This document shows positions 1-64,000 of a DNA stretch of 64,000 nucleotides, piece by piece. Each line of letters begins with the position of its first letter. The stretch's first letter is position 1. Origin of the DNA: Jiulongibacter sp. (GTDB taxonomy: Bacteria; Bacteroidota; Bacteroidia; Cytophagales; Spirosomataceae); NCBI GenBank assembly GCA_024645245.1, contig JAHEBN010000001.1, positions 1 to 64,000 of the forward strand, written 5' to 3'. A program made the position numbers and the translations under genes. The notes beneath the pieces were generated by a model that ran no database searches, was not told the origin of the DNA, and was given only the letters and a program-made list of their open reading frames with translations.

Positions 1-1990
1 CTTCTTTCTTTCCTTTTTTGGCAGCCTTTTGATACCAGGGTATGGCATCGTTTACCCGATTTCTCATGGCATAATTAATCCCTATATTGTATTCATAATC
101 GCCTGTAGAATCAATTTTTGAGGCTCTTTCCCACAATTCAACTGCGTCGTCGTGGCGGCCCAAGTCGGAATAGGTAACTCCTAAATTGCGGTAAGCAGGC
201 AAATAATCGGGTGCTTCTTTAATTAAAGCTTTTAATTCTTCCATTTCCCTTTCCAATTTCCCTTCCTGGCGGAAAGAATACGCATAATTAAGTTTGGCAT
301 CTAAAAGATCCGGCTTTTCCGCTAAAAGTTTCTTATTCAATTCACGTGCCCTTGAGTAATTCCCAGTGGCCGACAATACCTGACTTAATGTATTCAGGTA
401 TTCCAAATTCTCTGGTTCTTCTTTGGCTGCTTTTTCGGCGTAGACTAAAGCTTCTTCATTTCTATTCAATTTATAAAGTGCCAACGCCATCAACCAATCT
501 GTTCGTGATTTTACCGGCAAGTATTCATATGCTTTTTTGACATATATTAAAGCATCTTCATAATGTCCTTCATCAATATACATGGATCCTATGGTACGAC
601 ATACGTCTGCATTTTTAAAGCCATTGTTATCAGCACGCATTAAATATTCTTTTGCAAGGGGGAATTCTTTTTGCCCCAAATAATACCACCCGATATTACT
701 GATTACCATTGCATCTTCCGGATAAAACTTCTCGGCAGGTTTAAAAAGTGTAAATCCATTTTTCCAATGTGGTACCTGAGAAAAAGTAAGAAAACTGCAA
801 CCCAGAACCAAAAATGCTGCTACATACCTGCTCCAAATTTTTGTGTTTTTTGACAAACCAAATAATAGGTAGCTGATAAGAAAAAGTGGACCAATTGAAG
901 ATAAATAATAATATCTGTCTGCAACTATTGCACTACCTACCGGAATAATTTGCAAAACGGTAGAAACGGAAATAGTAAAAAACGCAAAAGACCACCAAAT
1001 CCACTTATTTTTTTTACCAATAATGAAAACGAATAAAGCCGTAATAATAAAGGCTATAAGAGCAAAATTATAAATTACCGGAATGCTTCCACCTGCTTTA
1101 CCAGGGTAAGGATAAAAAGGAAGTAAATTTATTGGGATGATGGTTTTTACCCAATAAAAAAGAAATGAATAGGTAACAATTCGTATTCTTTCGGAAAAAG
1201 TATAAGCAGCACCAATCACATTTGATGCATCGGCACCGGCTTCTTTCTGTGCAGTAGTTGCAAGCCAGGCAAAAAACAAGGTAATAATGAAAAAAGGAAA
1301 TTTATCCAACAGGTTTTTGATCGTAAATTTTTTATCCAAAAACCACCAATCCGTTATTAACAGTAGGGCAGGTAGTACTACAGCCATACCTTTTGACAGA
1401 CATGCCATTAAAAACAAGAATAATGAAAGTATATATTTTACCTTATCCTTTGATTCCTGATACAATAAATACGAACCAAATGACAAAAAAAGAAAAAAGG
1501 TGTAAAGCAAATCTTTTCTTTCCGCAGCCCAAGCCACTGATTCCACATGTAAAGGATGCAAGGCAAAAAGTGCAGCTGTAGAAACCGCCACCCAATCCTG
1601 TTTGGTTAATTTTCGAATTAATAAAAAGACCAAAAAGCTATTAATAGTATGTAAAATCAGGTTATCCAGGTGGTAAAGCCAAGGAGCATCGCCAACAATT
1701 GCGTATTCAGCAGCCAGACTCAACATGGTAACCGGATGGTAATTACCCACATGAAAACCTGTTAGCAATTCCTTTAAATTAAAATTCGTTACCGCATCAT
1801 TCAAGGTAATATAAGGATCATCGTCCCATACGAGGCCATTCTCCCATATTTTTGCGTAAGCCAGAAAAATAAATACCAAAAGCCCGCCTATTACCCATGA
1901 AGTATTAATTACAGGGTTTTCGGGGCTTATATCTGATGTCGATTCAACAACTTTAGAAGTAGCTTTATTTTGAGAGTTCTTTTTGGCCAT
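1..1990 (-). CDS. TMTC-like polytopic membrane protein with C-terminal TPRs (partial, 3' end off the window)
   Basis: Reading leftwards from the ATG at 1990, the frame stays open to base 1 (663 codons seen). After a short polar N-terminus there is a hydrophobic segment and then the motif WDDDPYI, followed by GNYHPVTM and HPLHVESVAWAAERKDLL. These are hallmarks of bacterial relatives of eukaryotic TMTC-type O-mannosyltransferases (GT-C fold, acidic pair in the first extracytoplasmic loop). Many hydrophobic segments follow to about 770. From there to base 1 the protein is a TPR array, for example RVNDAIPWYQKAA next to the edge. Family knowledge suggests glycosyl transfer from a lipid-linked sugar at the inner membrane, with TPRs facing the periplasm, but substrate and activity are unknown. 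It is divergent from the next gene across a 182-bp gap. Confidence 0.8.
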   Translation of the reverse strand, partial: MAKKNSQNKATSKVVESTSDISPENPVINTSWVIGGLLVFIFLAYAKIWENGLVWDDDPYITLNDAVTNFNLKELLTGFHVGNYHPVTMLSLAAEYAIVGDAPWLYHLDNLILHTINSFLVFLLIRKLTKQDWVAVSTAALFALHPLHVESVAWAAERKDLLYTFFLFLSFGSYLLYQESKDKVKYILSLFLFLMACLSKGMAVVLPALLLITDWWFLDKKFTIKNLLDKFPFFIITLFFAWLATTAQKEAGADASNVIGAAYTFSERIRIVTYSFLFYWVKTIIPINLLPFYPYPGKAGGSIPVIYNFALIAFIITALFVFIIGKKNKWIWWSFAFFTISVSTVLQIIPVGSAIVADRYYYLSSIGPLFLISYLLFGLSKNTKIWSRYVAAFLVLGCSFLTFSQVPHWKNGFTLFKPAEKFYPEDAMVISNIGWYYLGQKEFPLAKEYLMRADNNGFKNADVCRTIGSMYIDEGHYEDALIYVKKAYEYLPVKSRTDWLMALALYKLNRNEEALVYAEKAAKEEPENLEYLNTLSQVLSATGNYSRARELNKKLLAEKPDLLDAKLNYAYSFRQEGKLEREMEELKALIKEAPDYLPAYRNLGVTYSDLGRHDDAVELWERASKIDSTGDYEYNIGINYAMRNRVNDAIPWYQKAAKKGKKE

Positions 1991-2172
1991 TTATCTGTTT
2001 ACTAAAAAATGTTATCTAAAATAATGAGGAAAAAAACGCTTAAATATCTTTATTTAATTACAAAAAAAGCATTTTTGGGTAATTGTAACAAATTAAAGAA
2101 ATTTACGTTGTCAAATGGCAAAACTATTGCAGTAAAAATCTGCAGCAAGTAAGGCTTTCAAAGCCAAATAAT

Positions 2173-3891
2173 ATGAAAAAATCATTATTTATAGTTCTGA
2201 TAATGTTTTCCTCCCAATGGCTAATGGGCCAGCTGGCTTCTTCTACCAACGGGGAAAAAAGTCCTAAGCTTATTAATGCCGAATCGCTTTTTATGGAAGG
2301 TATGAAAAACTATATAGCAGAAGATTACAAAACTGCCATTTCTATTTTTAATCAGGTAATTGAGAAATTTGAGCCCGAAGCCGGAATATACAGTATGTTA
2401 TCAACAGCTTATCAAAAAAACGGCAATATCAATGATGCCGTAAAAAATGCCGAATTGGCCACAAAGAAGGACAAAGCTAATTCATTTTATATTAAACAAT
2501 ATGCTGCCTTATTGTTAGAACAAAAAAACTATAAACAGGCTCAGGACAATTACGAAATATTACTAAAAATTAAACCGCAGGATCCTGAGGCATATTTTGC
2601 ACTTGCTGATATATATTTACTAGAAAACAAATTCAATGATGCAATAAGGGTTTTTGACAAGCTTGAGAAAACTATAGGTGTTAATGAAGAAATTACTCGT
2701 CAGAAACAGCTTATTTATTTGAAACAAAATAAAATAGATGAAGTGATTAAAGAAGGTGACCGATTGATCGAATCGGAACCACTTGATTCGGATCATATAA
2801 TTCAACAAGCCCAAATTTTACTGGAAAACAATAAAACGGATAAAGCCAAACAGTTGCTGGAAGAATTCCTTACCGAAAATACAGGATTTTCAGAAGGTCA
2901 TGTGCTTCTGGCTGAAATTTATCGTAAAAACAGTGAACCCGAAAAATGTCTTAAAGAACTGCAGTCGGCTTTCAAAAATCAATCGCTTTCGGTTGACTCT
3001 AAAATTCGGATTTTGCAGAGTTACCTGAGTTTTGTAAATGAAAAAACAAACGAAAAAACCATCCAACAAGTAATTGATTTAACGAAAGATGTAATACGTC
3101 TTGACCCTGAAGAAGCACGTGGTTATGTATTTATGGGTGATTTATATATGAAAAGTGGGCTAACCAAAGAGGCAAGAGACGCCTATGTGAAATCAACAGA
3201 GTATGATAAGTCGGTATTTGAAGTTTGGTTAGCCATAGTAGAACTAGATGGAAAGTTAGATGATAATGAAGCCCTTATTAAAGATTCTGGCAAAGCAGCT
3301 GAATACTTCCCCAACCAAACCTATTTTTGGTATCAAAATGGGCTTGGGTTGATCTTGAAAAAAGAGTATGACGAAGCAGCGATTTCTTTGGAAGAAGCAA
3401 AAAGTCTGGCTTTTGATAATGACGAACTTTTGCAAAATATTCTTGAGCTTCTGGGCTTATGTTATTACGAGCAAAAAGAATATGCCGACTCGGATAAATC
3501 CTTTGAACAAGCTCTTAAAATCAACCCAGACAACTTAAAAGTTTTGAATAACTATAGTTATTTTCTGGCTTTAAGAAAGTCTAAACTGGAAAGAGCTAAA
3601 GATTTAAGCAGCCGGCTGTATAAAATAGACCCTGAAAACGTGAAATATGCCGATACGCGTGCATGGGTTTTATTTCAAAGTGGGGAATATCCGTTGGCAT
3701 TATCTACTTTAGAGCCGATAATTAAGAACGCTAAAATTGAAAGTGCGGTGATATATGAACATTACGGTGATATTCTGTTCAAAAACGATAAAAAGGAACA
3801 GGCAATTGAACAATGGAAAAAAGCACGTAATTTAGGCAGCGAAAGTAAAATCCTTGATCAAAAGATTGCCAAAGAACAATTTCTGGAATAA
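2173..3891 (+). CDS. exported tetratricopeptide repeat protein
   Basis: The 572-residue product starts with a signal peptide (MKKSLFIVLIMFSSQWLMGQ). The rest is almost wholly TPR units, with typical A/G-x3-Y/F helix pairs from about residue 40 to the end (e.g. EQKEYADSDKSFEQALKINP). It is therefore probably a periplasmic or outer-membrane-associated protein-interaction scaffold. It opens a tight same-strand series: 11 bp separate it from the DUF4292 lipoprotein, which is followed after 3 bp by the EnvC-like protein. This TPR/DUF4292/EnvC order is, to my knowledge, conserved in Bacteroidota and suggests a shared envelope or cell-wall function. The exact role is unknown. Confidence 0.88.
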   Translation: MKKSLFIVLIMFSSQWLMGQLASSTNGEKSPKLINAESLFMEGMKNYIAEDYKTAISIFNQVIEKFEPEAGIYSMLSTAYQKNGNINDAVKNAELATKKDKANSFYIKQYAALLLEQKNYKQAQDNYEILLKIKPQDPEAYFALADIYLLENKFNDAIRVFDKLEKTIGVNEEITRQKQLIYLKQNKIDEVIKEGDRLIESEPLDSDHIIQQAQILLENNKTDKAKQLLEEFLTENTGFSEGHVLLAEIYRKNSEPEKCLKELQSAFKNQSLSVDSKIRILQSYLSFVNEKTNEKTIQQVIDLTKDVIRLDPEEARGYVFMGDLYMKSGLTKEARDAYVKSTEYDKSVFEVWLAIVELDGKLDDNEALIKDSGKAAEYFPNQTYFWYQNGLGLILKKEYDEAAISLEEAKSLAFDNDELLQNILELLGLCYYEQKEYADSDKSFEQALKINPDNLKVLNNYSYFLALRKSKLERAKDLSSRLYKIDPENVKYADTRAWVLFQSGEYPLALSTLEPIIKNAKIESAVIYEHYGDILFKNDKKEQAIEQWKKARNLGSESKILDQKIAKEQFLE

Positions 3892-3902
3892 AACCCTGCC
3901 CG

Positions 3903-4730
3903 ATGCATTATAACTATTTAAAAACCTTTTGCTTTCTGATTTTGACCGTAAGCCAGTTTGCTTGCAAGAGAAATAAAATACAAAAGTCTATATCCGAAAT
4001 CCCTAAAAAAGAAGATGTAGTAAGTATTCCGGATTCTACCCAAAATCTCGTAATAACACCAAAAAGAGAATTGGAATTGCAAGAATCGGATTTTGAACAT
4101 TTAAAACTGAAAACTAAAATTGATTTCCGATCTCCGGTTTTTAATCAATCTTTCCCGGCAAATATACATATCCGAAAAGACAGTATTATTTGGATATCTG
4201 TGTCACTGGGAATAGAAGCAGCCAGAGCCAAAATCACCCCTGATTCTATATTTTTTATGGATAGAATTAATAAGAAATATTATAACATGAGTTTGAATGA
4301 GTTGAGCAGGCAGTTCAATTTTGATTTGAATTTCAATTTATTTCAGTCTTTGCTAGTTGGAAATTTACCCATACCTTATTCGGATTCAGACTCACTATCT
4401 TTCAATAGTCTTTATACCAGTATTTTTCAGGTAAAAAATGATATCCGGATCGAAAACCAAATAGACAACCTGAATCACAAATTAAGTACCATTTTAGCTC
4501 AAAATAAAAATGGGAAAAGCAAATTAGGCATAAGTTATTCGAGTTATACAGAAGCCAATGGTTTTGTGGTTCCCCAGTTGATTCTGGCTAAAATAGACGA
4601 ATCTAAAAGCGGGGAATTAAAAACCAGTACTTTAAACTTAGAACATGCCAAGTTTGACTTTGCTGATCACGATTTGCGATACCCATACAATATCCCTAAA
4701 AGCTACGAAAAGGGAATAATTGAGTTTTAA
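3903..4730 (+). CDS. DUF4292 family lipoprotein
   Basis: The 275-residue product has a short hydrophobic leader ending in a cysteine (residues 1-21, SQFACKRNK), consistent with a lipoprotein, although the lipobox is loose. The body matches the DUF4292 pattern: a LolA/LppX-like beta-rich region with KTKIDFRSP, IRKDSIIWISVS and a middle segment ending LLVGNLP. Family knowledge only suggests an envelope lipoprotein with a LolA-like fold. It sits between the TPR protein and the EnvC-like protein with gaps of 11 and 3 bp, so co-transcription is very likely. Confidence 0.82.
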   Translation: MHYNYLKTFCFLILTVSQFACKRNKIQKSISEIPKKEDVVSIPDSTQNLVITPKRELELQESDFEHLKLKTKIDFRSPVFNQSFPANIHIRKDSIIWISVSLGIEAARAKITPDSIFFMDRINKKYYNMSLNELSRQFNFDLNFNLFQSLLVGNLPIPYSDSDSLSFNSLYTSIFQVKNDIRIENQIDNLNHKLSTILAQNKNGKSKLGISYSSYTEANGFVVPQLILAKIDESKSGELKTSTLNLEHAKFDFADHDLRYPYNIPKSYEKGIIEF

Positions 4731-4733
4731 AAA

Positions 4734-5978
4734 ATGACGTTCAAAAATAAAATAGGGATACTCTTTTTGTTTGTTGGAATTTTGCAAACGTGTCCTGTTT
4801 TTGCCCAAAAAAAATCAAAAGAAGATCTGGAAAGAGAAAAGAAAGAGAATCAGATCAAAATAAATGAAGCAAAAAAAGTACTGGCACAAACCCGTTTGAA
4901 AAAAAACAACACGATTGGTCGTGTAAAATCACTGAATCACCAAATTACAAGTCAGGAAAAACAAATAGCAGGAATCAGTGAGGATGTAAATCTGATAGAA
5001 ACCGAAATAAAACAATTAGAAATTGCTAATAAGGAGCTTGAAATAAAGCTTAATTCCTTAAAAAAAGAATATGGTGATATGCTTTTTCTGGCATCCAAAT
5101 CCAGTGGTAAATTGAATCAGTTAAGTTTTTTGTTTTCTGCCAAATCGTTTAATGATTTATTGATGCGTTACAAATATCTGGAGCAATACACCGACAATCG
5201 AAAAACTCAATTAAATCAGATTAATACCATCTCTCAAATGCTTTTGGAGAGAAGGCTGGAACTTAGGGAAAAGCGGGCAGAGCAACAAATTGTAATAAAA
5301 GGGAAAATAGAAGAAACTCAAAAACTGGAATCACTAAAAAAAGAACAGTCAGAAATAGTTGCCGAATTATCGACACAGGAAAAACAGTTGCGAAATGAAA
5401 TTGCAGAAAGAAGTAAGGCAGTAAAAAGACTTAATAATCTGATATCCTCGGTGGTTTCGAAAGAAATTTCCAGAACCAAAGCGGTTGCTAAAACCAGCTC
5501 AAGCACCAAGACAGGTAGTGAGAAAACAAGTAATCTGAAAGACTTGCCTGTAGAAAGCTCAGCTCTATCCCAGGATTTTGCACAAAACAAAAACAAACTA
5601 CCCTGGCCGGTAAGTAGTGGCTTTATTTCCGATCCTTTTGGAGTGAAAGCTCATCCGGTATTGAAAGGTGTAAAAATTGATAATCATGGAGTTGATATAC
5701 AAACCAGCCCAAATGCCATTGTAAAATGCGTCTTCGAAGGTACCGTTCTTGATATCTCCCAGATTCCCGGGTTGAATAATGTAATTGCCGTAAATCACGG
5801 AGAATATTTTACAATTTATGCCAATCTTGCAAATGTGGGAGTAAATATCAATCAGAAAGTAACTGCCGGGCAGTATTTAGGAAATGCGGCTCAGAAAGAT
5901 GGTGAATACGAAATAAATTTCCAGATTTGGAAACAATTTGATAAACAAAACCCGGAAATATGGCTAAAAAGCCGATAA
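4734..5978 (+). CDS. EnvC/murein-hydrolase-activator-like protein with degenerate LytM (M23) domain
   Basis: The 414-residue product has a signal peptide (about residues 1-25), then long coiled coils (about 26-240, rich in K/E/Q) as in EnvC, a Ser/Thr/Lys linker, and a C-terminal LytM/M23 fold (about 288-410, WPVSSGFISDPFG onward). The zinc ligands and catalytic histidines of active M23 peptidases are replaced. The HxGxD motif reads NHGVD (N317), the YAHL histidine is N364, and the HxH pair reads E393-I-N395. Only the Asp (D321) remains. It is therefore probably not a peptidase but an activator of cell-wall amidases during division, as known for E. coli EnvC. Annotation as an active peptidase would be wrong. 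Confidence 0.85.
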   Translation: MTFKNKIGILFLFVGILQTCPVFAQKKSKEDLEREKKENQIKINEAKKVLAQTRLKKNNTIGRVKSLNHQITSQEKQIAGISEDVNLIETEIKQLEIANKELEIKLNSLKKEYGDMLFLASKSSGKLNQLSFLFSAKSFNDLLMRYKYLEQYTDNRKTQLNQINTISQMLLERRLELREKRAEQQIVIKGKIEETQKLESLKKEQSEIVAELSTQEKQLRNEIAERSKAVKRLNNLISSVVSKEISRTKAVAKTSSSTKTGSEKTSNLKDLPVESSALSQDFAQNKNKLPWPVSSGFISDPFGVKAHPVLKGVKIDNHGVDIQTSPNAIVKCVFEGTVLDISQIPGLNNVIAVNHGEYFTIYANLANVGVNINQKVTAGQYLGNAAQKDGEYEINFQIWKQFDKQNPEIWLKSR

Positions 5979-6020
5979 AAATATTCCCTGTAAAGCTTCT
6001 CACCTTATATAAAATACAAA

Positions 6021-6836
6021 ATGTCTGTACACACTGAAATCAAAAGAATTACAACCAGTACCCTCAAATCTTTCAAAGAAAAAGGAATAAAAATTTCCTG
6101 CCTGACAGCATATGATTATTCCATGGCTTCGATAGTGGATACGGCGGGAATTGACCTGATATTGGTGGGTGATTCGGCAAGTAACGTAATGGCTGGTCAT
6201 GAAACCACGCTTCCCATTACATTAGATCAGATTATTTATCATGCCCAGGGTGTGGTAAGAGCCGTGAAAAGAGCCTTTGTAGTAGTTGACTTGCCTTTTG
6301 GAAGCTATCAGGGAAATTCGGAGGAGGCTTTGCGATCAGCCATACGAATAATGAAAGAAACAGGTGGGCATGCCGTGAAGATGGAAGGTGGAAAAGAAAT
6401 TGAAGAATCTATTGTGCGAATATTAAGTGCGGGAATTCCGGTGATGGGTCATCTGGGTCTTACACCTCAATCCATTTATAAGTTTGGTACCTATACAGTT
6501 AGAGCGAAAGAGGAAGAAGAAGCAGACTTACTAAAATCAAATGCCAGGCTGTTGGCAGATTTAGGTTGCTTCGGAGTTGTGTTGGAAAAAATTCCCAATA
6601 AATTAGCCAGTGAAGTTACTGCCAGTATTGATATTCCCACAATCGGAATCGGTGCAGGTGCTGGCTGCGACGGGCAAATACTTGTTATTCACGATATGCT
6701 GGGGATAAATAAAGACTTTTCGCCCAGGTTTTTACGCCGTTATGCCGACCTCCACAGCGTAATGTCAGAAGCTTTTACCAACTACATTGCCGATGTAAAA
6801 TCGGGTGATTTCCCCAGCGAGAAAGAGAGTTATTAA
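6021..6836 (+). CDS. panB: 3-methyl-2-oxobutanoate hydroxymethyltransferase
   Basis: PanB makes ketopantoate from alpha-ketoisovalerate and 5,10-methylene-THF, the first committed step of pantothenate (coenzyme A) synthesis, in the cytoplasm. The 271-residue length is normal. Family motifs are clear: [33 protein letters not shown], the metal-binding and active-site segments DLPFGSYQ and [16 protein letters not shown], and [20 protein letters not shown]. The ATG lies 42 bp after the EnvC-like gene, so it may share that transcript. Its stop is one base from the stop of the convergent gene. Confidence 0.97.
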
Positions 6837-6837
6837 A

Positions 6838-9507
6838 TTATTCCTCATCGTCGTCGTCGTCCTCACCGGCAAATTTAGCCGGATATGGTTTAGTGCTATT
6901 GGAAGAAAACCAAATAATTCGGTTTAGTATATCATCTTTTCCTCTGTCAATTCGGTCAAAAACATATTTGATAGACTGATTTGTAAATTTCAATGCCGCA
7001 CCTTTTTGAGATTTAGCCGGCGGATTCATTTCATCCAAAGCAATCAGGTTCTTTCTTGAAGTAAAGGTATAATCCGTATTTTTTTCATTTGAAAAACAAT
7101 CAAACATTGGTGTTGCCGTAGCGTCAATAATATTCATTGGTGGTAAACCAAGAATTTGCTCAATGGTGCGTAAAAGCGAAGTTTGATTATAATTGGTTCG
7201 AATAGTTTTTTGTAATCGGGAGTATTTACTAACTACAAAACCCGTAGTGCGGTAGGCACTTACATGATCCCAACCTGCCTGCGAATCATCTTCACTAATA
7301 AAAATAACTGTAGAATCGGCGAATCTGCTTTTCATGACGGCTTCCACAATTCGACCCACGGCCAGATCATTATCAGCCACCATTGCCCGGGGAGTAGGAA
7401 AATTGGGATTCATACCAGTGGTGTGGTCATTTGGAAGTGACATTACCATTAAGTGAGGCATTTTTTCCGATTCATTATTATTCCAAAATTCCAATTCTTT
7501 CAAAAATGCATCGGCCCGCATTTGATCACTGATATTCTCATCATCGCAGCCCGGAAATTCCTTTGAAAGTATTGGTCTTACCCGGGAAATTGTACTTGTA
7601 TTTTCAAAAGGGAAAGTTTCACCATTTTCTTGTAAATTTTTTAATGATGTCCAGTTGAACTGTGTCTTATCGTATTCGCAAGTACAAGCCTCTCCGTAAA
7701 TTCTGGCGGTTTTTCCATGATCCAATGCATTATTCCAGATCAAACCATTTTTATTATATACCAGTGCATCATACAAAACATGCGGATAAGACCTGAACCA
7801 CGCTCGCACACTTTTTTCAGTGTAGTCAGTTACCATTCCTGCACTTGCCCAATGATGCCCTTCGGCAGATGCCTTTCCGGATACGTAATAATTATCCATT
7901 AGTAAGTACTCGCGAGCTATTTTGTGTTGGTTAGGCGTAACGCTATCGCCAAAAATACAAAGTGAGGGCATTCCATCACCCTCGCTCATGTCGCCCAATA
8001 CCTGATCATAGGTACGATTTTCTTTTATTATATAAAGTATATGTTTAAAAACAGAAGGCTCTCCTATTCGCTCGGGTACCGGTTTGGGTGTTACTTCTGG
8101 TCGTGGTAAAATTGCTGCCAGTTTAGATTTATAATATAGACTTAGGTCTTTTACCTTTTGTGTATATTCAGCCAGTTTGACTTTATCAGGTATTTGAATA
8201 AATGAAATCGAAGCCAATTGTTTGTGTGAATTATAAGCCTTTTCCGAACCTTCCACCTTATGGGCAGCTCTGGCACCTATGGCCTCCAGATTTGTGATAA
8301 TGAGATTATAATCCTGAATAACTATTCCCGACGGATAAGCTTGAGTAGGAATAAATCCTTCTACCTGATTTATACCGGTATTTGTATTTAATGAAATTAC
8401 GGCGACCGCATTATCCAATCCATTGGCTACGTATAATTTTTCGCCATTTTCGCTAATTGCCAGGCCATTTGGAGTACTACCAACAAGGTTTTTGTTTTCA
8501 GCAAAGAGTCCGACAAAAACAGAATCCCTAACAAACAGCCTCTCAACATCGATAATTGAGATATTGTCACTATTGCCATTGGCAACAAAAATTGTCTTTT
8601 CATCTGGACTAGATATAAGGGCGTTTGGATGCAAGCCTACCTTTATTTCATTAAGTAATTTACCATCATTAATGTCATAAACCGAAACTGAACCCTTGGA
8701 AATTGCACCTGTTTTAGGGTCGACGTATGCATTTCCCCATGGTATGCCTGCCGTTTCTTGTTCTTCAGAGGCATTGGCCAGTGGCCCGGCCCAATTAGAT
8801 ACGAAAGCTTTTCCTTTTACAATTCTTAATCCATAAGGAGCATTTCCCGTTGGTTTCGACCATATTAAACTACCGTTACTCACTTTTAATTTCTCAATTC
8901 GGTTATTTCCGTTTAATACAGTGAATAGATAAAGTTCATTTCCTTCTTTTAATAAGGCGACTTCATTGGGTAAAGCTATAGTAGCGGGTGCTAAAGGCTT
9001 GAAAACAAAGGTATTTCTTAGTTTGATTTCAGTGCCGTTCCAAACAGCCTGAAAAACATAGGAATCAGGTTTGTTTCTGGCACCGGCACCCCAAAAAATA
9101 TGTATTTCATGTTGCCATTCAATGACTTTTACTCCACTGAAAGAACTCATTGTACTTTTTAAATCATCGAAATCGTTGTAAGTCCACCGGCTAATCAATT
9201 TATGGCTTTGCATATCAAATACGGCAAGTCCGTAGCGATCTTCCACCACTACCAAATTTGATTCAGGAATTAATGCTAAATCGAGGCTGTGGTTTTCGAA
9301 GTCGGGATCTCCAAAATTTACCGACTCCCCTGCCCCATCAATTATTCGGTTATAGGGCATTAAATAAGGGGAACTTTCAGAAGCAAGTGTCTTATTATCG
9401 TAATCCAGTTTATTTTCTTTGAAAACAATTTTATTGGTTCTGCAACCCAGAATAAAAAGAATACTGGAAAATACAAAAACTGGCTTTATTTGCTTGAAAT
9501 TTAACAT
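6838..9507 (-). CDS. lipoprotein with YncE/YVTN beta-propeller and phosphoesterase (alkaline-phosphatase superfamily) domain
   Basis: The 889-residue product begins with a lipoprotein signal (hydrophobic core then FILGC). Residues of about 60-440 form a seven-bladed-propeller-like region with YVTN-type repeats (e.g. SSPDEKTIFVANGNSDNIS). From about 490 a PF04185-type phosphoesterase domain follows: HILYIIKENRTYDQVLGD, YYVSGKASAEGHHWASAGMV, LPNDHTTGMNP and FISEDDSQAGWDHV, with the Asp/His metal ligands apparently intact. The likely location is the envelope surface or periplasm, hydrolysing a phosphate ester of unknown identity. The C-terminus is an acidic tail (GEDDDDDEE) encoded by a short trinucleotide run. 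It is a single gene, convergent with panB. Confidence 0.87.
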   Translation of the reverse strand: MLNFKQIKPVFVFSSILFILGCRTNKIVFKENKLDYDNKTLASESSPYLMPYNRIIDGAGESVNFGDPDFENHSLDLALIPESNLVVVEDRYGLAVFDMQSHKLISRWTYNDFDDLKSTMSSFSGVKVIEWQHEIHIFWGAGARNKPDSYVFQAVWNGTEIKLRNTFVFKPLAPATIALPNEVALLKEGNELYLFTVLNGNNRIEKLKVSNGSLIWSKPTGNAPYGLRIVKGKAFVSNWAGPLANASEEQETAGIPWGNAYVDPKTGAISKGSVSVYDINDGKLLNEIKVGLHPNALISSPDEKTIFVANGNSDNISIIDVERLFVRDSVFVGLFAENKNLVGSTPNGLAISENGEKLYVANGLDNAVAVISLNTNTGINQVEGFIPTQAYPSGIVIQDYNLIITNLEAIGARAAHKVEGSEKAYNSHKQLASISFIQIPDKVKLAEYTQKVKDLSLYYKSKLAAILPRPEVTPKPVPERIGEPSVFKHILYIIKENRTYDQVLGDMSEGDGMPSLCIFGDSVTPNQHKIAREYLLMDNYYVSGKASAEGHHWASAGMVTDYTEKSVRAWFRSYPHVLYDALVYNKNGLIWNNALDHGKTARIYGEACTCEYDKTQFNWTSLKNLQENGETFPFENTSTISRVRPILSKEFPGCDDENISDQMRADAFLKELEFWNNNESEKMPHLMVMSLPNDHTTGMNPNFPTPRAMVADNDLAVGRIVEAVMKSRFADSTVIFISEDDSQAGWDHVSAYRTTGFVVSKYSRLQKTIRTNYNQTSLLRTIEQILGLPPMNIIDATATPMFDCFSNEKNTDYTFTSRKNLIALDEMNPPAKSQKGAALKFTNQSIKYVFDRIDRGKDDILNRIIWFSSNSTKPYPAKFAGEDDDDDEE

Positions 9508-9645
9508 ATGCTATTATTTTGAACTCCTAATAATTCAAAGATAAACTCAATCCTTAAATCGAATCCTGATTTCGAATTAATTTAACTATCTGGTAATACC
9601 AGAAGCTGAGACCAAGGGCCTCAAATTCTAATGTTTTAAAGTATA

Positions 9646-10641
9646 CTATCTGGCAATTATAATTAAAGCAAGACCTGCCACATAACACAAAAGCATGATT
9701 TTAAGTAAGTTATGAGTAGACTTAGAGGCATTTTTGAATTCTTTCCAAATATAAATACCCCAAATGGCAGCAATTACGGTTGCTCCCTGACCTAAGCCAT
9801 ACGAAATGGCAGGGCCTGCTTTGCCCGAGGCAATTATACTGAATGACATTCCCAGACACCAAATCATTCCTCCCAAAACACCCATCAGGTGATTTCTGGA
9901 AATACCCTTGAAGTAATCACTGAATGAAACCGGCTCACCAACGAAAGGCTTTCTCATCAAAAAAGTATTGAATATAAAATTGCTGGCAAATATTCCAATT
10001 GCAAAAATTAGTACAGCTGTATACGGACTCAATTTACCGGGGATTGGATTTTCAAAATCGGGAAACATGGAATTGGCCACATATTTATAGAAAAAACCCA
10101 TCAATAAACCCGCTACAATTGATAAGACCAATCCCTTAGTAGAAAGACCGGAAGTGCCCGAATCTGTATTTTTATAAGCCTTTGCATTTAATATGATAGC
10201 CAAAACCACCAATAAAACACCGGAGAAAAGGTATAATTGATTTCCTACAGGAGCATCGAGGTAATTAACTATTACACCTACCACCAAAGCTAAGCCTATG
10301 CCCACCGGAAAAGCCACCGACATGCCAGCAATAGCAATAGCTGCAACCAATAAAATATTGGCCAGATTAAAAAAGACGCCTCCAATAATTGCAGACCTGA
10401 TACTATCATTATCGGCTTGTTTTAAGTCTTCCAAAAATGATCGGCCTCCTTCACCGTAACTCCCCAAAGTAAAGGCAAAAATCAGCGAGGCTAGTAAAAT
10501 GCCTATGACGTAATCCCAATAAAAAAGCTCAAATCTCCAGCTGGATTCGGCAAGTTTTTGGGTATTGGCCCAAGATCCCCAGCATAACATGGTGACGATA
10601 CAAAACCATACGGCCGTTTGGTAATTTTCAATGATAAACAT
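9646..10641 (-). CDS. DMT/GRP-type sugar permease, probably for ribose
   Basis: The 331-residue product is an integral membrane protein with about ten hydrophobic segments and no signal peptide. N-terminal WFCIVTMLCWGSWANTQKL and the repeated internal halves match the drug/metabolite-transporter superfamily, specifically the glucose/ribose uptake (GRP) and RhaT-like sugar permeases. It is the last gene of the ribokinase operon, 13 bp after the ADP-ribosylglycohydrolase-fold gene, so ribose is the best substrate guess. The substrate is inferred from context only. The start ATG at 10641 lies next to a three-copy octamer repeat. Confidence 0.82.
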   Translation of the reverse strand: MFIIENYQTAVWFCIVTMLCWGSWANTQKLAESSWRFELFYWDYVIGILLASLIFAFTLGSYGEGGRSFLEDLKQADNDSIRSAIIGGVFFNLANILLVAAIAIAGMSVAFPVGIGLALVVGVIVNYLDAPVGNQLYLFSGVLLVVLAIILNAKAYKNTDSGTSGLSTKGLVLSIVAGLLMGFFYKYVANSMFPDFENPIPGKLSPYTAVLIFAIGIFASNFIFNTFLMRKPFVGEPVSFSDYFKGISRNHLMGVLGGMIWCLGMSFSIIASGKAGPAISYGLGQGATVIAAIWGIYIWKEFKNASKSTHNLLKIMLLCYVAGLALIIIAR

Positions 10642-10644
10642 AAA

Positions 10645-10668
10645 TTTCAGGGTTTCAGGGTTTCAGGG
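10645..10668. repeat. tandem octamer repeat (TTTCAGGG)x3 across a stop codon
   Basis: Three perfect head-to-tail copies of TTTCAGGG (10645-10652, 10653-10660, 10661-10668). On the minus strand the unit reads CCCTGAAA. It encodes the last residues of the upstream enzyme, supplies its TGA stop, and fills most of the 13-bp gap before the permease start. Confidence 0.9.
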
Positions 10669-12223
10669 TTGGAATTTTCTTTTGGCCAAACCGGTAAATT
10701 ACCTGATTGGTATTGTCTGTGGGTGCGTCATTATATACCAGAACTTCAGTAAGTCGGCAAACCATATCTTTACTTGGATTAAGCAATTTTAATTTTATGG
10801 TATGTTTGCCTTTTGGCAAATCGTATTTCCAGGCAATTTCATGCCTTCTTTCTCTGAAACTGGTAGGCAATTCAATTTTTTCGGTGAGATTACCATCAAT
10901 GCTCAATTCCACATTAAATACATACTTACTCTCTGATGCCCACTTGGCAGTTTCTCCTTTCACCACAAATCCTGTTCCTTCCATTTCGAAGGTATATTCA
11001 TCGCTTAAATCTTTGTAAACAAATTGTTTATCAACCGGATAAATTCCTTCAAAACTTTGCTCCATGGGAACGGTCTTTGGATTTTGTAATTTAATTTTTA
11101 CATTTTCTCCTTCTACTTTTCCGCCGTTCCTTTTTATATTTTCCAAGGCATGTTTCATGCCGATTTCATAGACTTTATTTAAGGAAGTGCTGGTGTATTT
11201 AAAATCAATATCCTCAGCTTCTTTAAGGCCCATTTTCCAATATTCGGGGATATTGTCATAACCTAAAACGGTTCCCAAAATTCCGCCGGCAGACGACGGG
11301 TTACAATCGGCATCCTGACCGCAGCGTGTTGTAATCTCCATGGTTTGGGTAAAATCACCGTTGCCATAAAGTAAGCCCAAAACCACATATGCCGAATTGA
11401 GCGTGGCATCTATATCGAAAGGTGCAAATACACCATCGGGGCAACCGATATCCTGACTCCATTTGTCCTGTAAAGCATACCAGGTACGTTTCCAATCATC
11501 CGGAAATTGCTTGTGCCATTTTATTACATCTGCTATGCATTTGTGGTAATTACTTTCTGCCGGAATGGTTTTTAAGGCTTCATTCAAAATGCCCGGAATA
11601 TCATTATTTACAAATGCCAGGGTATAACAAGCTCCCAAAAATACACCGCCATAATAGCCATCGCCGTAATTCATGATGTGCCCGATTTTATCGGAAATAG
11701 CTGAAGCCGTGTTCGGCATACCCGGCGACATCAAACCTGCATAATCGCATTCTATCTGGTAATCTATGCAATCTGCATGCGGGTTATTCTTCCAATGACC
11801 AGAAGCGGGAGCTTCGATTCCATGCAAAATATTGTACCTGGCGGCTTGATTAGCATGCCAAAGTGCATATCCGGCATTGGCGTAAGCCTTGGAATGGGAA
11901 GATATCGGTGCGTCAAATCCCTCTTTTTCGAATACCTCTACAAAAGTTAAATCCATATAGAGGTCGTCGTACAGCCCTGGATTATTAAGCATGGTTTTCT
12001 TTAAATAACCATCGTACCAGGGTACTGGGGTATATTCGTTGATGATCGTACCGTTAAATTTAAACTCCAGCGGACCTCCAAATGTCACGCCGATGGTTTG
12101 CCCGGCCCAGCCACCTTTGATTTTATCCTGAAGGGTGGCTTTGCTCATGGTTACCATATCAGACTGAGCAAAGAGCATTTTTGAAAGTAATAGAAAAGTA
12201 AAAAGAGTTGAAATTTTCTTCAT
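10655..12223 (-). CDS. exported ADP-ribosylglycohydrolase-fold enzyme with C-terminal beta-sandwich domain
   Basis: The 522-residue product has a signal peptide ending at FAQ (residue 20). Residues of about 28-370 carry the ADP-ribosylglycohydrolase (DraG/ARH) fold: WAGQTIGVTFGGPLEF, the metal-binding acidic set D86-D87-x3-D91 in YDDLYMDLTF, and the C-terminal pair in CGQDADCNPSSAGGI (D304, D306). A beta-rich module of about 120 residues follows (390-510), resembling a carbohydrate-binding domain. Family knowledge suggests hydrolysis of an N- or O-glycosidic bond to ribose. Export plus co-transcription with ribokinase and a permease points to periplasmic release of ribose from ADP-ribose, nucleosides or a ribosylated compound. 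It starts 9 bp after rbsK. Confidence 0.86.
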   Translation of the reverse strand: MKKISTLFTFLLLSKMLFAQSDMVTMSKATLQDKIKGGWAGQTIGVTFGGPLEFKFNGTIINEYTPVPWYDGYLKKTMLNNPGLYDDLYMDLTFVEVFEKEGFDAPISSHSKAYANAGYALWHANQAARYNILHGIEAPASGHWKNNPHADCIDYQIECDYAGLMSPGMPNTASAISDKIGHIMNYGDGYYGGVFLGACYTLAFVNNDIPGILNEALKTIPAESNYHKCIADVIKWHKQFPDDWKRTWYALQDKWSQDIGCPDGVFAPFDIDATLNSAYVVLGLLYGNGDFTQTMEITTRCGQDADCNPSSAGGILGTVLGYDNIPEYWKMGLKEAEDIDFKYTSTSLNKVYEIGMKHALENIKRNGGKVEGENVKIKLQNPKTVPMEQSFEGIYPVDKQFVYKDLSDEYTFEMEGTGFVVKGETAKWASESKYVFNVELSIDGNLTEKIELPTSFRERRHEIAWKYDLPKGKHTIKLKLLNPSKDMVCRLTEVLVYNDAPTDNTNQVIYRFGQKKIPTLKP

Positions 12224-12232
12224 TCCGGGGTA

Positions 12233-13132
12233 TTAATTTAATTCGTTTAGATAAGGTGCCGAAGCCTGAGCTCCCATTTTGGTAACAGACAAGGCGGCGG
12301 CTTTATTTGCAAATTTGATCGCAGATTCCCAGTCAAAAACTTCGGCAATTTTAAGTGCCAAAGCTCCATTAAAAACATCGCCAGCTGCTGTAGTATCAAC
12401 GGCTTGTACTTTTTCAGCAGGTACAAAAATCTCTTTTTCGCTATCGAAATAAACAGCTCCTTTGGACCCTAATGTAATGATTACATGCTGAATTCCTTTT
12501 TCTATTAAAATAAAAGCAGCCCGGCGTGCAGTTTCGAGATCAAGAACTTCTATTCCGGTAAGAATTCCCGCTTCTGTTTCATTGGGCGTGATCAAAAACA
12601 AATCCTGAAAAACCTCATTAGGCAGAAAAGCTGCCGGAGCGGGATTTATGATCAGCTTTTTTTTATTCTTTCTACAAAAATCGGCCAGATAAGCCACCGC
12701 TTCCACCGGAGTTTCCAGCTGGGTAAGTATGATTTCCTGTTCTTTTAGTTTATCAGCTAGCGAAAGTAAATGATCCGTATTCAGCAGGGCATTTGCACCT
12801 GAGGCCACCACAATCTCATTTTCACCTTCGGCATTAACAGTAATCAGAGCCACACCAGAGGCAGTATTTGGAATAGTTTTTATTCCGGATACCTCAATTC
12901 CCTCTTTTATAAAACCATTTACCGCTTGCTGCCCAAATATATCATCGCCCACGCAAGATATGAAAGACACATTGGCTCCCAACCGGGCAGCGGCCACCGC
13001 CTGATTGGCTCCTTTGCCACCCGGAAACATAAAAAAATCACCTCCAATAATTGTTTCACCTGGCCCGGGGAATCGGGTGGTTTTTACAACCATATCGGTA
13101 TTAGAACTGCCGACAACGGCTATTTTAGGCAT
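12233..13132 (-). CDS. rbsK: ribokinase
   Basis: RbsK phosphorylates D-ribose to ribose 5-phosphate, feeding the pentose phosphate pathway. The 299-residue product has the PfkB-family signatures: N-terminal GGKGANQAVAAARLGA with CVGDDIFG, NPAPA, and the C-terminal DTTAAGDVFNGALA with the catalytic Asp. It is first in a minus-strand operon with the exported ADP-ribosylglycohydrolase-fold enzyme (9-bp gap) and the permease (13-bp gap). The two partners strongly favour ribose as the sugar. The divergent 170-bp region up to the comEC-like gene should hold its promoter. I saw no clear operator there. Confidence 0.94.
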   Translation of the reverse strand: MPKIAVVGSSNTDMVVKTTRFPGPGETIIGGDFFMFPGGKGANQAVAAARLGANVSFISCVGDDIFGQQAVNGFIKEGIEVSGIKTIPNTASGVALITVNAEGENEIVVASGANALLNTDHLLSLADKLKEQEIILTQLETPVEAVAYLADFCRKNKKKLIINPAPAAFLPNEVFQDLFLITPNETEAGILTGIEVLDLETARRAAFILIEKGIQHVIITLGSKGAVYFDSEKEIFVPAEKVQAVDTTAAGDVFNGALALKIAEVFDWESAIKFANKAAALSVTKMGAQASAPYLNELN

Positions 13133-13302
13133 AAATTCTTATGGGTATTAAAATTTAAAAATAAGCCTTTTTTTGATGTAAAATACAATTAATACTTTTA
13201 AAAATAACAATTATAAAAATGGCTAAATAACAAATTATTAACCTAAACTATTGACTATCAAAAGAAAAATAAACAATTTGCTTATACCAAATCTATCCAC
13301 GT

Positions 13303-15339
13303 TTGAACACACTTCGATCTTATCCTGTACTTCGGTTATTGCTATTCTTCATTTCGGGAATGCTGGCTTATTCATTGGGCTTTTTTCAAACAAAAATCGC
13401 AATTGCCATCTTGACTATTGCTTTAATTTCTTTAGGTCTTGGATTTCAAATCAAGAACAGAAATTTATTATCTGTCGGGATTTACCTTCTATTTTTTTTG
13501 ATTGGATTTTACATTTCTGAAGCTCATCGAGTTATCGATGAAAAAGTTATAGGTCTTTCCGATTTAGAAAACATGGAAAGTTATGAAGTTCAAATTGAAC
13601 GAATGCCGGAGCAAAAACCGAAATCTTACAAAACCTATGCTGAAATAGTACAAGTAAAACGAAATGGAGCTTGGGAGAAAATGGGAGGCCATATTCTCAT
13701 CTATTTTAATTTAGGAGAACAAAAGAAGCCCGAATACGGGGATATTTTTGTCATAAACGGTCATCCCCGTGAAATCGAAAAGCCAAAGAATCCTTTTGAG
13801 TTTGACTATGCCGATTATCAGAAAAAAAGAGGAATAATTGCTCACCATTTTTTACGGGATGAAGATTATCAACTTATTGGCCACAATAAAAGAAACCTAC
13901 TCATAAATCAGGCTATAATTCTAAACCAATTTGCGTCGAACACCTACCAAAAAATTATATCCGATAAGAAACAACTGGGTGTGGCGAATGCCATGATTAT
14001 CGGACTTAAAGACGAACTGGATAACGATGTAAAAGATGCTTATTCCGGAGCGGGTGCTATTCATATTTTGGCAGTTTCAGGACTGCATGTGGGTATTATA
14101 CTGCTTATTCTTCAATTTTTATTCAAACCTATTCAAAAATTACCCGGAGGAAAGTGGCTTAGTTCATTATTGATAATCCTTTTGCTTTGGGCATACGCCT
14201 TATTTACAGGTTTGTCGCCAAGTGTAAGCCGGGCCACATTGATGTTCTCGTTGATCGAATTCGGGCTTATGCTTCGGCGAGACAAAAACAATATCAATGT
14301 GGTCGCTTTTTCTGCCATGGTTTTGCTGATAATAAACCCGGATTGGATTTTTGAAGTTGGTTTCCAGCTTTCGTATCTTGCTGTTTTGGGTATTATCTAT
14401 TTATATCCCTATTTGAATGAGCTTTTTGTTTTCAATTACCGCATTTTTCGATGGCTATGGCAGATCACGGCTGTTTCTATTTCGGCTCAATTATTTACTT
14501 TTCCATTAAGTATTTACTATTTTCATCAGTTTCCAAATTATTTCTGGCTTACCAATCCTATTGTGAGTTTGCTAAGTGTAGCCATTTTGGGTTTGGGAAT
14601 TGCTACTTTGGCCGTATCCTGGATAGCTCCTTTATTAAAAATTATTGGATTCTTGTTTAAGGTTTCCTTGGCTATTACTAATTGGGTAATTTTTGGTATT
14701 AACAGTCTGCCCAATTCCCGCATGCAAGGCTTAAGCATAGAAATAACCGAAATGCTGGCATTATATTTTCTTATTTGGTTTGTCATTCAGTTTTTTATCA
14801 AAAAAGAGACCCGTTTTTTAATAGCAGCTACTCCTATAATACTTATTCTATTTACTTGGAAAATGTATCAAAACCTACGGCAAAGCAAGCAGGAAGAGAT
14901 AACCATACATTTTATTCCAAGGTCCTCAGGAATTTCGTTTATCAACGGTAAACAAGCTACGTTTCTGGCCGATTCGGCTGAAATAGCTGATCCAAGAATT
15001 TTTAATTTCCACCTAAAAAACTACTATGACCATTACGGAATTGATAAGGTGAATTATTTAGAAAAAACATCGGAAAGGCTGGAAATAATTGAATCGAGGA
15101 AAGAAAAGATTTTATGGATAAATGCCTGGCCCAAAGGCAAAATTGTGGATCATTTCGAAAAAGTTTTAATCTCCCAAAATGCGGTTCGAGATATTAAGAA
15201 AACATTTACTGATAAACCCGACTTACTTATTCTGGATGACAGTAATTCCAGAAAAACAGTGGAATCCTTAAAAATGCAAGCAGATAGCTTGGGCTATAAA
15301 TTGGTTTCGCTTTATGATACGGGTGGGATAAGTTTTTAG
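13303..15339 (+). CDS. comEC: ComEC/Rec2-family membrane protein (DNA uptake channel-like), TTG start
   Basis: The 678-residue product has an N-terminal DUF4131-type region (about 25-190), then the competence domain with many membrane helices (about 210-500; SGAGAIHILAVSGLHVGII and GLSPSVSRATLMF are typical). The C-terminal region (about 520-678) should be the metallo-beta-lactamase-like part, but no HxHxDH zinc motif is visible, so that nuclease-like part looks degenerate. ComEC forms the inner-membrane channel for transforming DNA. The frame has a stop at 13270 and no ATG before residue 20, so TTG at 13303 is the best start. It is monocistronic, followed by repeat elements. Confidence 0.88.
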   Translation: MNTLRSYPVLRLLLFFISGMLAYSLGFFQTKIAIAILTIALISLGLGFQIKNRNLLSVGIYLLFFLIGFYISEAHRVIDEKVIGLSDLENMESYEVQIERMPEQKPKSYKTYAEIVQVKRNGAWEKMGGHILIYFNLGEQKKPEYGDIFVINGHPREIEKPKNPFEFDYADYQKKRGIIAHHFLRDEDYQLIGHNKRNLLINQAIILNQFASNTYQKIISDKKQLGVANAMIIGLKDELDNDVKDAYSGAGAIHILAVSGLHVGIILLILQFLFKPIQKLPGGKWLSSLLIILLLWAYALFTGLSPSVSRATLMFSLIEFGLMLRRDKNNINVVAFSAMVLLIINPDWIFEVGFQLSYLAVLGIIYLYPYLNELFVFNYRIFRWLWQITAVSISAQLFTFPLSIYYFHQFPNYFWLTNPIVSLLSVAILGLGIATLAVSWIAPLLKIIGFLFKVSLAITNWVIFGINSLPNSRMQGLSIEITEMLALYFLIWFVIQFFIKKETRFLIAATPIILILFTWKMYQNLRQSKQEEITIHFIPRSSGISFINGKQATFLADSAEIADPRIFNFHLKNYYDHYGIDKVNYLEKTSERLEIIESRKEKILWINAWPKGKIVDHFEKVLISQNAVRDIKKTFTDKPDLLILDDSNSRKTVESLKMQADSLGYKLVSLYDTGGISF

Positions 15340-15348
15340 TTTATTTTT

Positions 15349-15522
15349 TTAACACATAGGCACATAGGTCACATAGTTTATTAAAAGTTGAATTTTGAAT
15401 TTAATAATTCCCTTATGGTGATTAAATTTTGGATTTACTATTCGGTTTCTCCCTTTTAAAATCTATGTGTTACAACTGTGGCTATGTGTTTATTAATTTT
15501 AACATATAGCCTCATAGGTTAA
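15349..15522. repeat. dispersed CTATGTG-type intergenic repeat, two related parts
   Basis: The gap between comEC and pduO contains two related stretches: 15349-15378 (AACACATAGGCACATAGG then TCACATAG) and 15457-15522 (ATCTATGTGTTACA then GTGGCTATGTG and AACATATAGCCTCATAGG). The second stretch aligns over about 65 bp with the reverse complement of 60693-60760. It encodes no ORF and resembles the short dispersed intergenic repeats of Bacteroidota genomes. Confidence 0.7.
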
Positions 15523-15526
15523 CAAA

Positions 15527-16075
15527 TCAACCTCTACCCACCCATTTCACTTCCTCCACACCTGATTCTTTAGCTAATTGGCGGCAAAGCACAAAAAGAT
15601 AATCCGAAAGTCGATTCAGGTATTTGATGAGCATAAAATTTAGTCCTTCGGTATCGTGTAGTCTGATAGCTGCCCTTTCTGCCCTGCGGCACACTGTACG
15701 TGCAAGGTGTGCATAGGAAACATGTAAATGCCCGCCAGGAAGAATAAAATGGCGTAAGGCAGGTAAATGCTCATTCATCCGATCCATTTCTTTTTCTAAA
15801 AGATCAATATCGGCTTCTTTTAAGTCAGGTAAGTTAACTGAGCTTTCGGCTTCAGCGGCCATTTCAGCTCCAATCGTGAAAAGTCGGTCCTGAATTTCTT
15901 TTAAAAGATTTTTTCGGTCATCATTTACACTTACATCCCTCAATAGGCCAATCCAGCTATTTAATTCGTCTACCGTACCGTAAGCCTCTATTTTCAATTC
16001 GCCTTTGCTCACTCTCTTGCCACTCAACAAGGAGGTTTTTCCTTCGTCACCGGTTTTGGTATATATTTTTGCCAT
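15527..16075 (-). CDS. pduO: PduO-type ATP:cob(I)alamin adenosyltransferase
   Basis: This 182-residue enzyme transfers the adenosyl group of ATP to cob(I)alamin to form adenosylcobalamin. Family motifs are present: N-terminal IYTKTGDEGKTSLLSG (ATP-binding P-loop-like), YGTVDELNSWIGL, and C-terminal CRRAERAAIRL and LNRLSDYLFVLCRQLA. The length is normal for the trimeric PduO family. It stands alone on the minus strand with no cobalamin riboswitch visible upstream. Its start is 146 bp from that of the divergent membrane protein gene. Confidence 0.95.
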   Translation of the reverse strand: MAKIYTKTGDEGKTSLLSGKRVSKGELKIEAYGTVDELNSWIGLLRDVSVNDDRKNLLKEIQDRLFTIGAEMAAEAESSVNLPDLKEADIDLLEKEMDRMNEHLPALRHFILPGGHLHVSYAHLARTVCRRAERAAIRLHDTEGLNFMLIKYLNRLSDYLFVLCRQLAKESGVEEVKWVGRG

Positions 16076-16220
16076 TTCTAAAAAGATCAGATTTAATTAT
16101 TCTAAACGAGGATGTGAACCTAAATTTGCAAACTTAAAACCGCAACGCCAAAACGATTGTTTAAGTGTAGCGAAGTATATTCCGGAAAAACCGGAGACAA
16201 AACAAATTTTAAATACGGAA

Positions 16221-16721
16221 ATGGTAAATATCTTTTTTGGTTTCTGGCGAAAATCTTCCTGGGTTTTTGTAATTGTAACCTTATTTTATTGCTACATAAA
16301 CCTGCCTGAATCAGTGGCAGTCACCTATAATGAAGCCGGCAGGCCAGTTCGATTTATGGACAAGCAAAATTTCTTTTATCTGGCAATTGGTTTGTTATTG
16401 GGAGTAAACCTTTTACTGGGAATTCTAAAAAATCAGTTTCAGAAATTAGATTTAAGCAATTCAGGAATAAAAAACCCGTGGTTTACTAAGAAGGAGAATC
16501 TGTCAACTTTAGTTAGTGGCTGGTCGGATGCTTTTTTGGCGATCATAAATACGTTTATTGTATTTGTACTATTTGCCTTAAGAAGCATAAATGGCGATGC
16601 CCAGCAATCACTTGATCGTAATTATGGCTGGATGATAGTTTTGGGAGCTGTTCTACTCTTGATTTTAGTATTCTTCCTTCCGCTGCGGATACTTTTCACC
16701 AAACCTGATTCGGCAGATTGA
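16221..16721 (+). CDS. small polytopic membrane protein, function unknown
   Basis: The ATG at 16221 gives a 166-residue protein. The same frame is open upstream to 16005, but that part overlaps pduO antisense and is polar, so it is not included. About four hydrophobic segments are visible (roughly 10-28, 52-72, 103-123, 137-158), with a short periplasmic-type loop containing VTYNEAGRPVRF. I do not recognise the family. Its TGA overlaps the ATG of queA (TGATG at 16719-16723), so the two are translationally coupled. Confidence 0.75.
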   Translation: MVNIFFGFWRKSSWVFVIVTLFYCYINLPESVAVTYNEAGRPVRFMDKQNFFYLAIGLLLGVNLLLGILKNQFQKLDLSNSGIKNPWFTKKENLSTLVSGWSDAFLAIINTFIVFVLFALRSINGDAQQSLDRNYGWMIVLGAVLLLILVFFLPLRILFTKPDSAD

Positions 16722-17968
16722 TGGCAACAACCCAAGCCATAAAAATATCTGATTTCGATTACGATTTGCCAGATAATCGTATTGCAAAATACCAATTGCA
16801 AAATCGCGGTGAATCCAAACTCCTGGTTTATAAAAATGAGGAAATCAAGGATGATACCTTCCAAAAGCTCCCTGTTTTTCTTCCCGAAAACAGCCTTTTG
16901 GTTTTTAATAACACGCGAGTAATACCCGCAAGGCTGTACTTCAGAAGGGCTACCGGAGCTGTAATTGAGCTTTTTTTGTTAAAACCTGTTAGTCCTTCGG
17001 CTGAAATTACTCTAGCAATGAGCACGAGTGAAAGCAGCGTGTGGGAATGCATGATAGGAAATAAGAAGAAATGGAAAGGGGAGGTTTTGGAATTAAATGT
17101 AAGCCGTTTTCAGTCTTCAGTTGGCAGTTTTCAGTCTATGGGGAGTAGTGGGGTGTTTGACTTTGCTTTGAGGGCGGAATTAGTAGATTCGGAAAAAAAT
17201 CTGGTGAAATTCAGTTGGGAAAGAGATTATTCTTTTGCAGAAGTAATAAAAGCTGCCGGCGAAATGCCACTTCCGCCTTATCTTAATCGCGAAACCGAAG
17301 AAAGAGACCTCGAAAATTATCAAACTGTTTATTCTAAAATAGACGGAGCAGTAGCAGCTCCAACAGCAGGTTTACACTTCACCGATGAAATGCTGGAAGT
17401 TTTGAAAAGTAAGCACAAACTGGCCCATATTACACTTCATGTGGGAGCAGGTACTTTCCAACCAGTAAAAACGGAGAATGCACTGGAGCACGAAATGCAT
17501 AAAGAAGAGATTAGTTTTTCCCGTGCATTTTTGAAACAATTGCACGATCATAAAGGGTCGGTAATAGCGGTGGGAACCACTTCCGCCCGTTCTTTAGAAA
17601 GTCTATACTGGTTTGGAGTGAAACTTCTGGAAAACCCAGATTCTCAATTCGAAATTGAGCAAATGTACCCGTATGGCTTTGAACAAACTAAATTGCCTGA
17701 TTTAAACCAATCCATTGCTGCTATTTTGAATAAAATGGAAAATGAGAACCTGGAAAAAATAAGCGGACATACCGGAATTATGATTTTCCCGGGTTATAAA
17801 TTCAAAGTTTGTGAAGGAATAATCACCAATTTTCATCAGCCGAAGTCTACTTTGCTTTTATTAATTTCTGCTTTGATAGGAGATAATTGGAGAAAGGCCT
17901 ACCAATTTGCATTAAATAATGACTTCCGTTTTCTAAGCTATGGCGATTCGAGTTTATTGCTACCCTGA
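16721..17968 (+). CDS. queA: S-adenosylmethionine:tRNA ribosyltransferase-isomerase
   Basis: QueA transfers the ribosyl part of SAM to preQ1 in tRNA to make epoxyqueuosine. Motifs: FNNTRVIPARLYF, PPYLNRETEERDLENYQTVY, GAVAAPTAGLHFTDEML, LHVGAGTFQPV, HEMHKEEI, VGTTSARSLES and FHQPKSTLLLLISAL. The ATG at 16721 is preferred to the TTG one codon earlier because it overlaps the previous stop (TGATG). At 415 residues it is longer than E. coli QueA (about 356). Part of the excess (about residues 127-145, FQSSVGSFQSMGSSG) is encoded by a heptamer repeat inserted in frame. Its stop abuts that of the convergent LacI-type gene. Confidence 0.96.
   Translation: MATTQAIKISDFDYDLPDNRIAKYQLQNRGESKLLVYKNEEIKDDTFQKLPVFLPENSLLVFNNTRVIPARLYFRRATGAVIELFLLKPVSPSAEITLAMSTSESSVWECMIGNKKKWKGEVLELNVSRFQSSVGSFQSMGSSGVFDFALRAELVDSEKNLVKFSWERDYSFAEVIKAAGEMPLPPYLNRETEERDLENYQTVYSKIDGAVAAPTAGLHFTDEMLEVLKSKHKLAHITLHVGAGTFQPVKTENALEHEMHKEEISFSRAFLKQLHDHKGSVIAVGTTSARSLESLYWFGVKLLENPDSQFEIEQMYPYGFEQTKLPDLNQSIAAILNKMENENLEKISGHTGIMIFPGYKFKVCEGIITNFHQPKSTLLLLISALIGDNWRKAYQFALNNDFRFLSYGDSSLLLP
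17106..17140. repeat. heptamer repeat inside queA
   Basis: Units TTTTCAG, TCTTCAG, TTGGCAG, TTTTCAG, TCTATGG run head to tail. This is the same size class as the heptamer arrays at 44855-44959 and 59394-59421. It is translated in frame and adds a Ser/Gln/Gly-rich loop to QueA. Confidence 0.75.
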
Positions 17969-18991
17969 TTATCCTTTTCTAATCGAACTTCCTCTTTCCA
18001 TTAATTTATGTGCTAAAACTATGGACTGAGTCAGACTAATTTCCATCTGTCCGCTCAAGTGAGAAATCAAGCTCTTTGCTGCCATTTCGCCCAATTCTTC
18101 GCCCGGATAATGAATAGTTGTAAGTTTGGGTTCCACTACCTGACAAACCGGATCATTATTAAAACCTGCAATCGCAATGTCCTGAGGAATTTTGATTCCC
18201 TTGGCTTTTAAAGAAACCAAGAGATTTACAGCAAAATTATCGTTAGAAACAAAAATACCATCTGGCTTTTTATCTAATTGTATTATAAATTCTACGGTAT
18301 TTACCACCTCATCGGGAGAAATGGAATTTTCAAGTAATAATTCTTCCTGAAAGGCAACATTTGATTCTGTAAGAGCTTTTTGAAATCCTTCAAAACGTTC
18401 TTTGTAGACCTGGCAATTCAAATCACCCGTAATGTGCATTATATTTTTACACCCTTGATCAATCAAATGCCGGGTGATTTTATACCCTGCCTGCACATTA
18501 TCAATGGTCAACTTGGGAATATTATCCACAGGTAGTACCCTGTCAAAAAATAATACAGGAATATTTTTCCTGAAAAAAGCGTCGTAATGAGCCGTATTTT
18601 TGGTTTCGGAAGATACAGAAACTAATAGGCCATCAACCCGAGAATTAAAAAGTAAACGGGCATTGTAAATTTCATTTTTCTCGGATTCCTGTGATTGAGT
18701 AATCAATAAATTATAGCCTGCTTCGCTTACTATTCTTTCAATTCCCGCTATAACGGTAGACATAAAAACAGAATCAAGCCTTGGCACTATAACTCCGATG
18801 ATATTCGTCGATTTTGTCCGAAGATTACGGGCAAATTTATTGCTGCGGTATCCAAGCTTTTGGGCTTCTGCCTGAATACTTGCTTTAGTTTTACTGTTGA
18901 TTGCCGGATGATCGTTCAAGGCTCGACTTACCGTAGAAGGCGAAATGTTCAAAGATTCCGCAATGTCGTAAATAGTAATTTCTTTTTCCAA
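17969..18991 (-). CDS. LacI/GalR-family transcriptional regulator, probably of glucuronate utilisation
   Basis: The 340-residue product has an N-terminal LacI-type helix-turn-helix (TIYDIAESLNISPSTVSRALNDHP, about residues 6-29), the hinge region to about 60 (LGYRSNKFARNLRTK), and a periplasmic-binding-protein-like sensor domain (NIIGVIVPRLDSVF onward). The start is TTG at 18991, which places the HTH correctly; no ATG lies upstream in frame nearby. It is divergent from uxuA, and a LacI-type palindrome lies between them at 19069-19086. It most likely represses uxuA and the following genes until a uronate-derived ligand binds. The ligand is inferred from context. Confidence 0.92.
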   Translation of the reverse strand: MEKEITIYDIAESLNISPSTVSRALNDHPAINSKTKASIQAEAQKLGYRSNKFARNLRTKSTNIIGVIVPRLDSVFMSTVIAGIERIVSEAGYNLLITQSQESEKNEIYNARLLFNSRVDGLLVSVSSETKNTAHYDAFFRKNIPVLFFDRVLPVDNIPKLTIDNVQAGYKITRHLIDQGCKNIMHITGDLNCQVYKERFEGFQKALTESNVAFQEELLLENSISPDEVVNTVEFIIQLDKKPDGIFVSNDNFAVNLLVSLKAKGIKIPQDIAIAGFNNDPVCQVVEPKLTTIHYPGEELGEMAAKSLISHLSGQMEISLTQSIVLAHKLMERGSSIRKG

Positions 18992-19068
18992 AAAACAGGT
19001 TCTTTAAATTGAACTAGATGAAATGGCATATTCAGGTGTAAAATATAGAATAAAACCACAATTAATTA

Positions 19069-19086
19069 ATTGCAACCGATTGCAAT
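19069..19086. promoter_or_regulatory. candidate LacI-family operator
   Basis: ATTGCAACCGATTGCAAT is an 18-bp near-perfect palindrome (16 of 18 positions symmetric) with the central CG typical of LacI-family sites. It lies between the divergent regulator and uxuA. A further half-site (ATTGCAATA) is at about 19212-19220. Confidence 0.72.
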
Positions 19087-19245
19087 ATACCATTTCATAA
19101 CTACATTCGTATAAGGAAGTAAATGCAAATTGAAATTCTTACTTTATTGGTTTGTATTATTAAAATTTCCACCCTAAGAAATGATATTTTTTTGTCAATT
19201 ATTTCGCAGATAATTGCAATATATTATTAGTTAAGGATTTAATCT

Positions 19246-19253
19246 TACATTTG
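19246..19253 (+). promoter_or_regulatory. candidate -7 promoter element of uxuA
   Basis: TACATTTG matches the Bacteroidota -7 consensus TAnnTTTG and lies 25 bp before the uxuA ATG. No good -33 TTTG is found at the usual spacing, as is common for regulated promoters. The half-site at about 19212 overlaps the expected -33 region. Confidence 0.5.
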
Positions 19254-19278
19254 TTGATATAATTTTTTAGCATAATTT

Positions 19279-20481
19279 ATGAAACATACCATGCGTTGGT
19301 ACGGGCCTAAAGACCCGGTTTCTTTAATGGACATTCGTCAGGCAGGTTGCTCGGGAGTAGTTACTGCCTTACATCAAATTCCAGTTGGTGCAGTATGGAC
19401 GGTAGAGGCTATTAAAGAACGTATTTCTATAGTAGAAAAAGACAATCAAAATTATTCAGCCTTAACCTGGGATGTGGTAGAAAGTCTGCCCGTTCACGAA
19501 GACATAAAAAAGGCTCTGCCCTCTCGCGAAAAGTACATCGAGAATTACAAAACTTCGCTTCGAAACTTAGCGGCTTGTGGTATTAATACCGTTTGCTATA
19601 ATTTTATGCCGGTATTGGATTGGACCCGTACGCAATTAGATTATCAAATGCCGGATGGTGCAAAAGCCTTGCGTTTTGTACATATCGATTTCGCTGCTTT
19701 CGAAATTTATATCCTGAAAAGACCCGGTGCCGAAAAAGACTATGACGAAGCAACACTAGCCGAAGCTAAAATTCGTTTCGAAACCATGACAGAAGAGGAA
19801 AAATCCAACCTCAAACGTAACGTTATGCAAGGCCTTCCAGGTTCGGATGATGCTTTCGATTTCGATACTTTTTTAGAGTTATTAGCTGAATATAAGCATA
19901 TTGGAGACAAAGAGTTGCGTGAAAATTTATATTATTTTATGCAGCAGGTGGGCCCGGTAGCTACCGAAGTAGGAGTAAATATGTGCATTCATCCGGATGA
20001 TCCTCCGCGGCCGATAATGGGTTTGCCTCGTGTGCTTTCAACCGAAAGCGACGTTGCCCAGCTTTTTGCCGCTTACGATAATCCGGCTAATGGGCTTACC
20101 TTTTGCACAGGTTCTTTCGGTGTAAGGCCAGATAATAATCTACCTCAAATGGTGAAAAGGTTTGGTAATCGAATTCATTTCATTCATTTACGTACCACCA
20201 AGAGAGAAGAAGACCCGCGAAATTTTCATGAAGCACCCCACATGGCAGGTGATGTGGATTTTTACCCAGTGGTTGAGGCTTTGTTATTAGAACAAAAACG
20301 CAGAATGGAGGCAGGTGAAAAAGTAACCGCAATTCCGATGAGACCCGATCACGGTCATCAGATGCTCGATGATCTGGGAAAAACTACCTATCCGGGCTAT
20401 TCTGCAATTGGCCGACTGAGAGGTTTGGCTGAGTTAAGAGGTATGGAAATAGCCATTAAAAGGCAGATTGAAAGTATTTAA
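19279..20481 (+). CDS. uxuA: mannonate dehydratase
   Basis: UxuA dehydrates D-mannonate to 2-keto-3-deoxygluconate in glucuronate catabolism. The 400-residue product opens with [19 protein letters not shown], a hallmark of the family. Metal-ligand segments are visible: [37 protein letters not shown] and PMRPDHGH. It is the first gene downstream of the LacI-type operator, followed by the GH67 alpha-glucuronidase and an SDR. A strong hairpin lies after its stop (20520-20552). Confidence 0.96.
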
Positions 20482-20519
20482 GTTAGACTTATTCCAATTC
20501 AAATAAGTATGCCGTATGT

Positions 20520-20552
20520 TTTGGGTCTTCGGACCCAAAGCTGCGGTTTTTT
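20520..20552 (+). terminator. UUCG-loop hairpin with downstream T-run between uxuA and the GH67 gene
   Basis: TTTGGGTC (20520-20527), loop TTCG, GACCCAAA (20532-20539) form a perfect 8-bp stem with an ultrastable C(UUCG)G loop. A run of six T follows after a short GC-rich spacer. It could be a partial terminator or an mRNA-stabilising 3' end for uxuA. Confidence 0.6.
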
Positions 20553-20640
20553 GATTAGTAAAGAATTATTCAACCCCAAACGAGAAAGCTATTTTTTGTT
20601 ATATCGCTCTAGCTTTTTAATAGTCAATAATATACTCAAT

Positions 20641-22728
20641 ATGAAAACTTTAGCCTGTTTATTTTTCCTTATTTCCGTTCAGGTATTTGCTAACGACGGT
20701 TCGGAGTTATGGCTAAAATATGATCTTATAGAAAACGAAACAGTACGGTCAAATTTTTCCAAATCGATCAATCAGATTGTGATAGATACACAAACAGAAA
20801 GGAGCACTTTGGCGGCAAGAGAACTACAAACCGCTCTTAAAGGTCTTTTAGGAAAAGAAGTTCCCATTTTGTTTTCTAAAGAAAATAAAAATTTAAAAAA
20901 ATCTATCTTTCTAACTGATTCTTATGCTGGCTCTGAACTAGGTTCCGAGGGATTTAAAATCGAGAATTTAAAGATATTAGCCAAAACAGACTTGGGCTTG
21001 CTATACGGCACTTTCGCATTTATACGTCACATACAAACTTCGGAAAAGCTGTATTTTTCACAAATAGAAAATCCCAAAGTCAAAATCCGGATGCTCAATC
21101 ATTGGGACAATGCCAATGGTACCGTAGAGCGGGGATATGCCGGATCATCCATATGGAAATGGTTTGAATTGCCCAATCAAATAGACCCAAGATTAATACA
21201 ATATGCCCGTGCCAATGCCTCTATCGGGATAAATGCAGTTTCTGTTAACAATGTAAATGCAAGCTCGAGATTTCTGACATCCGAGTATCTTACTAAAATT
21301 AAGGGAGTAGCTGATTTCTTAAGGCCATATGGTATAAAGGTCTTTATTTCTGTAAATTTTAGATCGCCCCGCACACTTGGCGGTTTAGAAACTTCTGACC
21401 CGCTCGATGCCGGAGTGAGAAATTGGTGGAAAGAAAAAACCGATGAAATTCATAAATACATTCCCGATTTTGGCGGGTTTTTGGTAAAAGCCAATTCGGA
21501 AGGCGAGCCAGGTCCGCAAGATTATGGAAGAACCCATGCCGACGGAGCAAATATGCTCGCGGAAGCGATGAAAGGAAGAGATGGCATTGTTATCTGGCGG
21601 GCATTTGTTTACAAAGCTGATCCGGATGGCGATCGATTTAAAGAAGCTTACGAACAATTCAAACCACTAGATGGCCAATTCGATAAAAAAGTTATTGTAC
21701 AAGTAAAAAACGGGCCGATTGATTTTATGCCACGGGAACCCTTTCATCCCATGTTTGGAGCTTTTCCAAAAACTCCTTTGGCAATGGAATTTCAGATTAC
21801 TCAGGAATATCTGGGGCATGCAAGTCATCTGGTTTACGAAGCTCCCATGTTAAAGGAATGCCTGGATTCCGATACCTTTTCAAAAGGAAAAGGCTCTACT
21901 GTAAGCAAAGTAATTGATGGGAGTTTAGATAATCAGGCTCTTTCCTTGATGGCAGGAGTTGCCAATACCGGTTCAGATGCCAATTTTACCGGGCACCCAT
22001 TTGGGCAAGCCAATTGGTATGCCTTTGGACGATTGGCCTGGGATTATGATTTAAGTTCGGAGCAAATCGCCAAAGAATGGATTCAAATGACACTGACTCA
22101 AAATACCCAAGCAGTTGCTCAACTTACCGATTTTATGATGGCTTCGCACCCGACTTATGTTAAATATACCTATCCGCTAGGCTTACACCACATGATGGGC
22201 GAGGGGCATCATTACGGACCACAGCCCTGGCTCGAAAAAAGTGGAAGACCAGATTGGACCTCCGTATATTATCACCGTGCCGCTGCCGACGGGCTCGGTT
22301 TTGACCGCACCGGTAAGTTGAGTAATGCACTTAAACTTTATGCACCAGAGGTGCAGGAAAATTGGGGAAAACCCGAAACTTGCGACTTGAATTACCTGAT
22401 GTGGTTTCATCATTTACCCTGGGATTATAAGCTTTCAACGGGCAAAACTCTTTGGAATGAGCTCATGAGCAGGTATTACGAGGGCGTGGAAGACGTAAAG
22501 AAGATGAACGATAAATGGCAAACTTTTAAACCGATTATAGATCCTGAAATTTTTGCAAATGTATCCGGAAGGTTACAAATACAGGAAAAAGAGGCTCTTT
22601 GGTGGCGGGATGCCTGTTATCTGTATTTTCGGGATTTCTCGAAAATGCCCTTACCGGCAGGTCTGGAAATGCCAAACAGAACCCTGGAAGAGGTTAAAAA
22701 AATAGAAGAGATTTATCATTTGCGTTAA
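20641..22728 (+). CDS. aguA: GH67 alpha-glucuronidase
   Basis: This enzyme releases (4-O-methyl)glucuronic acid from xylan-derived aldouronic acids. The ATG at 20641 is chosen because it starts a clear signal peptide (MKTLACLFFLISVQVFA). The same frame is open from 20509, but that extension crosses the UUCG hairpin and spoils the signal. The 695-residue product contains the GH67 core: VKANSEGEPGPQDYGRTHAD (catalytic acid Glu), PLDGQFDKKVIVQVKNGP (Asp) and MEFQITQEYLGH (Glu), so all three catalytic carboxylates appear present. Export to the periplasm is predicted. Together with uxuA and the SDR it couples oligosaccharide cleavage to uronate catabolism. Confidence 0.95.
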   Translation: MKTLACLFFLISVQVFANDGSELWLKYDLIENETVRSNFSKSINQIVIDTQTERSTLAARELQTALKGLLGKEVPILFSKENKNLKKSIFLTDSYAGSELGSEGFKIENLKILAKTDLGLLYGTFAFIRHIQTSEKLYFSQIENPKVKIRMLNHWDNANGTVERGYAGSSIWKWFELPNQIDPRLIQYARANASIGINAVSVNNVNASSRFLTSEYLTKIKGVADFLRPYGIKVFISVNFRSPRTLGGLETSDPLDAGVRNWWKEKTDEIHKYIPDFGGFLVKANSEGEPGPQDYGRTHADGANMLAEAMKGRDGIVIWRAFVYKADPDGDRFKEAYEQFKPLDGQFDKKVIVQVKNGPIDFMPREPFHPMFGAFPKTPLAMEFQITQEYLGHASHLVYEAPMLKECLDSDTFSKGKGSTVSKVIDGSLDNQALSLMAGVANTGSDANFTGHPFGQANWYAFGRLAWDYDLSSEQIAKEWIQMTLTQNTQAVAQLTDFMMASHPTYVKYTYPLGLHHMMGEGHHYGPQPWLEKSGRPDWTSVYYHRAAADGLGFDRTGKLSNALKLYAPEVQENWGKPETCDLNYLMWFHHLPWDYKLSTGKTLWNELMSRYYEGVEDVKKMNDKWQTFKPIIDPEIFANVSGRLQIQEKEALWWRDACYLYFRDFSKMPLPAGLEMPNRTLEEVKKIEEIYHLR

Positions 22729-22761
22729 AAATAGAAACCCTGATAATCAATAGAATAAAAC

Positions 22762-23517
22762 ATGAATAAATTTTCGTTAGAAGGAAAAATAGCTTTGGTA
22801 ACAGGAGGAGGTGCAGGAATTGGTTTGGCCATAACCGAATGTTTTATAGAAGCCGGTGCCAGAGTTGTGATAACAGGCCGAAGAGAGGAAGTTCTGAAAG
22901 AAACAGCAGACAGTTTAGGTGAAAAAGTAAGCTACAAAGTACACGATATTACAGATTTAAAAAGCATTCCGGCTCTGGTAGATGCCATCGAAAACGAGAT
23001 CGGTGCCATTGACATCCTGGTAAATAATGCTGGAGTGAATCAGAAAAAACCGGCCTTAGAAGTAACTGACGATGAATTTGACCGCATTCTGCAAACCAAT
23101 CTGTATGCTGTTTTCGTGTTAACCCGTGAAGTTGGTCGCAAAATGACCGAAAGGAAATCAGGGAGTATTATCATGATTTCGAGTATGGCCGCCTATTACG
23201 GAATAGACCGTGTGGTTTCTTATTCTGCTTCCAAAAATGGAGTGGAAGGGCTGGTAATGGCGTTTTCATCGGAGTTTGGAAAAGATAATGTGCGTGTAAA
23301 TTCGATTGCACCCGGCTTTATTGAAACCAATATGATGCTCACAGCTATGAACTCCGATCCGGCTAGAAAAAACAAAGCATTTGACAAAATTCATATGCAG
23401 CGATGGGGACAAATAAAAGATGTGGGTTATGCTGCAGTTTTTCTTGCCTCTGATGCTTCGGAATACATTACTTCCGTTTCACTACCTGTTGACGGGGGAA
23501 ATAGTAAGGGTTTTTAA
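22762..23517 (+). CDS. SDR-family oxidoreductase, probable fructuronate/mannonate reductase
   Basis: The 251-residue classical short-chain dehydrogenase has a cofactor motif TGGGAGIG (residues of about 13-20), NNAG, and a catalytic Ser-Tyr-Lys set in ISSMAAYYG and YSASKNG. The C-terminus (SEYITSVSLPVDGG) is typical. It lies 33 bp after the GH67 gene, in a module that has mannonate dehydratase but no uxuB. A D-fructuronate to D-mannonate reductase is therefore the best guess. A gluconate-5-dehydrogenase-like or other sugar-acid activity is possible. Confidence 0.88.
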   Translation: MNKFSLEGKIALVTGGGAGIGLAITECFIEAGARVVITGRREEVLKETADSLGEKVSYKVHDITDLKSIPALVDAIENEIGAIDILVNNAGVNQKKPALEVTDDEFDRILQTNLYAVFVLTREVGRKMTERKSGSIIMISSMAAYYGIDRVVSYSASKNGVEGLVMAFSSEFGKDNVRVNSIAPGFIETNMMLTAMNSDPARKNKAFDKIHMQRWGQIKDVGYAAVFLASDASEYITSVSLPVDGGNSKGF

Positions 23518-23609
23518 TCAAAAAGATCATCTATTTTGCCTTAAATATCTTTTTAACCCTTGGGAATTGTAGCTCTCCCGGACAGCCATAATTAAGTAAA
23601 ATTTTGTAA

Positions 23610-23633
23610 ACGAGGGGTCAAAAATCCCCTCGT
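23610..23633. terminator. hairpin between convergent genes
   Basis: ACGAGGGG and CCCCTCGT pair perfectly around a short loop, in the gap between the convergent SDR and the 222-residue protein gene. Neither side has a good T-run, so efficient intrinsic termination is uncertain. Nothing else is seen in 23518-23762. Confidence 0.5.
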
Positions 23634-23762
23634 ATTTACAACAAATCAATAATCTAATTTGGCTTTAATCTAACCAATTTAGACAAAATCGTGACAAATT
23701 TAGCTCCAATACAAAAACATAAAATATAACCCAAAAAACTCCCTAAAAAAGTCCAACTCAAA

Positions 23763-24431
23763 TCACTTTTTTTCTTTTGTAGTTACAAAAGGGACCGTGA
23801 CCTGTCTTATTTCATCTTCTAATGTGAGTACAAAAGTATTTTTTATGCTCAAATCCTCCTTGGTAAATGGCACCAGGTAACTTTCGCTATTCTCTTGAAA
23901 TATAAAATAAGTACCTAATTCTAAGCCCGGAATTAGCATTTCATAAGTTTCAATTAATCTTCGGTTTAACAGAAATGGTTGATTTTTTAATACTCTTAAA
24001 TACAAATTTGAGCTTTCATAATCTAAAACAGCCCTGTTTAATTCTGCTTTTCCATCCGAATTTGAATATATTTCAGCAACAATAGAACCTGATTCATTTA
24101 ATATTTCATACTTGATTCCTGATAAATATTTTTCACCGGAATCAAGTATTTTGTTTCTGTTTTTATCAATACAAGAATATATTGTGATGTTACTATCAGC
24201 CGAATAAAAGTTAATTAATTCATGTAGGAAAATTGCGTTTTGAGAAGTTCTTATTTTCAAATTTTCAAATTGTTCGTAGAATATATTTTGAAATGAATTA
24301 TAAAATTCACTTCGCCCGTTCAATAGTACTCCTTTAGAATTTTGTTTTGCAAAATAAGGTTTAGAAAAACCTGTTTTTTTTGCACAAACAAAAAAAAGCG
24401 TAATTAAAAGGACTATTATTAACTTTTTCAT
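23763..24431 (-). CDS. exported protein with SdrD-B-like calcium-binding repeat, function unknown
   Basis: The 222-residue product starts with a hydrophobic signal (MKKLIIVLLITLFFVCAKK); the Cys may make it a lipoprotein. Residues of about 80-125 resemble an SdrD_B/Cna-B module: DKNRNKILDSGEKYLSGIKY has the DxNxNxxxDxGE calcium-site pattern, and SNSDGKAEL follows. The rest is beta-rich and unfamiliar. It lies downstream of the LanB gene on the same strand but 441 bp away, so membership of the RiPP locus is only possible. It could be a surface or immunity-type protein. Confidence 0.68.
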   Translation of the reverse strand: MKKLIIVLLITLFFVCAKKTGFSKPYFAKQNSKGVLLNGRSEFYNSFQNIFYEQFENLKIRTSQNAIFLHELINFYSADSNITIYSCIDKNRNKILDSGEKYLSGIKYEILNESGSIVAEIYSNSDGKAELNRAVLDYESSNLYLRVLKNQPFLLNRRLIETYEMLIPGLELGTYFIFQENSESYLVPFTKEDLSIKNTFVLTLEDEIRQVTVPFVTTKEKK

Positions 24432-24872
24432 TGGGTTGTTTGGCTAGTTGCAGCAATTTCAATGTAACCAGATAATGGAATAATTTTAACTTTTAAACAA
24501 TTATTCTACTACCGAAGCAACTATACATAAGTCAAATTATTAACCCATTTTTTAACAAAAGTTGGAAACTGTTATCTAATTCCACTCCAATCTTTTATAA
24601 ACTTTAAGATTAATTTATCCTTAAATTCTATCAAGATTAATAATATAATTTGACCATTTTTTCTCATACCGATCAATTTATTTACTAAAACCTAACAGAT
24701 TAAAAAGAATTTTGACAAACTTATTCCCGCAAACTTTTTAACCATTCCTTTTTGGGTTTTTCTTATAATCTATTTCAGTGGTAGGTTAATTACCATAAAA
24801 ATAGTGAGCCAAATATTAATCCAGTGCTATTGGAAATTGCACAAAATGCGATGAATGGAGTCTTTTTGTGTG
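24432..24872. other. 441-bp AT-rich gap downstream of the LanB gene
   Basis: I looked on both strands for a LanC fragment, a second precursor peptide or a transporter and found only trivial ORFs (15 codons or fewer). The stretch is very AT-rich. It presumably contains the end of the LanB transcript and the promoter of the 222-residue protein gene. Confidence 0.6.
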
Positions 24873-27764
24873 TTAAATGACTTTAGATTTCGCCAACTGT
24901 GATCGAAAGTGCTGAAAAAGCAGGTGAAATACACGTAATTCTATTTCTCTGTTATTTGATATAAAAAAACGGTTTATCTGCATATGAATAAATGAACTTA
25001 ACTCCGTCTCAGATAATGCATTTGTTTTTAAAATTGATTGTAGAAATAATAAATAATCTTCAGATCTATCTTCTAAAAGTTCAAATTCTATCCTATTTCT
25101 TTCTTCTCTGTAAATTGCATTTAACTTAGCTTTAATGCCTTTTTGATCCTTATATTCGGAGAGAAAACCATCACGGGATTTTTCACAAAAAGATATTTTC
25201 TCTGGTAAATTCAAACCATGTGCATTTAGCATGGCATTTATGCTAATTAAACATACATAAAGTCTTTCTTCATTGGAATGTTTTGAAATACAGCTTAGAA
25301 TATATTTACTTTCACTATGGAATATGGACTCAGCCAAATCCATATTTGAATACCTCTCGGTTTCGGGTAAATAAGAATCGATTTGAATTTTGTAAACTAT
25401 TTTTGATTGTATCTCGTTTTCTAAAATTTTATGAAAATTTCCGATAATTTCCCCAATTTCATTTATCAAAGGGTCAATTTTCAATCTTATCCGTAAATGA
25501 AAATCCGGGTCATTAAACCTTACAAAAAACCATTTTTGAATTCTTCCGGTCGATTCAAGTTTTGAAATTAATTTTTTGATTTTAGTCTTTAATAAATCAT
25601 CGGCATATTTGGCTCCGGTATAAATCTTTAAAAAAAGCCATTCTGAACCAGGTGGGTATAAGGTGGATGGTTTTATATCGGAGGATATCTTGTTTGCATT
25701 TTTTGCATTCCCTTTAACAGGTATTATTATTTCTGAAGTATAGTTTCTGTTGTTTCGTTTAATAAATTTCTTATCTCCATTAAAAATATATTCCTCCAGA
25801 ATAAGCTCATTTTTATTCAGCAGTTCTTGTTTTAAAATATCTTTGCAAACCTTCAATTTAAGATCAAGCACTAGTTCATTGTCAAATTCTTTTATGATTA
25901 CAAATCGCGGTAAAATTTCCATTACATCCGCTTCATTCTTTTTGTTAATAATCCACCTGGCTTTTGAAAGAATTAACTTTTTATAATATATACGTGGCAA
26001 AAATGTTTCTTTATTAAAAATGCCCCAATCCCATGAAAAGTTTAAAGAATTTTCCTGAAATTGTAAATCTGCAAGAAACCGATAAAGCGGGAGGCCACTT
26101 TGAAAATTATGAGCATTTGGTAAACGAGGTATAATTCGTTTATTGAGTTTTTTCGACCATAAAATAATAGTTCGGCCATTTCTGACGGAAACCATCAAAT
26201 CATCCAACTCAATTCTATTTTCGTTTGCTGCGGAAGGAATAGTATAATAAGGAATCTCCTTTTTATTTATAGGCGGATGCACAAGCACATTACCCACCGG
26301 ACCCTCGGGCAAATAAATAATATCCGCCATAATGGCTTCTGGGTTTTGGTTCTGCTCAAAATTTGTAATATTCTCTAATTTTAACTGTAAATCATCATCC
26401 GCCATGGCAAACCTGGCCATCAAACTTGTGGGTGAGCCCCCTGAGATATTTTTTATATGAAAGTTGAAATCTTGAGCATCAAGTTCATCAGAATTCTTAG
26501 CCAAAATATTTCCCAAAATATAAAAACTGTCGGGTATATTTAATTTTGATAAATCAGGAATTAGCGTCTCAGGTATTTCAACTTGCCGACTTTTTCCAGT
26601 CAAAGCTTTTTTATAAAGATAAACTAAAATATCAGTGTTAATTCTTTCTTTTATTGATATACCATTAGATTCATTATCAAGATTAATTTCATCCAGTCCA
26701 TAACTTTGGCTCATTCCATAGTTTATACCATGCTCAGGATCAAGTGCTAAAAGAATGGGAACCTCGGAATTATCATATCTTTTGTAAAATTGTGTTTTGA
26801 AATTTTCCAGCAAATCAGATATCCCATTTTTAAACAAGGGGCTTATTTCATAAACCTGAGTTAAAATTTGCTCAATAATCGTTTTACTAAAGGTTGGCTT
26901 TTTTGTGTTAAACTTGGTAATAGAATAAAATATATTTTTGGGCAAATCATCTTTTAAAAAAGAAGCCGTCAATTGCACTTTTAACCGCTCTAATTTTAAA
27001 ATCGATAGTTTATTTTCCCTAATAAGTGATGATGATTTAAAAAATGAATTACCTACATCTGCGGGCAAATATTTACTTATTTGAGCCAGCCATTCTGCAG
27101 AACTGTGGTAAAAAGTAGGGTTCAGGTCCGAAACCAGGATTTTTTCCTGAATTAATTCATTAATAATCCCGTCCAATGAATTAATATCTTCCAAATCATT
27201 TATCAGCTCCTGGTAGCTAATGCCATTTCTGGCCTTGACTAGTATCTTGTTTAAGTCTTCGTTAAGTTCAATAATACTTAGTTGAAAATCGTCATTTTGT
27301 TTTTCAAAATAACGCAAGCAATCACCCAATTGGAACAAACCATTACTGGAAAAAATCCGGCTGTTGGGGATTAAATGGTCTTTGTATTTTTCAAAAATTA
27401 ATTGCCGGAAAACTATGTCAAGTTCCAGATGACAAATATTCTGGCTTATTTCTAAATGGGTCGTATCTTCAATTTCGGCGGTGAAAAAACCTGCAAAGGA
27501 ACCAAACGGGGTAGGCCTTGTGGATATGCGGGAAATGTATTTATAAAGAGTCTTGAATAGGTCAGGATTTGAGACATCACTTTTTATATATTCAGTTAAA
27601 ATATTAAAAAGTTCGGAATTTGATAGGTAAATGGATTTTAAGAAAGAGGAATCTCGGGATATTATTTTTTTTACAGCATTTTCATTTCCATCTGAAAATA
27701 TTCTTTTAAAAAAGGATTCTTCCTTTGCAGGAATCCGAAACATCACGAAATCAAATGCCTCCAC
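24873..27764 (-). CDS. full-length class I lanthipeptide dehydratase (LanB)
   Basis: LanB enzymes glutamylate Ser/Thr of a precursor peptide using Glu-tRNA and then eliminate glutamate to give dehydroalanine/dehydrobutyrine. The 963 residues span the N-terminal glutamylation domain (FDFVMFRIP near the start; RISTRPTPFGSFAGFF at about 79-94) and the C-terminal SpaB_C elimination domain (about 690-955: SEWLFLKIYTG, FVRFNDPDFHLRIRLK, and SFIHMQINRFF near the end, with the conserved Arg pair and His). Both halves look intact, unlike PEARL enzymes that lack the elimination domain. The start is GTG at 27764 (an ATG lies seven codons on). It overlaps the end of the histidine kinase gene by 14 bp. 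No LanC is encoded nearby. Confidence 0.92.
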   Translation of the reverse strand: MEAFDFVMFRIPAKEESFFKRIFSDGNENAVKKIISRDSSFLKSIYLSNSELFNILTEYIKSDVSNPDLFKTLYKYISRISTRPTPFGSFAGFFTAEIEDTTHLEISQNICHLELDIVFRQLIFEKYKDHLIPNSRIFSSNGLFQLGDCLRYFEKQNDDFQLSIIELNEDLNKILVKARNGISYQELINDLEDINSLDGIINELIQEKILVSDLNPTFYHSSAEWLAQISKYLPADVGNSFFKSSSLIRENKLSILKLERLKVQLTASFLKDDLPKNIFYSITKFNTKKPTFSKTIIEQILTQVYEISPLFKNGISDLLENFKTQFYKRYDNSEVPILLALDPEHGINYGMSQSYGLDEINLDNESNGISIKERINTDILVYLYKKALTGKSRQVEIPETLIPDLSKLNIPDSFYILGNILAKNSDELDAQDFNFHIKNISGGSPTSLMARFAMADDDLQLKLENITNFEQNQNPEAIMADIIYLPEGPVGNVLVHPPINKKEIPYYTIPSAANENRIELDDLMVSVRNGRTIILWSKKLNKRIIPRLPNAHNFQSGLPLYRFLADLQFQENSLNFSWDWGIFNKETFLPRIYYKKLILSKARWIINKKNEADVMEILPRFVIIKEFDNELVLDLKLKVCKDILKQELLNKNELILEEYIFNGDKKFIKRNNRNYTSEIIIPVKGNAKNANKISSDIKPSTLYPPGSEWLFLKIYTGAKYADDLLKTKIKKLISKLESTGRIQKWFFVRFNDPDFHLRIRLKIDPLINEIGEIIGNFHKILENEIQSKIVYKIQIDSYLPETERYSNMDLAESIFHSESKYILSCISKHSNEERLYVCLISINAMLNAHGLNLPEKISFCEKSRDGFLSEYKDQKGIKAKLNAIYREERNRIEFELLEDRSEDYLLFLQSILKTNALSETELSSFIHMQINRFFISNNREIELRVFHLLFQHFRSQLAKSKVI

Positions 27765-28851
27765 TCAATCTTATGTTAAGATTTACCTGATACTGATTAT
27801 TATCCTGATCGATATTTAAATCATACTTATTGGCATATTTCGCATTAAGCCTACGTATGGTATTCTCTAATCCAATTCCATGTGAAACATTCAGACTATG
27901 AACTTTTTTATTTGCTGGCAAGAAATTAACACAGACAAAATAAAGCGTGTCCTTTTCAATACGAATACTCATTTTGACCCATGAGCTATCATTCGTTTTA
28001 TTCAGGCCATGTTTTACTGCGTTTTCAGCAAAACAAATCAAAACCAAAGGTATAATCCGATAATTAGCAGGATCACCGGATATTTCCATATCAATGCTTT
28101 TGTTTTTGTTCAAACGCAAGCGTTCCAAATCGACAAAATCATTGATAAACTGAATTTCATTTTCCAGGCTAACTGTTTCATGCCCAGATTCAAAAAGCGA
28201 ATATCGCATTAAATCTGCCAATTTAAGTATGCTATCAGCGGCTCTGTCATTATCGGCCACCATACCGTAGATATTATTCAAGGTGTTGAACAGAAAATGC
28301 GGGTTTATTTGGGCCCTTAAGAAATTCAATTCCAGTTTTAAATTTTCTTCCTTTAACTTTTTGGATTCGTACAAATTGGCGAATACCTCATAAAAAAGTT
28401 TTAATCCAAAAGGTAACGAAAATAGATAAATAGTAGAGATGTAGTTTAAGTAAAATAAGTTTTTGTCATAAAATATTTCATAAAAGGACAATTCTCCTAT
28501 TTTGCTTTTCATTCTGTCAATCATTCCATTTTCTTCACCAAATTCTTTCAGAATACTTATGGAATAATATGTAGAATATTGAAACATTAATATCGCAAAT
28601 ACAAATCCGAAAAGCAATCCAGAAAAGTTCTTTTTACTATTAAACGAATAGTCAATTATGTAAAAAGCAATAATTATCGACAACAAGTTTATGCAATAAA
28701 AATATAAGTCAATTCTCGAATTCTCAGAAGATTTGTCAAAAACTGCTGACCAATTGAAAATAGAAATAAAAATCCAAAATAAGCAATGAAATAATATTTT
28801 AAATTTTAATTGCTGATTTAGGTGATATACTTTTTCAAAGTATTTTTCCAA
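27751..28851 (-). CDS. LytS/YehU-type sensor histidine kinase
   Basis: The 366-residue product has four predicted membrane helices (about 18-38, 49-69, 76-97, 133-157). This leaves a periplasmic loop of about 35 residues (98-132) as possible sensor. A short coiled linker is followed by the His_kinase domain with LRAQINPHFLFNTLNN (phospho-acceptor His at about 185), the N-box FAENAVKHGLNK and the G-box GIGLENTIRRL. The only in-frame start after an upstream stop is TTG at 28851. The gene lies 35 bp after the 47-codon precursor gene and overlaps the LanB start by 14 bp. It should pair with the LytTR regulator at 29140-29910, with the precursor gene lying between the two. Confidence 0.92.
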   Translation of the reverse strand: MEKYFEKVYHLNQQLKFKILFHCLFWIFISIFNWSAVFDKSSENSRIDLYFYCINLLSIIIAFYIIDYSFNSKKNFSGLLFGFVFAILMFQYSTYYSISILKEFGEENGMIDRMKSKIGELSFYEIFYDKNLFYLNYISTIYLFSLPFGLKLFYEVFANLYESKKLKEENLKLELNFLRAQINPHFLFNTLNNIYGMVADNDRAADSILKLADLMRYSLFESGHETVSLENEIQFINDFVDLERLRLNKNKSIDMEISGDPANYRIIPLVLICFAENAVKHGLNKTNDSSWVKMSIRIEKDTLYFVCVNFLPANKKVHSLNVSHGIGLENTIRRLNAKYANKYDLNIDQDNNQYQVNLNIRLSGGI

Positions 28852-28886
28852 ACATTCAAATTGTTTATGTTAATTCATTTGCAATT

Positions 28887-29030
28887 TTATTGAATTGCCG
28901 GTGACCATGTACCTAAAGTAGTCAAATGATTTTTGCCAGTTCCTGACTTTACTTTGTTTGAAACCTTACCAATTACTTCTTTTCTTAAAAATGATAGGTT
29001 TTTTTTCGATTTTAGCTGATTTGCGTTCAT
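28887..29030 (-). CDS. 47-residue candidate RiPP precursor, cysteine-free
   Basis: ATG at 29030 (minus strand) to TAA at 28887. The N-terminal half, MNANQLKSKKNLSFLRKEVI, resembles the leader of Bacteroidota class I lanthipeptide precursors (Lys-rich, LxxKKxxxxxL pattern). The C-terminal half, KSGTGKNHLTTLGTWSPAIQ, is rich in Thr/Ser (S29, T31, T37, T38, T41, S43), possible dehydration sites, and ends in the polypeptide's only Trp-containing stretch. There is no Cys anywhere, so lanthionine rings cannot form. It has its own near-consensus promoter 38 bp upstream and is followed within 35 bp by the kinase, then LanB. It is too short for usual gene callers. Its identity as the LanB substrate is inference from size, composition and position. 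Confidence 0.72.
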   Translation of the reverse strand: MNANQLKSKKNLSFLRKEVIGKVSNKVKSGTGKNHLTTLGTWSPAIQ

Positions 29031-29067
29031 GTTGCTTTGGGTTTATTGTTTAAATTAAATGATACAC

Positions 29068-29097
29068 CAAAAGTACAATTCAGCTTCGCTGGCCAAA
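29068..29097 (-). promoter_or_regulatory. promoter of the precursor gene
   Basis: On the minus strand TTTG (29097-29094), 18 nt, then TACTTTTG (29075-29068) matches the Bacteroidota -33/-7 consensus TTTG-N19-TAnnTTTG almost exactly. The expected transcript start is about 30 nt before the precursor ATG. Confidence 0.72.
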
Positions 29098-29139
29098 TAT
29101 TTTTGCGACAAAAGATGAAATTAATGAGATAAAAGCATT

Positions 29140-29910
29140 TCAGCGTATTTGTTTGGATAGCGTAATTTCATTTATCTTTTGTTTTACCATTTCCTGATAG
29201 GTGCGGCCTATCGGAATTGTCTTTCCCATTTTCAGAATTAACTGGTTCCCTTGTACATAATTTATAACTTCACTGTTAATAATATATGACCTGTGCACTC
29301 GAATAAATTGATTATCGGGAAGTTCTTTTTCTATTATATGCAATGGCAACCTAACTACAAAAACCTTCTGCCCCGGATTAATAAAGTTGATTTTTATGTA
29401 GTCTTCCAGACTTTCTATGTAAGAAATCTCTTCAGGTTGTACTTTGAGGTTTTTCTTATCCGCCTTTAAATAGAAAGAAGATTGCTTTTTGGTACTAAAT
29501 TCCTGCAAATTCTGCCCACCGAAGGTATTTTGTATCAAAGACAATCTTTCTTGTACCCTTTCTATCGATTTGGTAAAATGGGCAAAAGATATTGGCTTGA
29601 GTAAATAATCTATTACGTCAAATTCATATCCCTTTAAAGCATATTCGGGATAAGCTGAAGTAATAATGATAAAAGGTTTTTGATTACCTAAAATATCAAG
29701 TAACTCAAAGCCAGTTAATTCTGGCATATTGATATCCAAAAAAAGTAGTTGGGGCTTTAGCTCTTTTACCTGTTTTAGAGCTGTAATCGGATCATTGGAC
29801 TCCCCTACCAATTCTAATGAATCTATTCTACTAATAAATCTGGAAACTATTTCGACTGCTATAGGCTCATCATCAAGTACATAGCAAGATATTTTTGACT
29901 CTGATATCAT
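29140..29910 (-). CDS. LytTR-family response regulator
   Basis: The 256-residue product has a receiver domain (about 8-125; acidic pair DDE near the start, phospho-acceptor D59 in LLFLDINMPEL, and LLKPIS) and a LytTR DNA-binding domain (about 150-250; ISYIESLEDYIKI, FIRVHRSYIIN, IPIGRTY). It lies upstream of the precursor, kinase and LanB genes on the same strand and is probably the partner of the LytS-type kinase. A possible -7 element (TAGATTTG, 29966-29973 on the minus strand) precedes it. LytTR regulators bind paired direct repeats. I could not point to a convincing pair. Confidence 0.93.
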   Translation of the reverse strand: MISESKISCYVLDDEPIAVEIVSRFISRIDSLELVGESNDPITALKQVKELKPQLLFLDINMPELTGFELLDILGNQKPFIIITSAYPEYALKGYEFDVIDYLLKPISFAHFTKSIERVQERLSLIQNTFGGQNLQEFSTKKQSSFYLKADKKNLKVQPEEISYIESLEDYIKINFINPGQKVFVVRLPLHIIEKELPDNQFIRVHRSYIINSEVINYVQGNQLILKMGKTIPIGRTYQEMVKQKINEITLSKQIR

Positions 29911-30174
29911 TGTTAATGGTTAGGTGACTAATTTAAACTTTACTCTAAAATATAAAGAAGTTTTTCAAATCTAACATCTAAATAACTATTACGTTAATAA
30001 AATAAGATTATAGAAACAGGCTAGAAAGCCATTGTGAGAATTTAATAAAGCGAGACTTATACTTTATTTATAAAGAAGATAAATTGAAATTTTACACAAA
30101 TTAAATCTGTGTATTTTAAAATAGTAATAGCAATGATTTTTCAATGTTAACAAAACTTAAGCACGAATTTACAT

Positions 30175-31446
30175 TTATTTTGCTTTTCCAAAGAAACCTC
30201 TTGCGTTATTTCTGTTTTTGTTATCGGGTCTTTTTTGATTTAAACCTCTATCCTGAACTGAAAAGCGGCTATTTTGCCTTCCTTTAGGAGTTAAATCGGC
30301 TTTCTCAGGTGGTCGGATAGGTTCGAATCCAGCAATTACATCCATGTCAAATTTATATCCTAAAAGTTTCTCAATGCCTGTCACAAATTCCACTTCATCT
30401 TCCGATACAATAGAAATTGCTTCACCACTTGCCCCCGCACGGCCTGTTCTCCCTATCCTGTGTACGTAGTCTTCAGGCACATTAGGTAATTCAAAATTGA
30501 TCACATGAGGTAAAAGAGGTATGTCGAGCCCACGTGCCGCAATATCCGTCGCTACTAAAACCCTTACATCCCCTTTTTTAAAGCCATCAAGGGCTTTAGT
30601 CCTGGCATTCTGAGTTTTATTTCCATGAATAGCCGCAGAAGAAATACCGCTCTTACCCAGTCTTTCACTTAACTTATTTGCACCGTGCTTGGTGCGGGTA
30701 AAAATCAAAACTTGCTGCCAATCGCCTTCACTGATCATTTTGATAACCAAGGCAGGTTTTTCTGATTTGTCTGTTCTTATAAATTTCTGAATGACCAACT
30801 CGGCCGTAGTATTTTCCGGAGTAGCTTCAACAAGTACCGGATTGGTTAAAATTCCGCCTGCCAGTTGTTTTATTTCGTAAGAAAAAGTAGCTGAAAAAAG
30901 TAAATTCTGTCTTTTGGGTGGCAATACATTGAGTACGCGTTTTATATCCCGTAAAAAGCCCATATCGAGCATTCTATCGGCTTCATCCAATACAAGTATT
31001 TCTACATGAGCAAGTGAAAGTGCCCGCTGACCGTGCAGGTCTAATAACCTGCCAGGAGTAGCAATAAGTATATCAATACCATTTCTAAGCGTCGCAATTT
31101 GCGGATTGGCATTTACACCTCCAAAAATAACGGTCGCTTTTATATCCAGATTCGTGGCATAAGCTTTTACATTTTCATAAATCTGTGCTGCAAGCTCCCG
31201 CGTTGGTGTAAGAATTAAAGATCTTATCTGCCTTTTCTTGGTAAGTTTGGTTTCGGATAGTATTTGTAAAATAGGCAAAACAAATCCGGCTGTTTTACCT
31301 GTTCCGGTTTGTGCCGAAGCCATTATATCCCTTCGATCTAAAATTACAGGGATTGCTTTTTCTTGAATGGGTGAAGGTGTGGTATAGCCTTTCTTTTCGA
31401 CTGCTTTAACCAAAGCGTCTTTTAATCCTAATTGTGAAAATGACAT
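30175..31446 (-). CDS. DEAD-box ATP-dependent RNA helicase (RhlE-like)
   Basis: The 423-residue product has the complete DEAD-box motif set: Q-motif ([12 protein letters not shown]), motif I AQTGTGKT, Ia PTRELA, II DEAD, III SAT, and the C-terminal RecA-like domain with ARGLDIP and [10 protein letters not shown]. The tail is short and basic ([15 protein letters not shown]), as in RhlE-type helicases of ribosome assembly and cold adaptation. It is a single gene. On the minus strand a -7 element TACCTTTG (31507-31500) would give a 5' UTR of about 50 nt. Confidence 0.95.
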
Positions 31447-31651
31447 TCTTTATCGTTTTGAAATGACGCATAAATTATTGTCATTTCCTTATTAAAGTGC
31501 AAAGGTAGCTCTAAATTTTTGATATAACACATTATCAAAAATTACCTCAAGTATTTGTAAAAGAGTATACTAGAAAATATTCGTGGTATTACAAAGCAAA
31601 TTTTAACAATCTCCGACATTTGAAAACTGCAATTTTTATTTTTTTATAATT

Positions 31652-32512
31652 TCAATTTGACCTCAAAACATTCAGTATTAAAGTATCTGCGTTCACTCCT
31701 GTAAAAATTCCCAGCCCATTTTCAATCGTACTTACAGGGGTAGCTATATTTTGAGTTGTGGTGCTTGTATTTTCATATAATGCCGCATAATCCGGATTTA
31801 ATCGGTAAAGAATAATAGTATACCGACCAAAATATTCAAATTGCTGCGATCGCATTGAAGATGCATCAGATTGAGTTGGTTGATTATTGAATCCACGCGG
31901 AGGCCTTTGTGGAAAATTGCCCTCATTGGTTGGTAATATGGTAATTTCTACGGGGTTTGATTCTAAACTTTGAGCAGCTACAAAATGATACACATTATCC
32001 GGATTGTTCCAGCTAAGCGAAATCTGACTGTTAAAATCCTGCTGAAATCCGCCTGGACCAAAACCTCCTGAACCGGGTTGAAATCCATTACTAAAGTCTC
32101 GGGCTACCCTGTGAATCACAGTAGAATCCATTTGGAAATTTGTGGGTTTTGGCGGCAAAATAGTTTCTGCAGATATGTTTCGTCCCCGGTAAAGAAACTG
32201 CATACTATATATAGTGCCTTCTTCACCCAATTTGGTATCAGATTCATATACGCCATTCTCTTTTTCTTTTAGTAAATAATTTGTACCATCCGAACCTGTA
32301 ATACTTATTACCAGACCTTCGATAGGTTGAGCATAGGCCGAATCGGTGGTATACGGGATTTCCGTACTTACTTTCATACTAACTGTATGTCCTGGTGCCA
32401 GGTACGCCTCTACAATGGGTTTATCACCAGGATTTACTGCATCGTTTACCTCTACACAAGTTATAAAAGCGGAAGCTAAAAATATTGGGAAAATATATCT
32501 TATATGTTTCAT
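31652..32512 (-). CDS. DUF4249 lipoprotein, partner of the TonB-dependent receptor
   Basis: The 286-residue product has a signal peptide ending at a Cys (SAFITCVEV), suggesting a lipoprotein. The DUF4249 pattern is clear: KPIVEAYLAPGHTVSMKVS, IEGLVISITGSDG, YRGRNISAETILPPKP. An unusual Gly/Phe/Gln-rich insertion (GFQPGSGGFGPGGFQQDF, about residues 143-160) resembles Gly-rich loops of the receptor. The start ATG overlaps the receptor stop by 4 bp (ATGA). DUF4249 proteins regularly accompany TonB-dependent receptors and probably act as a surface partner. The substrate is unknown. Confidence 0.87.
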   Translation of the reverse strand: MKHIRYIFPIFLASAFITCVEVNDAVNPGDKPIVEAYLAPGHTVSMKVSTEIPYTTDSAYAQPIEGLVISITGSDGTNYLLKEKENGVYESDTKLGEEGTIYSMQFLYRGRNISAETILPPKPTNFQMDSTVIHRVARDFSNGFQPGSGGFGPGGFQQDFNSQISLSWNNPDNVYHFVAAQSLESNPVEITILPTNEGNFPQRPPRGFNNQPTQSDASSMRSQQFEYFGRYTIILYRLNPDYAALYENTSTTTQNIATPVSTIENGLGIFTGVNADTLILNVLRSN

Positions 32513-35301
32513 TTTAGTCTTAAACTTAAAGTGATATTGGGTGTAATGCCCAGGTAGGTAACGTTGGTGGTTTGCAATACCGAGATATCATTTTCTCGAA
32601 CGACTTCAAATCTTTTGTACCAGATATTTGTACGGTTGTAAAGGTTAAAAACCGACATGCCAATGCTACCATTTTTAAAATTATACGTAGCCGAAACATC
32701 CATTCTATGATAATTAATAAAGCGATTAGCATTTTTATCAGATGGATTAGTGAATGATTTGGTGGTGCCATCCAAAAGTGTAATATCATAAGCTCCAAGT
32801 ATGGAAGTGTAGGGCCGTCCCGTGGAAAAAATCCAGGTAGCAGCCAGGTCCCATTTTTTTACACTATAGCTCCCCACGGCCTTAAATTGATGTCTCACAT
32901 CCTGATCCGAATAATAGGGTTTATCCGAAAAGGCTGCTATGTTTCGCACAGCCTCCGCAAGGGTATAACCCAGCCAACCTGTAAGTTTTCCAAATTTTTT
33001 CTGAAGAAGTATATCTACCCCTCTTATGGTTTCATTCCCATTGAAAAAAGTTTCCTCGGTACTAAGTCCACCACCACCAGGGCCTCCTGATCCGGGAGGA
33101 CCTCCAGCTCCGGGCGTAAAATTGGGAACAAATCGCAGGGTATACTCCGAAATACCTGTATTTACTTTTTGGTAAAACTCTACATCAAGTAAGTAATCTT
33201 TCACTTCGTAAGCTAAGCCAATAATATTATGAATGGATTTTGTAACCGGAAGCGAGCTGCCGTTTGCCAGAATCCAGAAATTACGATTTCCCTGGGTAAT
33301 ATCTTCCCGGTTAACTTGCTTGATAAATTGATAATATACGCCGGTACCACCCTTGATTTTTAAACGATCGGTAGCCTTATAATTGAAGGTAAGACGTGGC
33401 TCGGTGTAAATTTTATTAGTAACACTGAAATGATCCATCCGAAGTCCGGGAATAAGCTCCAGCTTGCTGTTTAGTAGTTCTATTCTATCCTGTAAATAAA
33501 CCGAAGCAAGTACACCGGTATCATTGCGATTCAAAATGGTGGTAGTGTCGTTTTGGGTATAGTTAAATTTTATATTATTTTTTGTTAACATTCCACCGAA
33601 TTCGATCTTATTATTATTGAAAACTTTCCATTCCCAATCGGTTTTTAGTGAATAATCATTCAGGTGATTGGTTTCTAATCTTCCCAAGCGGTTTTCCTGC
33701 AAAGTGTCATTCCGGGTAATGCTTACTGTTCGTGAGTTGTCACGGCTGCTATTGTAATTTGAAAAGCTTAACAAACTATTACCATAAAAACGAGGGGTCC
33801 ATTGTCTCGACCATTTCAGACTGGCACCGGTATTTCCCCATTGCGATATATCGTTTGTTTTAGTTCCAAGATCAATGCCGGCACTTTGAAAAGGTCCAAA
33901 TCCTGCAAAACTGGATGTGCTGGAATTGTCCATATTATCTGTACCATTGAATATGCTCAGGGCAATAATATCTTTTTTTCCTGGTCGGAAAGTAAGTTTG
34001 GTATTCAGGTCATAAAAATAAGAACTGGCCTTTTGCTGACTTTGTAAATTATTTGCACCAAAACCCCCTCTGCCACCAAAACCTCCACCACCAGGCCCGA
34101 ATCCACCTGCAGTATTTGTGTTTGTGCTAGATTGATCAGTAAACTTGTTGAAAATTTTTGTGTATAAAGGTCCTTTATAAGAACGCCGGGCTGCTGCCAA
34201 AAATGTAAATTTTTTACCCAGCGGCGTTTCAATGTAAGCATTCGTGCTTAAAAGGCTTAAATCCACACCTCCATTAAATTGCTTGCTGTTGCCTTCTTTA
34301 CCGGTAATTTCGGCTACCGCAGATATTCGACCGCCAAATCTTGCGTCAAAACCACCTTTGTACAGTTGAATGTCTTTGATAGCATTATAATTAAATGCCG
34401 AAAAGAAACCAAAAAGGTGATCTACATTATATACGGTAAATCCATCATAAAGTACGAGGGTTTGGTCGGGTGTGCCGCCTCTTACATATAGGCCTGATGA
34501 TGATTCATTAGAGGCACTTACTCCAGGCATGAGTTGAAAAGCCCGAAACGGATCTTTTTCTCCAACATTTGGAAGCTTCGCAATATTTTTAGGCGTCATT
34601 TTGATCATTCCCACAATTTGATTGGCCTGTACCATTTCCGTCTTATCAGACGTTACCACCACTTCATCTAAGGCTTTGGCATCAGAGCTTAGCTCAATCA
34701 GTAATTTTTCTGTAGGTGTTTCAGGTGTTAATCTGATAGTTTTACTCAAATACCCAACATAACTTATTTTGAGCTCTACGGTGTCAGAAGGGACATTAAT
34801 TAGTGTATAATAGCCATCTACATTGGTCTGGGAGCTTATATTCGAATTCAATACTGAAATACTGGCAAAAGGAAGTGTTTCACCTGAAAATTGATCTTTT
34901 ATAACTCCACTGAGATTAAAATTACTTTTGACCAGCTGAAATTTATTAGAAGCATTTTCCTTTTTTTGTTCAATAAAAACAGATTTTTTCATCAATGTAG
35001 CCACATTCGCATTTTCCATATTTACCATCAAATCAAGGTTATTGTCTTTGATCAGCATTTTCAGAAATTCTTCGAGGCCTTGATTTTCAATCCAAATAGT
35101 TACCGATTTTGAAGGAATATCTTTTTCTTCGAAATTTATTTTATAGCCGTATTTCCATGAAATTTCTTTCAGGAGTTCAGATATAGGTTTGGAGGAAAAG
35201 TTTTCGCTTTTTATTTTTATTGATTTTGTTTGGGCAAAAGTTCTAAATCCCGAAAAGCTATTTACAATTATTAAAAGCAAAAACAGGTAATTTTTTTTCA
35301 T
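32509..35301 (-). CDS. TonB-dependent outer membrane receptor with STN and carboxypeptidase-regulatory-like domains
   Basis: The 930-residue product has a signal peptide (to about 24, FAQ), an STN domain (about 30-90; SKPISELLKEISWKYGYKI), a CarboxypepD_reg-like domain (about 130-215; GVIKDQFSGETLPFASISV), a plug (about 235-345; LYVRGGTPDQTLVLYDGF), and a beta barrel to the C-terminus (NITLSLRLK). Two Gly-rich extracellular-type loops stand out at about 393-410 (FGPGGGGFGGRGGFG) and 760-775. It imports an unknown ligand using TonB energy. The STN domain usually contacts an anti-sigma factor, but no FecR-type gene is adjacent. It is co-transcribed with the DUF4249 lipoprotein. Confidence 0.93.
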   Translation of the reverse strand: MKKNYLFLLLIIVNSFSGFRTFAQTKSIKIKSENFSSKPISELLKEISWKYGYKINFEEKDIPSKSVTIWIENQGLEEFLKMLIKDNNLDLMVNMENANVATLMKKSVFIEQKKENASNKFQLVKSNFNLSGVIKDQFSGETLPFASISVLNSNISSQTNVDGYYTLINVPSDTVELKISYVGYLSKTIRLTPETPTEKLLIELSSDAKALDEVVVTSDKTEMVQANQIVGMIKMTPKNIAKLPNVGEKDPFRAFQLMPGVSASNESSSGLYVRGGTPDQTLVLYDGFTVYNVDHLFGFFSAFNYNAIKDIQLYKGGFDARFGGRISAVAEITGKEGNSKQFNGGVDLSLLSTNAYIETPLGKKFTFLAAARRSYKGPLYTKIFNKFTDQSSTNTNTAGGFGPGGGGFGGRGGFGANNLQSQQKASSYFYDLNTKLTFRPGKKDIIALSIFNGTDNMDNSSTSSFAGFGPFQSAGIDLGTKTNDISQWGNTGASLKWSRQWTPRFYGNSLLSFSNYNSSRDNSRTVSITRNDTLQENRLGRLETNHLNDYSLKTDWEWKVFNNNKIEFGGMLTKNNIKFNYTQNDTTTILNRNDTGVLASVYLQDRIELLNSKLELIPGLRMDHFSVTNKIYTEPRLTFNYKATDRLKIKGGTGVYYQFIKQVNREDITQGNRNFWILANGSSLPVTKSIHNIIGLAYEVKDYLLDVEFYQKVNTGISEYTLRFVPNFTPGAGGPPGSGGPGGGGLSTEETFFNGNETIRGVDILLQKKFGKLTGWLGYTLAEAVRNIAAFSDKPYYSDQDVRHQFKAVGSYSVKKWDLAATWIFSTGRPYTSILGAYDITLLDGTTKSFTNPSDKNANRFINYHRMDVSATYNFKNGSIGMSVFNLYNRTNIWYKRFEVVRENDISVLQTTNVTYLGITPNITLSLRLK

Positions 35302-35319
35302 AGAATTTTGTTTTTAGGC

Positions 35320-35351
35320 AAAAAAAAGAAGGTCAGAAGAATCTAACCTTC
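35320..35351 (-). terminator. intrinsic terminator after the PepSY-like gene
   Basis: On the minus strand GAAGGT (35351-35346) pairs with ACCTTC (35333-35328), followed by a T run. It separates the PepSY-like gene from the receptor gene downstream. Confidence 0.75.
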
Positions 35352-35369
35352 CATATTCTTAATTAGTTA

Positions 35370-36008
35370 TTAATGGCCACGACCGCCTTTACCTCCTTTT
35401 CCGTGTTTTTTACCCATTTTATCTTTTAAAGAAACTTCTCCAATGAAAGAGCCGTCGGCATTAAAACCAACACCCAAATAAGAGGAATCCGCTAAAACCA
35501 ATAATATCCGATATTTACCATCTGGTCCGGTCATTGCCTTTTCAATTGTAGCGGCAGCATAATTGGCTGCTAGATAATCTGTTATTGCTGATGGCAAGTC
35601 TGCTACATCTACGGGTGTGCCACCACGCATGTGACGCACTAATTCTTTTATAAAGGCTCCTGCAGAATCAAAAAGCAAACCAGTTTTAGTACCGTCAGTA
35701 AGCGTAATAAGTACAGCTATATTACCATCATTGGCATGGCTACCAGCCCTTTCTATCGTGGAACCTGCATAATTGGTATTGACATAATCAGTTATGGCTG
35801 ATGGTAAATCCGTGATCGCAATTTCTGTCAAATCGCAGTGCCCTTTGTGGTCTCTGAATGCATTCGTACTGTCGCCGGTGGTGGCGAGAAACATCATGTC
35901 CAAAATTGCTGAATCACCTATGGCAGGAGCAACATTATTCATATTACAACTACTCAAATACACTACTGCTCCCAATACCAGAGCCCAAACAAAATTTAAT
36001 TTTTTCAT
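35370..36008 (-). CDS. PepSY-like (PF11396-type) lipoprotein with two repeats
   Basis: The ATG at 36008 gives a 212-residue protein with a lipoprotein signal (VVYLSSCNMNN); an ATG four codons upstream is less likely. Two tandem modules start with DLPSAITDYVNTNYAG and DLPSAITDYLAANYAA and share the pattern TIEKA...YRILLVLADGS...FDSAGAFI. This is the PepSY-like fold of small periplasmic Bacteroidota proteins. The C-terminus is a basic Gly/Lys/His tail (KKHGKGGKGGRGH). The function is unknown. It is divergent from the ECF sigma gene and ended by its own terminator. Confidence 0.85.
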   Translation of the reverse strand: MKKLNFVWALVLGAVVYLSSCNMNNVAPAIGDSAILDMMFLATTGDSTNAFRDHKGHCDLTEIAITDLPSAITDYVNTNYAGSTIERAGSHANDGNIAVLITLTDGTKTGLLFDSAGAFIKELVRHMRGGTPVDVADLPSAITDYLAANYAAATIEKAMTGPDGKYRILLVLADSSYLGVGFNADGSFIGEVSLKDKMGKKHGKGGKGGRGH

Positions 36009-36145
36009 TTTAATTAACAATTTAAAAGGTTTTACAATTAGAAAAAGTCATTGTGACTTCCCAGGTATAATTTTTCTATAATCTGAAAATTTTAAATTCA
36101 ACAAGTAAACAGTGTTTGAATAGCTTTACGATAGGTGATCAACTC

Positions 36146-36184
36146 AACGTTGCCTGAGCTAAAAAAAAAATCGTAGGCAACGTT
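36146..36184. repeat. perfect 10-bp inverted repeat upstream of the ECF sigma gene
   Basis: AACGTTGCCT (36146-36155) and AGGCAACGTT (36175-36184) are perfect inverted copies around a 19-nt A-rich spacer, followed by T5. It lies in the 254-bp gap between the divergent PepSY-like and sigma factor genes. It could be an operator or an RNA hairpin. Confidence 0.75.
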
Positions 36185-36262
36185 TTTAAATATGGCTTCG
36201 TTAAGAAGATTAAAGTACGGTGAGTTTATCTAAAACCCTTTAAAAACAACTCATTTCTACCG

Positions 36263-36847
36263 GTGTTTTTTAGAAGAAAAAATAAAAATTTTGACCTGCA
36301 GGAAGTGCTTGCGGGCTGCTTGAGAAACCATGGTGCTTCTCAAAAGCAGCTTTTTGAGCAGTACTATGGCTTTGTGAAAAGTATTTGTTTGAGATACTCC
36401 AGTAATCGGGATGAAGCAGACGAGATGCTTAATGATGGGTTTATGAAAGTCTTTACCAAATTAAGTTATTACGATGCAGGTCATAGCTTCGAAGCTTGGT
36501 TAAAAACAGTTGTGGTTCGTACTTGCATTGATTACTATAGAAAACATCAGGCAAAAGTTGGTTTTGTAGATGTTGAAGAAGTGCACTATCTGGCCGATGA
36601 TGAAGCAATTCTTGACAAAATAGGAAAAGAAGAAATTTTAGAGTTGGTTCAAAAACTACCACCTAGTTATCGTGCTGTGTTTTCTTTGTATGTGGTGGAG
36701 GGTTACTCACATGCCGAAATAGCTGAACAACTGGGGATAAATGAAGGCACTTCGAGATCTAATCTCGTTAAGGCCAGAGTAAAATTACAAGAATGGGTTA
36801 AACTATATGCCGATGATTTAAAATTTACTAAAAGTCATGTCATTTGA
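36263..36847 (+). CDS. ECF-type RNA polymerase sigma factor
   Basis: The 194-residue product has sigma region 2 (about 28-95; LFEQYYGFVKSICLRYSSN, EADEMLNDGFMKVF, WLKTVVVRTCIDYYRK) and region 4 (about 130-185; LPPSYRAVFSLYVVEGYSHAEIAEQLG with the HTH, then GTSRSNLVKAR). The start is taken as GTG at 36263 because no ATG is available in frame before region 2. It overlaps the following gene by 11 bp, so the downstream product is the likely anti-sigma partner. Confidence 0.92.
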   Translation: MFFRRKNKNFDLQEVLAGCLRNHGASQKQLFEQYYGFVKSICLRYSSNRDEADEMLNDGFMKVFTKLSYYDAGHSFEAWLKTVVVRTCIDYYRKHQAKVGFVDVEEVHYLADDEAILDKIGKEEILELVQKLPPSYRAVFSLYVVEGYSHAEIAEQLGINEGTSRSNLVKARVKLQEWVKLYADDLKFTKSHVI

Positions 36848-38192
36848 TCAAAAAATAAAAGAAAAACTGGAAGGAATCCGGCCGGATTATACCGAATCGG
36901 CCTGGAAAAATTTCAGTAAACTGATGCCAGTACCTTGGTATATCAGTTTATTCAGAGACTTTGGTTCTCTGATTTATGGAGGTATTGCCACCACTGCATT
37001 ACTTGGAACTACCTACCTGTATTTTAGTCAAAAAACCGAAAATGAAAAATTAAATACAGAAATCTCAACACTTAAGAATCAGATTCAGGATTCTAAAAAA
37101 GACACCTTATATATCAATCAAACGGTTTATGACACGGTAATTCAGGTTAAAGTGGTAGAAAGAATTATACGTTCTGAAACCAAAGATCCTGAATGCAATT
37201 ATTTCGACGAAACCGCGGCCATGGATTTAAAACAAGTTTCTGCCGAAAAAAATATTTCTGAATTATTAGATCAGAGAAACCCTGTTTCTAATAATAAGGT
37301 ATCAAAGCCAGAAGGTATTTCTAATAAGAAACAAATAGCGGAAAATGCTCAATTGAATGAACAATTTCTGGGTGAAGACACCAAAAAAGAATCCGGGTCA
37401 ACCGAAAAGAAAGAACTAATTACCGTAACAGAAAAACAAGAAAAATCAGACCAGATTGTAAATGAAGTTGCAGATCAAAAAATAGGTGAAAATACCGAAA
37501 AAGGTGAATTTAAAATAAATGGTGAAACCGTACTGGTCGAAGAGATAACAGACGAAGAAAACAGGAACATACCTGCTAAAAAGAAACTAAAAATACCTGA
37601 CATTCGTGCCAGAGTAGGATTAGCTACCGATTATCTTGGTTTAAAAGTTTTTGCTAATGGACCTACTGCAGAAATATTTTTAGGCAAAAAAATCAGTTTG
37701 AGTACTTCCCTTTTGATGTCGGGTCAGCAAGTAATAAAGGATCCATTCCCAAAAGATTTTAACTTACGTACCGGCCTTAGATTTGAAGATCAATTTCAGG
37801 ATCATATCATTCAAAGACCTGAAAATATCGAAAATATTACAATTAAAACTTCTTTGGTGAAGCTACCACTAAACCTGACATATTATATAAATACCTGGAG
37901 CAGGTTTAGTTTTCTGGTCACCATGGGCACAAAATTAGATTTATCTGTATATCAGGAAGTAGACTTTGTGAGCTATGCTCTTGGCCAACAACTCAGGAGT
38001 AAATTCGAAGCAAAACCAAGTCCCAAGGTATTTAATAATCTGAACTACGGCACGGGCTTACAATATCAATATAAGCGTATTGTAGGGCAGGTAGTGCCCT
38101 ATTTCGACTTTTACTTCAGGCGGGCAGAGTATTTTTCGCCACCAAGAAATTTTGGAATTAATGCCGCTGTGAAATTTGAATTCGGCAAATAG
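36837..38192 (+). CDS. candidate dual-membrane-spanning anti-sigma factor (inner-membrane helix plus outer-membrane barrel)
   Basis: The 451-residue product starts with a cytoplasmic-type segment of about 40 residues (MSFDQKIKEKLEGIRPDYTE...). One membrane helix follows (about 43-63) with no signal peptide, then a long charged linker (about 65-250, coiled near its start and rich in K/E/N/Q), and a C-terminal beta-barrel-like region (about 250-451, alternating patterns ending in NAAVKFEFGK). This is the architecture of the dual membrane-spanning anti-sigma factors described in Bacteroides: cytoplasmic sigma-binding end, periplasm-crossing linker, outer-membrane barrel. The 11-bp overlap with the ECF sigma gene supports that role. 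The assignment is inference from architecture. Confidence 0.72.
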   Translation: MSFDQKIKEKLEGIRPDYTESAWKNFSKLMPVPWYISLFRDFGSLIYGGIATTALLGTTYLYFSQKTENEKLNTEISTLKNQIQDSKKDTLYINQTVYDTVIQVKVVERIIRSETKDPECNYFDETAAMDLKQVSAEKNISELLDQRNPVSNNKVSKPEGISNKKQIAENAQLNEQFLGEDTKKESGSTEKKELITVTEKQEKSDQIVNEVADQKIGENTEKGEFKINGETVLVEEITDEENRNIPAKKKLKIPDIRARVGLATDYLGLKVFANGPTAEIFLGKKISLSTSLLMSGQQVIKDPFPKDFNLRTGLRFEDQFQDHIIQRPENIENITIKTSLVKLPLNLTYYINTWSRFSFLVTMGTKLDLSVYQEVDFVSYALGQQLRSKFEAKPSPKVFNNLNYGTGLQYQYKRIVGQVVPYFDFYFRRAEYFSPPRNFGINAAVKFEFGK

Positions 38193-38202
38193 AAAACAGG
38201 AA

Positions 38203-38236
38203 AAGTGTGTTGTTTGAAAGCAGCACACTTTTTTAT
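38203..38236 (+). terminator. intrinsic terminator of the sigma/anti-sigma operon
   Basis: AAGTGTG (38203-38209) pairs with CACACTT (38224-38230), followed by a T run. Confidence 0.78.
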
Positions 38237-38259
38237 TATCACTGCCTTTTATTAATTCC

Positions 38260-38290
38260 TTTGTGATCCATCCTGTATTCCGTATTTTTG
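38260..38290 (+). promoter_or_regulatory. consensus Bacteroidota promoter of the PorT-like gene
   Basis: TTTG (38260-38263), 19 nt, TATTTTTG (38283-38290): an exact match to TTTG-N19-TAnnTTTG, 57 bp before the ATG. Confidence 0.75.
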
Positions 38291-38347
38291 CCCCTCAATT
38301 TTGAATAAGCAAGCGGTCAAAACGTTATCGTTTGTAAAACAAGCTTT

Positions 38348-38989
38348 ATGAATATCCGAACACTATTGATTTTTTTGTTAATCAGTAATCTGGCTTTAGG
38401 GCAGATGAAGCAGGGCGTTTTTGTATTTGGCCCAAAAGTTGGTTTACAGGCAAATACCCTAAAGTTTGTAACTGGACCTTCTGGTACTTCTGCGAAATTA
38501 AACATACAATATCAGGCAGGAATCTTTACCCGAATAAATATGGGTCGCTTCAGTATTCAACCCGAAGGCATTTACCAAACCAAAGGTGCAACATTTAAAG
38601 ATCCCTCCGAAAAACACACCTATCACTATATTTCTACGCCCGTATTAGTTGGTTTTGCACCATTAAAGGGTCTTCACCTTGAAGTAGGGCCCGAGTACAG
38701 CTGGGCTTTGAATGCCGGATGGAAAAAAGACGGAATTACACAATTTGGCCCTGATTTAAAGATAGATAAAGCAATTGTAACAGGTCTTAGAATTGACATG
38801 TTGGATATGCTTTCAATGTTAAGTTTAAATTTACGATATACTCACGGGTTGGTTAATACCACAGAACGCACGAGTAGTGAAGTGCCTCTGGATTTTCGCA
38901 CAAGATCTTTTCAGGTATCGGTGACTTATAACTTTTCTGAGTATTATAAGTGGTGGAGAAAGTACGGCATCAAAACAAAAAAGAAATAA
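38348..38989 (+). CDS. PorT-family outer membrane beta-barrel protein
   Basis: The 213-residue product has a signal peptide (to about 19, LALGQ) and an eight-strand-type barrel pattern: GPKVGLQANTLKF, QAGIFTRINMGRFSIQPEGIYQ, ISTPVLVGFAPLKGLHLEVGPEYSW, LNLRYTHGLVN, and RSFQVSVTYNF near the end. These match the PorT/OMP_b-brl_2 group. The C-terminus continues in a short basic tail (KTKKK). It may act in outer-membrane biogenesis or secretion, or simply be a small barrel of unknown role. It has its own promoter and is followed after 30 bp by tyrS. Confidence 0.82.
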   Translation: MNIRTLLIFLLISNLALGQMKQGVFVFGPKVGLQANTLKFVTGPSGTSAKLNIQYQAGIFTRINMGRFSIQPEGIYQTKGATFKDPSEKHTYHYISTPVLVGFAPLKGLHLEVGPEYSWALNAGWKKDGITQFGPDLKIDKAIVTGLRIDMLDMLSMLSLNLRYTHGLVNTTERTSSEVPLDFRTRSFQVSVTYNFSEYYKWWRKYGIKTKKK

Positions 38990-39019
38990 ATTTTACACCA
39001 TTAGTTTTAGCATTTCGTA

Positions 39020-40333
39020 ATGGATTTTATAAAAGAACTTACCTGGCGAGGTATGCTGCATCAAATGATGCCCGGCACTGAAGAGCAATTACAAAAAGAG
39101 CTTACTTCGGCTTATATTGGTTTTGACCCAACCGCCAAATCACTGCACATCGGTAACCTGGCCACAATCATGCTGCTGGTGCATTTTCAACGGGCTGGTC
39201 ATAAGCCCTACGCCTTGGTTGGTGGAGCTACAGGAATGGTGGGCGACCCATCTGGAAAATCGGCTGAACGCCAGTTTTTAGATGAAGATATCCTGCGGGA
39301 AAACCAAAACGGAATTAAAGTACAATTGGAGAAATTCCTGGATTTTAATTCGGGAGCCAATAGTGCCGAAATGGTAAATAACTACGACTGGTTCAAAGAA
39401 ATGGGCTTTTTGCAGTTTCTACGTGAAGTAGGAAAATACCTGACAGTCAATTACATGAGCTCAAAAGATTCGGTAAAAAACCGGATTACAACAGGTATTT
39501 CTTATACCGAATTTACCTACCAATTATTACAGGGATACGACTTTTACCATTTGTATAAAAACCACAATGTTCGCTTACAAATGGGCGGATCAGATCAGTG
39601 GGGAAATATTACCACCGGTACTGAGTTGATTCGCCGAAAGGAAAATAACGACGGTTCGGATTCTGACGAAGCAGTTGAATATTCTGCTTACGCACTTACC
39701 ACTCCTTTAGTTACCAAATCAGACGGCACAAAATTCGGTAAATCAGAAGCCGGAAACGTGTGGCTTGATCCGGAAATGACAAGTCCGTATGAATTTTACC
39801 AGTTTTGGATCAACCAAACCGACGAAGATTGCAAAAAACTGATTCGGGTTTTCACACTTTTAGATCAGGCAGAAATTGAAAAACTAGAAGCCGAGCATGC
39901 CGAAGCCCCGCATTTAAGGATTGTTCAAAAAGCTATTGCAGAAGATGTAACCACAAGGGTGCATGGCGGGGAGCAGTATGAATTGGTGGTAAAAGCATCA
40001 GAGGTTCTTTATGGCAAAGCCACACTCGAAATGTTGCAAAGTCTGGACGAAAAGACTTTCACAGCTATTTTCGACGGTGTACCCACTACTGAAATCTCAA
40101 AAACGGATTATGAAGCCTGCCCAAGCCTTCTTGATCTGATTTCGGTTACTACCAATCATGAAATCTACGCTTCCAAAGGCGAAGCCCGCCGTGCCTTGCA
40201 AGGTAATGCCGTAAGCGTAAACAAAGTGAAAATTCAGGATGAAAAGCTGCCTATTTCGAGTCTTAATTTGCTGAATGATAAGTATTTATTAATTGGAAAA
40301 GGCAAAAAGAATCATCTGGTGAAGGTGGTTTGA
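39020..40333 (+). CDS. tyrS: tyrosine--tRNA ligase
   Basis: TyrRS charges tRNA-Tyr in the cytoplasm. The 437-residue product has the class I signatures HIGN (SLHIGNLATI) and KFGKS, the substrate-binding segments YALVGGATGMVGDPSGK and YDFYHLYKNHNVRLQMGGSDQWGN split across about residues 170-195, and a C-terminal S4-like domain (GEARRALQGNAVSVNKVKI). The length is normal for the bacterial family. Confidence 0.97.
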   Translation: MDFIKELTWRGMLHQMMPGTEEQLQKELTSAYIGFDPTAKSLHIGNLATIMLLVHFQRAGHKPYALVGGATGMVGDPSGKSAERQFLDEDILRENQNGIKVQLEKFLDFNSGANSAEMVNNYDWFKEMGFLQFLREVGKYLTVNYMSSKDSVKNRITTGISYTEFTYQLLQGYDFYHLYKNHNVRLQMGGSDQWGNITTGTELIRRKENNDGSDSDEAVEYSAYALTTPLVTKSDGTKFGKSEAGNVWLDPEMTSPYEFYQFWINQTDEDCKKLIRVFTLLDQAEIEKLEAEHAEAPHLRIVQKAIAEDVTTRVHGGEQYELVVKASEVLYGKATLEMLQSLDEKTFTAIFDGVPTTEISKTDYEACPSLLDLISVTTNHEIYASKGEARRALQGNAVSVNKVKIQDEKLPISSLNLLNDKYLLIGKGKKNHLVKVV

Positions 40334-40673
40334 TAAAAATACGAATTGGGAAAAGCAGATTTTTAAACTTTATCTGTTTTCGGTAAACAATATTGTTCGC
40401 TGGCATCAAACAATATTTTGGGGCTCAGGTAAATCAGGATTTACTTAAACAAATCCTTTAAAATCACCTCATTCTGAACCCTGCTTTGTTTGTATTTATC
40501 TTTTGGCTGGCAAATTATCCGTATCCAAAACTCGGTGCTTTTACCCATTTTTGGCTTGCAATAAAATCAATTTGGCCAACATGACTTTTAAAAAAAGCAA
40601 GACATTTTTCTGCAGAGTTTTCTTTATTACTAAAAAGGCTTAAATTCAATTTCTATTTGGATTCAACCTGAAA
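40334..40673. other. 340-bp gap between tyrS and the cytochrome cluster
   Basis: No convincing ORF, RNA gene or repeat is seen. It should contain the end of the tyrS transcript and the promoter of the cytochrome operon. Confidence 0.5.
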
Positions 40674-43337
40674 ATGAAAAAAAGAATTACCCTGATCGGG
40701 GCTTTTTGTTTTATAGTTACGCTGGCCTATTATGCCATCTCCTGCCGTTCGCAGCAAACGGTGGATTTCAGTACACAGGTAAAGCCCATTTTGAATAAAA
40801 AATGCATTTCCTGCCATGGCGGCGTGAAAAAGCAAGGTGGATTTTCCTTACTTTTTGAAGAAGAGGCCAAGGCAAAATTAAAATCGGGGAATTATGCCAT
40901 TGTGCCGGGTGATGTAAGTAAAAGCCAACTCATAAGCAGACTTACCCTAAGCGACCCGGAAGAACGCATGCCTTATAAACATGATCCACTCGGTAAAGAG
41001 GAAATCGAAATACTCACAAATTGGGTAAAAGAAGGGGCCAAATGGGGCGAACATTGGGCCTATAAATCGGTTGAAAAGCAGGAAATACCCCAGACAGGCA
41101 GCGATTGGGCAAAAAATGACATCGATCGTTTTGTTTTTGAAAAAGCGGAATCGGAAGGTTTGAAAGTATCTGCTGAGGCAAAACCGGAAGTGCTGGCTCG
41201 CAGAGTGGCACTCGATATAATTGGTTTTCCGGCACCTGATTCTATCAAAAATGCTTATTTGCAAAATCCCACCGAAGGCAATTACGAGAAAATGGTGGAT
41301 CAACTGCTGGCATCTCCACATTATGGTGAAAAATGGGCAGCCATGTGGCTCGACCTGGCGAGATATGCCGACACAAAAGGATACGAAAGAGACGACGTAC
41401 GCAGTATCTGGTATTACCGCGATTGGTTGATTAAAGCCTTTAATGCAGATATGCCTTATAATCAATTTATTACTGAACAGCTGGCCGGAGATTTATTACC
41501 CAATCCTACCGAAGATCAATACATCGCCACAGCTTTTCACCGAAATACCATGACAAATGACGAAGGCGGTACCGATAATGAGGAGTTTCGGGTTGCTGCC
41601 GTAATCGATCGGGTGAACACCACCTGGGAGACACTCATGGGCACCACTTTTGCCTGTGTGCAATGCCATAGTCACCCTTATGATCCTTTCCGGCACGAAG
41701 ATTATTACCGGTTTATGGCCTATTTTAATAATACCAGAGATGCAGACACCTTTGCCGATTATCCCTTGATTCGTCATTTTAATTCAGACCAAAAAGAACA
41801 GCTCAACCGACTATCAAATGCTTTGAATAATACCCCGGAGAAGGAACGCATCATTCATTTTATAAAAACCTTACAGCCAGCTTTGAATTCACTGGAAACA
41901 GATTCTTTTATAAACAGTGAATTATCGGACACCAAATGGCTGGCTATGCGTAATAATTCGAGTGCGAGAATTCCAGATTTCGATCTCAATGGAGTAAATG
42001 CCTTAATATTCCGGTTACGTTCTGGCCTGAAAAAAGGATTTTTGTTGTTTCATCTGGATAAACCGGACGGTGAAATAATCGGGAAATTTACCATTACAAA
42101 ACCCTCCGATGGCTGGGAAAACAAGGAAATATCGATTTTAAACCAAACTGGCAGGCACGACATCTACCTTACTTTTGCAAGTAGCGAACTGGCGGACCCT
42201 ATGAAAACAGGTATCACTTTCGACTGGTTTCATTTTACAAAAAATTTTCCAAAAGAAGTAAACCAATCTGCGAAAAACGATTTCTGGGAATTGGTAAATG
42301 CAAAAACGGAAACCACCCCGATTCTTTTAGATAACACCCCCGAAATGAGTCGGGAAACACATGTTTTCGAAAGGGGGAGTTGGCTATCGAAAGGGACATT
42401 GGTAAAAGCGGGAGTTCCGGCATCCCTCAATTCCATGCCCAAAAACGCTCCGGAAAATCGACTTGGATTGGCCAATTGGATGACCGATAAAAATAATCCA
42501 CTTGTTTCCCGCACATTGGTCAACCGGCTTTTCGAACAACTTTGGGGAATCGGCCTGGTAGAAACCCTGGAAGATATGGGCACACAAGGTCTCAACCCCT
42601 CCAATCAAGCTCTGCTAGATCACCTGAGTTGGAAATTCATGAATGACTACAACTGGAGCATTAAAAAATTACTTAAAGAAATGGTCATGAGTGCGGCCTA
42701 TCGGCAAGATTCTAAGGTTAATCGAGAGCAACTAGAAAAAGATCCGGTAAATCGCTTTATGGCTCGCGGTCCACGTGTACGACTATCTGCAGAGCAGGTT
42801 CGTGATCAGGTATTGATGGCCTGTGGTAAGATGAATACCGAAATGTACGGCCCATCTGTGATGCCTTATCAACCGGATGGCGTCTGGGATTCGCCCTACA
42901 GTGGCGTAAAATGGATAAAAAGCGAAGGCAATGAGCAATACCGTAGGGCAATTTATACGTATTGGAAACGCACGAGTCCATACCCATCCATGATAAATTT
43001 TGACATGGTCGGGCGGGAGGTGTGCTCCTCGCGTAGAATCAGGACCAATACACCCTTACAAGCCCTCACTACCTTAAACGATTCGGTTTATATTGATCTC
43101 TCAGCCAAAATGGTGGATTTGGTGGGTTTTCAAAAACCAAATGAAAATATATCCAAAGTTTATAGCCTGTTAACAGGAAAAAAAATCAATGTCGAAAGAG
43201 CGGCAGCACTCAAAGAATTATTTGATAACAGTCTGAAAGTTTATCAAAAGAAAAAAGAAAAAATACCCGAAAGGCAAGCCATGATACTGGTAGCCAATGC
43301 TATTCTTAATCTGGATGAAGTAATTACAAAAAGCTGA
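40674..43337 (+). CDS. cytochrome c / DUF1549 / DUF1553 (PSD1-type) protein
   Basis: The 887-residue product starts with a hydrophobic signal. A PSCyt1 heme domain follows (residues 33-120) with CISCH at 44-48. Then come DUF1549 (about 145-350; WAKNDIDRFVFEKAE, ASPHYGEKWAAMWLDLARYADTKGYERDD split over two strands) containing a second CxxCH (CVQCH at about 328-332), a central beta-rich insertion (about 395-530), and DUF1553 (about 590-860; NRLFEQLWGIGLVETLEDMG, SSRRIRTNTPLQALTTLND). Such proteins are abundant in Planctomycetes and some Bacteroidota, always paired with DUF1501 proteins. They are thought to act in periplasmic oxidation of complex carbohydrates, with no proven substrate. TGATG couples it to the next gene. 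Confidence 0.93.
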   Translation: MKKRITLIGAFCFIVTLAYYAISCRSQQTVDFSTQVKPILNKKCISCHGGVKKQGGFSLLFEEEAKAKLKSGNYAIVPGDVSKSQLISRLTLSDPEERMPYKHDPLGKEEIEILTNWVKEGAKWGEHWAYKSVEKQEIPQTGSDWAKNDIDRFVFEKAESEGLKVSAEAKPEVLARRVALDIIGFPAPDSIKNAYLQNPTEGNYEKMVDQLLASPHYGEKWAAMWLDLARYADTKGYERDDVRSIWYYRDWLIKAFNADMPYNQFITEQLAGDLLPNPTEDQYIATAFHRNTMTNDEGGTDNEEFRVAAVIDRVNTTWETLMGTTFACVQCHSHPYDPFRHEDYYRFMAYFNNTRDADTFADYPLIRHFNSDQKEQLNRLSNALNNTPEKERIIHFIKTLQPALNSLETDSFINSELSDTKWLAMRNNSSARIPDFDLNGVNALIFRLRSGLKKGFLLFHLDKPDGEIIGKFTITKPSDGWENKEISILNQTGRHDIYLTFASSELADPMKTGITFDWFHFTKNFPKEVNQSAKNDFWELVNAKTETTPILLDNTPEMSRETHVFERGSWLSKGTLVKAGVPASLNSMPKNAPENRLGLANWMTDKNNPLVSRTLVNRLFEQLWGIGLVETLEDMGTQGLNPSNQALLDHLSWKFMNDYNWSIKKLLKEMVMSAAYRQDSKVNREQLEKDPVNRFMARGPRVRLSAEQVRDQVLMACGKMNTEMYGPSVMPYQPDGVWDSPYSGVKWIKSEGNEQYRRAIYTYWKRTSPYPSMINFDMVGREVCSSRRIRTNTPLQALTTLNDSVYIDLSAKMVDLVGFQKPNENISKVYSLLTGKKINVERAAALKELFDNSLKVYQKKKEKIPERQAMILVANAILNLDEVITKS

Positions 43338-44836
43338 TGAGTAAAAGATTAGAAGATATCGCAAAAGAAGCCATGCATTTGAAATTAATGCAGAACACAC
43401 GAAGGAATTTTTTAAAAGAAAGTTTTCTGGGTTTAGGTGGATTGGCTTTGGGTTCTTTTTTGAATTCATGTGGAAACAGTACAGATTTTAAAAATGAGAT
43501 AGCTTTTGATCCGGCTAATCCGATGGCGGCACGACCGCCGCAATTTGCACCTAAAGCCCGCTCGGTTATTTATTTACATATGGCTGGTGCCCCTTCGCAG
43601 CTCGAGCTTTTTGATTATAAACCCGATCTCGATAAACTAGATGGATTGGATTGTCCGCAATCTTTTTTGGAAGGGAAAAAATTTGCTTTTATAAGGGGTG
43701 TTCCTAAAATGCTAGCTTCTACCGGCAAATTTAAACAACACGGTGAAAGCGGTGCCTGGATAAGTAACTATCTACCACATTTACAGACTGTTGCAGATGA
43801 GGTTTCCTTTATTAAATCGGTTACTACAGATCAATTTAACCATGCACCCGCTCAATTACTCATGCATACCGGAAGTGCCCGATTGGGCAGGCCAAGTATG
43901 GGCTCGTGGGTAACTTATGGTTTAGGTACCGAAAATTCTGACTTACCCGGATTTGTAGTTTTAACGTCCGGAGGAAATAATCCGGATGCCGGAAAAAGCG
44001 TGTGGGGAAGTGGATTTTTACCCTCCGTTTACCAAGGGGTGCAGTGTCGGTCTGTAGGCGACCCGGTACTTTTTTTACAAGATCCGGAAAATGTGACCCG
44101 CGATTTGCGAAAAGCATCTATCGAAGCAATTAATAAAGTAAATCAAGAGGAATATAAGGAGTATGGGGATCCGGAAACCCTGAGCAGAATTAGTCAGTAC
44201 GAAATGGCCTACCGCATGCAAATGTCGGTACCGGAGGTGATGAATATTAATGACGAGCCGGCTTATATTCATGAGATGTATGGTACAAAACCCGGAAAGG
44301 CTTCTTTTGCGAATAATGCTCTTTTAGCAAGAAAACTCGTGGAAAAAGGCGTTCGTTTTGTTCAGCTTTTTGACTGGGGATGGGATACTCACGGCACCAG
44401 TGAAGACGGCTCGATTGATGTGGGACTCATGAACAAATGCCGCGAAACAGACAAGGCGGCAACAGCCCTTTTACTCGATTTGAAACAAAGAGGTTTATTG
44501 GAAGACACTCTGGTGGTGTGGGGAGGAGAATTTGGCCGAACGCCAATGGCCGAAAACCGGGAGGGAAAACCCAATGCCTTTAAAGGTCGTGATCACCATG
44601 CCGAGGCCTTTACCATGTGGATGGCAGGTGGCGGAATTAAGAAAGGTTTTAGCCATGGCGAAACAGATGAAATAGGCTATACCGTGACTCAGGGCAAAGT
44701 AAACCCACACGATATACAAGCTACCATTCTGAATCAAATGGGCTACGATCACGAGAAATTTACTTACGATTTTCAGGGAAGGCCGTTTCGATTGACAGAT
44801 GTGGAGGGTAAGGTTATTAGGGAGGTTTTGGCTTAA
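43337..44836 (+). CDS. DUF1501 protein (sulfatase-like fold, Tat-exported)
   Basis: The 499-residue product has a Tat-type leader with the twin Arg in RRNFLKESF, a hydrophobic stretch (GLGGLALGSF) and a following Cys (LNSCG), suggesting a Tat lipoprotein. The DUF1501 body shows VIYLHMAGAPSQLELFDYKP, GEHGxW-like HGESGAWISNYLPH, FDWGWDTHG, VVWGGEFGRTPMAE and GRDHHAEAFTMWMAGGG. This alkaline-phosphatase/sulfatase-like fold is the obligatory partner of DUF1549/DUF1553 proteins. Its ATG overlaps the stop of that partner (TGATG at 43335-43339). The reaction is unknown. Confidence 0.93.
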   Translation: MSKRLEDIAKEAMHLKLMQNTRRNFLKESFLGLGGLALGSFLNSCGNSTDFKNEIAFDPANPMAARPPQFAPKARSVIYLHMAGAPSQLELFDYKPDLDKLDGLDCPQSFLEGKKFAFIRGVPKMLASTGKFKQHGESGAWISNYLPHLQTVADEVSFIKSVTTDQFNHAPAQLLMHTGSARLGRPSMGSWVTYGLGTENSDLPGFVVLTSGGNNPDAGKSVWGSGFLPSVYQGVQCRSVGDPVLFLQDPENVTRDLRKASIEAINKVNQEEYKEYGDPETLSRISQYEMAYRMQMSVPEVMNINDEPAYIHEMYGTKPGKASFANNALLARKLVEKGVRFVQLFDWGWDTHGTSEDGSIDVGLMNKCRETDKAATALLLDLKQRGLLEDTLVVWGGEFGRTPMAENREGKPNAFKGRDHHAEAFTMWMAGGGIKKGFSHGETDEIGYTVTQGKVNPHDIQATILNQMGYDHEKFTYDFQGRPFRLTDVEGKVIREVLA

Positions 44837-44854
44837 GAAGAGGGTGGGGAGCTT

Positions 44855-44959
44855 GAAGTTGGAAGCACGAAGCTCGAGGTTCGAAGCTGGAAGCTGGAAG
44901 CATGAAGTACTAAGTTCGAAGCTGGAAGCTCGAAGTCGGAAGTTTTAAGTTGGTAGTTT
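44855..44959. repeat. tandem heptamer array, 15 units, consensus GAAGCTS
   Basis: Fifteen head-to-tail 7-bp units (GAAGTTG, GAAGCAC, GAAGCTC, GAGGTTC, GAAGCTG, GAAGCTG, and so on to GTAGTTT) fill the gap after the DUF1501 gene. Units vary at the third and last two positions. The rest of the 307-bp gap (44960-45143) has no ORF, only a small palindrome (CTCCCATAGGGAG at about 45095). Confidence 0.9.
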
Positions 44960-45143
44960 TTGGAGGGAAATTAGGGTTTCGCAAGAAGTATTATGAAAAT
45001 TGAGGCATTCATTTTTGTATTAAAATCCAGAAATCAGTTCACGAACGAATGCCGTTCATTTTCCAAAAGAATTAACATATAGAAATAGCCTTTCTCCCAT
45101 AGGGAGGGTCTGGAGTGGCGTTCGAAGTATATAAATTACAGAA

Positions 45144-46046
45144 ATGGAAAGAAGAAATTTTATTAAAAGTACTTTAGCAAGCCCACTTGTAGCACAATTG
45201 GCAAACTCTAATTTAGAAAATAAGACTAATCTGGAAATCCTGGTTTTAGCTACAAACTGGGGCTTTCAGGGTTCATTGGATGAGTTTTGTGCAAAGGCAA
45301 AAAATGAAGGCTACGATGGAATTGAAATGTGGTGGCCGGGCAAACCGGCAGATCAGAAAACCCTTTTTGATGCTTTACAAAAACACGAACTACAAATTGG
45401 CTTTTTAACCACAGGTAACAGCAATGAATACGATGCTCATTTAAGTACTTACAAATCAAATCTGGATGCCATACTTACCAATTCATTTCAGAAGCCACTT
45501 TATATAAATTGTCATTCGGGAAAAGACTATTATTCTTTTGATCAAAACAACCGGATTATTGAAGCCAGTTTGGAAAAATCAGCGGTAAGCGGGATCGAGA
45601 TTTTACATGAAACCCACAGAAGCCGCATGTGTTTTGCTGCTCATATTACCCGTAAATTTTTGGAAAAATATCCCCAAATGGGTTTAACTCTTGATATTTC
45701 ACATTGGTGCAATGTGCACGAATCATTATTAGATGACCAGGCCGAAACTATTAGTCTCGCCTTGCAAAGCACCAAACACATTCATGCCCGTATAGGCCAT
45801 GCCGAAGGCCCACAAGTAAATGACCCACGTGCACCAGAATGGGAAAAAGCCTTAAATAAACACTTGTTCTGGTGGGATGAAGCAATAAAAAACAGGGAAA
45901 AATCAGGTGCAAAACGCATGACTTTTTTAACCGAATTTGGCCCGGCAGATTATTTGCCCACTTTACCTTATACCCGTCAACCTGTTGCCAATCAATGGGA
46001 TATTAATGTATACATGAAAAACCTGATAAAAGAACGTTACAAATGA
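45144..46046 (+). CDS. sugar phosphate isomerase/epimerase family TIM-barrel protein with Tat-like leader
   Basis: The 300-residue product begins MERRNFIKSTLASPL, a Tat-like twin-Arg leader with a weak hydrophobic core. The body matches the xylose-isomerase-like AP-endonuclease-2 fold: EGYDGIEMWWPG, INCHSGKDYYSF, EILHETHRSR (metal-ligand Glu), LTLDISHWCNVHESLL, HIHARIGHAEGPQ and FLTEFGPADY. The acidic and His metal ligands are present, so it is probably an isomerase, epimerase or lyase acting on a sugar. It lies within the cytochrome/DUF1501 group and overlaps the next gene by 4 bp. Confidence 0.88.
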   Translation: MERRNFIKSTLASPLVAQLANSNLENKTNLEILVLATNWGFQGSLDEFCAKAKNEGYDGIEMWWPGKPADQKTLFDALQKHELQIGFLTTGNSNEYDAHLSTYKSNLDAILTNSFQKPLYINCHSGKDYYSFDQNNRIIEASLEKSAVSGIEILHETHRSRMCFAAHITRKFLEKYPQMGLTLDISHWCNVHESLLDDQAETISLALQSTKHIHARIGHAEGPQVNDPRAPEWEKALNKHLFWWDEAIKNREKSGAKRMTFLTEFGPADYLPTLPYTRQPVANQWDINVYMKNLIKERYK

Positions 46047-47422
46047 TTGAATTCATTGGTCATTTTCATCCACTTTTGGTGCATTTGCCGGTAGGCATAT
46101 TAGTTCTTGCTTTAGGAATGAAAATTTGGGATTGGTATCGAAAAACGGATCAATTCGAAAAGGTTATTCCTTTTGTTTTGGCTTTTGCTTTTGCAACTTC
46201 TTTGTTTTCCGCACTGACGGGCTATGTACTCTCTTTATCAGGGGCTTATGACGTCGATTTACTTGAAAATCACCAATGGGCGGGTATTTCGCTAACGGTA
46301 CTTTCAGGAGTTATTTTCTTTTTAGTTTTCTTCCAAAAATTTATTTCAGGTCAAAAATTCATCTGGATTTTGTTAGCCGTTTTTCTGGTAATTACCGGGC
46401 ATTGGGGCGGGAGCCTTACTCATGGAGAAGAATACCTGAGTTTTCAATCCAAATACGAAAGGCCTGAAATTGAAAATATAGATGAAGCACTAGTTTATAC
46501 CGATATTATCGAGCCAATTTTGGCAGAAAAATGCTGGTCTTGTCATTCTTCAAAAAAGCAAAAAGGTGATTTACGCATGGATACCAAAGAATGGCTTCTC
46601 AAAGGTGGTGAAAATGGAAAAGTGCTAATACCCCATCAGGCAGCTCAAAGCCATTTGTACGAAAGGTTACTTTTGGATAAAGAAGATAAGGAACACATGC
46701 CGCCATCTGGTAAGCCTCAACCTACTAAGGAAGAAATCAAACTAATCAATTGGTGGATTAATTCAGGATCAGATTTTGATCAAAAAGTTTCACAGTTAAA
46801 GCCCGAAGGTGAAATTAAGGGGATTTTGGCCGGTTTGATTTCTGGAGCCAATTCCGTTGCAACGGCAGACATTCCTGAAAAAGAAATCAGTGCGGCTGAT
46901 AATAAGTTGATTTTGGACTTAGCAGAAAAAGGAATTACCATTTTACCTGTTTCCCAAAATTCCAATTACCTATTAGTAAACTTTAATGGTAAAAAACTGG
47001 AAGATATCGACTGGGGTAAAATCAAAAAATTAACAGATAACATAACTTGGCTAAATCTAAAAGATGTGGAATTAAATTCCGAGGCAAAGGGGATAATTGC
47101 CGGAATGAAAAACCTGTGCAAATTAGACCTAAGTAGTACCAATTTTAAGGATGAGGATTTGCAATCATTAACCGGACTCAATGAATTACGAAGTTTAAAT
47201 CTGGTAAATACTGAAATTGGTGCTGATCGCCTGGTAAGTTTAAAAAAGCTGCCAAAACTCGAGAAAATTTATCTTTTCGAAACAAAAATTGACAATAATT
47301 CTAAGAATCAATTAATTAAAGAACTTGCCCCGATTTATCTGGATTTTGGTAATTATAATGTGCCTGTTTTGAAGGGAGACACTTCGGAGTTTACCCGAAA
47401 AGACCTTTTAGAAACTAAATAG
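46043..47422 (+). CDS. DUF2231 membrane protein fused to cytochrome c and leucine-rich repeats
   Basis: The 459-residue product starts with a DUF2231-type membrane domain (FHPLLVHLPVGILVLAL; four helices to about 120). A PSCyt1-like heme domain follows (about 150-250; CWSCH at 164-168, GDLRMDTKEWLLKGGENG, HMPPSGKPQP). The C-terminal part contains leucine-rich repeats (about 330-430; LCKLDLSSTNFKDEDLQSL). This looks like a membrane anchor that could accept electrons from the periplasmic oxidoreductases encoded upstream. It begins inside the isomerase gene (ATGA) and ends with an 8-bp overlap of the convergent gene. Confidence 0.88.
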   Translation: MIEFIGHFHPLLVHLPVGILVLALGMKIWDWYRKTDQFEKVIPFVLAFAFATSLFSALTGYVLSLSGAYDVDLLENHQWAGISLTVLSGVIFFLVFFQKFISGQKFIWILLAVFLVITGHWGGSLTHGEEYLSFQSKYERPEIENIDEALVYTDIIEPILAEKCWSCHSSKKQKGDLRMDTKEWLLKGGENGKVLIPHQAAQSHLYERLLLDKEDKEHMPPSGKPQPTKEEIKLINWWINSGSDFDQKVSQLKPEGEIKGILAGLISGANSVATADIPEKEISAADNKLILDLAEKGITILPVSQNSNYLLVNFNGKKLEDIDWGKIKKLTDNITWLNLKDVELNSEAKGIIAGMKNLCKLDLSSTNFKDEDLQSLTGLNELRSLNLVNTEIGADRLVSLKKLPKLEKIYLFETKIDNNSKNQLIKELAPIYLDFGNYNVPVLKGDTSEFTRKDLLETK

Positions 47423-48422
47423 TTAACGATTTTACCTCAATCATTTGAGGACTGGAATTAGTTATTCTCGACGGATTAATTAAAGCCTTACCCATTCCTT
47501 CCCACTCAACCTTCATTTGGTTGCCGCTTTTAATTTTTATTCCATCTCCAAAGCTAAAAGCTCCTGTACCAAAGAAATGAATATGAACCTGCCCCGGCTG
47601 CCGGTGGTTTTCGTACTTGAAATGGTGGTATTCCAGATTTTCCAGACTGTGGGCCATATTTTCCTCGCCGGTTTTTACTTCTTTTTCCCAAATGGTTTTA
47701 CCATTTTCTATAATGCCTACCTTACCTTTCAGATTTTGAAAGGTTTCATCCAATACCAGTTCGGGCCCAATGGAGCAGGTTCTTATTTTAGATGGTGCCA
47801 GATATAAATAGTTCATTTTTTCCATCACGTGATCCGAAAACTCATTCCCTGTGGCAAAACCCACGCGAACCGGATTTCCTGATTTGTCAATTACATAAAT
47901 ACCAGCAATTTCGGGTTCTTCGCCACCATCCAGGGCATAATCAGGGACATCGAGGTAATCATTATGTGCACGTAATACCGAGCCATTGCCTTTATAAAAC
48001 CATTCAGGCTGAACACCAATATTACCAACACCTGGTTTTCCCTCTTTTTCGCCCATAAAATACATTTTCATACTGTCTGTTTCGCTTTCTTTTTTGGCGG
48101 CGTCATTCATTTTATCTCGGTTTAATGCACTCGCTTTATGGGTAAGTCCTGTACCACTCACCATGCATTTATTCACATCCGTTGGGTGATCAAATGCCGG
48201 TAGAATTTTCCATTGTCCTTTACCTAGCCAAATTTCTTCGTAGTTCAATATTTCATCACTAATGTTTATATGTAACAGATCGGAAATAGAAATATTTTTA
48301 TTCAATACCTCTTGAATCAGATCATAAGCAGTATTAAAATTAGCAACTAGTTGTAATGAATTGCCTGAAACCAGTGCCAGACTTCTCTCATTTTCTCTAT
48401 TTATTAATTGTATTAGGTTCAT
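47415..48422 (-). CDS. GguC/AraD1-like protein of the fumarylacetoacetate hydrolase superfamily
   Basis: The 335-residue product has no signal peptide. MVSGTGLTHKASALNRDKM, PGVGNIGVQPEWFYKGNGS, LDGGEEPEIAGIYVID and VGFATGNEFSDHVME are characteristic of the FAH-superfamily GguC/AraD1 group, whose studied members include an L-2-keto-3-deoxyarabonate dehydratase. The metal-binding acidic triad (E in GGEEPEIA, D in FSDH) is visible. A 2-keto-3-deoxy sugar acid lyase or dehydratase role is therefore plausible and would fit the sugar-acid theme of the neighbourhood. The 3' end overlaps the convergent DUF2231 gene by 8 bp. Confidence 0.78.
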   Translation of the reverse strand: MNLIQLINRENERSLALVSGNSLQLVANFNTAYDLIQEVLNKNISISDLLHINISDEILNYEEIWLGKGQWKILPAFDHPTDVNKCMVSGTGLTHKASALNRDKMNDAAKKESETDSMKMYFMGEKEGKPGVGNIGVQPEWFYKGNGSVLRAHNDYLDVPDYALDGGEEPEIAGIYVIDKSGNPVRVGFATGNEFSDHVMEKMNYLYLAPSKIRTCSIGPELVLDETFQNLKGKVGIIENGKTIWEKEVKTGEENMAHSLENLEYHHFKYENHRQPGQVHIHFFGTGAFSFGDGIKIKSGNQMKVEWEGMGKALINPSRITNSSPQMIEVKSLTI

Positions 48423-48649
48423 TCGTCAACGATATAATTAAAATTGGACTATTTTAAGAATTAACTTGCTAAAAATAAGCATTTTATTCTAATGATAATT
48501 GCTTTTAATGCAAAAACAATAAATGATCGCTCTTGTGCGTATGTATGTTTTCAAATCTTCCCTAGCTCAAAAATTCATTAAAATATTATTAAGTGGTGGC
48601 ATATTTTTTGCTGTTTTTCTGGTTTTGAAATTTTATACTACCGAGTGAA

Positions 48650-49411
48650 ATGTTTTTAAATTTACCAATAATATTTACGCTACTAAGTAGCTTGATATCA
48701 AGCTACTTTGGCGTTAATTATACCCATCTTACCAAAAGATACAGTATTCATGGTATCGATATTTCTCATCATCAAAAATACATTGACTGGGATCATGTAG
48801 TTGACCACAGCCATTTTAAGGTGAACTTTTGTTTTATGAAAGCCACCGAAGGTGCTACGTTCAGCGATAGTAAATTCGATTCATACTGGAAGGCTTGCAG
48901 AGAAGTGGGTATTTCGCGAGGAGCCTATCATTTTTTCAGTATAGGTAGCAATCCGGTAAGTCAGGCTCAGCATTTTATTCGTACTGTAAAATTAGAAGAT
49001 GGGGATCTGGCACCGGTACTTGATTTTGAAAAAAGTTCACAATCAATCAGTACAGTCCAGATCAGAAGAAACCTGTACCGCTGGCTGACTATCGTAGAAA
49101 AGCATTACGGAATCAAACCCATTATTTACACCAATAATTTTATATATAACAAATACCTGAAAGGTTATTTTAAAGATTATCCTTTATGGATTGCCGATTA
49201 CGATACCAGCAATTTTTACGAATCGAATACCCATCCCAACCTTAAATTATGGCAATATACTGAAAAGGGGTGGGTGAATGGAATCAGTGGTCATGTGGAT
49301 ATAAATGCTTTTTTGGGCGAACCGGATGAATTTAAGAAGCTCAAGCTTTCTTACAAAGAAAATCCGGAAGAGGCCTACAATATTATTGAAGACATTACCC
49401 CATCCAGATAG
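48650..49411 (+). CDS. GH25 lysozyme-family muramidase
   Basis: The 253-residue product has an N-terminal hydrophobic signal/anchor (LPIIFTLLSSLISSYFG) and one GH25 domain (about 34-235): GIDISHHQKYIDWD, FCFMKATEGATF, GAYHFFSIGSNP, LAPVLDFEKSS with the catalytic DxE, IIYTNNFIYN, LWIADYD and LWQYTEKGWVNG, ending with the GHVDIN metal/substrate region. It cleaves MurNAc-GlcNAc bonds, either in remodelling of the cell's own wall or against other bacteria. It is monocistronic. Confidence 0.92.
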   Translation: MFLNLPIIFTLLSSLISSYFGVNYTHLTKRYSIHGIDISHHQKYIDWDHVVDHSHFKVNFCFMKATEGATFSDSKFDSYWKACREVGISRGAYHFFSIGSNPVSQAQHFIRTVKLEDGDLAPVLDFEKSSQSISTVQIRRNLYRWLTIVEKHYGIKPIIYTNNFIYNKYLKGYFKDYPLWIADYDTSNFYESNTHPNLKLWQYTEKGWVNGISGHVDINAFLGEPDEFKKLKLSYKENPEEAYNIIEDITPSR

Positions 49412-49567
49412 TAGACTGATATAAATTAATCCTGCCAAAATATTTGAATTTTTTTCAACAATAGCAGGCACTGGTATTTTTTTGGTATCAGAAAAGTCCT
49501 TGCTTAACACACTTATAGTTTCTATAAGGTATTTTACTTCCTCCTTCATTTTCAGATCATAAAATTG

Positions 49568-49575
49568 TATCTTTG
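49568..49575 (+). promoter_or_regulatory. candidate -7 element of the ABC-F gene
   Basis: TATCTTTG matches TAnnTTTG and lies 51 bp before the ABC-F ATG. The -33 region is weak. Confidence 0.5.
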
Positions 49576-49626
49576 CAGCCGCTTTGAGCAAAAGGCTCCG
49601 GAGCATAAGAATTTTAATCCCAGAAG

Positions 49627-51246
49627 ATGTTAACAGTATCCAATATTTCGCTTCAGTTTGGCAAGCGTGTTCTTTTCGATGAGGTAAACCTGAAGTTCGT
49701 TCCTGGTAACGTATATGGTTTAATAGGTGCAAATGGAGCCGGTAAATCCACTTTTGTAAAGATTCTTTCTGGTGAGTTGGAACCAACCACCGGAGTTGTA
49801 AGTATGGATCCGGGCGAGCGTATGTCAGTTTTGAATCAAAACCAAAACGCTTTTGATGAATATACCGTGCTGGAAACGGTAATGAACGGCAATCCCCGAT
49901 TGATGGAGGTAATGAAAGAAAAGGATGCCATTTACATGAAAGAAGATTTTACGGAAGAAGATGGAAATATTGCAGCCAATCTGGAAGCTGAATTTGCTGA
50001 AATGAATGGCTGGGAGGCGGAATCTGATGCGGCTTCTTTACTTTCGGGCTTAGGTGTTAAAGAAGAATACCATGCTTCGCTTATGGCGGATATTAATCCT
50101 TCTGAAAAAGTGAAGGTTCTGCTTTCGCAAGCACTATTCGGTAATCCTGATGTGTTATTGCTCGATGAGCCTACCAACAACTTAGATATCGAGTCGATAC
50201 TTTGGTTGGAAAACTTCCTGATGAATTTTAAGAATACAGTGATTGTAGTATCTCACGATCGTCACTTTCTGGATAATGTGTGTACCTATATTGCCGATCT
50301 TGATTTCAAGAAAATCAATATCTATGGTGGTAACTACTCATTCTGGTATGAGTCGAGCCAGTTAGCAGCCCGTCAGCGAGCTGATCAGAATAAAAAAGCG
50401 GAAGATAAAAAGAAAGAACTCGAAGATTTCATTCGTCGTTTCTCGGCTAACGTGGCTAAATCAAAGCAAGCTACAGCCCGCCAGAAAATGATTGAAAAGC
50501 TGGACATAAGTACTATTCAGCCATCTTCACGTCGCTACCCATACATTGGTTTTAAACCCGAGCGTGAAGTAGGCGATCAGATTTTAATGGTGGAAAACCT
50601 GAGCTATAAAAACGATGAAGGGGATTATCTTTTCAAAGACCTGACTTTTCAGGTGATGAAAAACGATAAAATTGCATTCTTAAGTAAAGACGGACTGGCG
50701 GTATCGGCACTTTTTGATGTGTTGATGGGTAAAAAGAGAGAAACTTCGGGAATGTTTAAATGGGGAGTTACGATTACAAAAGATTATTTACCCAACGATA
50801 ATACCGATTATTTCAAAGATGCCAGCCTTAATCTGGTTGATTGGCTTCGTCAATATTCAACCGATAAGGACGAAACTTTTGTAAGGAGCTTTTTGGGAAG
50901 AATGCTTTTTGCGGGCGAAGAGGCACTGAAACAATGTACTGTACTTTCCGGGGGAGAAAAGCAGCGTTGTATGTTTTCTAAAATGATGCTTTCGAGCTCC
51001 AATGTTCTGCTTTTTGATGAACCTACTAATCACCTTGACTTGGAGTCTATTCAGGCACTAAACAAGGGTATGGAAGAATTTGACAGTAATATTTTGTTTA
51101 CTTGTCACGATCACCAGTTGACGAATACAGTAGCTAATAGAATTATCGAATTGGCACCAAGTGGTTGTTTGGATAAGTTGATGACTTTCGATGAATTCCT
51201 GACCGACGAAAGAGTAAAAGCCCAAAGAAAAGAATTGTACGCCTGA
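49627..51246 (+). CDS. ABC-F ATPase (YbiT-like) with one degenerate nucleotide site
   Basis: The 539-residue soluble tandem-ABC protein lacks membrane helices. NBD1 has a good Walker A (GANGAGKST, 34-42), Walker B (LLLDEPTNNLD) and H-switch (SHDRHF), but its signature reads INPSE (156-160) instead of LSGGE. A charged linker follows (about 245-290). NBD2 has an intact signature (LSGGEKQR, 440-447) and Walker B (FDEPTNHLD), but its Walker A is SKDGLAVS (353-360). ABC-F proteins act on the ribosome E site in translation control or antibiotic protection. One of the two composite sites should be unable to hydrolyse ATP. It is ended by a terminator at 51271. Confidence 0.94.
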   Translation: MLTVSNISLQFGKRVLFDEVNLKFVPGNVYGLIGANGAGKSTFVKILSGELEPTTGVVSMDPGERMSVLNQNQNAFDEYTVLETVMNGNPRLMEVMKEKDAIYMKEDFTEEDGNIAANLEAEFAEMNGWEAESDAASLLSGLGVKEEYHASLMADINPSEKVKVLLSQALFGNPDVLLLDEPTNNLDIESILWLENFLMNFKNTVIVVSHDRHFLDNVCTYIADLDFKKINIYGGNYSFWYESSQLAARQRADQNKKAEDKKKELEDFIRRFSANVAKSKQATARQKMIEKLDISTIQPSSRRYPYIGFKPEREVGDQILMVENLSYKNDEGDYLFKDLTFQVMKNDKIAFLSKDGLAVSALFDVLMGKKRETSGMFKWGVTITKDYLPNDNTDYFKDASLNLVDWLRQYSTDKDETFVRSFLGRMLFAGEEALKQCTVLSGGEKQRCMFSKMMLSSSNVLLFDEPTNHLDLESIQALNKGMEEFDSNILFTCHDHQLTNTVANRIIELAPSGCLDKLMTFDEFLTDERVKAQRKELYA

Positions 51247-51270
51247 AAATAAAAGTAAATTACAAGTGGA

Positions 51271-51298
51271 AAGCCCGTCAGCAATGCCGGGCTTTTTT
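51271..51298 (+). terminator. intrinsic terminator of the ABC-F gene
   Basis: AAGCCCG and CGGGCTT form a 7-bp GC-rich stem around CAGCAATGC-type loop sequence, followed by six T. Confidence 0.85.
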
Positions 51299-51349
51299 AG
51301 TTTATGAAGAAAAAATTAATCAAGTAATTCTTACATCGCGATGTCAATT

Positions 51350-51868
51350 TTACTTGATGATTTTCACCAAAACCACAAACTCCAAAAAAGTTTTTGGTTC
51401 GCCAAAGTTGGGATTATTCACGGGGAAAGGTCTGGTTTCGCCGGTCAAGTGGTAGTCGTGTCTAATGTACCAATCAATTAATTCTTTTCTCTGTGAAATT
51501 ACAGTCATTTCTATTCCGGATTTTCTCTGCTCTTTGGCTCTGGTTTCTGCTAATTCCAGAAATTTCTTTCCAATTCCCTTGCCCTGAGCATCGGGAGATA
51601 CACTGAGCATACCCAAATAGAGCAAATCCCCTTTATTACTTAGGTTTACACATCCAAGCAATGCATCGTTTTCTAGGTAAAGCCAAAACTCATTTTTGGG
51701 ATCATTAAGTAATTCTACAAGTTGAGCTTCGTTTGTACGAATACCACCCAACAAATCAGCCTCACTCGTCCAGCCTTTCTTAGAATTTTCTCCCCGAAAA
51801 GCGGAATCAACTAAGGTATTTATGGTAGAAATATCTCCTAAATTTGCTATTTTAAAATTACCACTCAT
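51350..51868 (-). CDS. GNAT-family N-acetyltransferase
   Basis: The 172-residue product has the GNAT acetyl-CoA-binding motif A (LSVSPDAQGKGIGKKFLELAE, about residues 90-110) and the preceding beta strands (DLLYLGML). The C-terminal part (YIRHDYHLTGETRPFPV) resembles small-molecule acetyltransferases. The substrate is unknown. It is a single gene, 99 bp after the sulfite-oxidase-like gene on the same strand. Confidence 0.88.
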   Translation of the reverse strand: MSGNFKIANLGDISTINTLVDSAFRGENSKKGWTSEADLLGGIRTNEAQLVELLNDPKNEFWLYLENDALLGCVNLSNKGDLLYLGMLSVSPDAQGKGIGKKFLELAETRAKEQRKSGIEMTVISQRKELIDWYIRHDYHLTGETRPFPVNNPNFGEPKTFLEFVVLVKIIK

Positions 51869-51967
51869 TCACTTTTTGGAAAATGGATTGATTTCTAAAT
51901 TATTCAAACATTTTCAATTTAAGCATTCTTGCATTTTCCCATTCAAACAAAATAAAAATCCCTAAAA

Positions 51968-52660
51968 TCAAGAATACCGATCATTTCGCCAAGGGTAAGC
52001 CGTATTTGAATAGCCTCTTTCTTCCCAAAAGCCACGTTTGTTTTGAGTCATAAATTCGATTCGTTTAATCCATTTCGAGCCTTTCCATGCATAAAGCTGT
52101 GGTGTGATCATGCGTACAGGTCCTCCGTGCTCCAAAGCAAGAGGTTCGCCATAAACAGTATGTGCCAGCAACACATCGGGCTTCAAAGCTTCTTCAATGG
52201 CCACATTGGTGGTGTAGGTGTCGTAGCCGTAACACATGATATGAGTGGCTTCTTCTTTGGGCATTACCAGTGCAGCCAAATCAAGCAAACTCACGCCTTT
52301 CCATTCCATGTCCATTTTGCTCCAGGTGGTTACACAGTGAAAGTCACTGGTGTCTTTGGTTTGAGGCAAAGCCATAAAATCAGCCCATTTAAGTACAATG
52401 GGATTCTCCACAGCACCATCTATCGTTAGTCGCCAGCGGTCTAGGCCAATTTCTGGATGATACCCCAAATCTAAAACCGGCCATTTTGCCGTAATGGTTT
52501 GTCCTTTGGGTAGCTGCGGCATGCCATGGCGATTGATGGCACCTGTACCCATTGGTTTGTCATCAGCCACCGAAGGTGTTTCACCCATTTGTTTTTCAAA
52601 ACGGGCCTTCAACTTCATACGGGCTTCTATAATTTTGTCTAGTTTATTGTTTGATTCCAT
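51968..52660 (-). CDS. sulfite-oxidase-like molybdopterin oxidoreductase
   Basis: The 230-residue product has the molybdopterin-binding fold of the sulfite oxidase/YedY family without the C-terminal dimerisation domain or a signal peptide. The Mo-coordinating Cys is in DFHCVTTWSKMDMEWKGVS. GYDTYTTNVAIEEAL, EHGGPVRMITPQLYAWKGSKW and the C-terminal ERGYSNTAYPW are also typical of the cytoplasmic sulfite oxidase-like proteins. The substrate is not known. It is divergent from the FAD-dependent oxidoreductase gene across 51 bp. Confidence 0.9.
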   Translation of the reverse strand: MESNNKLDKIIEARMKLKARFEKQMGETPSVADDKPMGTGAINRHGMPQLPKGQTITAKWPVLDLGYHPEIGLDRWRLTIDGAVENPIVLKWADFMALPQTKDTSDFHCVTTWSKMDMEWKGVSLLDLAALVMPKEEATHIMCYGYDTYTTNVAIEEALKPDVLLAHTVYGEPLALEHGGPVRMITPQLYAWKGSKWIKRIEFMTQNKRGFWEERGYSNTAYPWRNDRYS

Positions 52661-52711
52661 AAGTCAAAATTAACGATATTTACCATTCTAAGGTTTTAAA
52701 AAAGGAGAGGT

Positions 52712-54268
52712 ATGCAAGATAATTTTGAAATAATCATCATCGGCTCCGGCCACAATGCTTTAATTGCAGCTTGCTATCTGGCAAAAGCCGGTAGAAAAGT
52801 GCTGGTTTTAGAGAAGAATGACTACATCGGCGGTGCTACTACCTCACAAAAAGTATTTACTGATTATGAGGCTTATTTATCAAGGTATTCCTATTTGGTT
52901 AGTTTAATTCCCGATGAAATTATCCGGGATTTAGAATTGAATATTGAATTAAAGTCGCGTAAATTCGCTTCCTATACACCTTATTTTCAAAATGGTAAAG
53001 CTAAAGGCTTGTTGATTAGTAACGAAGATGAAAACCTCAGCCGGGAAAGTTTTTTAGAACTTACCGGCGATGATAGTGACTGGCAAGGCTATCAGGAATT
53101 GCTTAAAATGGAGCAGGAATTTGCTGAAGAAATCTGGGATTCCATGCTTTTGCCCTTAAAATCTAAATCCGATTGGAAGAAACATTTTGAAGCCATAGGT
53201 AAAGCCGAAGTTTGGAAAGCTTTTGTAGAAAAACCAATCGGCGAGATTATAGAAGAAAAAGTAAAATCGGATGTCCTGCGTGGTGTTTTACTTACCGATG
53301 CCAAAATCGGTGCTTATACCCATGCTCACGACAAAAGTTTGCTGCAAAACCGTACGTTTATTTACCACATTATTGGGCAGAAAACCGGAGAATGGAAAGT
53401 ACCGGTGGGAGGGATGGGTAAGGTGGCCGAACAGATAAGGCAAAAGGCCAAAGAACTGGGTGTGGAGTTCAGATTGAATGCAAAAGTTGACCAAATTAAT
53501 CCCGGCGAGAATAATCAAGTGATAGTTTTAGAAAATAGCGAAAAACTCCATGCTCCGATAGTTTTACTCAATGCCGCTATTCCCAAGTTTATTCCCGAAC
53601 CGGAATCAGAACAAAATATAGGAACCGCTTTTAAGATCAATCTGCTGTTGGAAAAACTACCCGAATTAAAAGATGATTCCGTAAAACCGGAAGATGCTTT
53701 TAGCGGCACTTTTCATATAAACCAGAATTATTCGCAACAAGAAAAAGCTTTTCTGGAGGCTTCCTCTGGCAAAATTCCTGAGACTTTTCCTTGCGAAATC
53801 TATTGCCATACGATAACTGACAACAGCATTTTATCGGAAGTGCTGAAACAAAAAGGCTTTCATACCATCACCGTATTTGGTTTGGATATGGCTTATCCGC
53901 TTTTTGTTAAGGATAATGAATCGGTTAAAAAATTAATAGTTGAAAAGTTCTTAAAAGGAATAAATGCTTTTCTTGAAATACCTTTAGAGGATTGCCTGGC
54001 AAAAGATAAAAACGGCCACTATTGTATAGAAGCAAAATCTGCACTTGATTTAGAAAGAGATTTGGGCATGCCTAAGGGCAATATTTTTCATAACCAGCTC
54101 AGTTGGTTTTATGCCACAAATGAGCAGGAAATTGGGAAATGGGGAGTTGAAACGAAATATCCCGGAATATTCCTTTGTGGTTCTACAGCCACACGTGGCG
54201 GTGCGGTGAGTGGTATTCCGGGAAGATATGCTGCTATAGCGGTACTTGAGTTTATTTCTGGCTTTTAA
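52712..54268 (+). CDS. phytoene-dehydrogenase-like FAD-dependent oxidoreductase
   Basis: The 518-residue product begins with a Rossmann FAD-binding motif (IIIIGSGHNALIAACYLAKAG, then VLVLEKNDYIGGATT). VPVGGMGKVAEQIRQKAKE in the middle and a C-terminal FAD motif (PGIFLCGSTATRGGAVSGIPGRYAA) follow. This is the CrtI/PYROXD2-like flavoprotein family. No carotenoid genes are nearby, so the substrate is open. The short 51-bp divergent gap with the sulfite-oxidase-like gene suggests joint control of two redox enzymes. Confidence 0.88.
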   Translation: MQDNFEIIIIGSGHNALIAACYLAKAGRKVLVLEKNDYIGGATTSQKVFTDYEAYLSRYSYLVSLIPDEIIRDLELNIELKSRKFASYTPYFQNGKAKGLLISNEDENLSRESFLELTGDDSDWQGYQELLKMEQEFAEEIWDSMLLPLKSKSDWKKHFEAIGKAEVWKAFVEKPIGEIIEEKVKSDVLRGVLLTDAKIGAYTHAHDKSLLQNRTFIYHIIGQKTGEWKVPVGGMGKVAEQIRQKAKELGVEFRLNAKVDQINPGENNQVIVLENSEKLHAPIVLLNAAIPKFIPEPESEQNIGTAFKINLLLEKLPELKDDSVKPEDAFSGTFHINQNYSQQEKAFLEASSGKIPETFPCEIYCHTITDNSILSEVLKQKGFHTITVFGLDMAYPLFVKDNESVKKLIVEKFLKGINAFLEIPLEDCLAKDKNGHYCIEAKSALDLERDLGMPKGNIFHNQLSWFYATNEQEIGKWGVETKYPGIFLCGSTATRGGAVSGIPGRYAAIAVLEFISGF

Positions 54269-54412
54269 CGAGCTTTAAGGTCAATTAGTTGAATACGGAT
54301 AAACGGATGTTCCAACGTGGATTACGCAGATAATCAGTAAAATCAACGTTCCCGAACCGGGATTAGCGTCATTCGCGTTCTTTTCCCTTCCAAATAATAA
54401 CTTCGTTAAAAA

Positions 54413-55684
54413 TTACGCAATCATCTCAAACCCACAAAAAGCTTGCAAAACCTTCGGCACTTTTATGCCATCTGCTGTCTGATTATTTTCCAGAATAGAA
54501 GCCAGAATACGTGGTAGTGCCAAAGCAGATCCATTCAGGGTATGCAAAAGCTGGGTTTTGCCATCTACTTTGTATCTCAACTTCAGCCTGTTTGCCTGAT
54601 ACGTTTCAAAATTAGAAACTGAACTTACTTCGAGCCAACGTTCCTGAGCTGCAGAGTAAACTTCAAAATCATACGTAAGTGCAGAAGTGAAGCCCATATC
54701 ACCGCCACAGAGTCTTAAAATACGGTAAGGCAATTCCAGTTTCTCCAATAATCCTTTTACATGCTCCACCATTTCGTCTAAAGCCTGATACGATTCTTCC
54801 GGCTTACGTACCTGCACAATCTCCACTTTATCAAATTGATGCAATCTGTTCAGTCCGCGTACATGAGCCCCCCAGCTACCCGCTTCCCGGCGAAAACAAG
54901 GCGTATAACCTACATTTTTTACAGGCAGCTCATTTTCACTCAAAATTACATCTCGATACATGTTTGTAATCGGTACTTCGGCGGTAGGTATCAGGTATAA
55001 ATCATCGGCAGTGGCGTGGTACATCTGGCCTTCTTTGTCTGGCAACTGACCTGTTCCAAAGCCCGAAGCGGCATTGATTACAATGGGAGTTTGCACTTCC
55101 ATATAACCGGCTTTTTCGGCTTCATTCAAGAAAAAATTGATTAATGCCCGCTGTATTTTGGCTCCTTTTCCTTTATAAAATGGGAAACCAGCACCCGATA
55201 CCTTATTACCCAGATCAAAATCTATGATGTCGTATTTCTTTATTAAATCCCAATGCGGCTGAGATCCCTCAGGCAAAACCGGTATTTCTCCATGTTTATA
55301 AACTTCCAGGTTATCTTCTGCAGAACGGCCCGAAGGGACTATCTCATTCGGCAGATTCGGAATCGTGACCAGCATTTCGTGCATGGCAGTTTCCAGTATT
55401 TTCAGATTATCTTCCAGTTGTTTGGAATCTACTTTAAGATCGGCAGTTTTTTGCTTGATTGATTCTGCTTCCTCCTTTTTTCCGGCTTTCATTAAGCCAC
55501 CTATTTCTTTGGCCAGGGCATTGGCTTCTGCCAGTTTCTGGTCCAGTTCCGACTGCGTCTCACGTCTTTTCAGGTCAATGGCCAAAAGATTATCAACCAC
55601 CTCTTCGGCATCTTTAAAATTCCGTTTATTAAGTCCGGCTATGGTTCTTTCTTTATTTTCTCGTACAAAAGCTAATTGCAGCAT
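54413..55684 (-). CDS. serS: serine--tRNA ligase
   Basis: SerRS charges tRNA-Ser (and tRNA-Sec where present). The 423-residue product has the N-terminal coiled-coil arm (about 30-105) and the class II catalytic core: TPIVINAASGFGTGQLP, LIPTAEVPITNMYRD, motif 2 (TPCFRREAGSWG), and motif 3 (NGSALALPRILASILEN). It is the last gene of a tight minus-strand group with lysC, a GNAT gene and a DinB-like gene, 3 bp after the latter. Confidence 0.97.
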   Translation of the reverse strand: MLQLAFVRENKERTIAGLNKRNFKDAEEVVDNLLAIDLKRRETQSELDQKLAEANALAKEIGGLMKAGKKEEAESIKQKTADLKVDSKQLEDNLKILETAMHEMLVTIPNLPNEIVPSGRSAEDNLEVYKHGEIPVLPEGSQPHWDLIKKYDIIDFDLGNKVSGAGFPFYKGKGAKIQRALINFFLNEAEKAGYMEVQTPIVINAASGFGTGQLPDKEGQMYHATADDLYLIPTAEVPITNMYRDVILSENELPVKNVGYTPCFRREAGSWGAHVRGLNRLHQFDKVEIVQVRKPEESYQALDEMVEHVKGLLEKLELPYRILRLCGGDMGFTSALTYDFEVYSAAQERWLEVSSVSNFETYQANRLKLRYKVDGKTQLLHTLNGSALALPRILASILENNQTADGIKVPKVLQAFCGFEMIA

Positions 55685-55687
55685 CGC

Positions 55688-56128
55688 TTAAAAGTTTTTA
55701 ATTAATCTTCGGTGGTAATTGATTTGGCCCATATGATAATTCAAATGGCCCAGCAAATGTATTAAAAAGAAACCGCTTGTCATGTCATCACCAAAAACAC
55801 GAACCGGATAGTTTTGATCCAGATTCTGAGCTGTGATTTTTGCCAGGGTTTCTCTAACAATTATTTGCGTTTCTTCTATTTCTGTAAGTAAGGCTGCCTG
55901 AGATATTTGCCCGGCAAATTCAAACTCCCGATTACGAATGTAGCCACTGTTACCCAACACTGCACCAATAAAATGTTTTAGATTTCCTACTAAATGCATA
56001 GCCAGGTTTCCGGCAGAATTGGTGATTCCTGTTGCTGTTTTAAATAAATCCGACTCCTCATAGGACTCAATTTCTTCTTTCAGTTTTTTCAGGTCTTTTT
56101 CAAAAACCTTTGCCAATTCATTCTTCAT
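55688..56128 (-). CDS. DinB-like (DUF1572) protein
   Basis: The 146-residue four-helix-bundle protein carries the His-rich metal pattern of the DinB/YfiT superfamily: NLAMHLVGNLKHF near residue 45 and HLLGHLNYHMGQINYHRR at the C-terminus. Members are thought to bind a divalent metal and act as thiol-dependent transferases (bacillithiol or similar), but this one's reaction is unknown. It overlaps the upstream GNAT gene by 4 bp and is 3 bp from serS. Confidence 0.86.
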   Translation of the reverse strand: MKNELAKVFEKDLKKLKEEIESYEESDLFKTATGITNSAGNLAMHLVGNLKHFIGAVLGNSGYIRNREFEFAGQISQAALLTEIEETQIIVRETLAKITAQNLDQNYPVRVFGDDMTSGFFLIHLLGHLNYHMGQINYHRRLIKNF

Positions 56129-56586
56129 AATTCTAATTTCATTTTTACATCGCCTCTTTCGTATACCAGTTCTCCATCATTAAAAGGGACTATTCGAAAA
56201 CCCATTTTTTCATATAAATGAATAGCTTGGGCTAGTTTACTGCTGGTTATAAGCTCGATTTCTTCCTTTTCCTTTTCTTTACACCATAAAATGCAGTGTT
56301 CTATTATTCTTCTCCCTATTCCTTTATTCTGGTACTTCTCATTTACGGCCATTTTGCCAAGTTCCATGCTATTTTCGGCAGCAGGAATAAGAGCACAAGT
56401 ACCAATTACAAGATCTTTTTCAAGTGCAAAGAATATTTCACCGCCAGTTTGAATAATGTACTTTTCGGGATCTGAAAAAACTTCTTTGTCTTTATTTTCA
56501 ACCCAGAAATAACCCTCAATCCATGCCAGATTCAAAGAACTGAATGCCTCCAAATACTTTTTCTGATATGGAATTATTTGTATCAA
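56125..56586 (-). CDS. GNAT-family N-acetyltransferase
   Basis: The 153-residue product shows GNAT motif A (MAVNEKYQNKGIGRRIIEHC, about residues 80-99) after a beta strand GTCALIPAAE, and the C-terminal IHLYEKMGFRIVP. This is typical of small RimI/MarR-associated-type acetyltransferases; the substrate is unknown. It sits 3 bp after lysC and overlaps the DinB-like gene by 4 bp, so it is co-transcribed with them. Confidence 0.89.
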   Translation of the reverse strand: MIQIIPYQKKYLEAFSSLNLAWIEGYFWVENKDKEVFSDPEKYIIQTGGEIFFALEKDLVIGTCALIPAAENSMELGKMAVNEKYQNKGIGRRIIEHCILWCKEKEKEEIELITSSKLAQAIHLYEKMGFRIVPFNDGELVYERGDVKMKLEL

Positions 56587-56589
56587 TTT

Positions 56590-57921
56590 TTACTCAAAAT
56601 TAAATAATCCTTCGTTCAGTGCTTCCAAAGCAGCATTTTTGTTGGTACCATCCACCAGCAATGAGATATTGTGCTCCGATGCACCATAGGAAATCATCCG
56701 GATCGGTATACCTTTCATAGCTTCCAGAATACGAATCGCGATACCCGGCTTATCTGCAAGGAAATTACCTACAATACAAATAATTGATTGATTGCGGTCA
56801 TGATCTTCCATTTGGGCAATCTGACTTAGTTTTTCTGTGATTTTCTCCAGATTCTCCGGATTATCGATGGTTACAGCCACCGAAACCTCCGAAGTGGTAA
56901 TCATATCGACCGGAGTTTTAAATTCTTCAAATATTTCGAATACCTTTCTCAAAAATCCATACGCATTCAGCATACGGGTAGAATGTATATAGATAGCGGT
57001 TACATTATCTTTTGCAGCAATGGCTTTGATTTCAGTCTGATTCGAGCTGTCGGCAGTTATCAAAGTTCCAGGTGCCGACGGATCCATGGTATTTTTCAAA
57101 CGCACCGGCACACCTCGCATTTTAGCCGGAGTTATGGTACTTGGGTGTAAAATTTTAGCACCGAAATAAGCCAATTCAGCAGCTTCCTCAAAACTTAGTT
57201 CGCGAACAGGGAAAGTACGTTTCACCACGCGTGGATCATTATTATGCATGCCGTCGATATCTGTCCAGATCTGAATTTCTTCAGCAGTAAGAGCACCACC
57301 TATAAGCGAAGCGGTGTAATCCGAACCTCCACGTTTCAGGTTATCTACTTCACCACGTGGGTTTCTACAGATAAAACCTTGTGTAACGATAATTTGCTTA
57401 TCGGCTTGAGGAACCAGCAGTTTCTTCATCAATTTTTCGATGCTTGCCAGTTCAGGTTCTCCGTCTGCATCGATACGCATATAATCCAAAGCGGGTAGTA
57501 ATACCACACTTTCTCCTTGCTCTTTCATATAAGCCGTAAACATGCGGGTAGATAGAATTTCCCCTTCGGCCACCAATTCCTTCTGTTTTTTCTGGGTAAA
57601 AGGAGCTATTCCAGCCAAAGAGCGAATAAACCCAAATTCACTGTCAATGATTTTTTTTCCTTCTTCTGATGAAGCCTCAGTGGTATATAATTCCTTTATA
57701 AAGCTTTCATAATGAGCATATAAGGTGACAATTTGTTGTTCAGCATCTCCTATTTTATTAGCCGCTAAAGCTTCTCCTATGGCAATTAAAGCATTGGTAG
57801 TTCCGGATAAAGCCGATAGCACAACCACTTTTCTTCCCGAATCGGCAGTTACCAATTCTCGGATAGATTTCATTCTTTCGGGCTTTCCTACCGAGGTGCC
57901 CCCAAATTTCCAGATTTGCAT
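56590..57921 (-). CDS. lysC: aspartate kinase (monofunctional)
   Basis: This enzyme phosphorylates aspartate, the first step to lysine, threonine, methionine and diaminopimelate. The 443-residue product has the amino-acid-kinase motif KFGGTSVGKPERM, GFICRNPRGEVDNLKRGGSDYTASLIG, and two C-terminal ACT regulatory domains (about 300-440; YIHSTRMLNAYGFLRKVFEIF and the NISLLVDGTNKNAALEAL end). No homoserine dehydrogenase domain is fused. Feedback control by lysine or threonine is likely through the ACT domains. It is the first gene of the lysC-GNAT-DinB-serS group. Confidence 0.96.
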   Translation of the reverse strand: MQIWKFGGTSVGKPERMKSIRELVTADSGRKVVVLSALSGTTNALIAIGEALAANKIGDAEQQIVTLYAHYESFIKELYTTEASSEEGKKIIDSEFGFIRSLAGIAPFTQKKQKELVAEGEILSTRMFTAYMKEQGESVVLLPALDYMRIDADGEPELASIEKLMKKLLVPQADKQIIVTQGFICRNPRGEVDNLKRGGSDYTASLIGGALTAEEIQIWTDIDGMHNNDPRVVKRTFPVRELSFEEAAELAYFGAKILHPSTITPAKMRGVPVRLKNTMDPSAPGTLITADSSNQTEIKAIAAKDNVTAIYIHSTRMLNAYGFLRKVFEIFEEFKTPVDMITTSEVSVAVTIDNPENLEKITEKLSQIAQMEDHDRNQSIICIVGNFLADKPGIAIRILEAMKGIPIRMISYGASEHNISLLVDGTNKNAALEALNEGLFNFE

Positions 57922-57995
57922 GTTTATCTATATACTTTTTAAGATTTTAGAATATCGATCAATGATATTAATGTTTATTTCTTCCTGGTGTTTTC

Positions 57996-58472
57996 TTAAA
58001 AACCCAACATTTTCACAGCCGTAATCGCCGCTTCGTCTCCCTTATTTCCATGTTTGCCACCCGATCTTTCCAGGGCTTGCTCATAGGTATTGGGTGTTAA
58101 TACCCCAAAAATCACAGGTTTATTGTATTTTAAACTCACATTTGTAAGTCCCTGTGCTACTGCATGATTTATATAATCATTGTGTTTGGTTTCGCCTTGT
58201 ATCACACAGCCAATTGCAATTACCGCATCTATATCTTCTTTTTGTGCAAAAACCTGGGCTCCGAAGCTTAGTTCGAAACTTCCGGGAACATTGGTAATAA
58301 TAATGTTTTCTTCTTTTGCCCCGTGTTTAAGCAAGGTGGCTATCGCACCATCCCGTAAACCACCGGTGATTTCTTCGTTCCATTCTGCAACTATAATTGC
58401 AAACCTTTTATCACTTATATCGGGTATTCCGGAAGTATTATAAACTGATAAATTTTTGTGAGCTGTACTCAT
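57996..58472 (-). CDS. ribH: 6,7-dimethyl-8-ribityllumazine synthase
   Basis: RibH condenses the ribityl-pyrimidinedione with dihydroxybutanone phosphate, the penultimate step of riboflavin synthesis. The 158-residue product has FAIIVAEWNEEITGGLRDGA, VPGSFELSFGAQVFA, VIAIGCVIQGETKHNDYINHAV (with the catalytic His) and PVIFGVLTPNTYEQALERSG. No FMN riboswitch is visible upstream. The terminator of the preceding TPR gene lies directly before it. Confidence 0.96.
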   Translation of the reverse strand: MSTAHKNLSVYNTSGIPDISDKRFAIIVAEWNEEITGGLRDGAIATLLKHGAKEENIIITNVPGSFELSFGAQVFAQKEDIDAVIAIGCVIQGETKHNDYINHAVAQGLTNVSLKYNKPVIFGVLTPNTYEQALERSGGKHGNKGDEAAITAVKMLGF

Positions 58473-58494
58473 GTCTTTTTTAAAAATATGGTAT

Positions 58495-58527
58495 AAAAAA
58501 AGGGATAAACCTGTCAGGCTTATCCCT
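58495..58527 (-). terminator. intrinsic terminator of the TPR gene
   Basis: AGGGATAAACCTG and CAGGCTTATCCCT pair with few mismatches (58501-58527). On the minus strand this is followed by T6, located 20 bp after the TPR stop and just before ribH. Confidence 0.85.
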
Positions 58528-58547
58528 AAATATATCTTTTCGGGAAA

Positions 58548-59243
58548 TTATTGGCCTGATTCTGCTTCCAGCCTGGATTTGTATTTCTTGGCTAAAGTTG
58601 CTTCTGTGGCGGTTGGATAATCTGTTATTAATTCTCCGTAAGCTTCTATTGCCGATTCTGTATTCTTTGCTTCTTCGTAAGCACCAGCCAGTTTCATCAA
58701 ATAGCCAGGTGTAATAAACTTATTAGGTTTAAAATCAACTGCCTTTTTGTAATAAGAAATGGCATCGTCCAATTCATTTTTTTCTGCATGTGCATCTCCG
58801 ATTAAGCAATAAGCTCTTCCTTGTACTACTTCATCATTAGCATTAAAATTTTCTAATCTTTCAATAGCCTCGTCGTATTTCCCTTGCTTCATATAAATTA
58901 TACCAACATATAAGTTAGCTAATTTACCCGCCTTGGTAGAACTATAATCATCAGCAATTTCTAAAAGACCAGCATTACCACCAGCACCATTTAGGGCTAA
59001 ATTTAGGGAGTCGTTTTCAAAATAGAAAACCGAATCGTACATTGCCGCCTGTGCTTCCTGATTTTGAGTGGTGGTGTAGTATTTATATCCAAAATAACCC
59101 AAAACCACCGCAATGATAGCACCACCTGCATAGGTCAATAGATTTTTGTTTTTTGTAAAGAATGATTCGGCCTTTACTATTTCGTGTTGAAGTGCCTCTG
59201 CACTTTCGATAAATTCAAGACCAGTTTTTTCTTTTTTTGCCAT
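58548..59243 (-). CDS. single-pass membrane TPR protein (YfgM-like)
   Basis: The 231-residue product has an N-terminal cytoplasmic segment, one membrane helix (about 38-56, LLTYAGGAIIAVVLGYFGY), and TPR repeats to the end (about 90-225; MKQGKYDEAIERLENFNAN, EKNELDDAISYYKKAVDFKP). This topology resembles YfgM, a Sec-translocon-associated chaperone partner. It is a single gene with a clear terminator. A -7 element (TAACTTTG, 59279-59272 on the minus strand) lies upstream. Confidence 0.87.
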   Translation of the reverse strand: MAKKEKTGLEFIESAEALQHEIVKAESFFTKNKNLLTYAGGAIIAVVLGYFGYKYYTTTQNQEAQAAMYDSVFYFENDSLNLALNGAGGNAGLLEIADDYSSTKAGKLANLYVGIIYMKQGKYDEAIERLENFNANDEVVQGRAYCLIGDAHAEKNELDDAISYYKKAVDFKPNKFITPGYLMKLAGAYEEAKNTESAIEAYGELITDYPTATEATLAKKYKSRLEAESGQ

Positions 59244-59393
59244 TTTTTCTTACTTAAAAAATTTCGAGGTGCAAAGTTATAAAATTGATTTTGAACTATG
59301 CACATTATATGATAATTATTACTAATGATCAGCAACTTCTAAATTTTAACCAAAATTTAAGATTTAATAAAAAAATATCGGTATTGCTTTCCA

Positions 59394-59421
59394 ATACTTC
59401 GTACTTCCAGCTTCGAGCTTT
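59394..59421. repeat. short heptamer array (GAAGCTS family)
   Basis: On the minus strand units GAAGCTG, GAAGTAC, GAAGTAT follow a partial unit AAGCTC. This is the same unit as the 15-copy array at 44855-44959. It lies immediately after the pdhA stop. Confidence 0.75.
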
Positions 59422-59427
59422 TTCAAC

Positions 59428-60447
59428 CTACTCCATCACAAAAGGATAATCCTCCTGAGCATAAATATCTTTGTAAGCCTCCGAAGGCTCCGGGAATGGG
59501 CTCTCTTCAGCAAATTTCACCGACTCGTCAACAGTAACCTTTATTTTTGCATCGATTTCATCCAATTCCTGCTCTGTGGCTATTCCGCTTGTAAGGATTG
59601 TATGTTTTACCATTTCCACTGGGTCACGCATTTTCCATTCGGCTACTTCTTCTTTAGTGCGGTATTTTTGCGGATCCGACATCGAGTGACCTCTGAAACG
59701 GTAGGTTTTAAATTCAAGAAATGTAGGTCCATCACCTTTTCGAGCTCTATCGGCTGCACGACTCACTGCTTCATGCACCGCTTCCACATCCATGGCATCT
59801 ACTGGCTCGGCAGGCATGTCATAAGCTTCGGCAAGGGTGTATAATTCACGAACATTGGAGCTTCGGCTTACGGCCGTTCCCATGGCATAGCCATTATTTT
59901 CTACAACAAAAATTGTTGGGATTTTCCAGGTCATCGCCATATTAAAAGCTTCATGAAAAGCCCCCTGACGTACCGCACCATCACCCATGTAGCATATACA
60001 TAGGTTATCAGTTCCCTTATATTTCTCAGCAAAACCAATACCCGCACCCAAAGGAATCTGAGCACCCACAATACCGTGGCCACCCATAAAACCTACCGAA
60101 ATATCAAATATATGCATCGAGCCACCTTTACCTTTGGTGGTACCAGTAGCTTTTCCATATAACTCAGCCATTATGGCATTTGGCGATGTACCTAGTGCCA
60201 GCGGGTGCCCGTGGTCACGATAGGCCGTTATATATTTGTCACCTTTTTTCAATGCCGAAACTGCCCCCGAAGAGCAAGCCTCCTGCCCGATATATAAATG
60301 ACAAAAACCTCTGATTTTTTGCTGACCGTACAATTGCCCTGCTTTTTCTTCAAATTTACGCTGAAGCTGCATTGACTCGTACCAGTAAATATATTGCTCT
60401 TTCGAATACTTAACCTTCGCTGCCTCTTTCTTTTTGCTTGCTGCCAT
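59428..60447 (-). CDS. pdhA: pyruvate dehydrogenase E1 component, alpha subunit
   Basis: This is the thiamine-diphosphate-dependent alpha subunit of the E1 heterotetramer, converting pyruvate to acetyl-lipoyl-E2. The 339-residue product has YIGQEACSSGAVSAL, YRDHGHPLALG, GGSMHIFD, the ThDP motif GDGAVRQGAFHEAFNMA...ENNGYAMGTAVS, and FRGHSMSDPQKYRTKEE with the phosphorylation-loop-like region. No beta subunit gene is adjacent, so it must be elsewhere. A -7 element (TATTTTTG, 60491-60484 on the minus strand) lies 37 bp upstream. Confidence 0.95.
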   Translation of the reverse strand: MAASKKKEAAKVKYSKEQYIYWYESMQLQRKFEEKAGQLYGQQKIRGFCHLYIGQEACSSGAVSALKKGDKYITAYRDHGHPLALGTSPNAIMAELYGKATGTTKGKGGSMHIFDISVGFMGGHGIVGAQIPLGAGIGFAEKYKGTDNLCICYMGDGAVRQGAFHEAFNMAMTWKIPTIFVVENNGYAMGTAVSRSSNVRELYTLAEAYDMPAEPVDAMDVEAVHEAVSRAADRARKGDGPTFLEFKTYRFRGHSMSDPQKYRTKEEVAEWKMRDPVEMVKHTILTSGIATEQELDEIDAKIKVTVDESVKFAEESPFPEPSEAYKDIYAQEDYPFVME

Positions 60448-60568
60448 AGTGATGTTACGCTTAGAATCTTATTAAAAGGACTGCAAAAATAAGGATTAAA
60501 CCTTTACAGCCGAAAATTATCATTTATTTAAATATTTAACCAAGCAGAAAGTCTGTTTTGGGGCTGCC

Positions 60569-60680
60569 CATGCTACAGCATGGTCGGGCTATACGCTCCC
60601 GCTTTTTATGGGAGGCATTGGTGCTTATCGGCAACTGCCCAGAGCCCATAAAAGAGCTCCGCTGCTATCCCTCAGCCGGC
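60569..60680. repeat. REP-like inverted-repeat element
   Basis: In the 460-bp gap between pdhA and recF, GCTTTTTATGGG (60601-60612) faces CCCATAAAAGAGC (60645-60657). The flanking parts are imperfectly inverted (CGGGCTATACGCTCCCGC against GAGCTCCGCTGCTATCCC). A smaller hairpin CATGCTACAGCATG sits at its left end. It is GC-richer than the surroundings, has no ORF, and resembles dispersed palindromic elements of Bacteroidota genomes. Confidence 0.65.
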
Positions 60681-60692
60681 TTACGCACGATT

Positions 60693-60760
60693 TCCCTATG
60701 TGACCTATGTGTTAAAAAAAAGTAAACTCATAGCCACAATAGAATTACGTAGATTTTAAA
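60693..60760. repeat. dispersed CTATGTG-type repeat, second locus
   Basis: CCCTATGTGACCTATGTG, then CATAGCCACAATAG and CGTAGATTTT. This is the inverted counterpart of the element at 15349-15522. The remainder of the gap up to recF shows no ORF. Confidence 0.7.
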
Positions 60761-60907
60761 ATAGGATAATTAATGATACGTAAAATTTTGATTTCCAGGT
60801 TCCTGAAATTAAAACACTAAACATCTGCCTATTGACATACTCACCTATTTCCATCATCTATATTATAATTTAACTTTGGCATTCCACCAAAACCTCCTCA
60901 TTTTTGC

Positions 60908-61996
60908 ATGAATATGCACATCAGTAAAATTTTCCTTTCCAATTTCCGGAATTACGAAGAGCAAGCTTTCGAGTTTTCTCCTCAGGTAAATTGCATTGTG
61001 GGCGATAATGGAAGCGGGAAAACCAACCTGATCGATGCCATTTATTTTTTGGCTCTTACTAAAAGTTCACTGCATAATCACGATCTGCTAAGTATAAAGC
61101 ACGAAGAAGATTATATGCTTTTTGAAGGTTTATTTGAAGATAAAAATCAAACTGATCGCATTACTATCTCCATGCAGAGGGGTTTGAAAAAAAATGTATT
61201 AACCAATAAACAACCTTACGAACGCATTTCCGACCACATCGGCAAATATCCCGTAGTATTAATAGCACCCGACGACACCGACCTGATTCGCGACGGCAGC
61301 GAGACACGCAGGCGGCTTTTTGATGGAATTATATCTCAATTCGACAATAACTATTTGGCTGACTATCAAAAATATAACAGACTGCTGGAGCAAAGAAACA
61401 GCCTGCTGAAGCAATTTTCAGAGCGACAATATTTTGATCAGGCATTATTAGATATTTATTCTGAGCCGCTTTTAGAAACCGGCCTCAGTTTGCATCAGCA
61501 GCGATTTGATTTCCTGCAAAAGTTTTTACCGATAGTAAAGCAACATTACGATCAGATAAGCGAACATAAAGAAAATATCGAGATAGTATATAATTCAGAG
61601 CTGGGCGATCCTCGATTCAGAGAAATTTTCAAAGCCAATGAGTTTGCCGATCGCCAGGCACAACGAACCCTGAAAGGTATCCATAAAGATGATTTTCTGT
61701 TTGAATTCAATGAGTTTCCTCTGAAAAAATTTGGCTCACAAGGGCAGAAAAAGTCTTTTATTATGGCTTTACGTCTGGCTCAATTTGATTTATTGGAAAA
61801 AGAAAAGGGGAAAAAACCCATATTACTATTGGATGATATTTTTGACAAACTAGACGATCACCGTATTCACCAACTTATAGAAAGTATTGCTCAGGGAAAA
61901 TTTGGCCAGGTATTTATCACAGATGCTCGCCCTGAGAGATCCGAAAAACTGGTTCAGAAACTCACACAGGAAGTTAAGTTTATTAAAACCTGTTGA
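60908..61996 (+). CDS. recF: DNA replication and repair protein RecF
   Basis: RecF loads RecA at gapped DNA with RecOR. The 362-residue product has the SMC-like ATPase motifs: ISKIFLSNFRNYEE, Walker A GDNGSGKTN (about 34-42), the D-loop/signature region FGSQGQKKSFIMALRLAQ, and Walker B PILLLDDIFDKLDDHR. The first ATG (60908) is two codons before a second ATG at 60914. A promoter-like TTTG-N19 with an imperfect -7 box abuts the start, so the transcript may be almost leaderless and begin at the second ATG. Confidence 0.96.
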   Translation: MNMHISKIFLSNFRNYEEQAFEFSPQVNCIVGDNGSGKTNLIDAIYFLALTKSSLHNHDLLSIKHEEDYMLFEGLFEDKNQTDRITISMQRGLKKNVLTNKQPYERISDHIGKYPVVLIAPDDTDLIRDGSETRRRLFDGIISQFDNNYLADYQKYNRLLEQRNSLLKQFSERQYFDQALLDIYSEPLLETGLSLHQQRFDFLQKFLPIVKQHYDQISEHKENIEIVYNSELGDPRFREIFKANEFADRQAQRTLKGIHKDDFLFEFNEFPLKKFGSQGQKKSFIMALRLAQFDLLEKEKGKKPILLLDDIFDKLDDHRIHQLIESIAQGKFGQVFITDARPERSEKLVQKLTQEVKFIKTC

Positions 61997-62050
61997 TCTC
62001 AGTTATGATTTGTAGAAGATTAAGATAAAACGGACAATAAATTTAAAAAA

Positions 62051-62084
62051 TAAAGCCCCGCTTGCATGCACAAACGAGGCTTTA
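62051..62084. terminator. bidirectional terminator between recF and the aminotransferase gene
   Basis: TAAAGCCCCG (62051-62060) pairs with CGAGGCTTTA (62075-62084) with one mismatch, between two convergent genes. Flanking A and T runs serve both strands. Confidence 0.8.
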
Positions 62085-62102
62085 TAATTATCCAATTAAA
62101 AT

Positions 62103-63317
62103 TTACTTTAAAGTAGCCACAGCCGTTTTGATACGCTCAATAGCTTCCAACAAATTTTCGTCAGAAGCAGCCGTTGAGATACGAATACAATTGGGTGCAC
62201 CAAAACCCGAACCCGAAACTGTAGCAACATAAGCTTTTTCAAGCAACCACATTGATAAATCGTCGGCGTCTTTGATTTCAGTTTCTCCATCTGTTTTTCC
62301 GAAATAAGTGCTAACATCCGGGAATGCATAAAAAGCACCATCCGGTATGTTTACTTTAAAGCCTGGAATTGCCTTAAGCCCGTCTACCACCAAGCCTCTT
62401 CTGCGTAAATAAGCTTCCTTCATTATAGCAGGGGCACTCATATCATCCCAGGCCACTACCGAGGCTTTCTGAGCGATATGGTTGGTGCCTGATGTTACCT
62501 GTCCTTGTAATTTGTCGATACCATCCACAATCCATTTGGCGGCACCAATAAAACCTATTCTCCAGCCGGTCATGGCAAAACCTTTCGCCATACCGTTTAC
62601 GGTAATCACTCTGTCTTTTATTGCAGGAATAGAGCCAATGCTAAAGTGGCCTTCTTCTAAAAAGTTGATATACTCATATATTTCATCTGCCAACACAAAA
62701 ATGTTTTCGTGTTTTTCAACAATCGCCGCTATTTTTCTCAATTCAGCCTCGCTGTAAACAGAGCCAGTAGGGTTATTTGGCGAAGCATACATAATCATTT
62801 TTGTTTTGGGAGTAATCGCAGCTTCGATTTGTTCCGGTGTTACTTTGAAATCGTTTTCAAAAGCACCATTCAAAACCACCGCCTTGCCATCTGCCAGCTT
62901 TACCATTTCCGAATAACTCACCCAATAAGGAGCTAAAATGATAACCTCATCACCCGGATTGATCAATACCTGAATAGCATTGGCAAGGGAGTGCTTGGCA
63001 CCGGTTGAAACAATTATATTCTCTGGTTTCCAATCTATATTATTGTCGCGTTTAAACTTGTCTGCAATAGCTTTACGCAACTCAGCGATACCCGAAACGG
63101 GCGTATAATTGTGAAAACCACCATCAATTGCAGCTTTAGCAGCTTCGCAAATGTGTTTGGGTGTTTTAAAATCAGGCTCACCAACCGAAAGGTTGATAAC
63201 TTTGTGCCCTTGAGCGGCAATTTCTCTTGATTTTTTCGACATCGCCAGTGTTGCCGATTCCTCAAGATTGTTAATTCTGTCGGCCAATAAAGCCGTACTT
63301 TCTAATACTGCAGACAT
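62103..63317 (-). CDS. pyridoxal-phosphate-dependent aminotransferase, aspartate aminotransferase-like
   Basis: The ATG at 63317 (MSAVLESTALLADRI) gives 404 residues; an ATG eight codons upstream would add an atypical leader. Class I/II aminotransferase features: INLSVGEPDFKTP, STGAKHSLANAIQVL, YASPNNPTGSVYS, LADEIYEYINF, and the PLP-lysine in VNGMAKGFAMTGWRIGF, with the C-terminal Arg region NCIRISTAASDE. This is the subgroup of bacterial aspartate/prephenate aminotransferases (AspC-Thermus type). A -7 element TAATTTTG (63404-63397 on the minus strand) lies upstream. Confidence 0.94.
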   Translation of the reverse strand: MSAVLESTALLADRINNLEESATLAMSKKSREIAAQGHKVINLSVGEPDFKTPKHICEAAKAAIDGGFHNYTPVSGIAELRKAIADKFKRDNNIDWKPENIIVSTGAKHSLANAIQVLINPGDEVIILAPYWVSYSEMVKLADGKAVVLNGAFENDFKVTPEQIEAAITPKTKMIMYASPNNPTGSVYSEAELRKIAAIVEKHENIFVLADEIYEYINFLEEGHFSIGSIPAIKDRVITVNGMAKGFAMTGWRIGFIGAAKWIVDGIDKLQGQVTSGTNHIAQKASVVAWDDMSAPAIMKEAYLRRRGLVVDGLKAIPGFKVNIPDGAFYAFPDVSTYFGKTDGETEIKDADDLSMWLLEKAYVATVSGSGFGAPNCIRISTAASDENLLEAIERIKTAVATLK

Positions 63318-63570
63318 TTTGTTTAAATTATTGGTAAACAATGATTTATTGATCTCGATTTTTCCTGTAACCTAACAGGGCTCACGAAATCGGGTGCAAA
63401 ATTAGTTGCTTATTTTGGGTTTATGAAAGGAAAGGTGGAAAAAGAAGAGAAAGAAAAAAGGAAAGCAAAAAAGTAAGGCTGAATTTTAAATTGGCAACAA
63501 TTTTAATAAAAACATCAAAAATTACCATTTAATACCTATATGAATTTCCTTTTAAAAAAAGCCATTCCAA

Positions 63571-64000
63571 ATGGTAATTTTATTTCACCAAAATAATTTT
63601 AGATTGGGCAAAATAGCAGTTTTTCTAATTTCATTGCTTTTGGTCTCTTGCGGACTAATACCTATTCAAGATTACAATTTTGATGTAATTTTAGACATTG
63701 CGGTCTACAATAAAAATGGGGAAGATTTACTGGATACTAACTTAACGAATTCGTTTAAAGACTTTGAAATCCTTTTTGAATACGATCAAATTCCAGGTCA
63801 AAAATTACATGGCGGCATTCCGATTTTCAATAGTCCAAGGTTTTCACATAACGAAAATCGAAACATTATTTCAATTTTGGGAACCGATATATTGCAAAAA
63901 GGCATGCCCGAAATTAGTAAAGTTAAGATTTCCTGGCCAGATGGAACGGCAGATAAATTCACCTTTATTTTTAAAGACTCCAAAAATTTAGGTATTGTGA
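63571..64000 (+). CDS. hypothetical lipoprotein (partial, 3' end off the window)
   Basis: The ATG at 63571 opens a frame that runs to the end of the window (143 codons). The N-terminus (KIAVFLISLLLVSCGLIP) is a lipoprotein signal with lipobox LVSC. The visible mature part is beta-rich (DYNFDVILDIAVYNKNG, then KVKISWPDGTADKF). I do not recognise the family. The 229-bp gap before it (63342-63570) has a purine-rich tract but no other feature. Confidence 0.72.
   Translation, partial: MVILFHQNNFRLGKIAVFLISLLLVSCGLIPIQDYNFDVILDIAVYNKNGEDLLDTNLTNSFKDFEILFEYDQIPGQKLHGGIPIFNSPRFSHNENRNIISILGTDILQKGMPEISKVKISWPDGTADKFTFIFKDSKNLGIV

Follow-up and report, generated by a model that had tools for sequence, protein, structure and literature searches.

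Results

Organisation of the locus

The window, by which we mean the whole stretch of 64,000 nucleotides of DNA that was analysed, contains four genes co-oriented on the minus strand, which in the 5′ to 3′ direction are those for a LytTR regulator, a 47-codon open reading frame (ORF), a LytS kinase and a LanB dehydratase. The sequence-only reading of this DNA had given the same order, strand and positions, and these were confirmed by the ORFs and by Pfam. In the direction of transcription, the genes and the elements between the first two are:

29140–29910, minus strand: LytTR response regulator, 256 aa (Pfam Response_reg receiver, 4e-16; LytTR DNA-binding domain, 1e-17)
29122–29135, minus strand: distal half of a direct repeat, CTTTTATCTCATTA, putative LytTR box, located with a weight matrix from relatives' promoters
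29101–29114, minus strand: putative proximal LytTR-type box, CTTTTGTCGCAAAA, a matrix match just upstream of the −33 element
29068–29097, minus strand: Bacteroidota-type promoter, TTTG-N18-TACTTTTG, 37 nt ahead of the start codon of the 47-codon ORF
28887–29030, minus strand: putative precursor peptide gene, 47 codons, ATG start, MNANQLKSKKNLSFLRKEVIGKVSNKVKSGTGKNHLTTLGTWSPAIQ
27751–28851, minus strand: LytS-type membrane histidine kinase, 366 aa, TTG start (Pfam His_kinase, 9e-26)
24873–27764, minus strand: full-length LanB dehydratase, 963 aa, GTG start (Lant_dehydr_N, 1e-83; Lant_dehydr_C, 5e-55)

The first 14 nt of lanB coincide with the last 14 of lytS, and a gap of 109 nt separates the LytTR gene from the 47-codon ORF. 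A Pfam search of the kinase returned no separate sensor domain. The upstream neighbour of the locus is a DEAD helicase and the downstream neighbour a 222-aa protein with sub-cut-off matches only; no gene for a LanC, a protease or an exporter adjoins the four.

The assembly to which the window belongs (4.55 Mb, 98.5% complete, 315 contigs) encodes a single LanB. Profile searches of this assembly gave no match to LanC (PF05147), no C39 peptidase (PF03412) and no second lanA-type leader over cut-off, and an iterated LanC profile, used to look for a hidden LanC nearby, found nothing near the locus. The absence of LanC is that given by profile searches of a 315-contig assembly. The adjoining gaps hold no better small ORF and no notable cysteine-bearing one, and another precursor encoded there was rejected as unconvincing. 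The earlier claim that LanC, a cysteine-containing precursor, a protease and an exporter are all missing therefore holds at the locus, and for LanC, C39 and a second leader it extends to the genome.

A complete LanB dehydratase

Both LanB domains exceed their Pfam cut-offs, Lant_dehydr_N over residues 38–644 (282 bits against a cut-off of 28) and Lant_dehydr_C over residues 709–952 (188 bits against 24.4), which places the protein in the LanB family (PF04738/PF14028); residues 16–948 align with the solved dehydratase MadB (9g04) at 1.8e-41. Active-site residues were read from an alignment with 19 relatives, in the MadB/NisB numbering of PMC12241602. For glutamylation, NisB R14, Y80, R83, R87, T89, D121 and R464 are kept as R10, Y76, R79, R83, T85, D116 and R451, and for elimination NisB R786, R826 and H961 are kept as R758, R804 and H927. 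The description of a full-length enzyme with glutamylation and elimination domains is thus borne out, and the alignment supports an intact set of catalytic residues, the one exception among those tested being the position of NisB D299, which is Ile in the window LanB. This is no sign of inactivity, since the NisB variant D299A still dehydrates at near wild-type level (PMC4341554), and an argument for an inactive LanB on these grounds was dropped.

Among the other LanBs compared, none exceeds 36% identity to that of the window. The genus Runella we take to belong to the same bacterial family as the window organism. A Runella LanB from a LanC-type cluster dehydrates its own precursor in E. coli when supplied with Bacteroidota tRNA-Glu and GluRS (PMC9993889).

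In LanB trees the window protein groups with five sisters (L037, L043, L057, L039 and L059), with a support of 99 in a 132-row fasttree analysis and of 95 in a 40-row mixture-model analysis from which L043 was left out. This placement is likely rather than certain, because the window LanB forms a long branch. All five sister loci have LytS, LytTR and a cysteine-free peptide of 42–46 residues directly after the LytTR gene. Three of the five also have a separate LanC cluster some 10–20 kb away; action in trans from there is conceivable in principle, although these loci have cysteine-free peptides.

The 47-codon ORF

The predicted 47-mer has a pI of 11.3, no cysteine and no GG site, and six Ser/Thr lie among the 23 residues that follow a leader-like motif. 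This partial motif, LSFLRKEVIGKVS, gives no NCBIfam match to the LxLxKx5L leader (NF038153), and the 47-mer as a whole matches no family in Pfam or NCBIfam. With a model of the 13-residue leader motif its score places it among the best 2.8% of short ORFs, and shuffles attain that score in 14% of cases; an ORF of this length is equalled in 9% of shuffled gaps (p = 0.09), and its codon usage is neutral. Two rounds of HMM search, pairwise alignment and motif models found no significant homology to the peptides of relatives, and profiles of the peptide subgroups gave it 0.6 to 2.0 bits or below, which is not above noise, in a comparison set where the window genome is the sole member of its genus. 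Homology was accordingly rejected as a sole argument for the peptide. Judged from its own sequence, the ORF is credible as a gene but short of proof, because the profiles miss it, shuffles reach its motif score and length, and its codons show no bias either way. No RNA structure was found in the gap that precedes it (z 0.58).

The promoter and its direct repeat

The Bacteroidota promoter consensus has the TTTG-type form seen here, and LytTR domains bind direct repeats of the kind that lies next to it. Strict promoter matches are not above chance in the 64 kb window (2 found, 4.1 expected), so that the weight of this promoter comes from its position and not from the count. A relaxed form, TTG-N17-23-TAnnTTTG, occurs upstream of 22 of 71 peptide ORFs (window included) as against 0.7% of background short ORFs. 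In the relatives, CATTGGTCGAAAAA repeats spaced 21 or 22 bp apart lie directly upstream of the −33 element; the strict pattern is found in 19 of 70 cases and in no shuffles, and a weight matrix finds clearly more. Repeats of this kind accompany most of the relatives' peptide promoters. The two boxes of the window stand in the same place, exactly 21 bp apart and identical at 10 of 14 positions, with the distal half degenerate. By a matrix built from the relatives' promoters with the window left out, chance would give 0.011 copies of the proximal box in a gap as long as this one, and the combination of promoter and box occurs once in the 64 kb window, before the 47-codon ORF. The window has the features that recur at many loci of this group, a LytTR-type repeat of 21–22 bp spacing and a promoter before a peptide gene.

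Promoter and repeat together speak for the ORF being a gene and for its control by the regulator. Since the promoter would serve lytS and lanB as well, it backs the transcript, and with it the predicted operon, more directly than the ORF itself. A link between the two-component system and the peptide gene at the level of transcription, through LytTR-type repeats, is likewise supported.

LanC-free LanB loci in relatives

We annotated about 19 kb around each of 130-odd LanB genes from relatives, using profiles built in the course of the analysis. The combination of a LanC-free LanB with a two-component system, described for the window alone by the sequence-only reading, proved to be shared: no LanC was found within about 19 kb at 98 of 131 loci (some stretches end at contig ends), and 81 of these 98 have both LytS and LytTR within 3.5 kb of LanB, compared with 101 of the 131 overall. 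This adjacency exceeds chance, as these contigs contain few other LytS genes (three farther from LanB in 813 kb). Of 114 LanB-bearing genomes, that of the window counted, 44 have no LanC match, and the LanC-free organisation recurs across several LanB clades. The architecture is widespread in the Spirosoma family, with dozens of loci, and is not a one-off; the window locus, with LanB, LytS and LytTR together and no LanC, fits the group delineated here.

LanC-free loci usually carry one basic, Ser/Thr-rich peptide gene of 40–57 residues beside the regulators, without a GG site. In a set of 46 non-redundant peptides, picked by position and composition and partly by leader motif, the mean pI is 10.9 and the core is 32% Ser/Thr; downstream of the leader motif, 21 lack cysteine, 24 contain a single one and 1 contains two. 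By comparison, eight precursors from LanC loci have 3–5 cysteines and a GG site and are acidic (mean pI 4.5). The predicted window peptide fits the LanC-free group in size, charge, cysteine count and composition. Conservation of the ORF beside LanB, which had been put forward as a check, is therefore seen in size, position, charge and composition, and not as a significant sequence match. The largest peptide subgroup has the leader RLxLKKERxxxL(T/S), which matches NF038153 only below cut-off. About half of the relatives' LanC-free-locus cores retain one cysteine.

Discussion

Comparison with known systems

The closest described relatives are the class I lanthipeptide clusters of Bacteroidota (NF038153; Runella, Chryseobacterium, PMC9993889), which share with the window the full-length two-domain LanB and a basic leader-like motif, and several of which also have LytS/LytTR nearby. 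They differ in having LanC, usually a C39 transporter, GG leaders and 3–5 cysteines, none of which was detected at the window locus. The combination of a GG site with a C39 protease-transporter is common in Bacteroidota and not universal. Two defining features of class I lanthipeptides, LanC and a cysteine-containing precursor able to form (Me)Lan, are lacking at the window locus.

Nisin offers a parallel in the two-component control of a LanB operon (NisRK, NisB), and the same dehydratase chemistry would be expected here. In that system the rings are the work of NisC, and it is the mature peptide that serves as signal. The LytS/LytTR type of pair is not related to NisRK, and the window peptide is unable to form a ring. 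Dehydrated residues that are not closed by LanC, as proposed here, are also found in linaridins, goadsporin and thiopeptides. Linaridins use no LanB, and goadsporin and thiopeptides use split LanB-like proteins together with azole formation (for goadsporin, PMC5303826). The window, as opposed to these two split systems, has one full-length LanB alone. The agr and com peptide circuits share with it a LytTR regulator and a peptide operon preceded by direct repeats with a spacing of about 21 bp. The window locus shows no AgrB/ComA-type processing partner and no thiolactone, and its operon contains a dehydratase.

Our search of the open literature on LanC-free LanB, LytTR and Spirosoma/Dyadobacter lanthipeptides found no matching class. 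The sequence-only reading was aware of no described system with exactly this composition; the arrangement is nevertheless widespread in the family and not unique.

A model for the locus and its alternatives

We consider it reasonably probable, at somewhat better than even chances, that the locus is a LanC-independent class I dehydratase operon under LytTR control, in which LanB makes a linear Dha/Dhb peptide. The LytS/LytTR pair would probably act through the 21-bp direct repeat on the promoter, which, driven by the regulator, would most likely transcribe the peptide gene, lytS and lanB. LanB would probably bind the peptide at its N-terminal leader, at about residues 12–24, glutamylate the core residues S29, T31, T37, T38, T41 and S43 from glutamyl-tRNA, and then eliminate glutamate to leave Dha or Dhb. 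The product would remain linear, because the peptide has no cysteine and the genome no detectable LanC. A linear dehydrated product, as first suggested from the sequence, is the best inference from a locus that is LanC-free, cysteine-free and two-component-linked, all of which was borne out. Leader removal would be expected to follow, as would export, with no dedicated gene nearby. As to function, we name only tentatively a likeliest single role: the peptide may be a signal or act on membranes, with feedback to the kinase. Such signalling is plausible, and attractive in that the kinase would be transcribed together with the peptide and that Pfam identified no separate sensor domain in it.

The long LanB branch, the unconvincing length and codon usage of the ORF taken by themselves, and the lack of conservation of the 47-mer sequence would all suit a remnant of a former lanthipeptide cluster that has lost LanC, transporter and true precursors, with the ORF spurious. 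We regard this as unlikely: LanB, kinase and regulator are open at full length with the catalytic residues kept, several LanB clades have the same organisation, and promoter and repeat precede the ORF. Hardly more probable is a substrate encoded elsewhere, the 47-codon ORF then being a leader or regulatory ORF. Precursors can be unlinked, and no relative's peptide resembles the 47-mer to a significant degree, but the genome has no other lanA-type leader over cut-off, the adjoining gaps offer nothing better, and in relatives such promoters precede the peptide gene.

Two further alternatives concern the chemistry. Dehydration might only prepare an electrophile, with Dha/Dhb capturing an external thiol, from glutathione or a protein cysteine, to give a conjugate. 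Dehydrated class I peptides readily give glutathione adducts in E. coli (PMC9993889) and no cyclase competes here, while no dedicated conjugating enzyme is seen beside the genes; we rate this slightly below the remnant and the unlinked substrate. Less probable still is glutamylation without elimination, in which the altered D299 site (Ile here, Thr in all five sister LanBs) and the divergence of the enzyme would lead to glutamyl esters or some other modification. Against it, the equivalents of R786, R826 and H961 are all present, and D299A NisB yields 7–8 dehydrations in vivo (PMC4341554).

A possible wider class

If the preferred reading of a linear dehydrated peptide is extended to the relatives, the loci may represent a large class of RiPPs that has gone unrecognised. 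Its members would be linear Dha/Dhb peptides that a full-length LanB produces without LanC, one per operon, switched on by LytS/LytTR through dedicated promoter repeats and possibly sensed by their own producers; dozens of the loci belong to one family and others lie beyond it. We hold the chances of this to be about even. Class I genome mining is mostly driven by LanC (e.g. PMC3091789) or by cysteine-containing precursors, and LanC-free LanB operons are therefore easily missed; in the family examined here, about three quarters of the LanB loci analysed are of this kind. That LanC-driven survey counted four LanBs in Spirosoma linguale and placed just one of them in an apparent lantibiotic cluster (PMC3091789); unpaired LanBs had thus been observed earlier without interpretation. 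Should the products be linear Dha/Dhb peptides, they would constitute a group of electrophilic peptides that is as yet untapped, and their inducers and role could be sought by way of the promoter repeats.

Public records already carry loci of the LanC-free type without recognising them. On a Fibrella plasmid, a kinase, a LytTR protein, a 40-aa "hypothetical protein" and a "lantibiotic dehydratase" are consecutive, with no LanC annotated nearby. Plasmid stretches from Hymenobacter and Chryseobacterium are similar as far as they are annotated.

Receiver-like proteins at LanC-free loci

One clade of LanB loci that lack LanC carries a stand-alone receiver-like protein of about 120–144 aa, encoded between the peptide and LanB, and similar genes occur in relatives. 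Three examples (coordinates within each locus stretch) are:

L053 7659-8093, stand-alone receiver-like gene between peptide and LanB
L070 7487-7846, the same, between peptide and LanB
L091 7224-7592, the same, between peptide and LanB

In the members viewed, the phospho-acceptor aspartate and the acidic pocket are gone, and these degenerate proteins are not recognised by Pfam. The aspartate is kept by the receiver-like copies of L040 and L072, both of which are LanC loci, and by those of L044 and L090. As a pseudo-receiver, the degenerate protein might pair with either LanB or the kinase.

Peptides of other LanB loci

Peptides of the LanB-LytTR-LytS clade (L108, L111, L114, L115, L125, L130, L151 and L153) all end in TTSGxxCT; they have a single cysteine and represent a different core type. 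Two further loci encode peptides as follows:

L093 4636-5758, minus strand, tandem peptide genes of 40–42 aa each, near a LanB
L038 2326-2529, Cys-free peptide LQLKKETISLLDNKSASNNQRTGTMLTTGY, after a LytS/LytTR pair

The several L093 copies are near-identical, with the C-terminal end SSTWPTVATVIG, and the nearby LanB has a neighbour with weak LanC-like similarity. The L038 peptide lies within a complete lanthipeptide cluster on a Spirosoma oryzicola plasmid.

Genes flanking lanB

Beyond lanB, the following were noted in the window and in L037, a locus of the sister group whose LanBs group with that of the window:

Window 23763-24431, minus strand, 222-aa protein just downstream of lanB
Window 19279-23517, plus strand, uronate-utilisation-like ORF set, by eye
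L037 13163-15193, radical SAM protein and adjoining DUF5694 protein, downstream of LanB

The 222-aa protein has no firm family match; it shows a signal-like stretch at its N-terminus and weak SdrD_B/SpaA-like similarity. The plus-strand ORFs, which by eye resemble mannonate dehydratase, alpha-glucuronidase and short-chain dehydrogenase, form a putative uronate-utilisation set.
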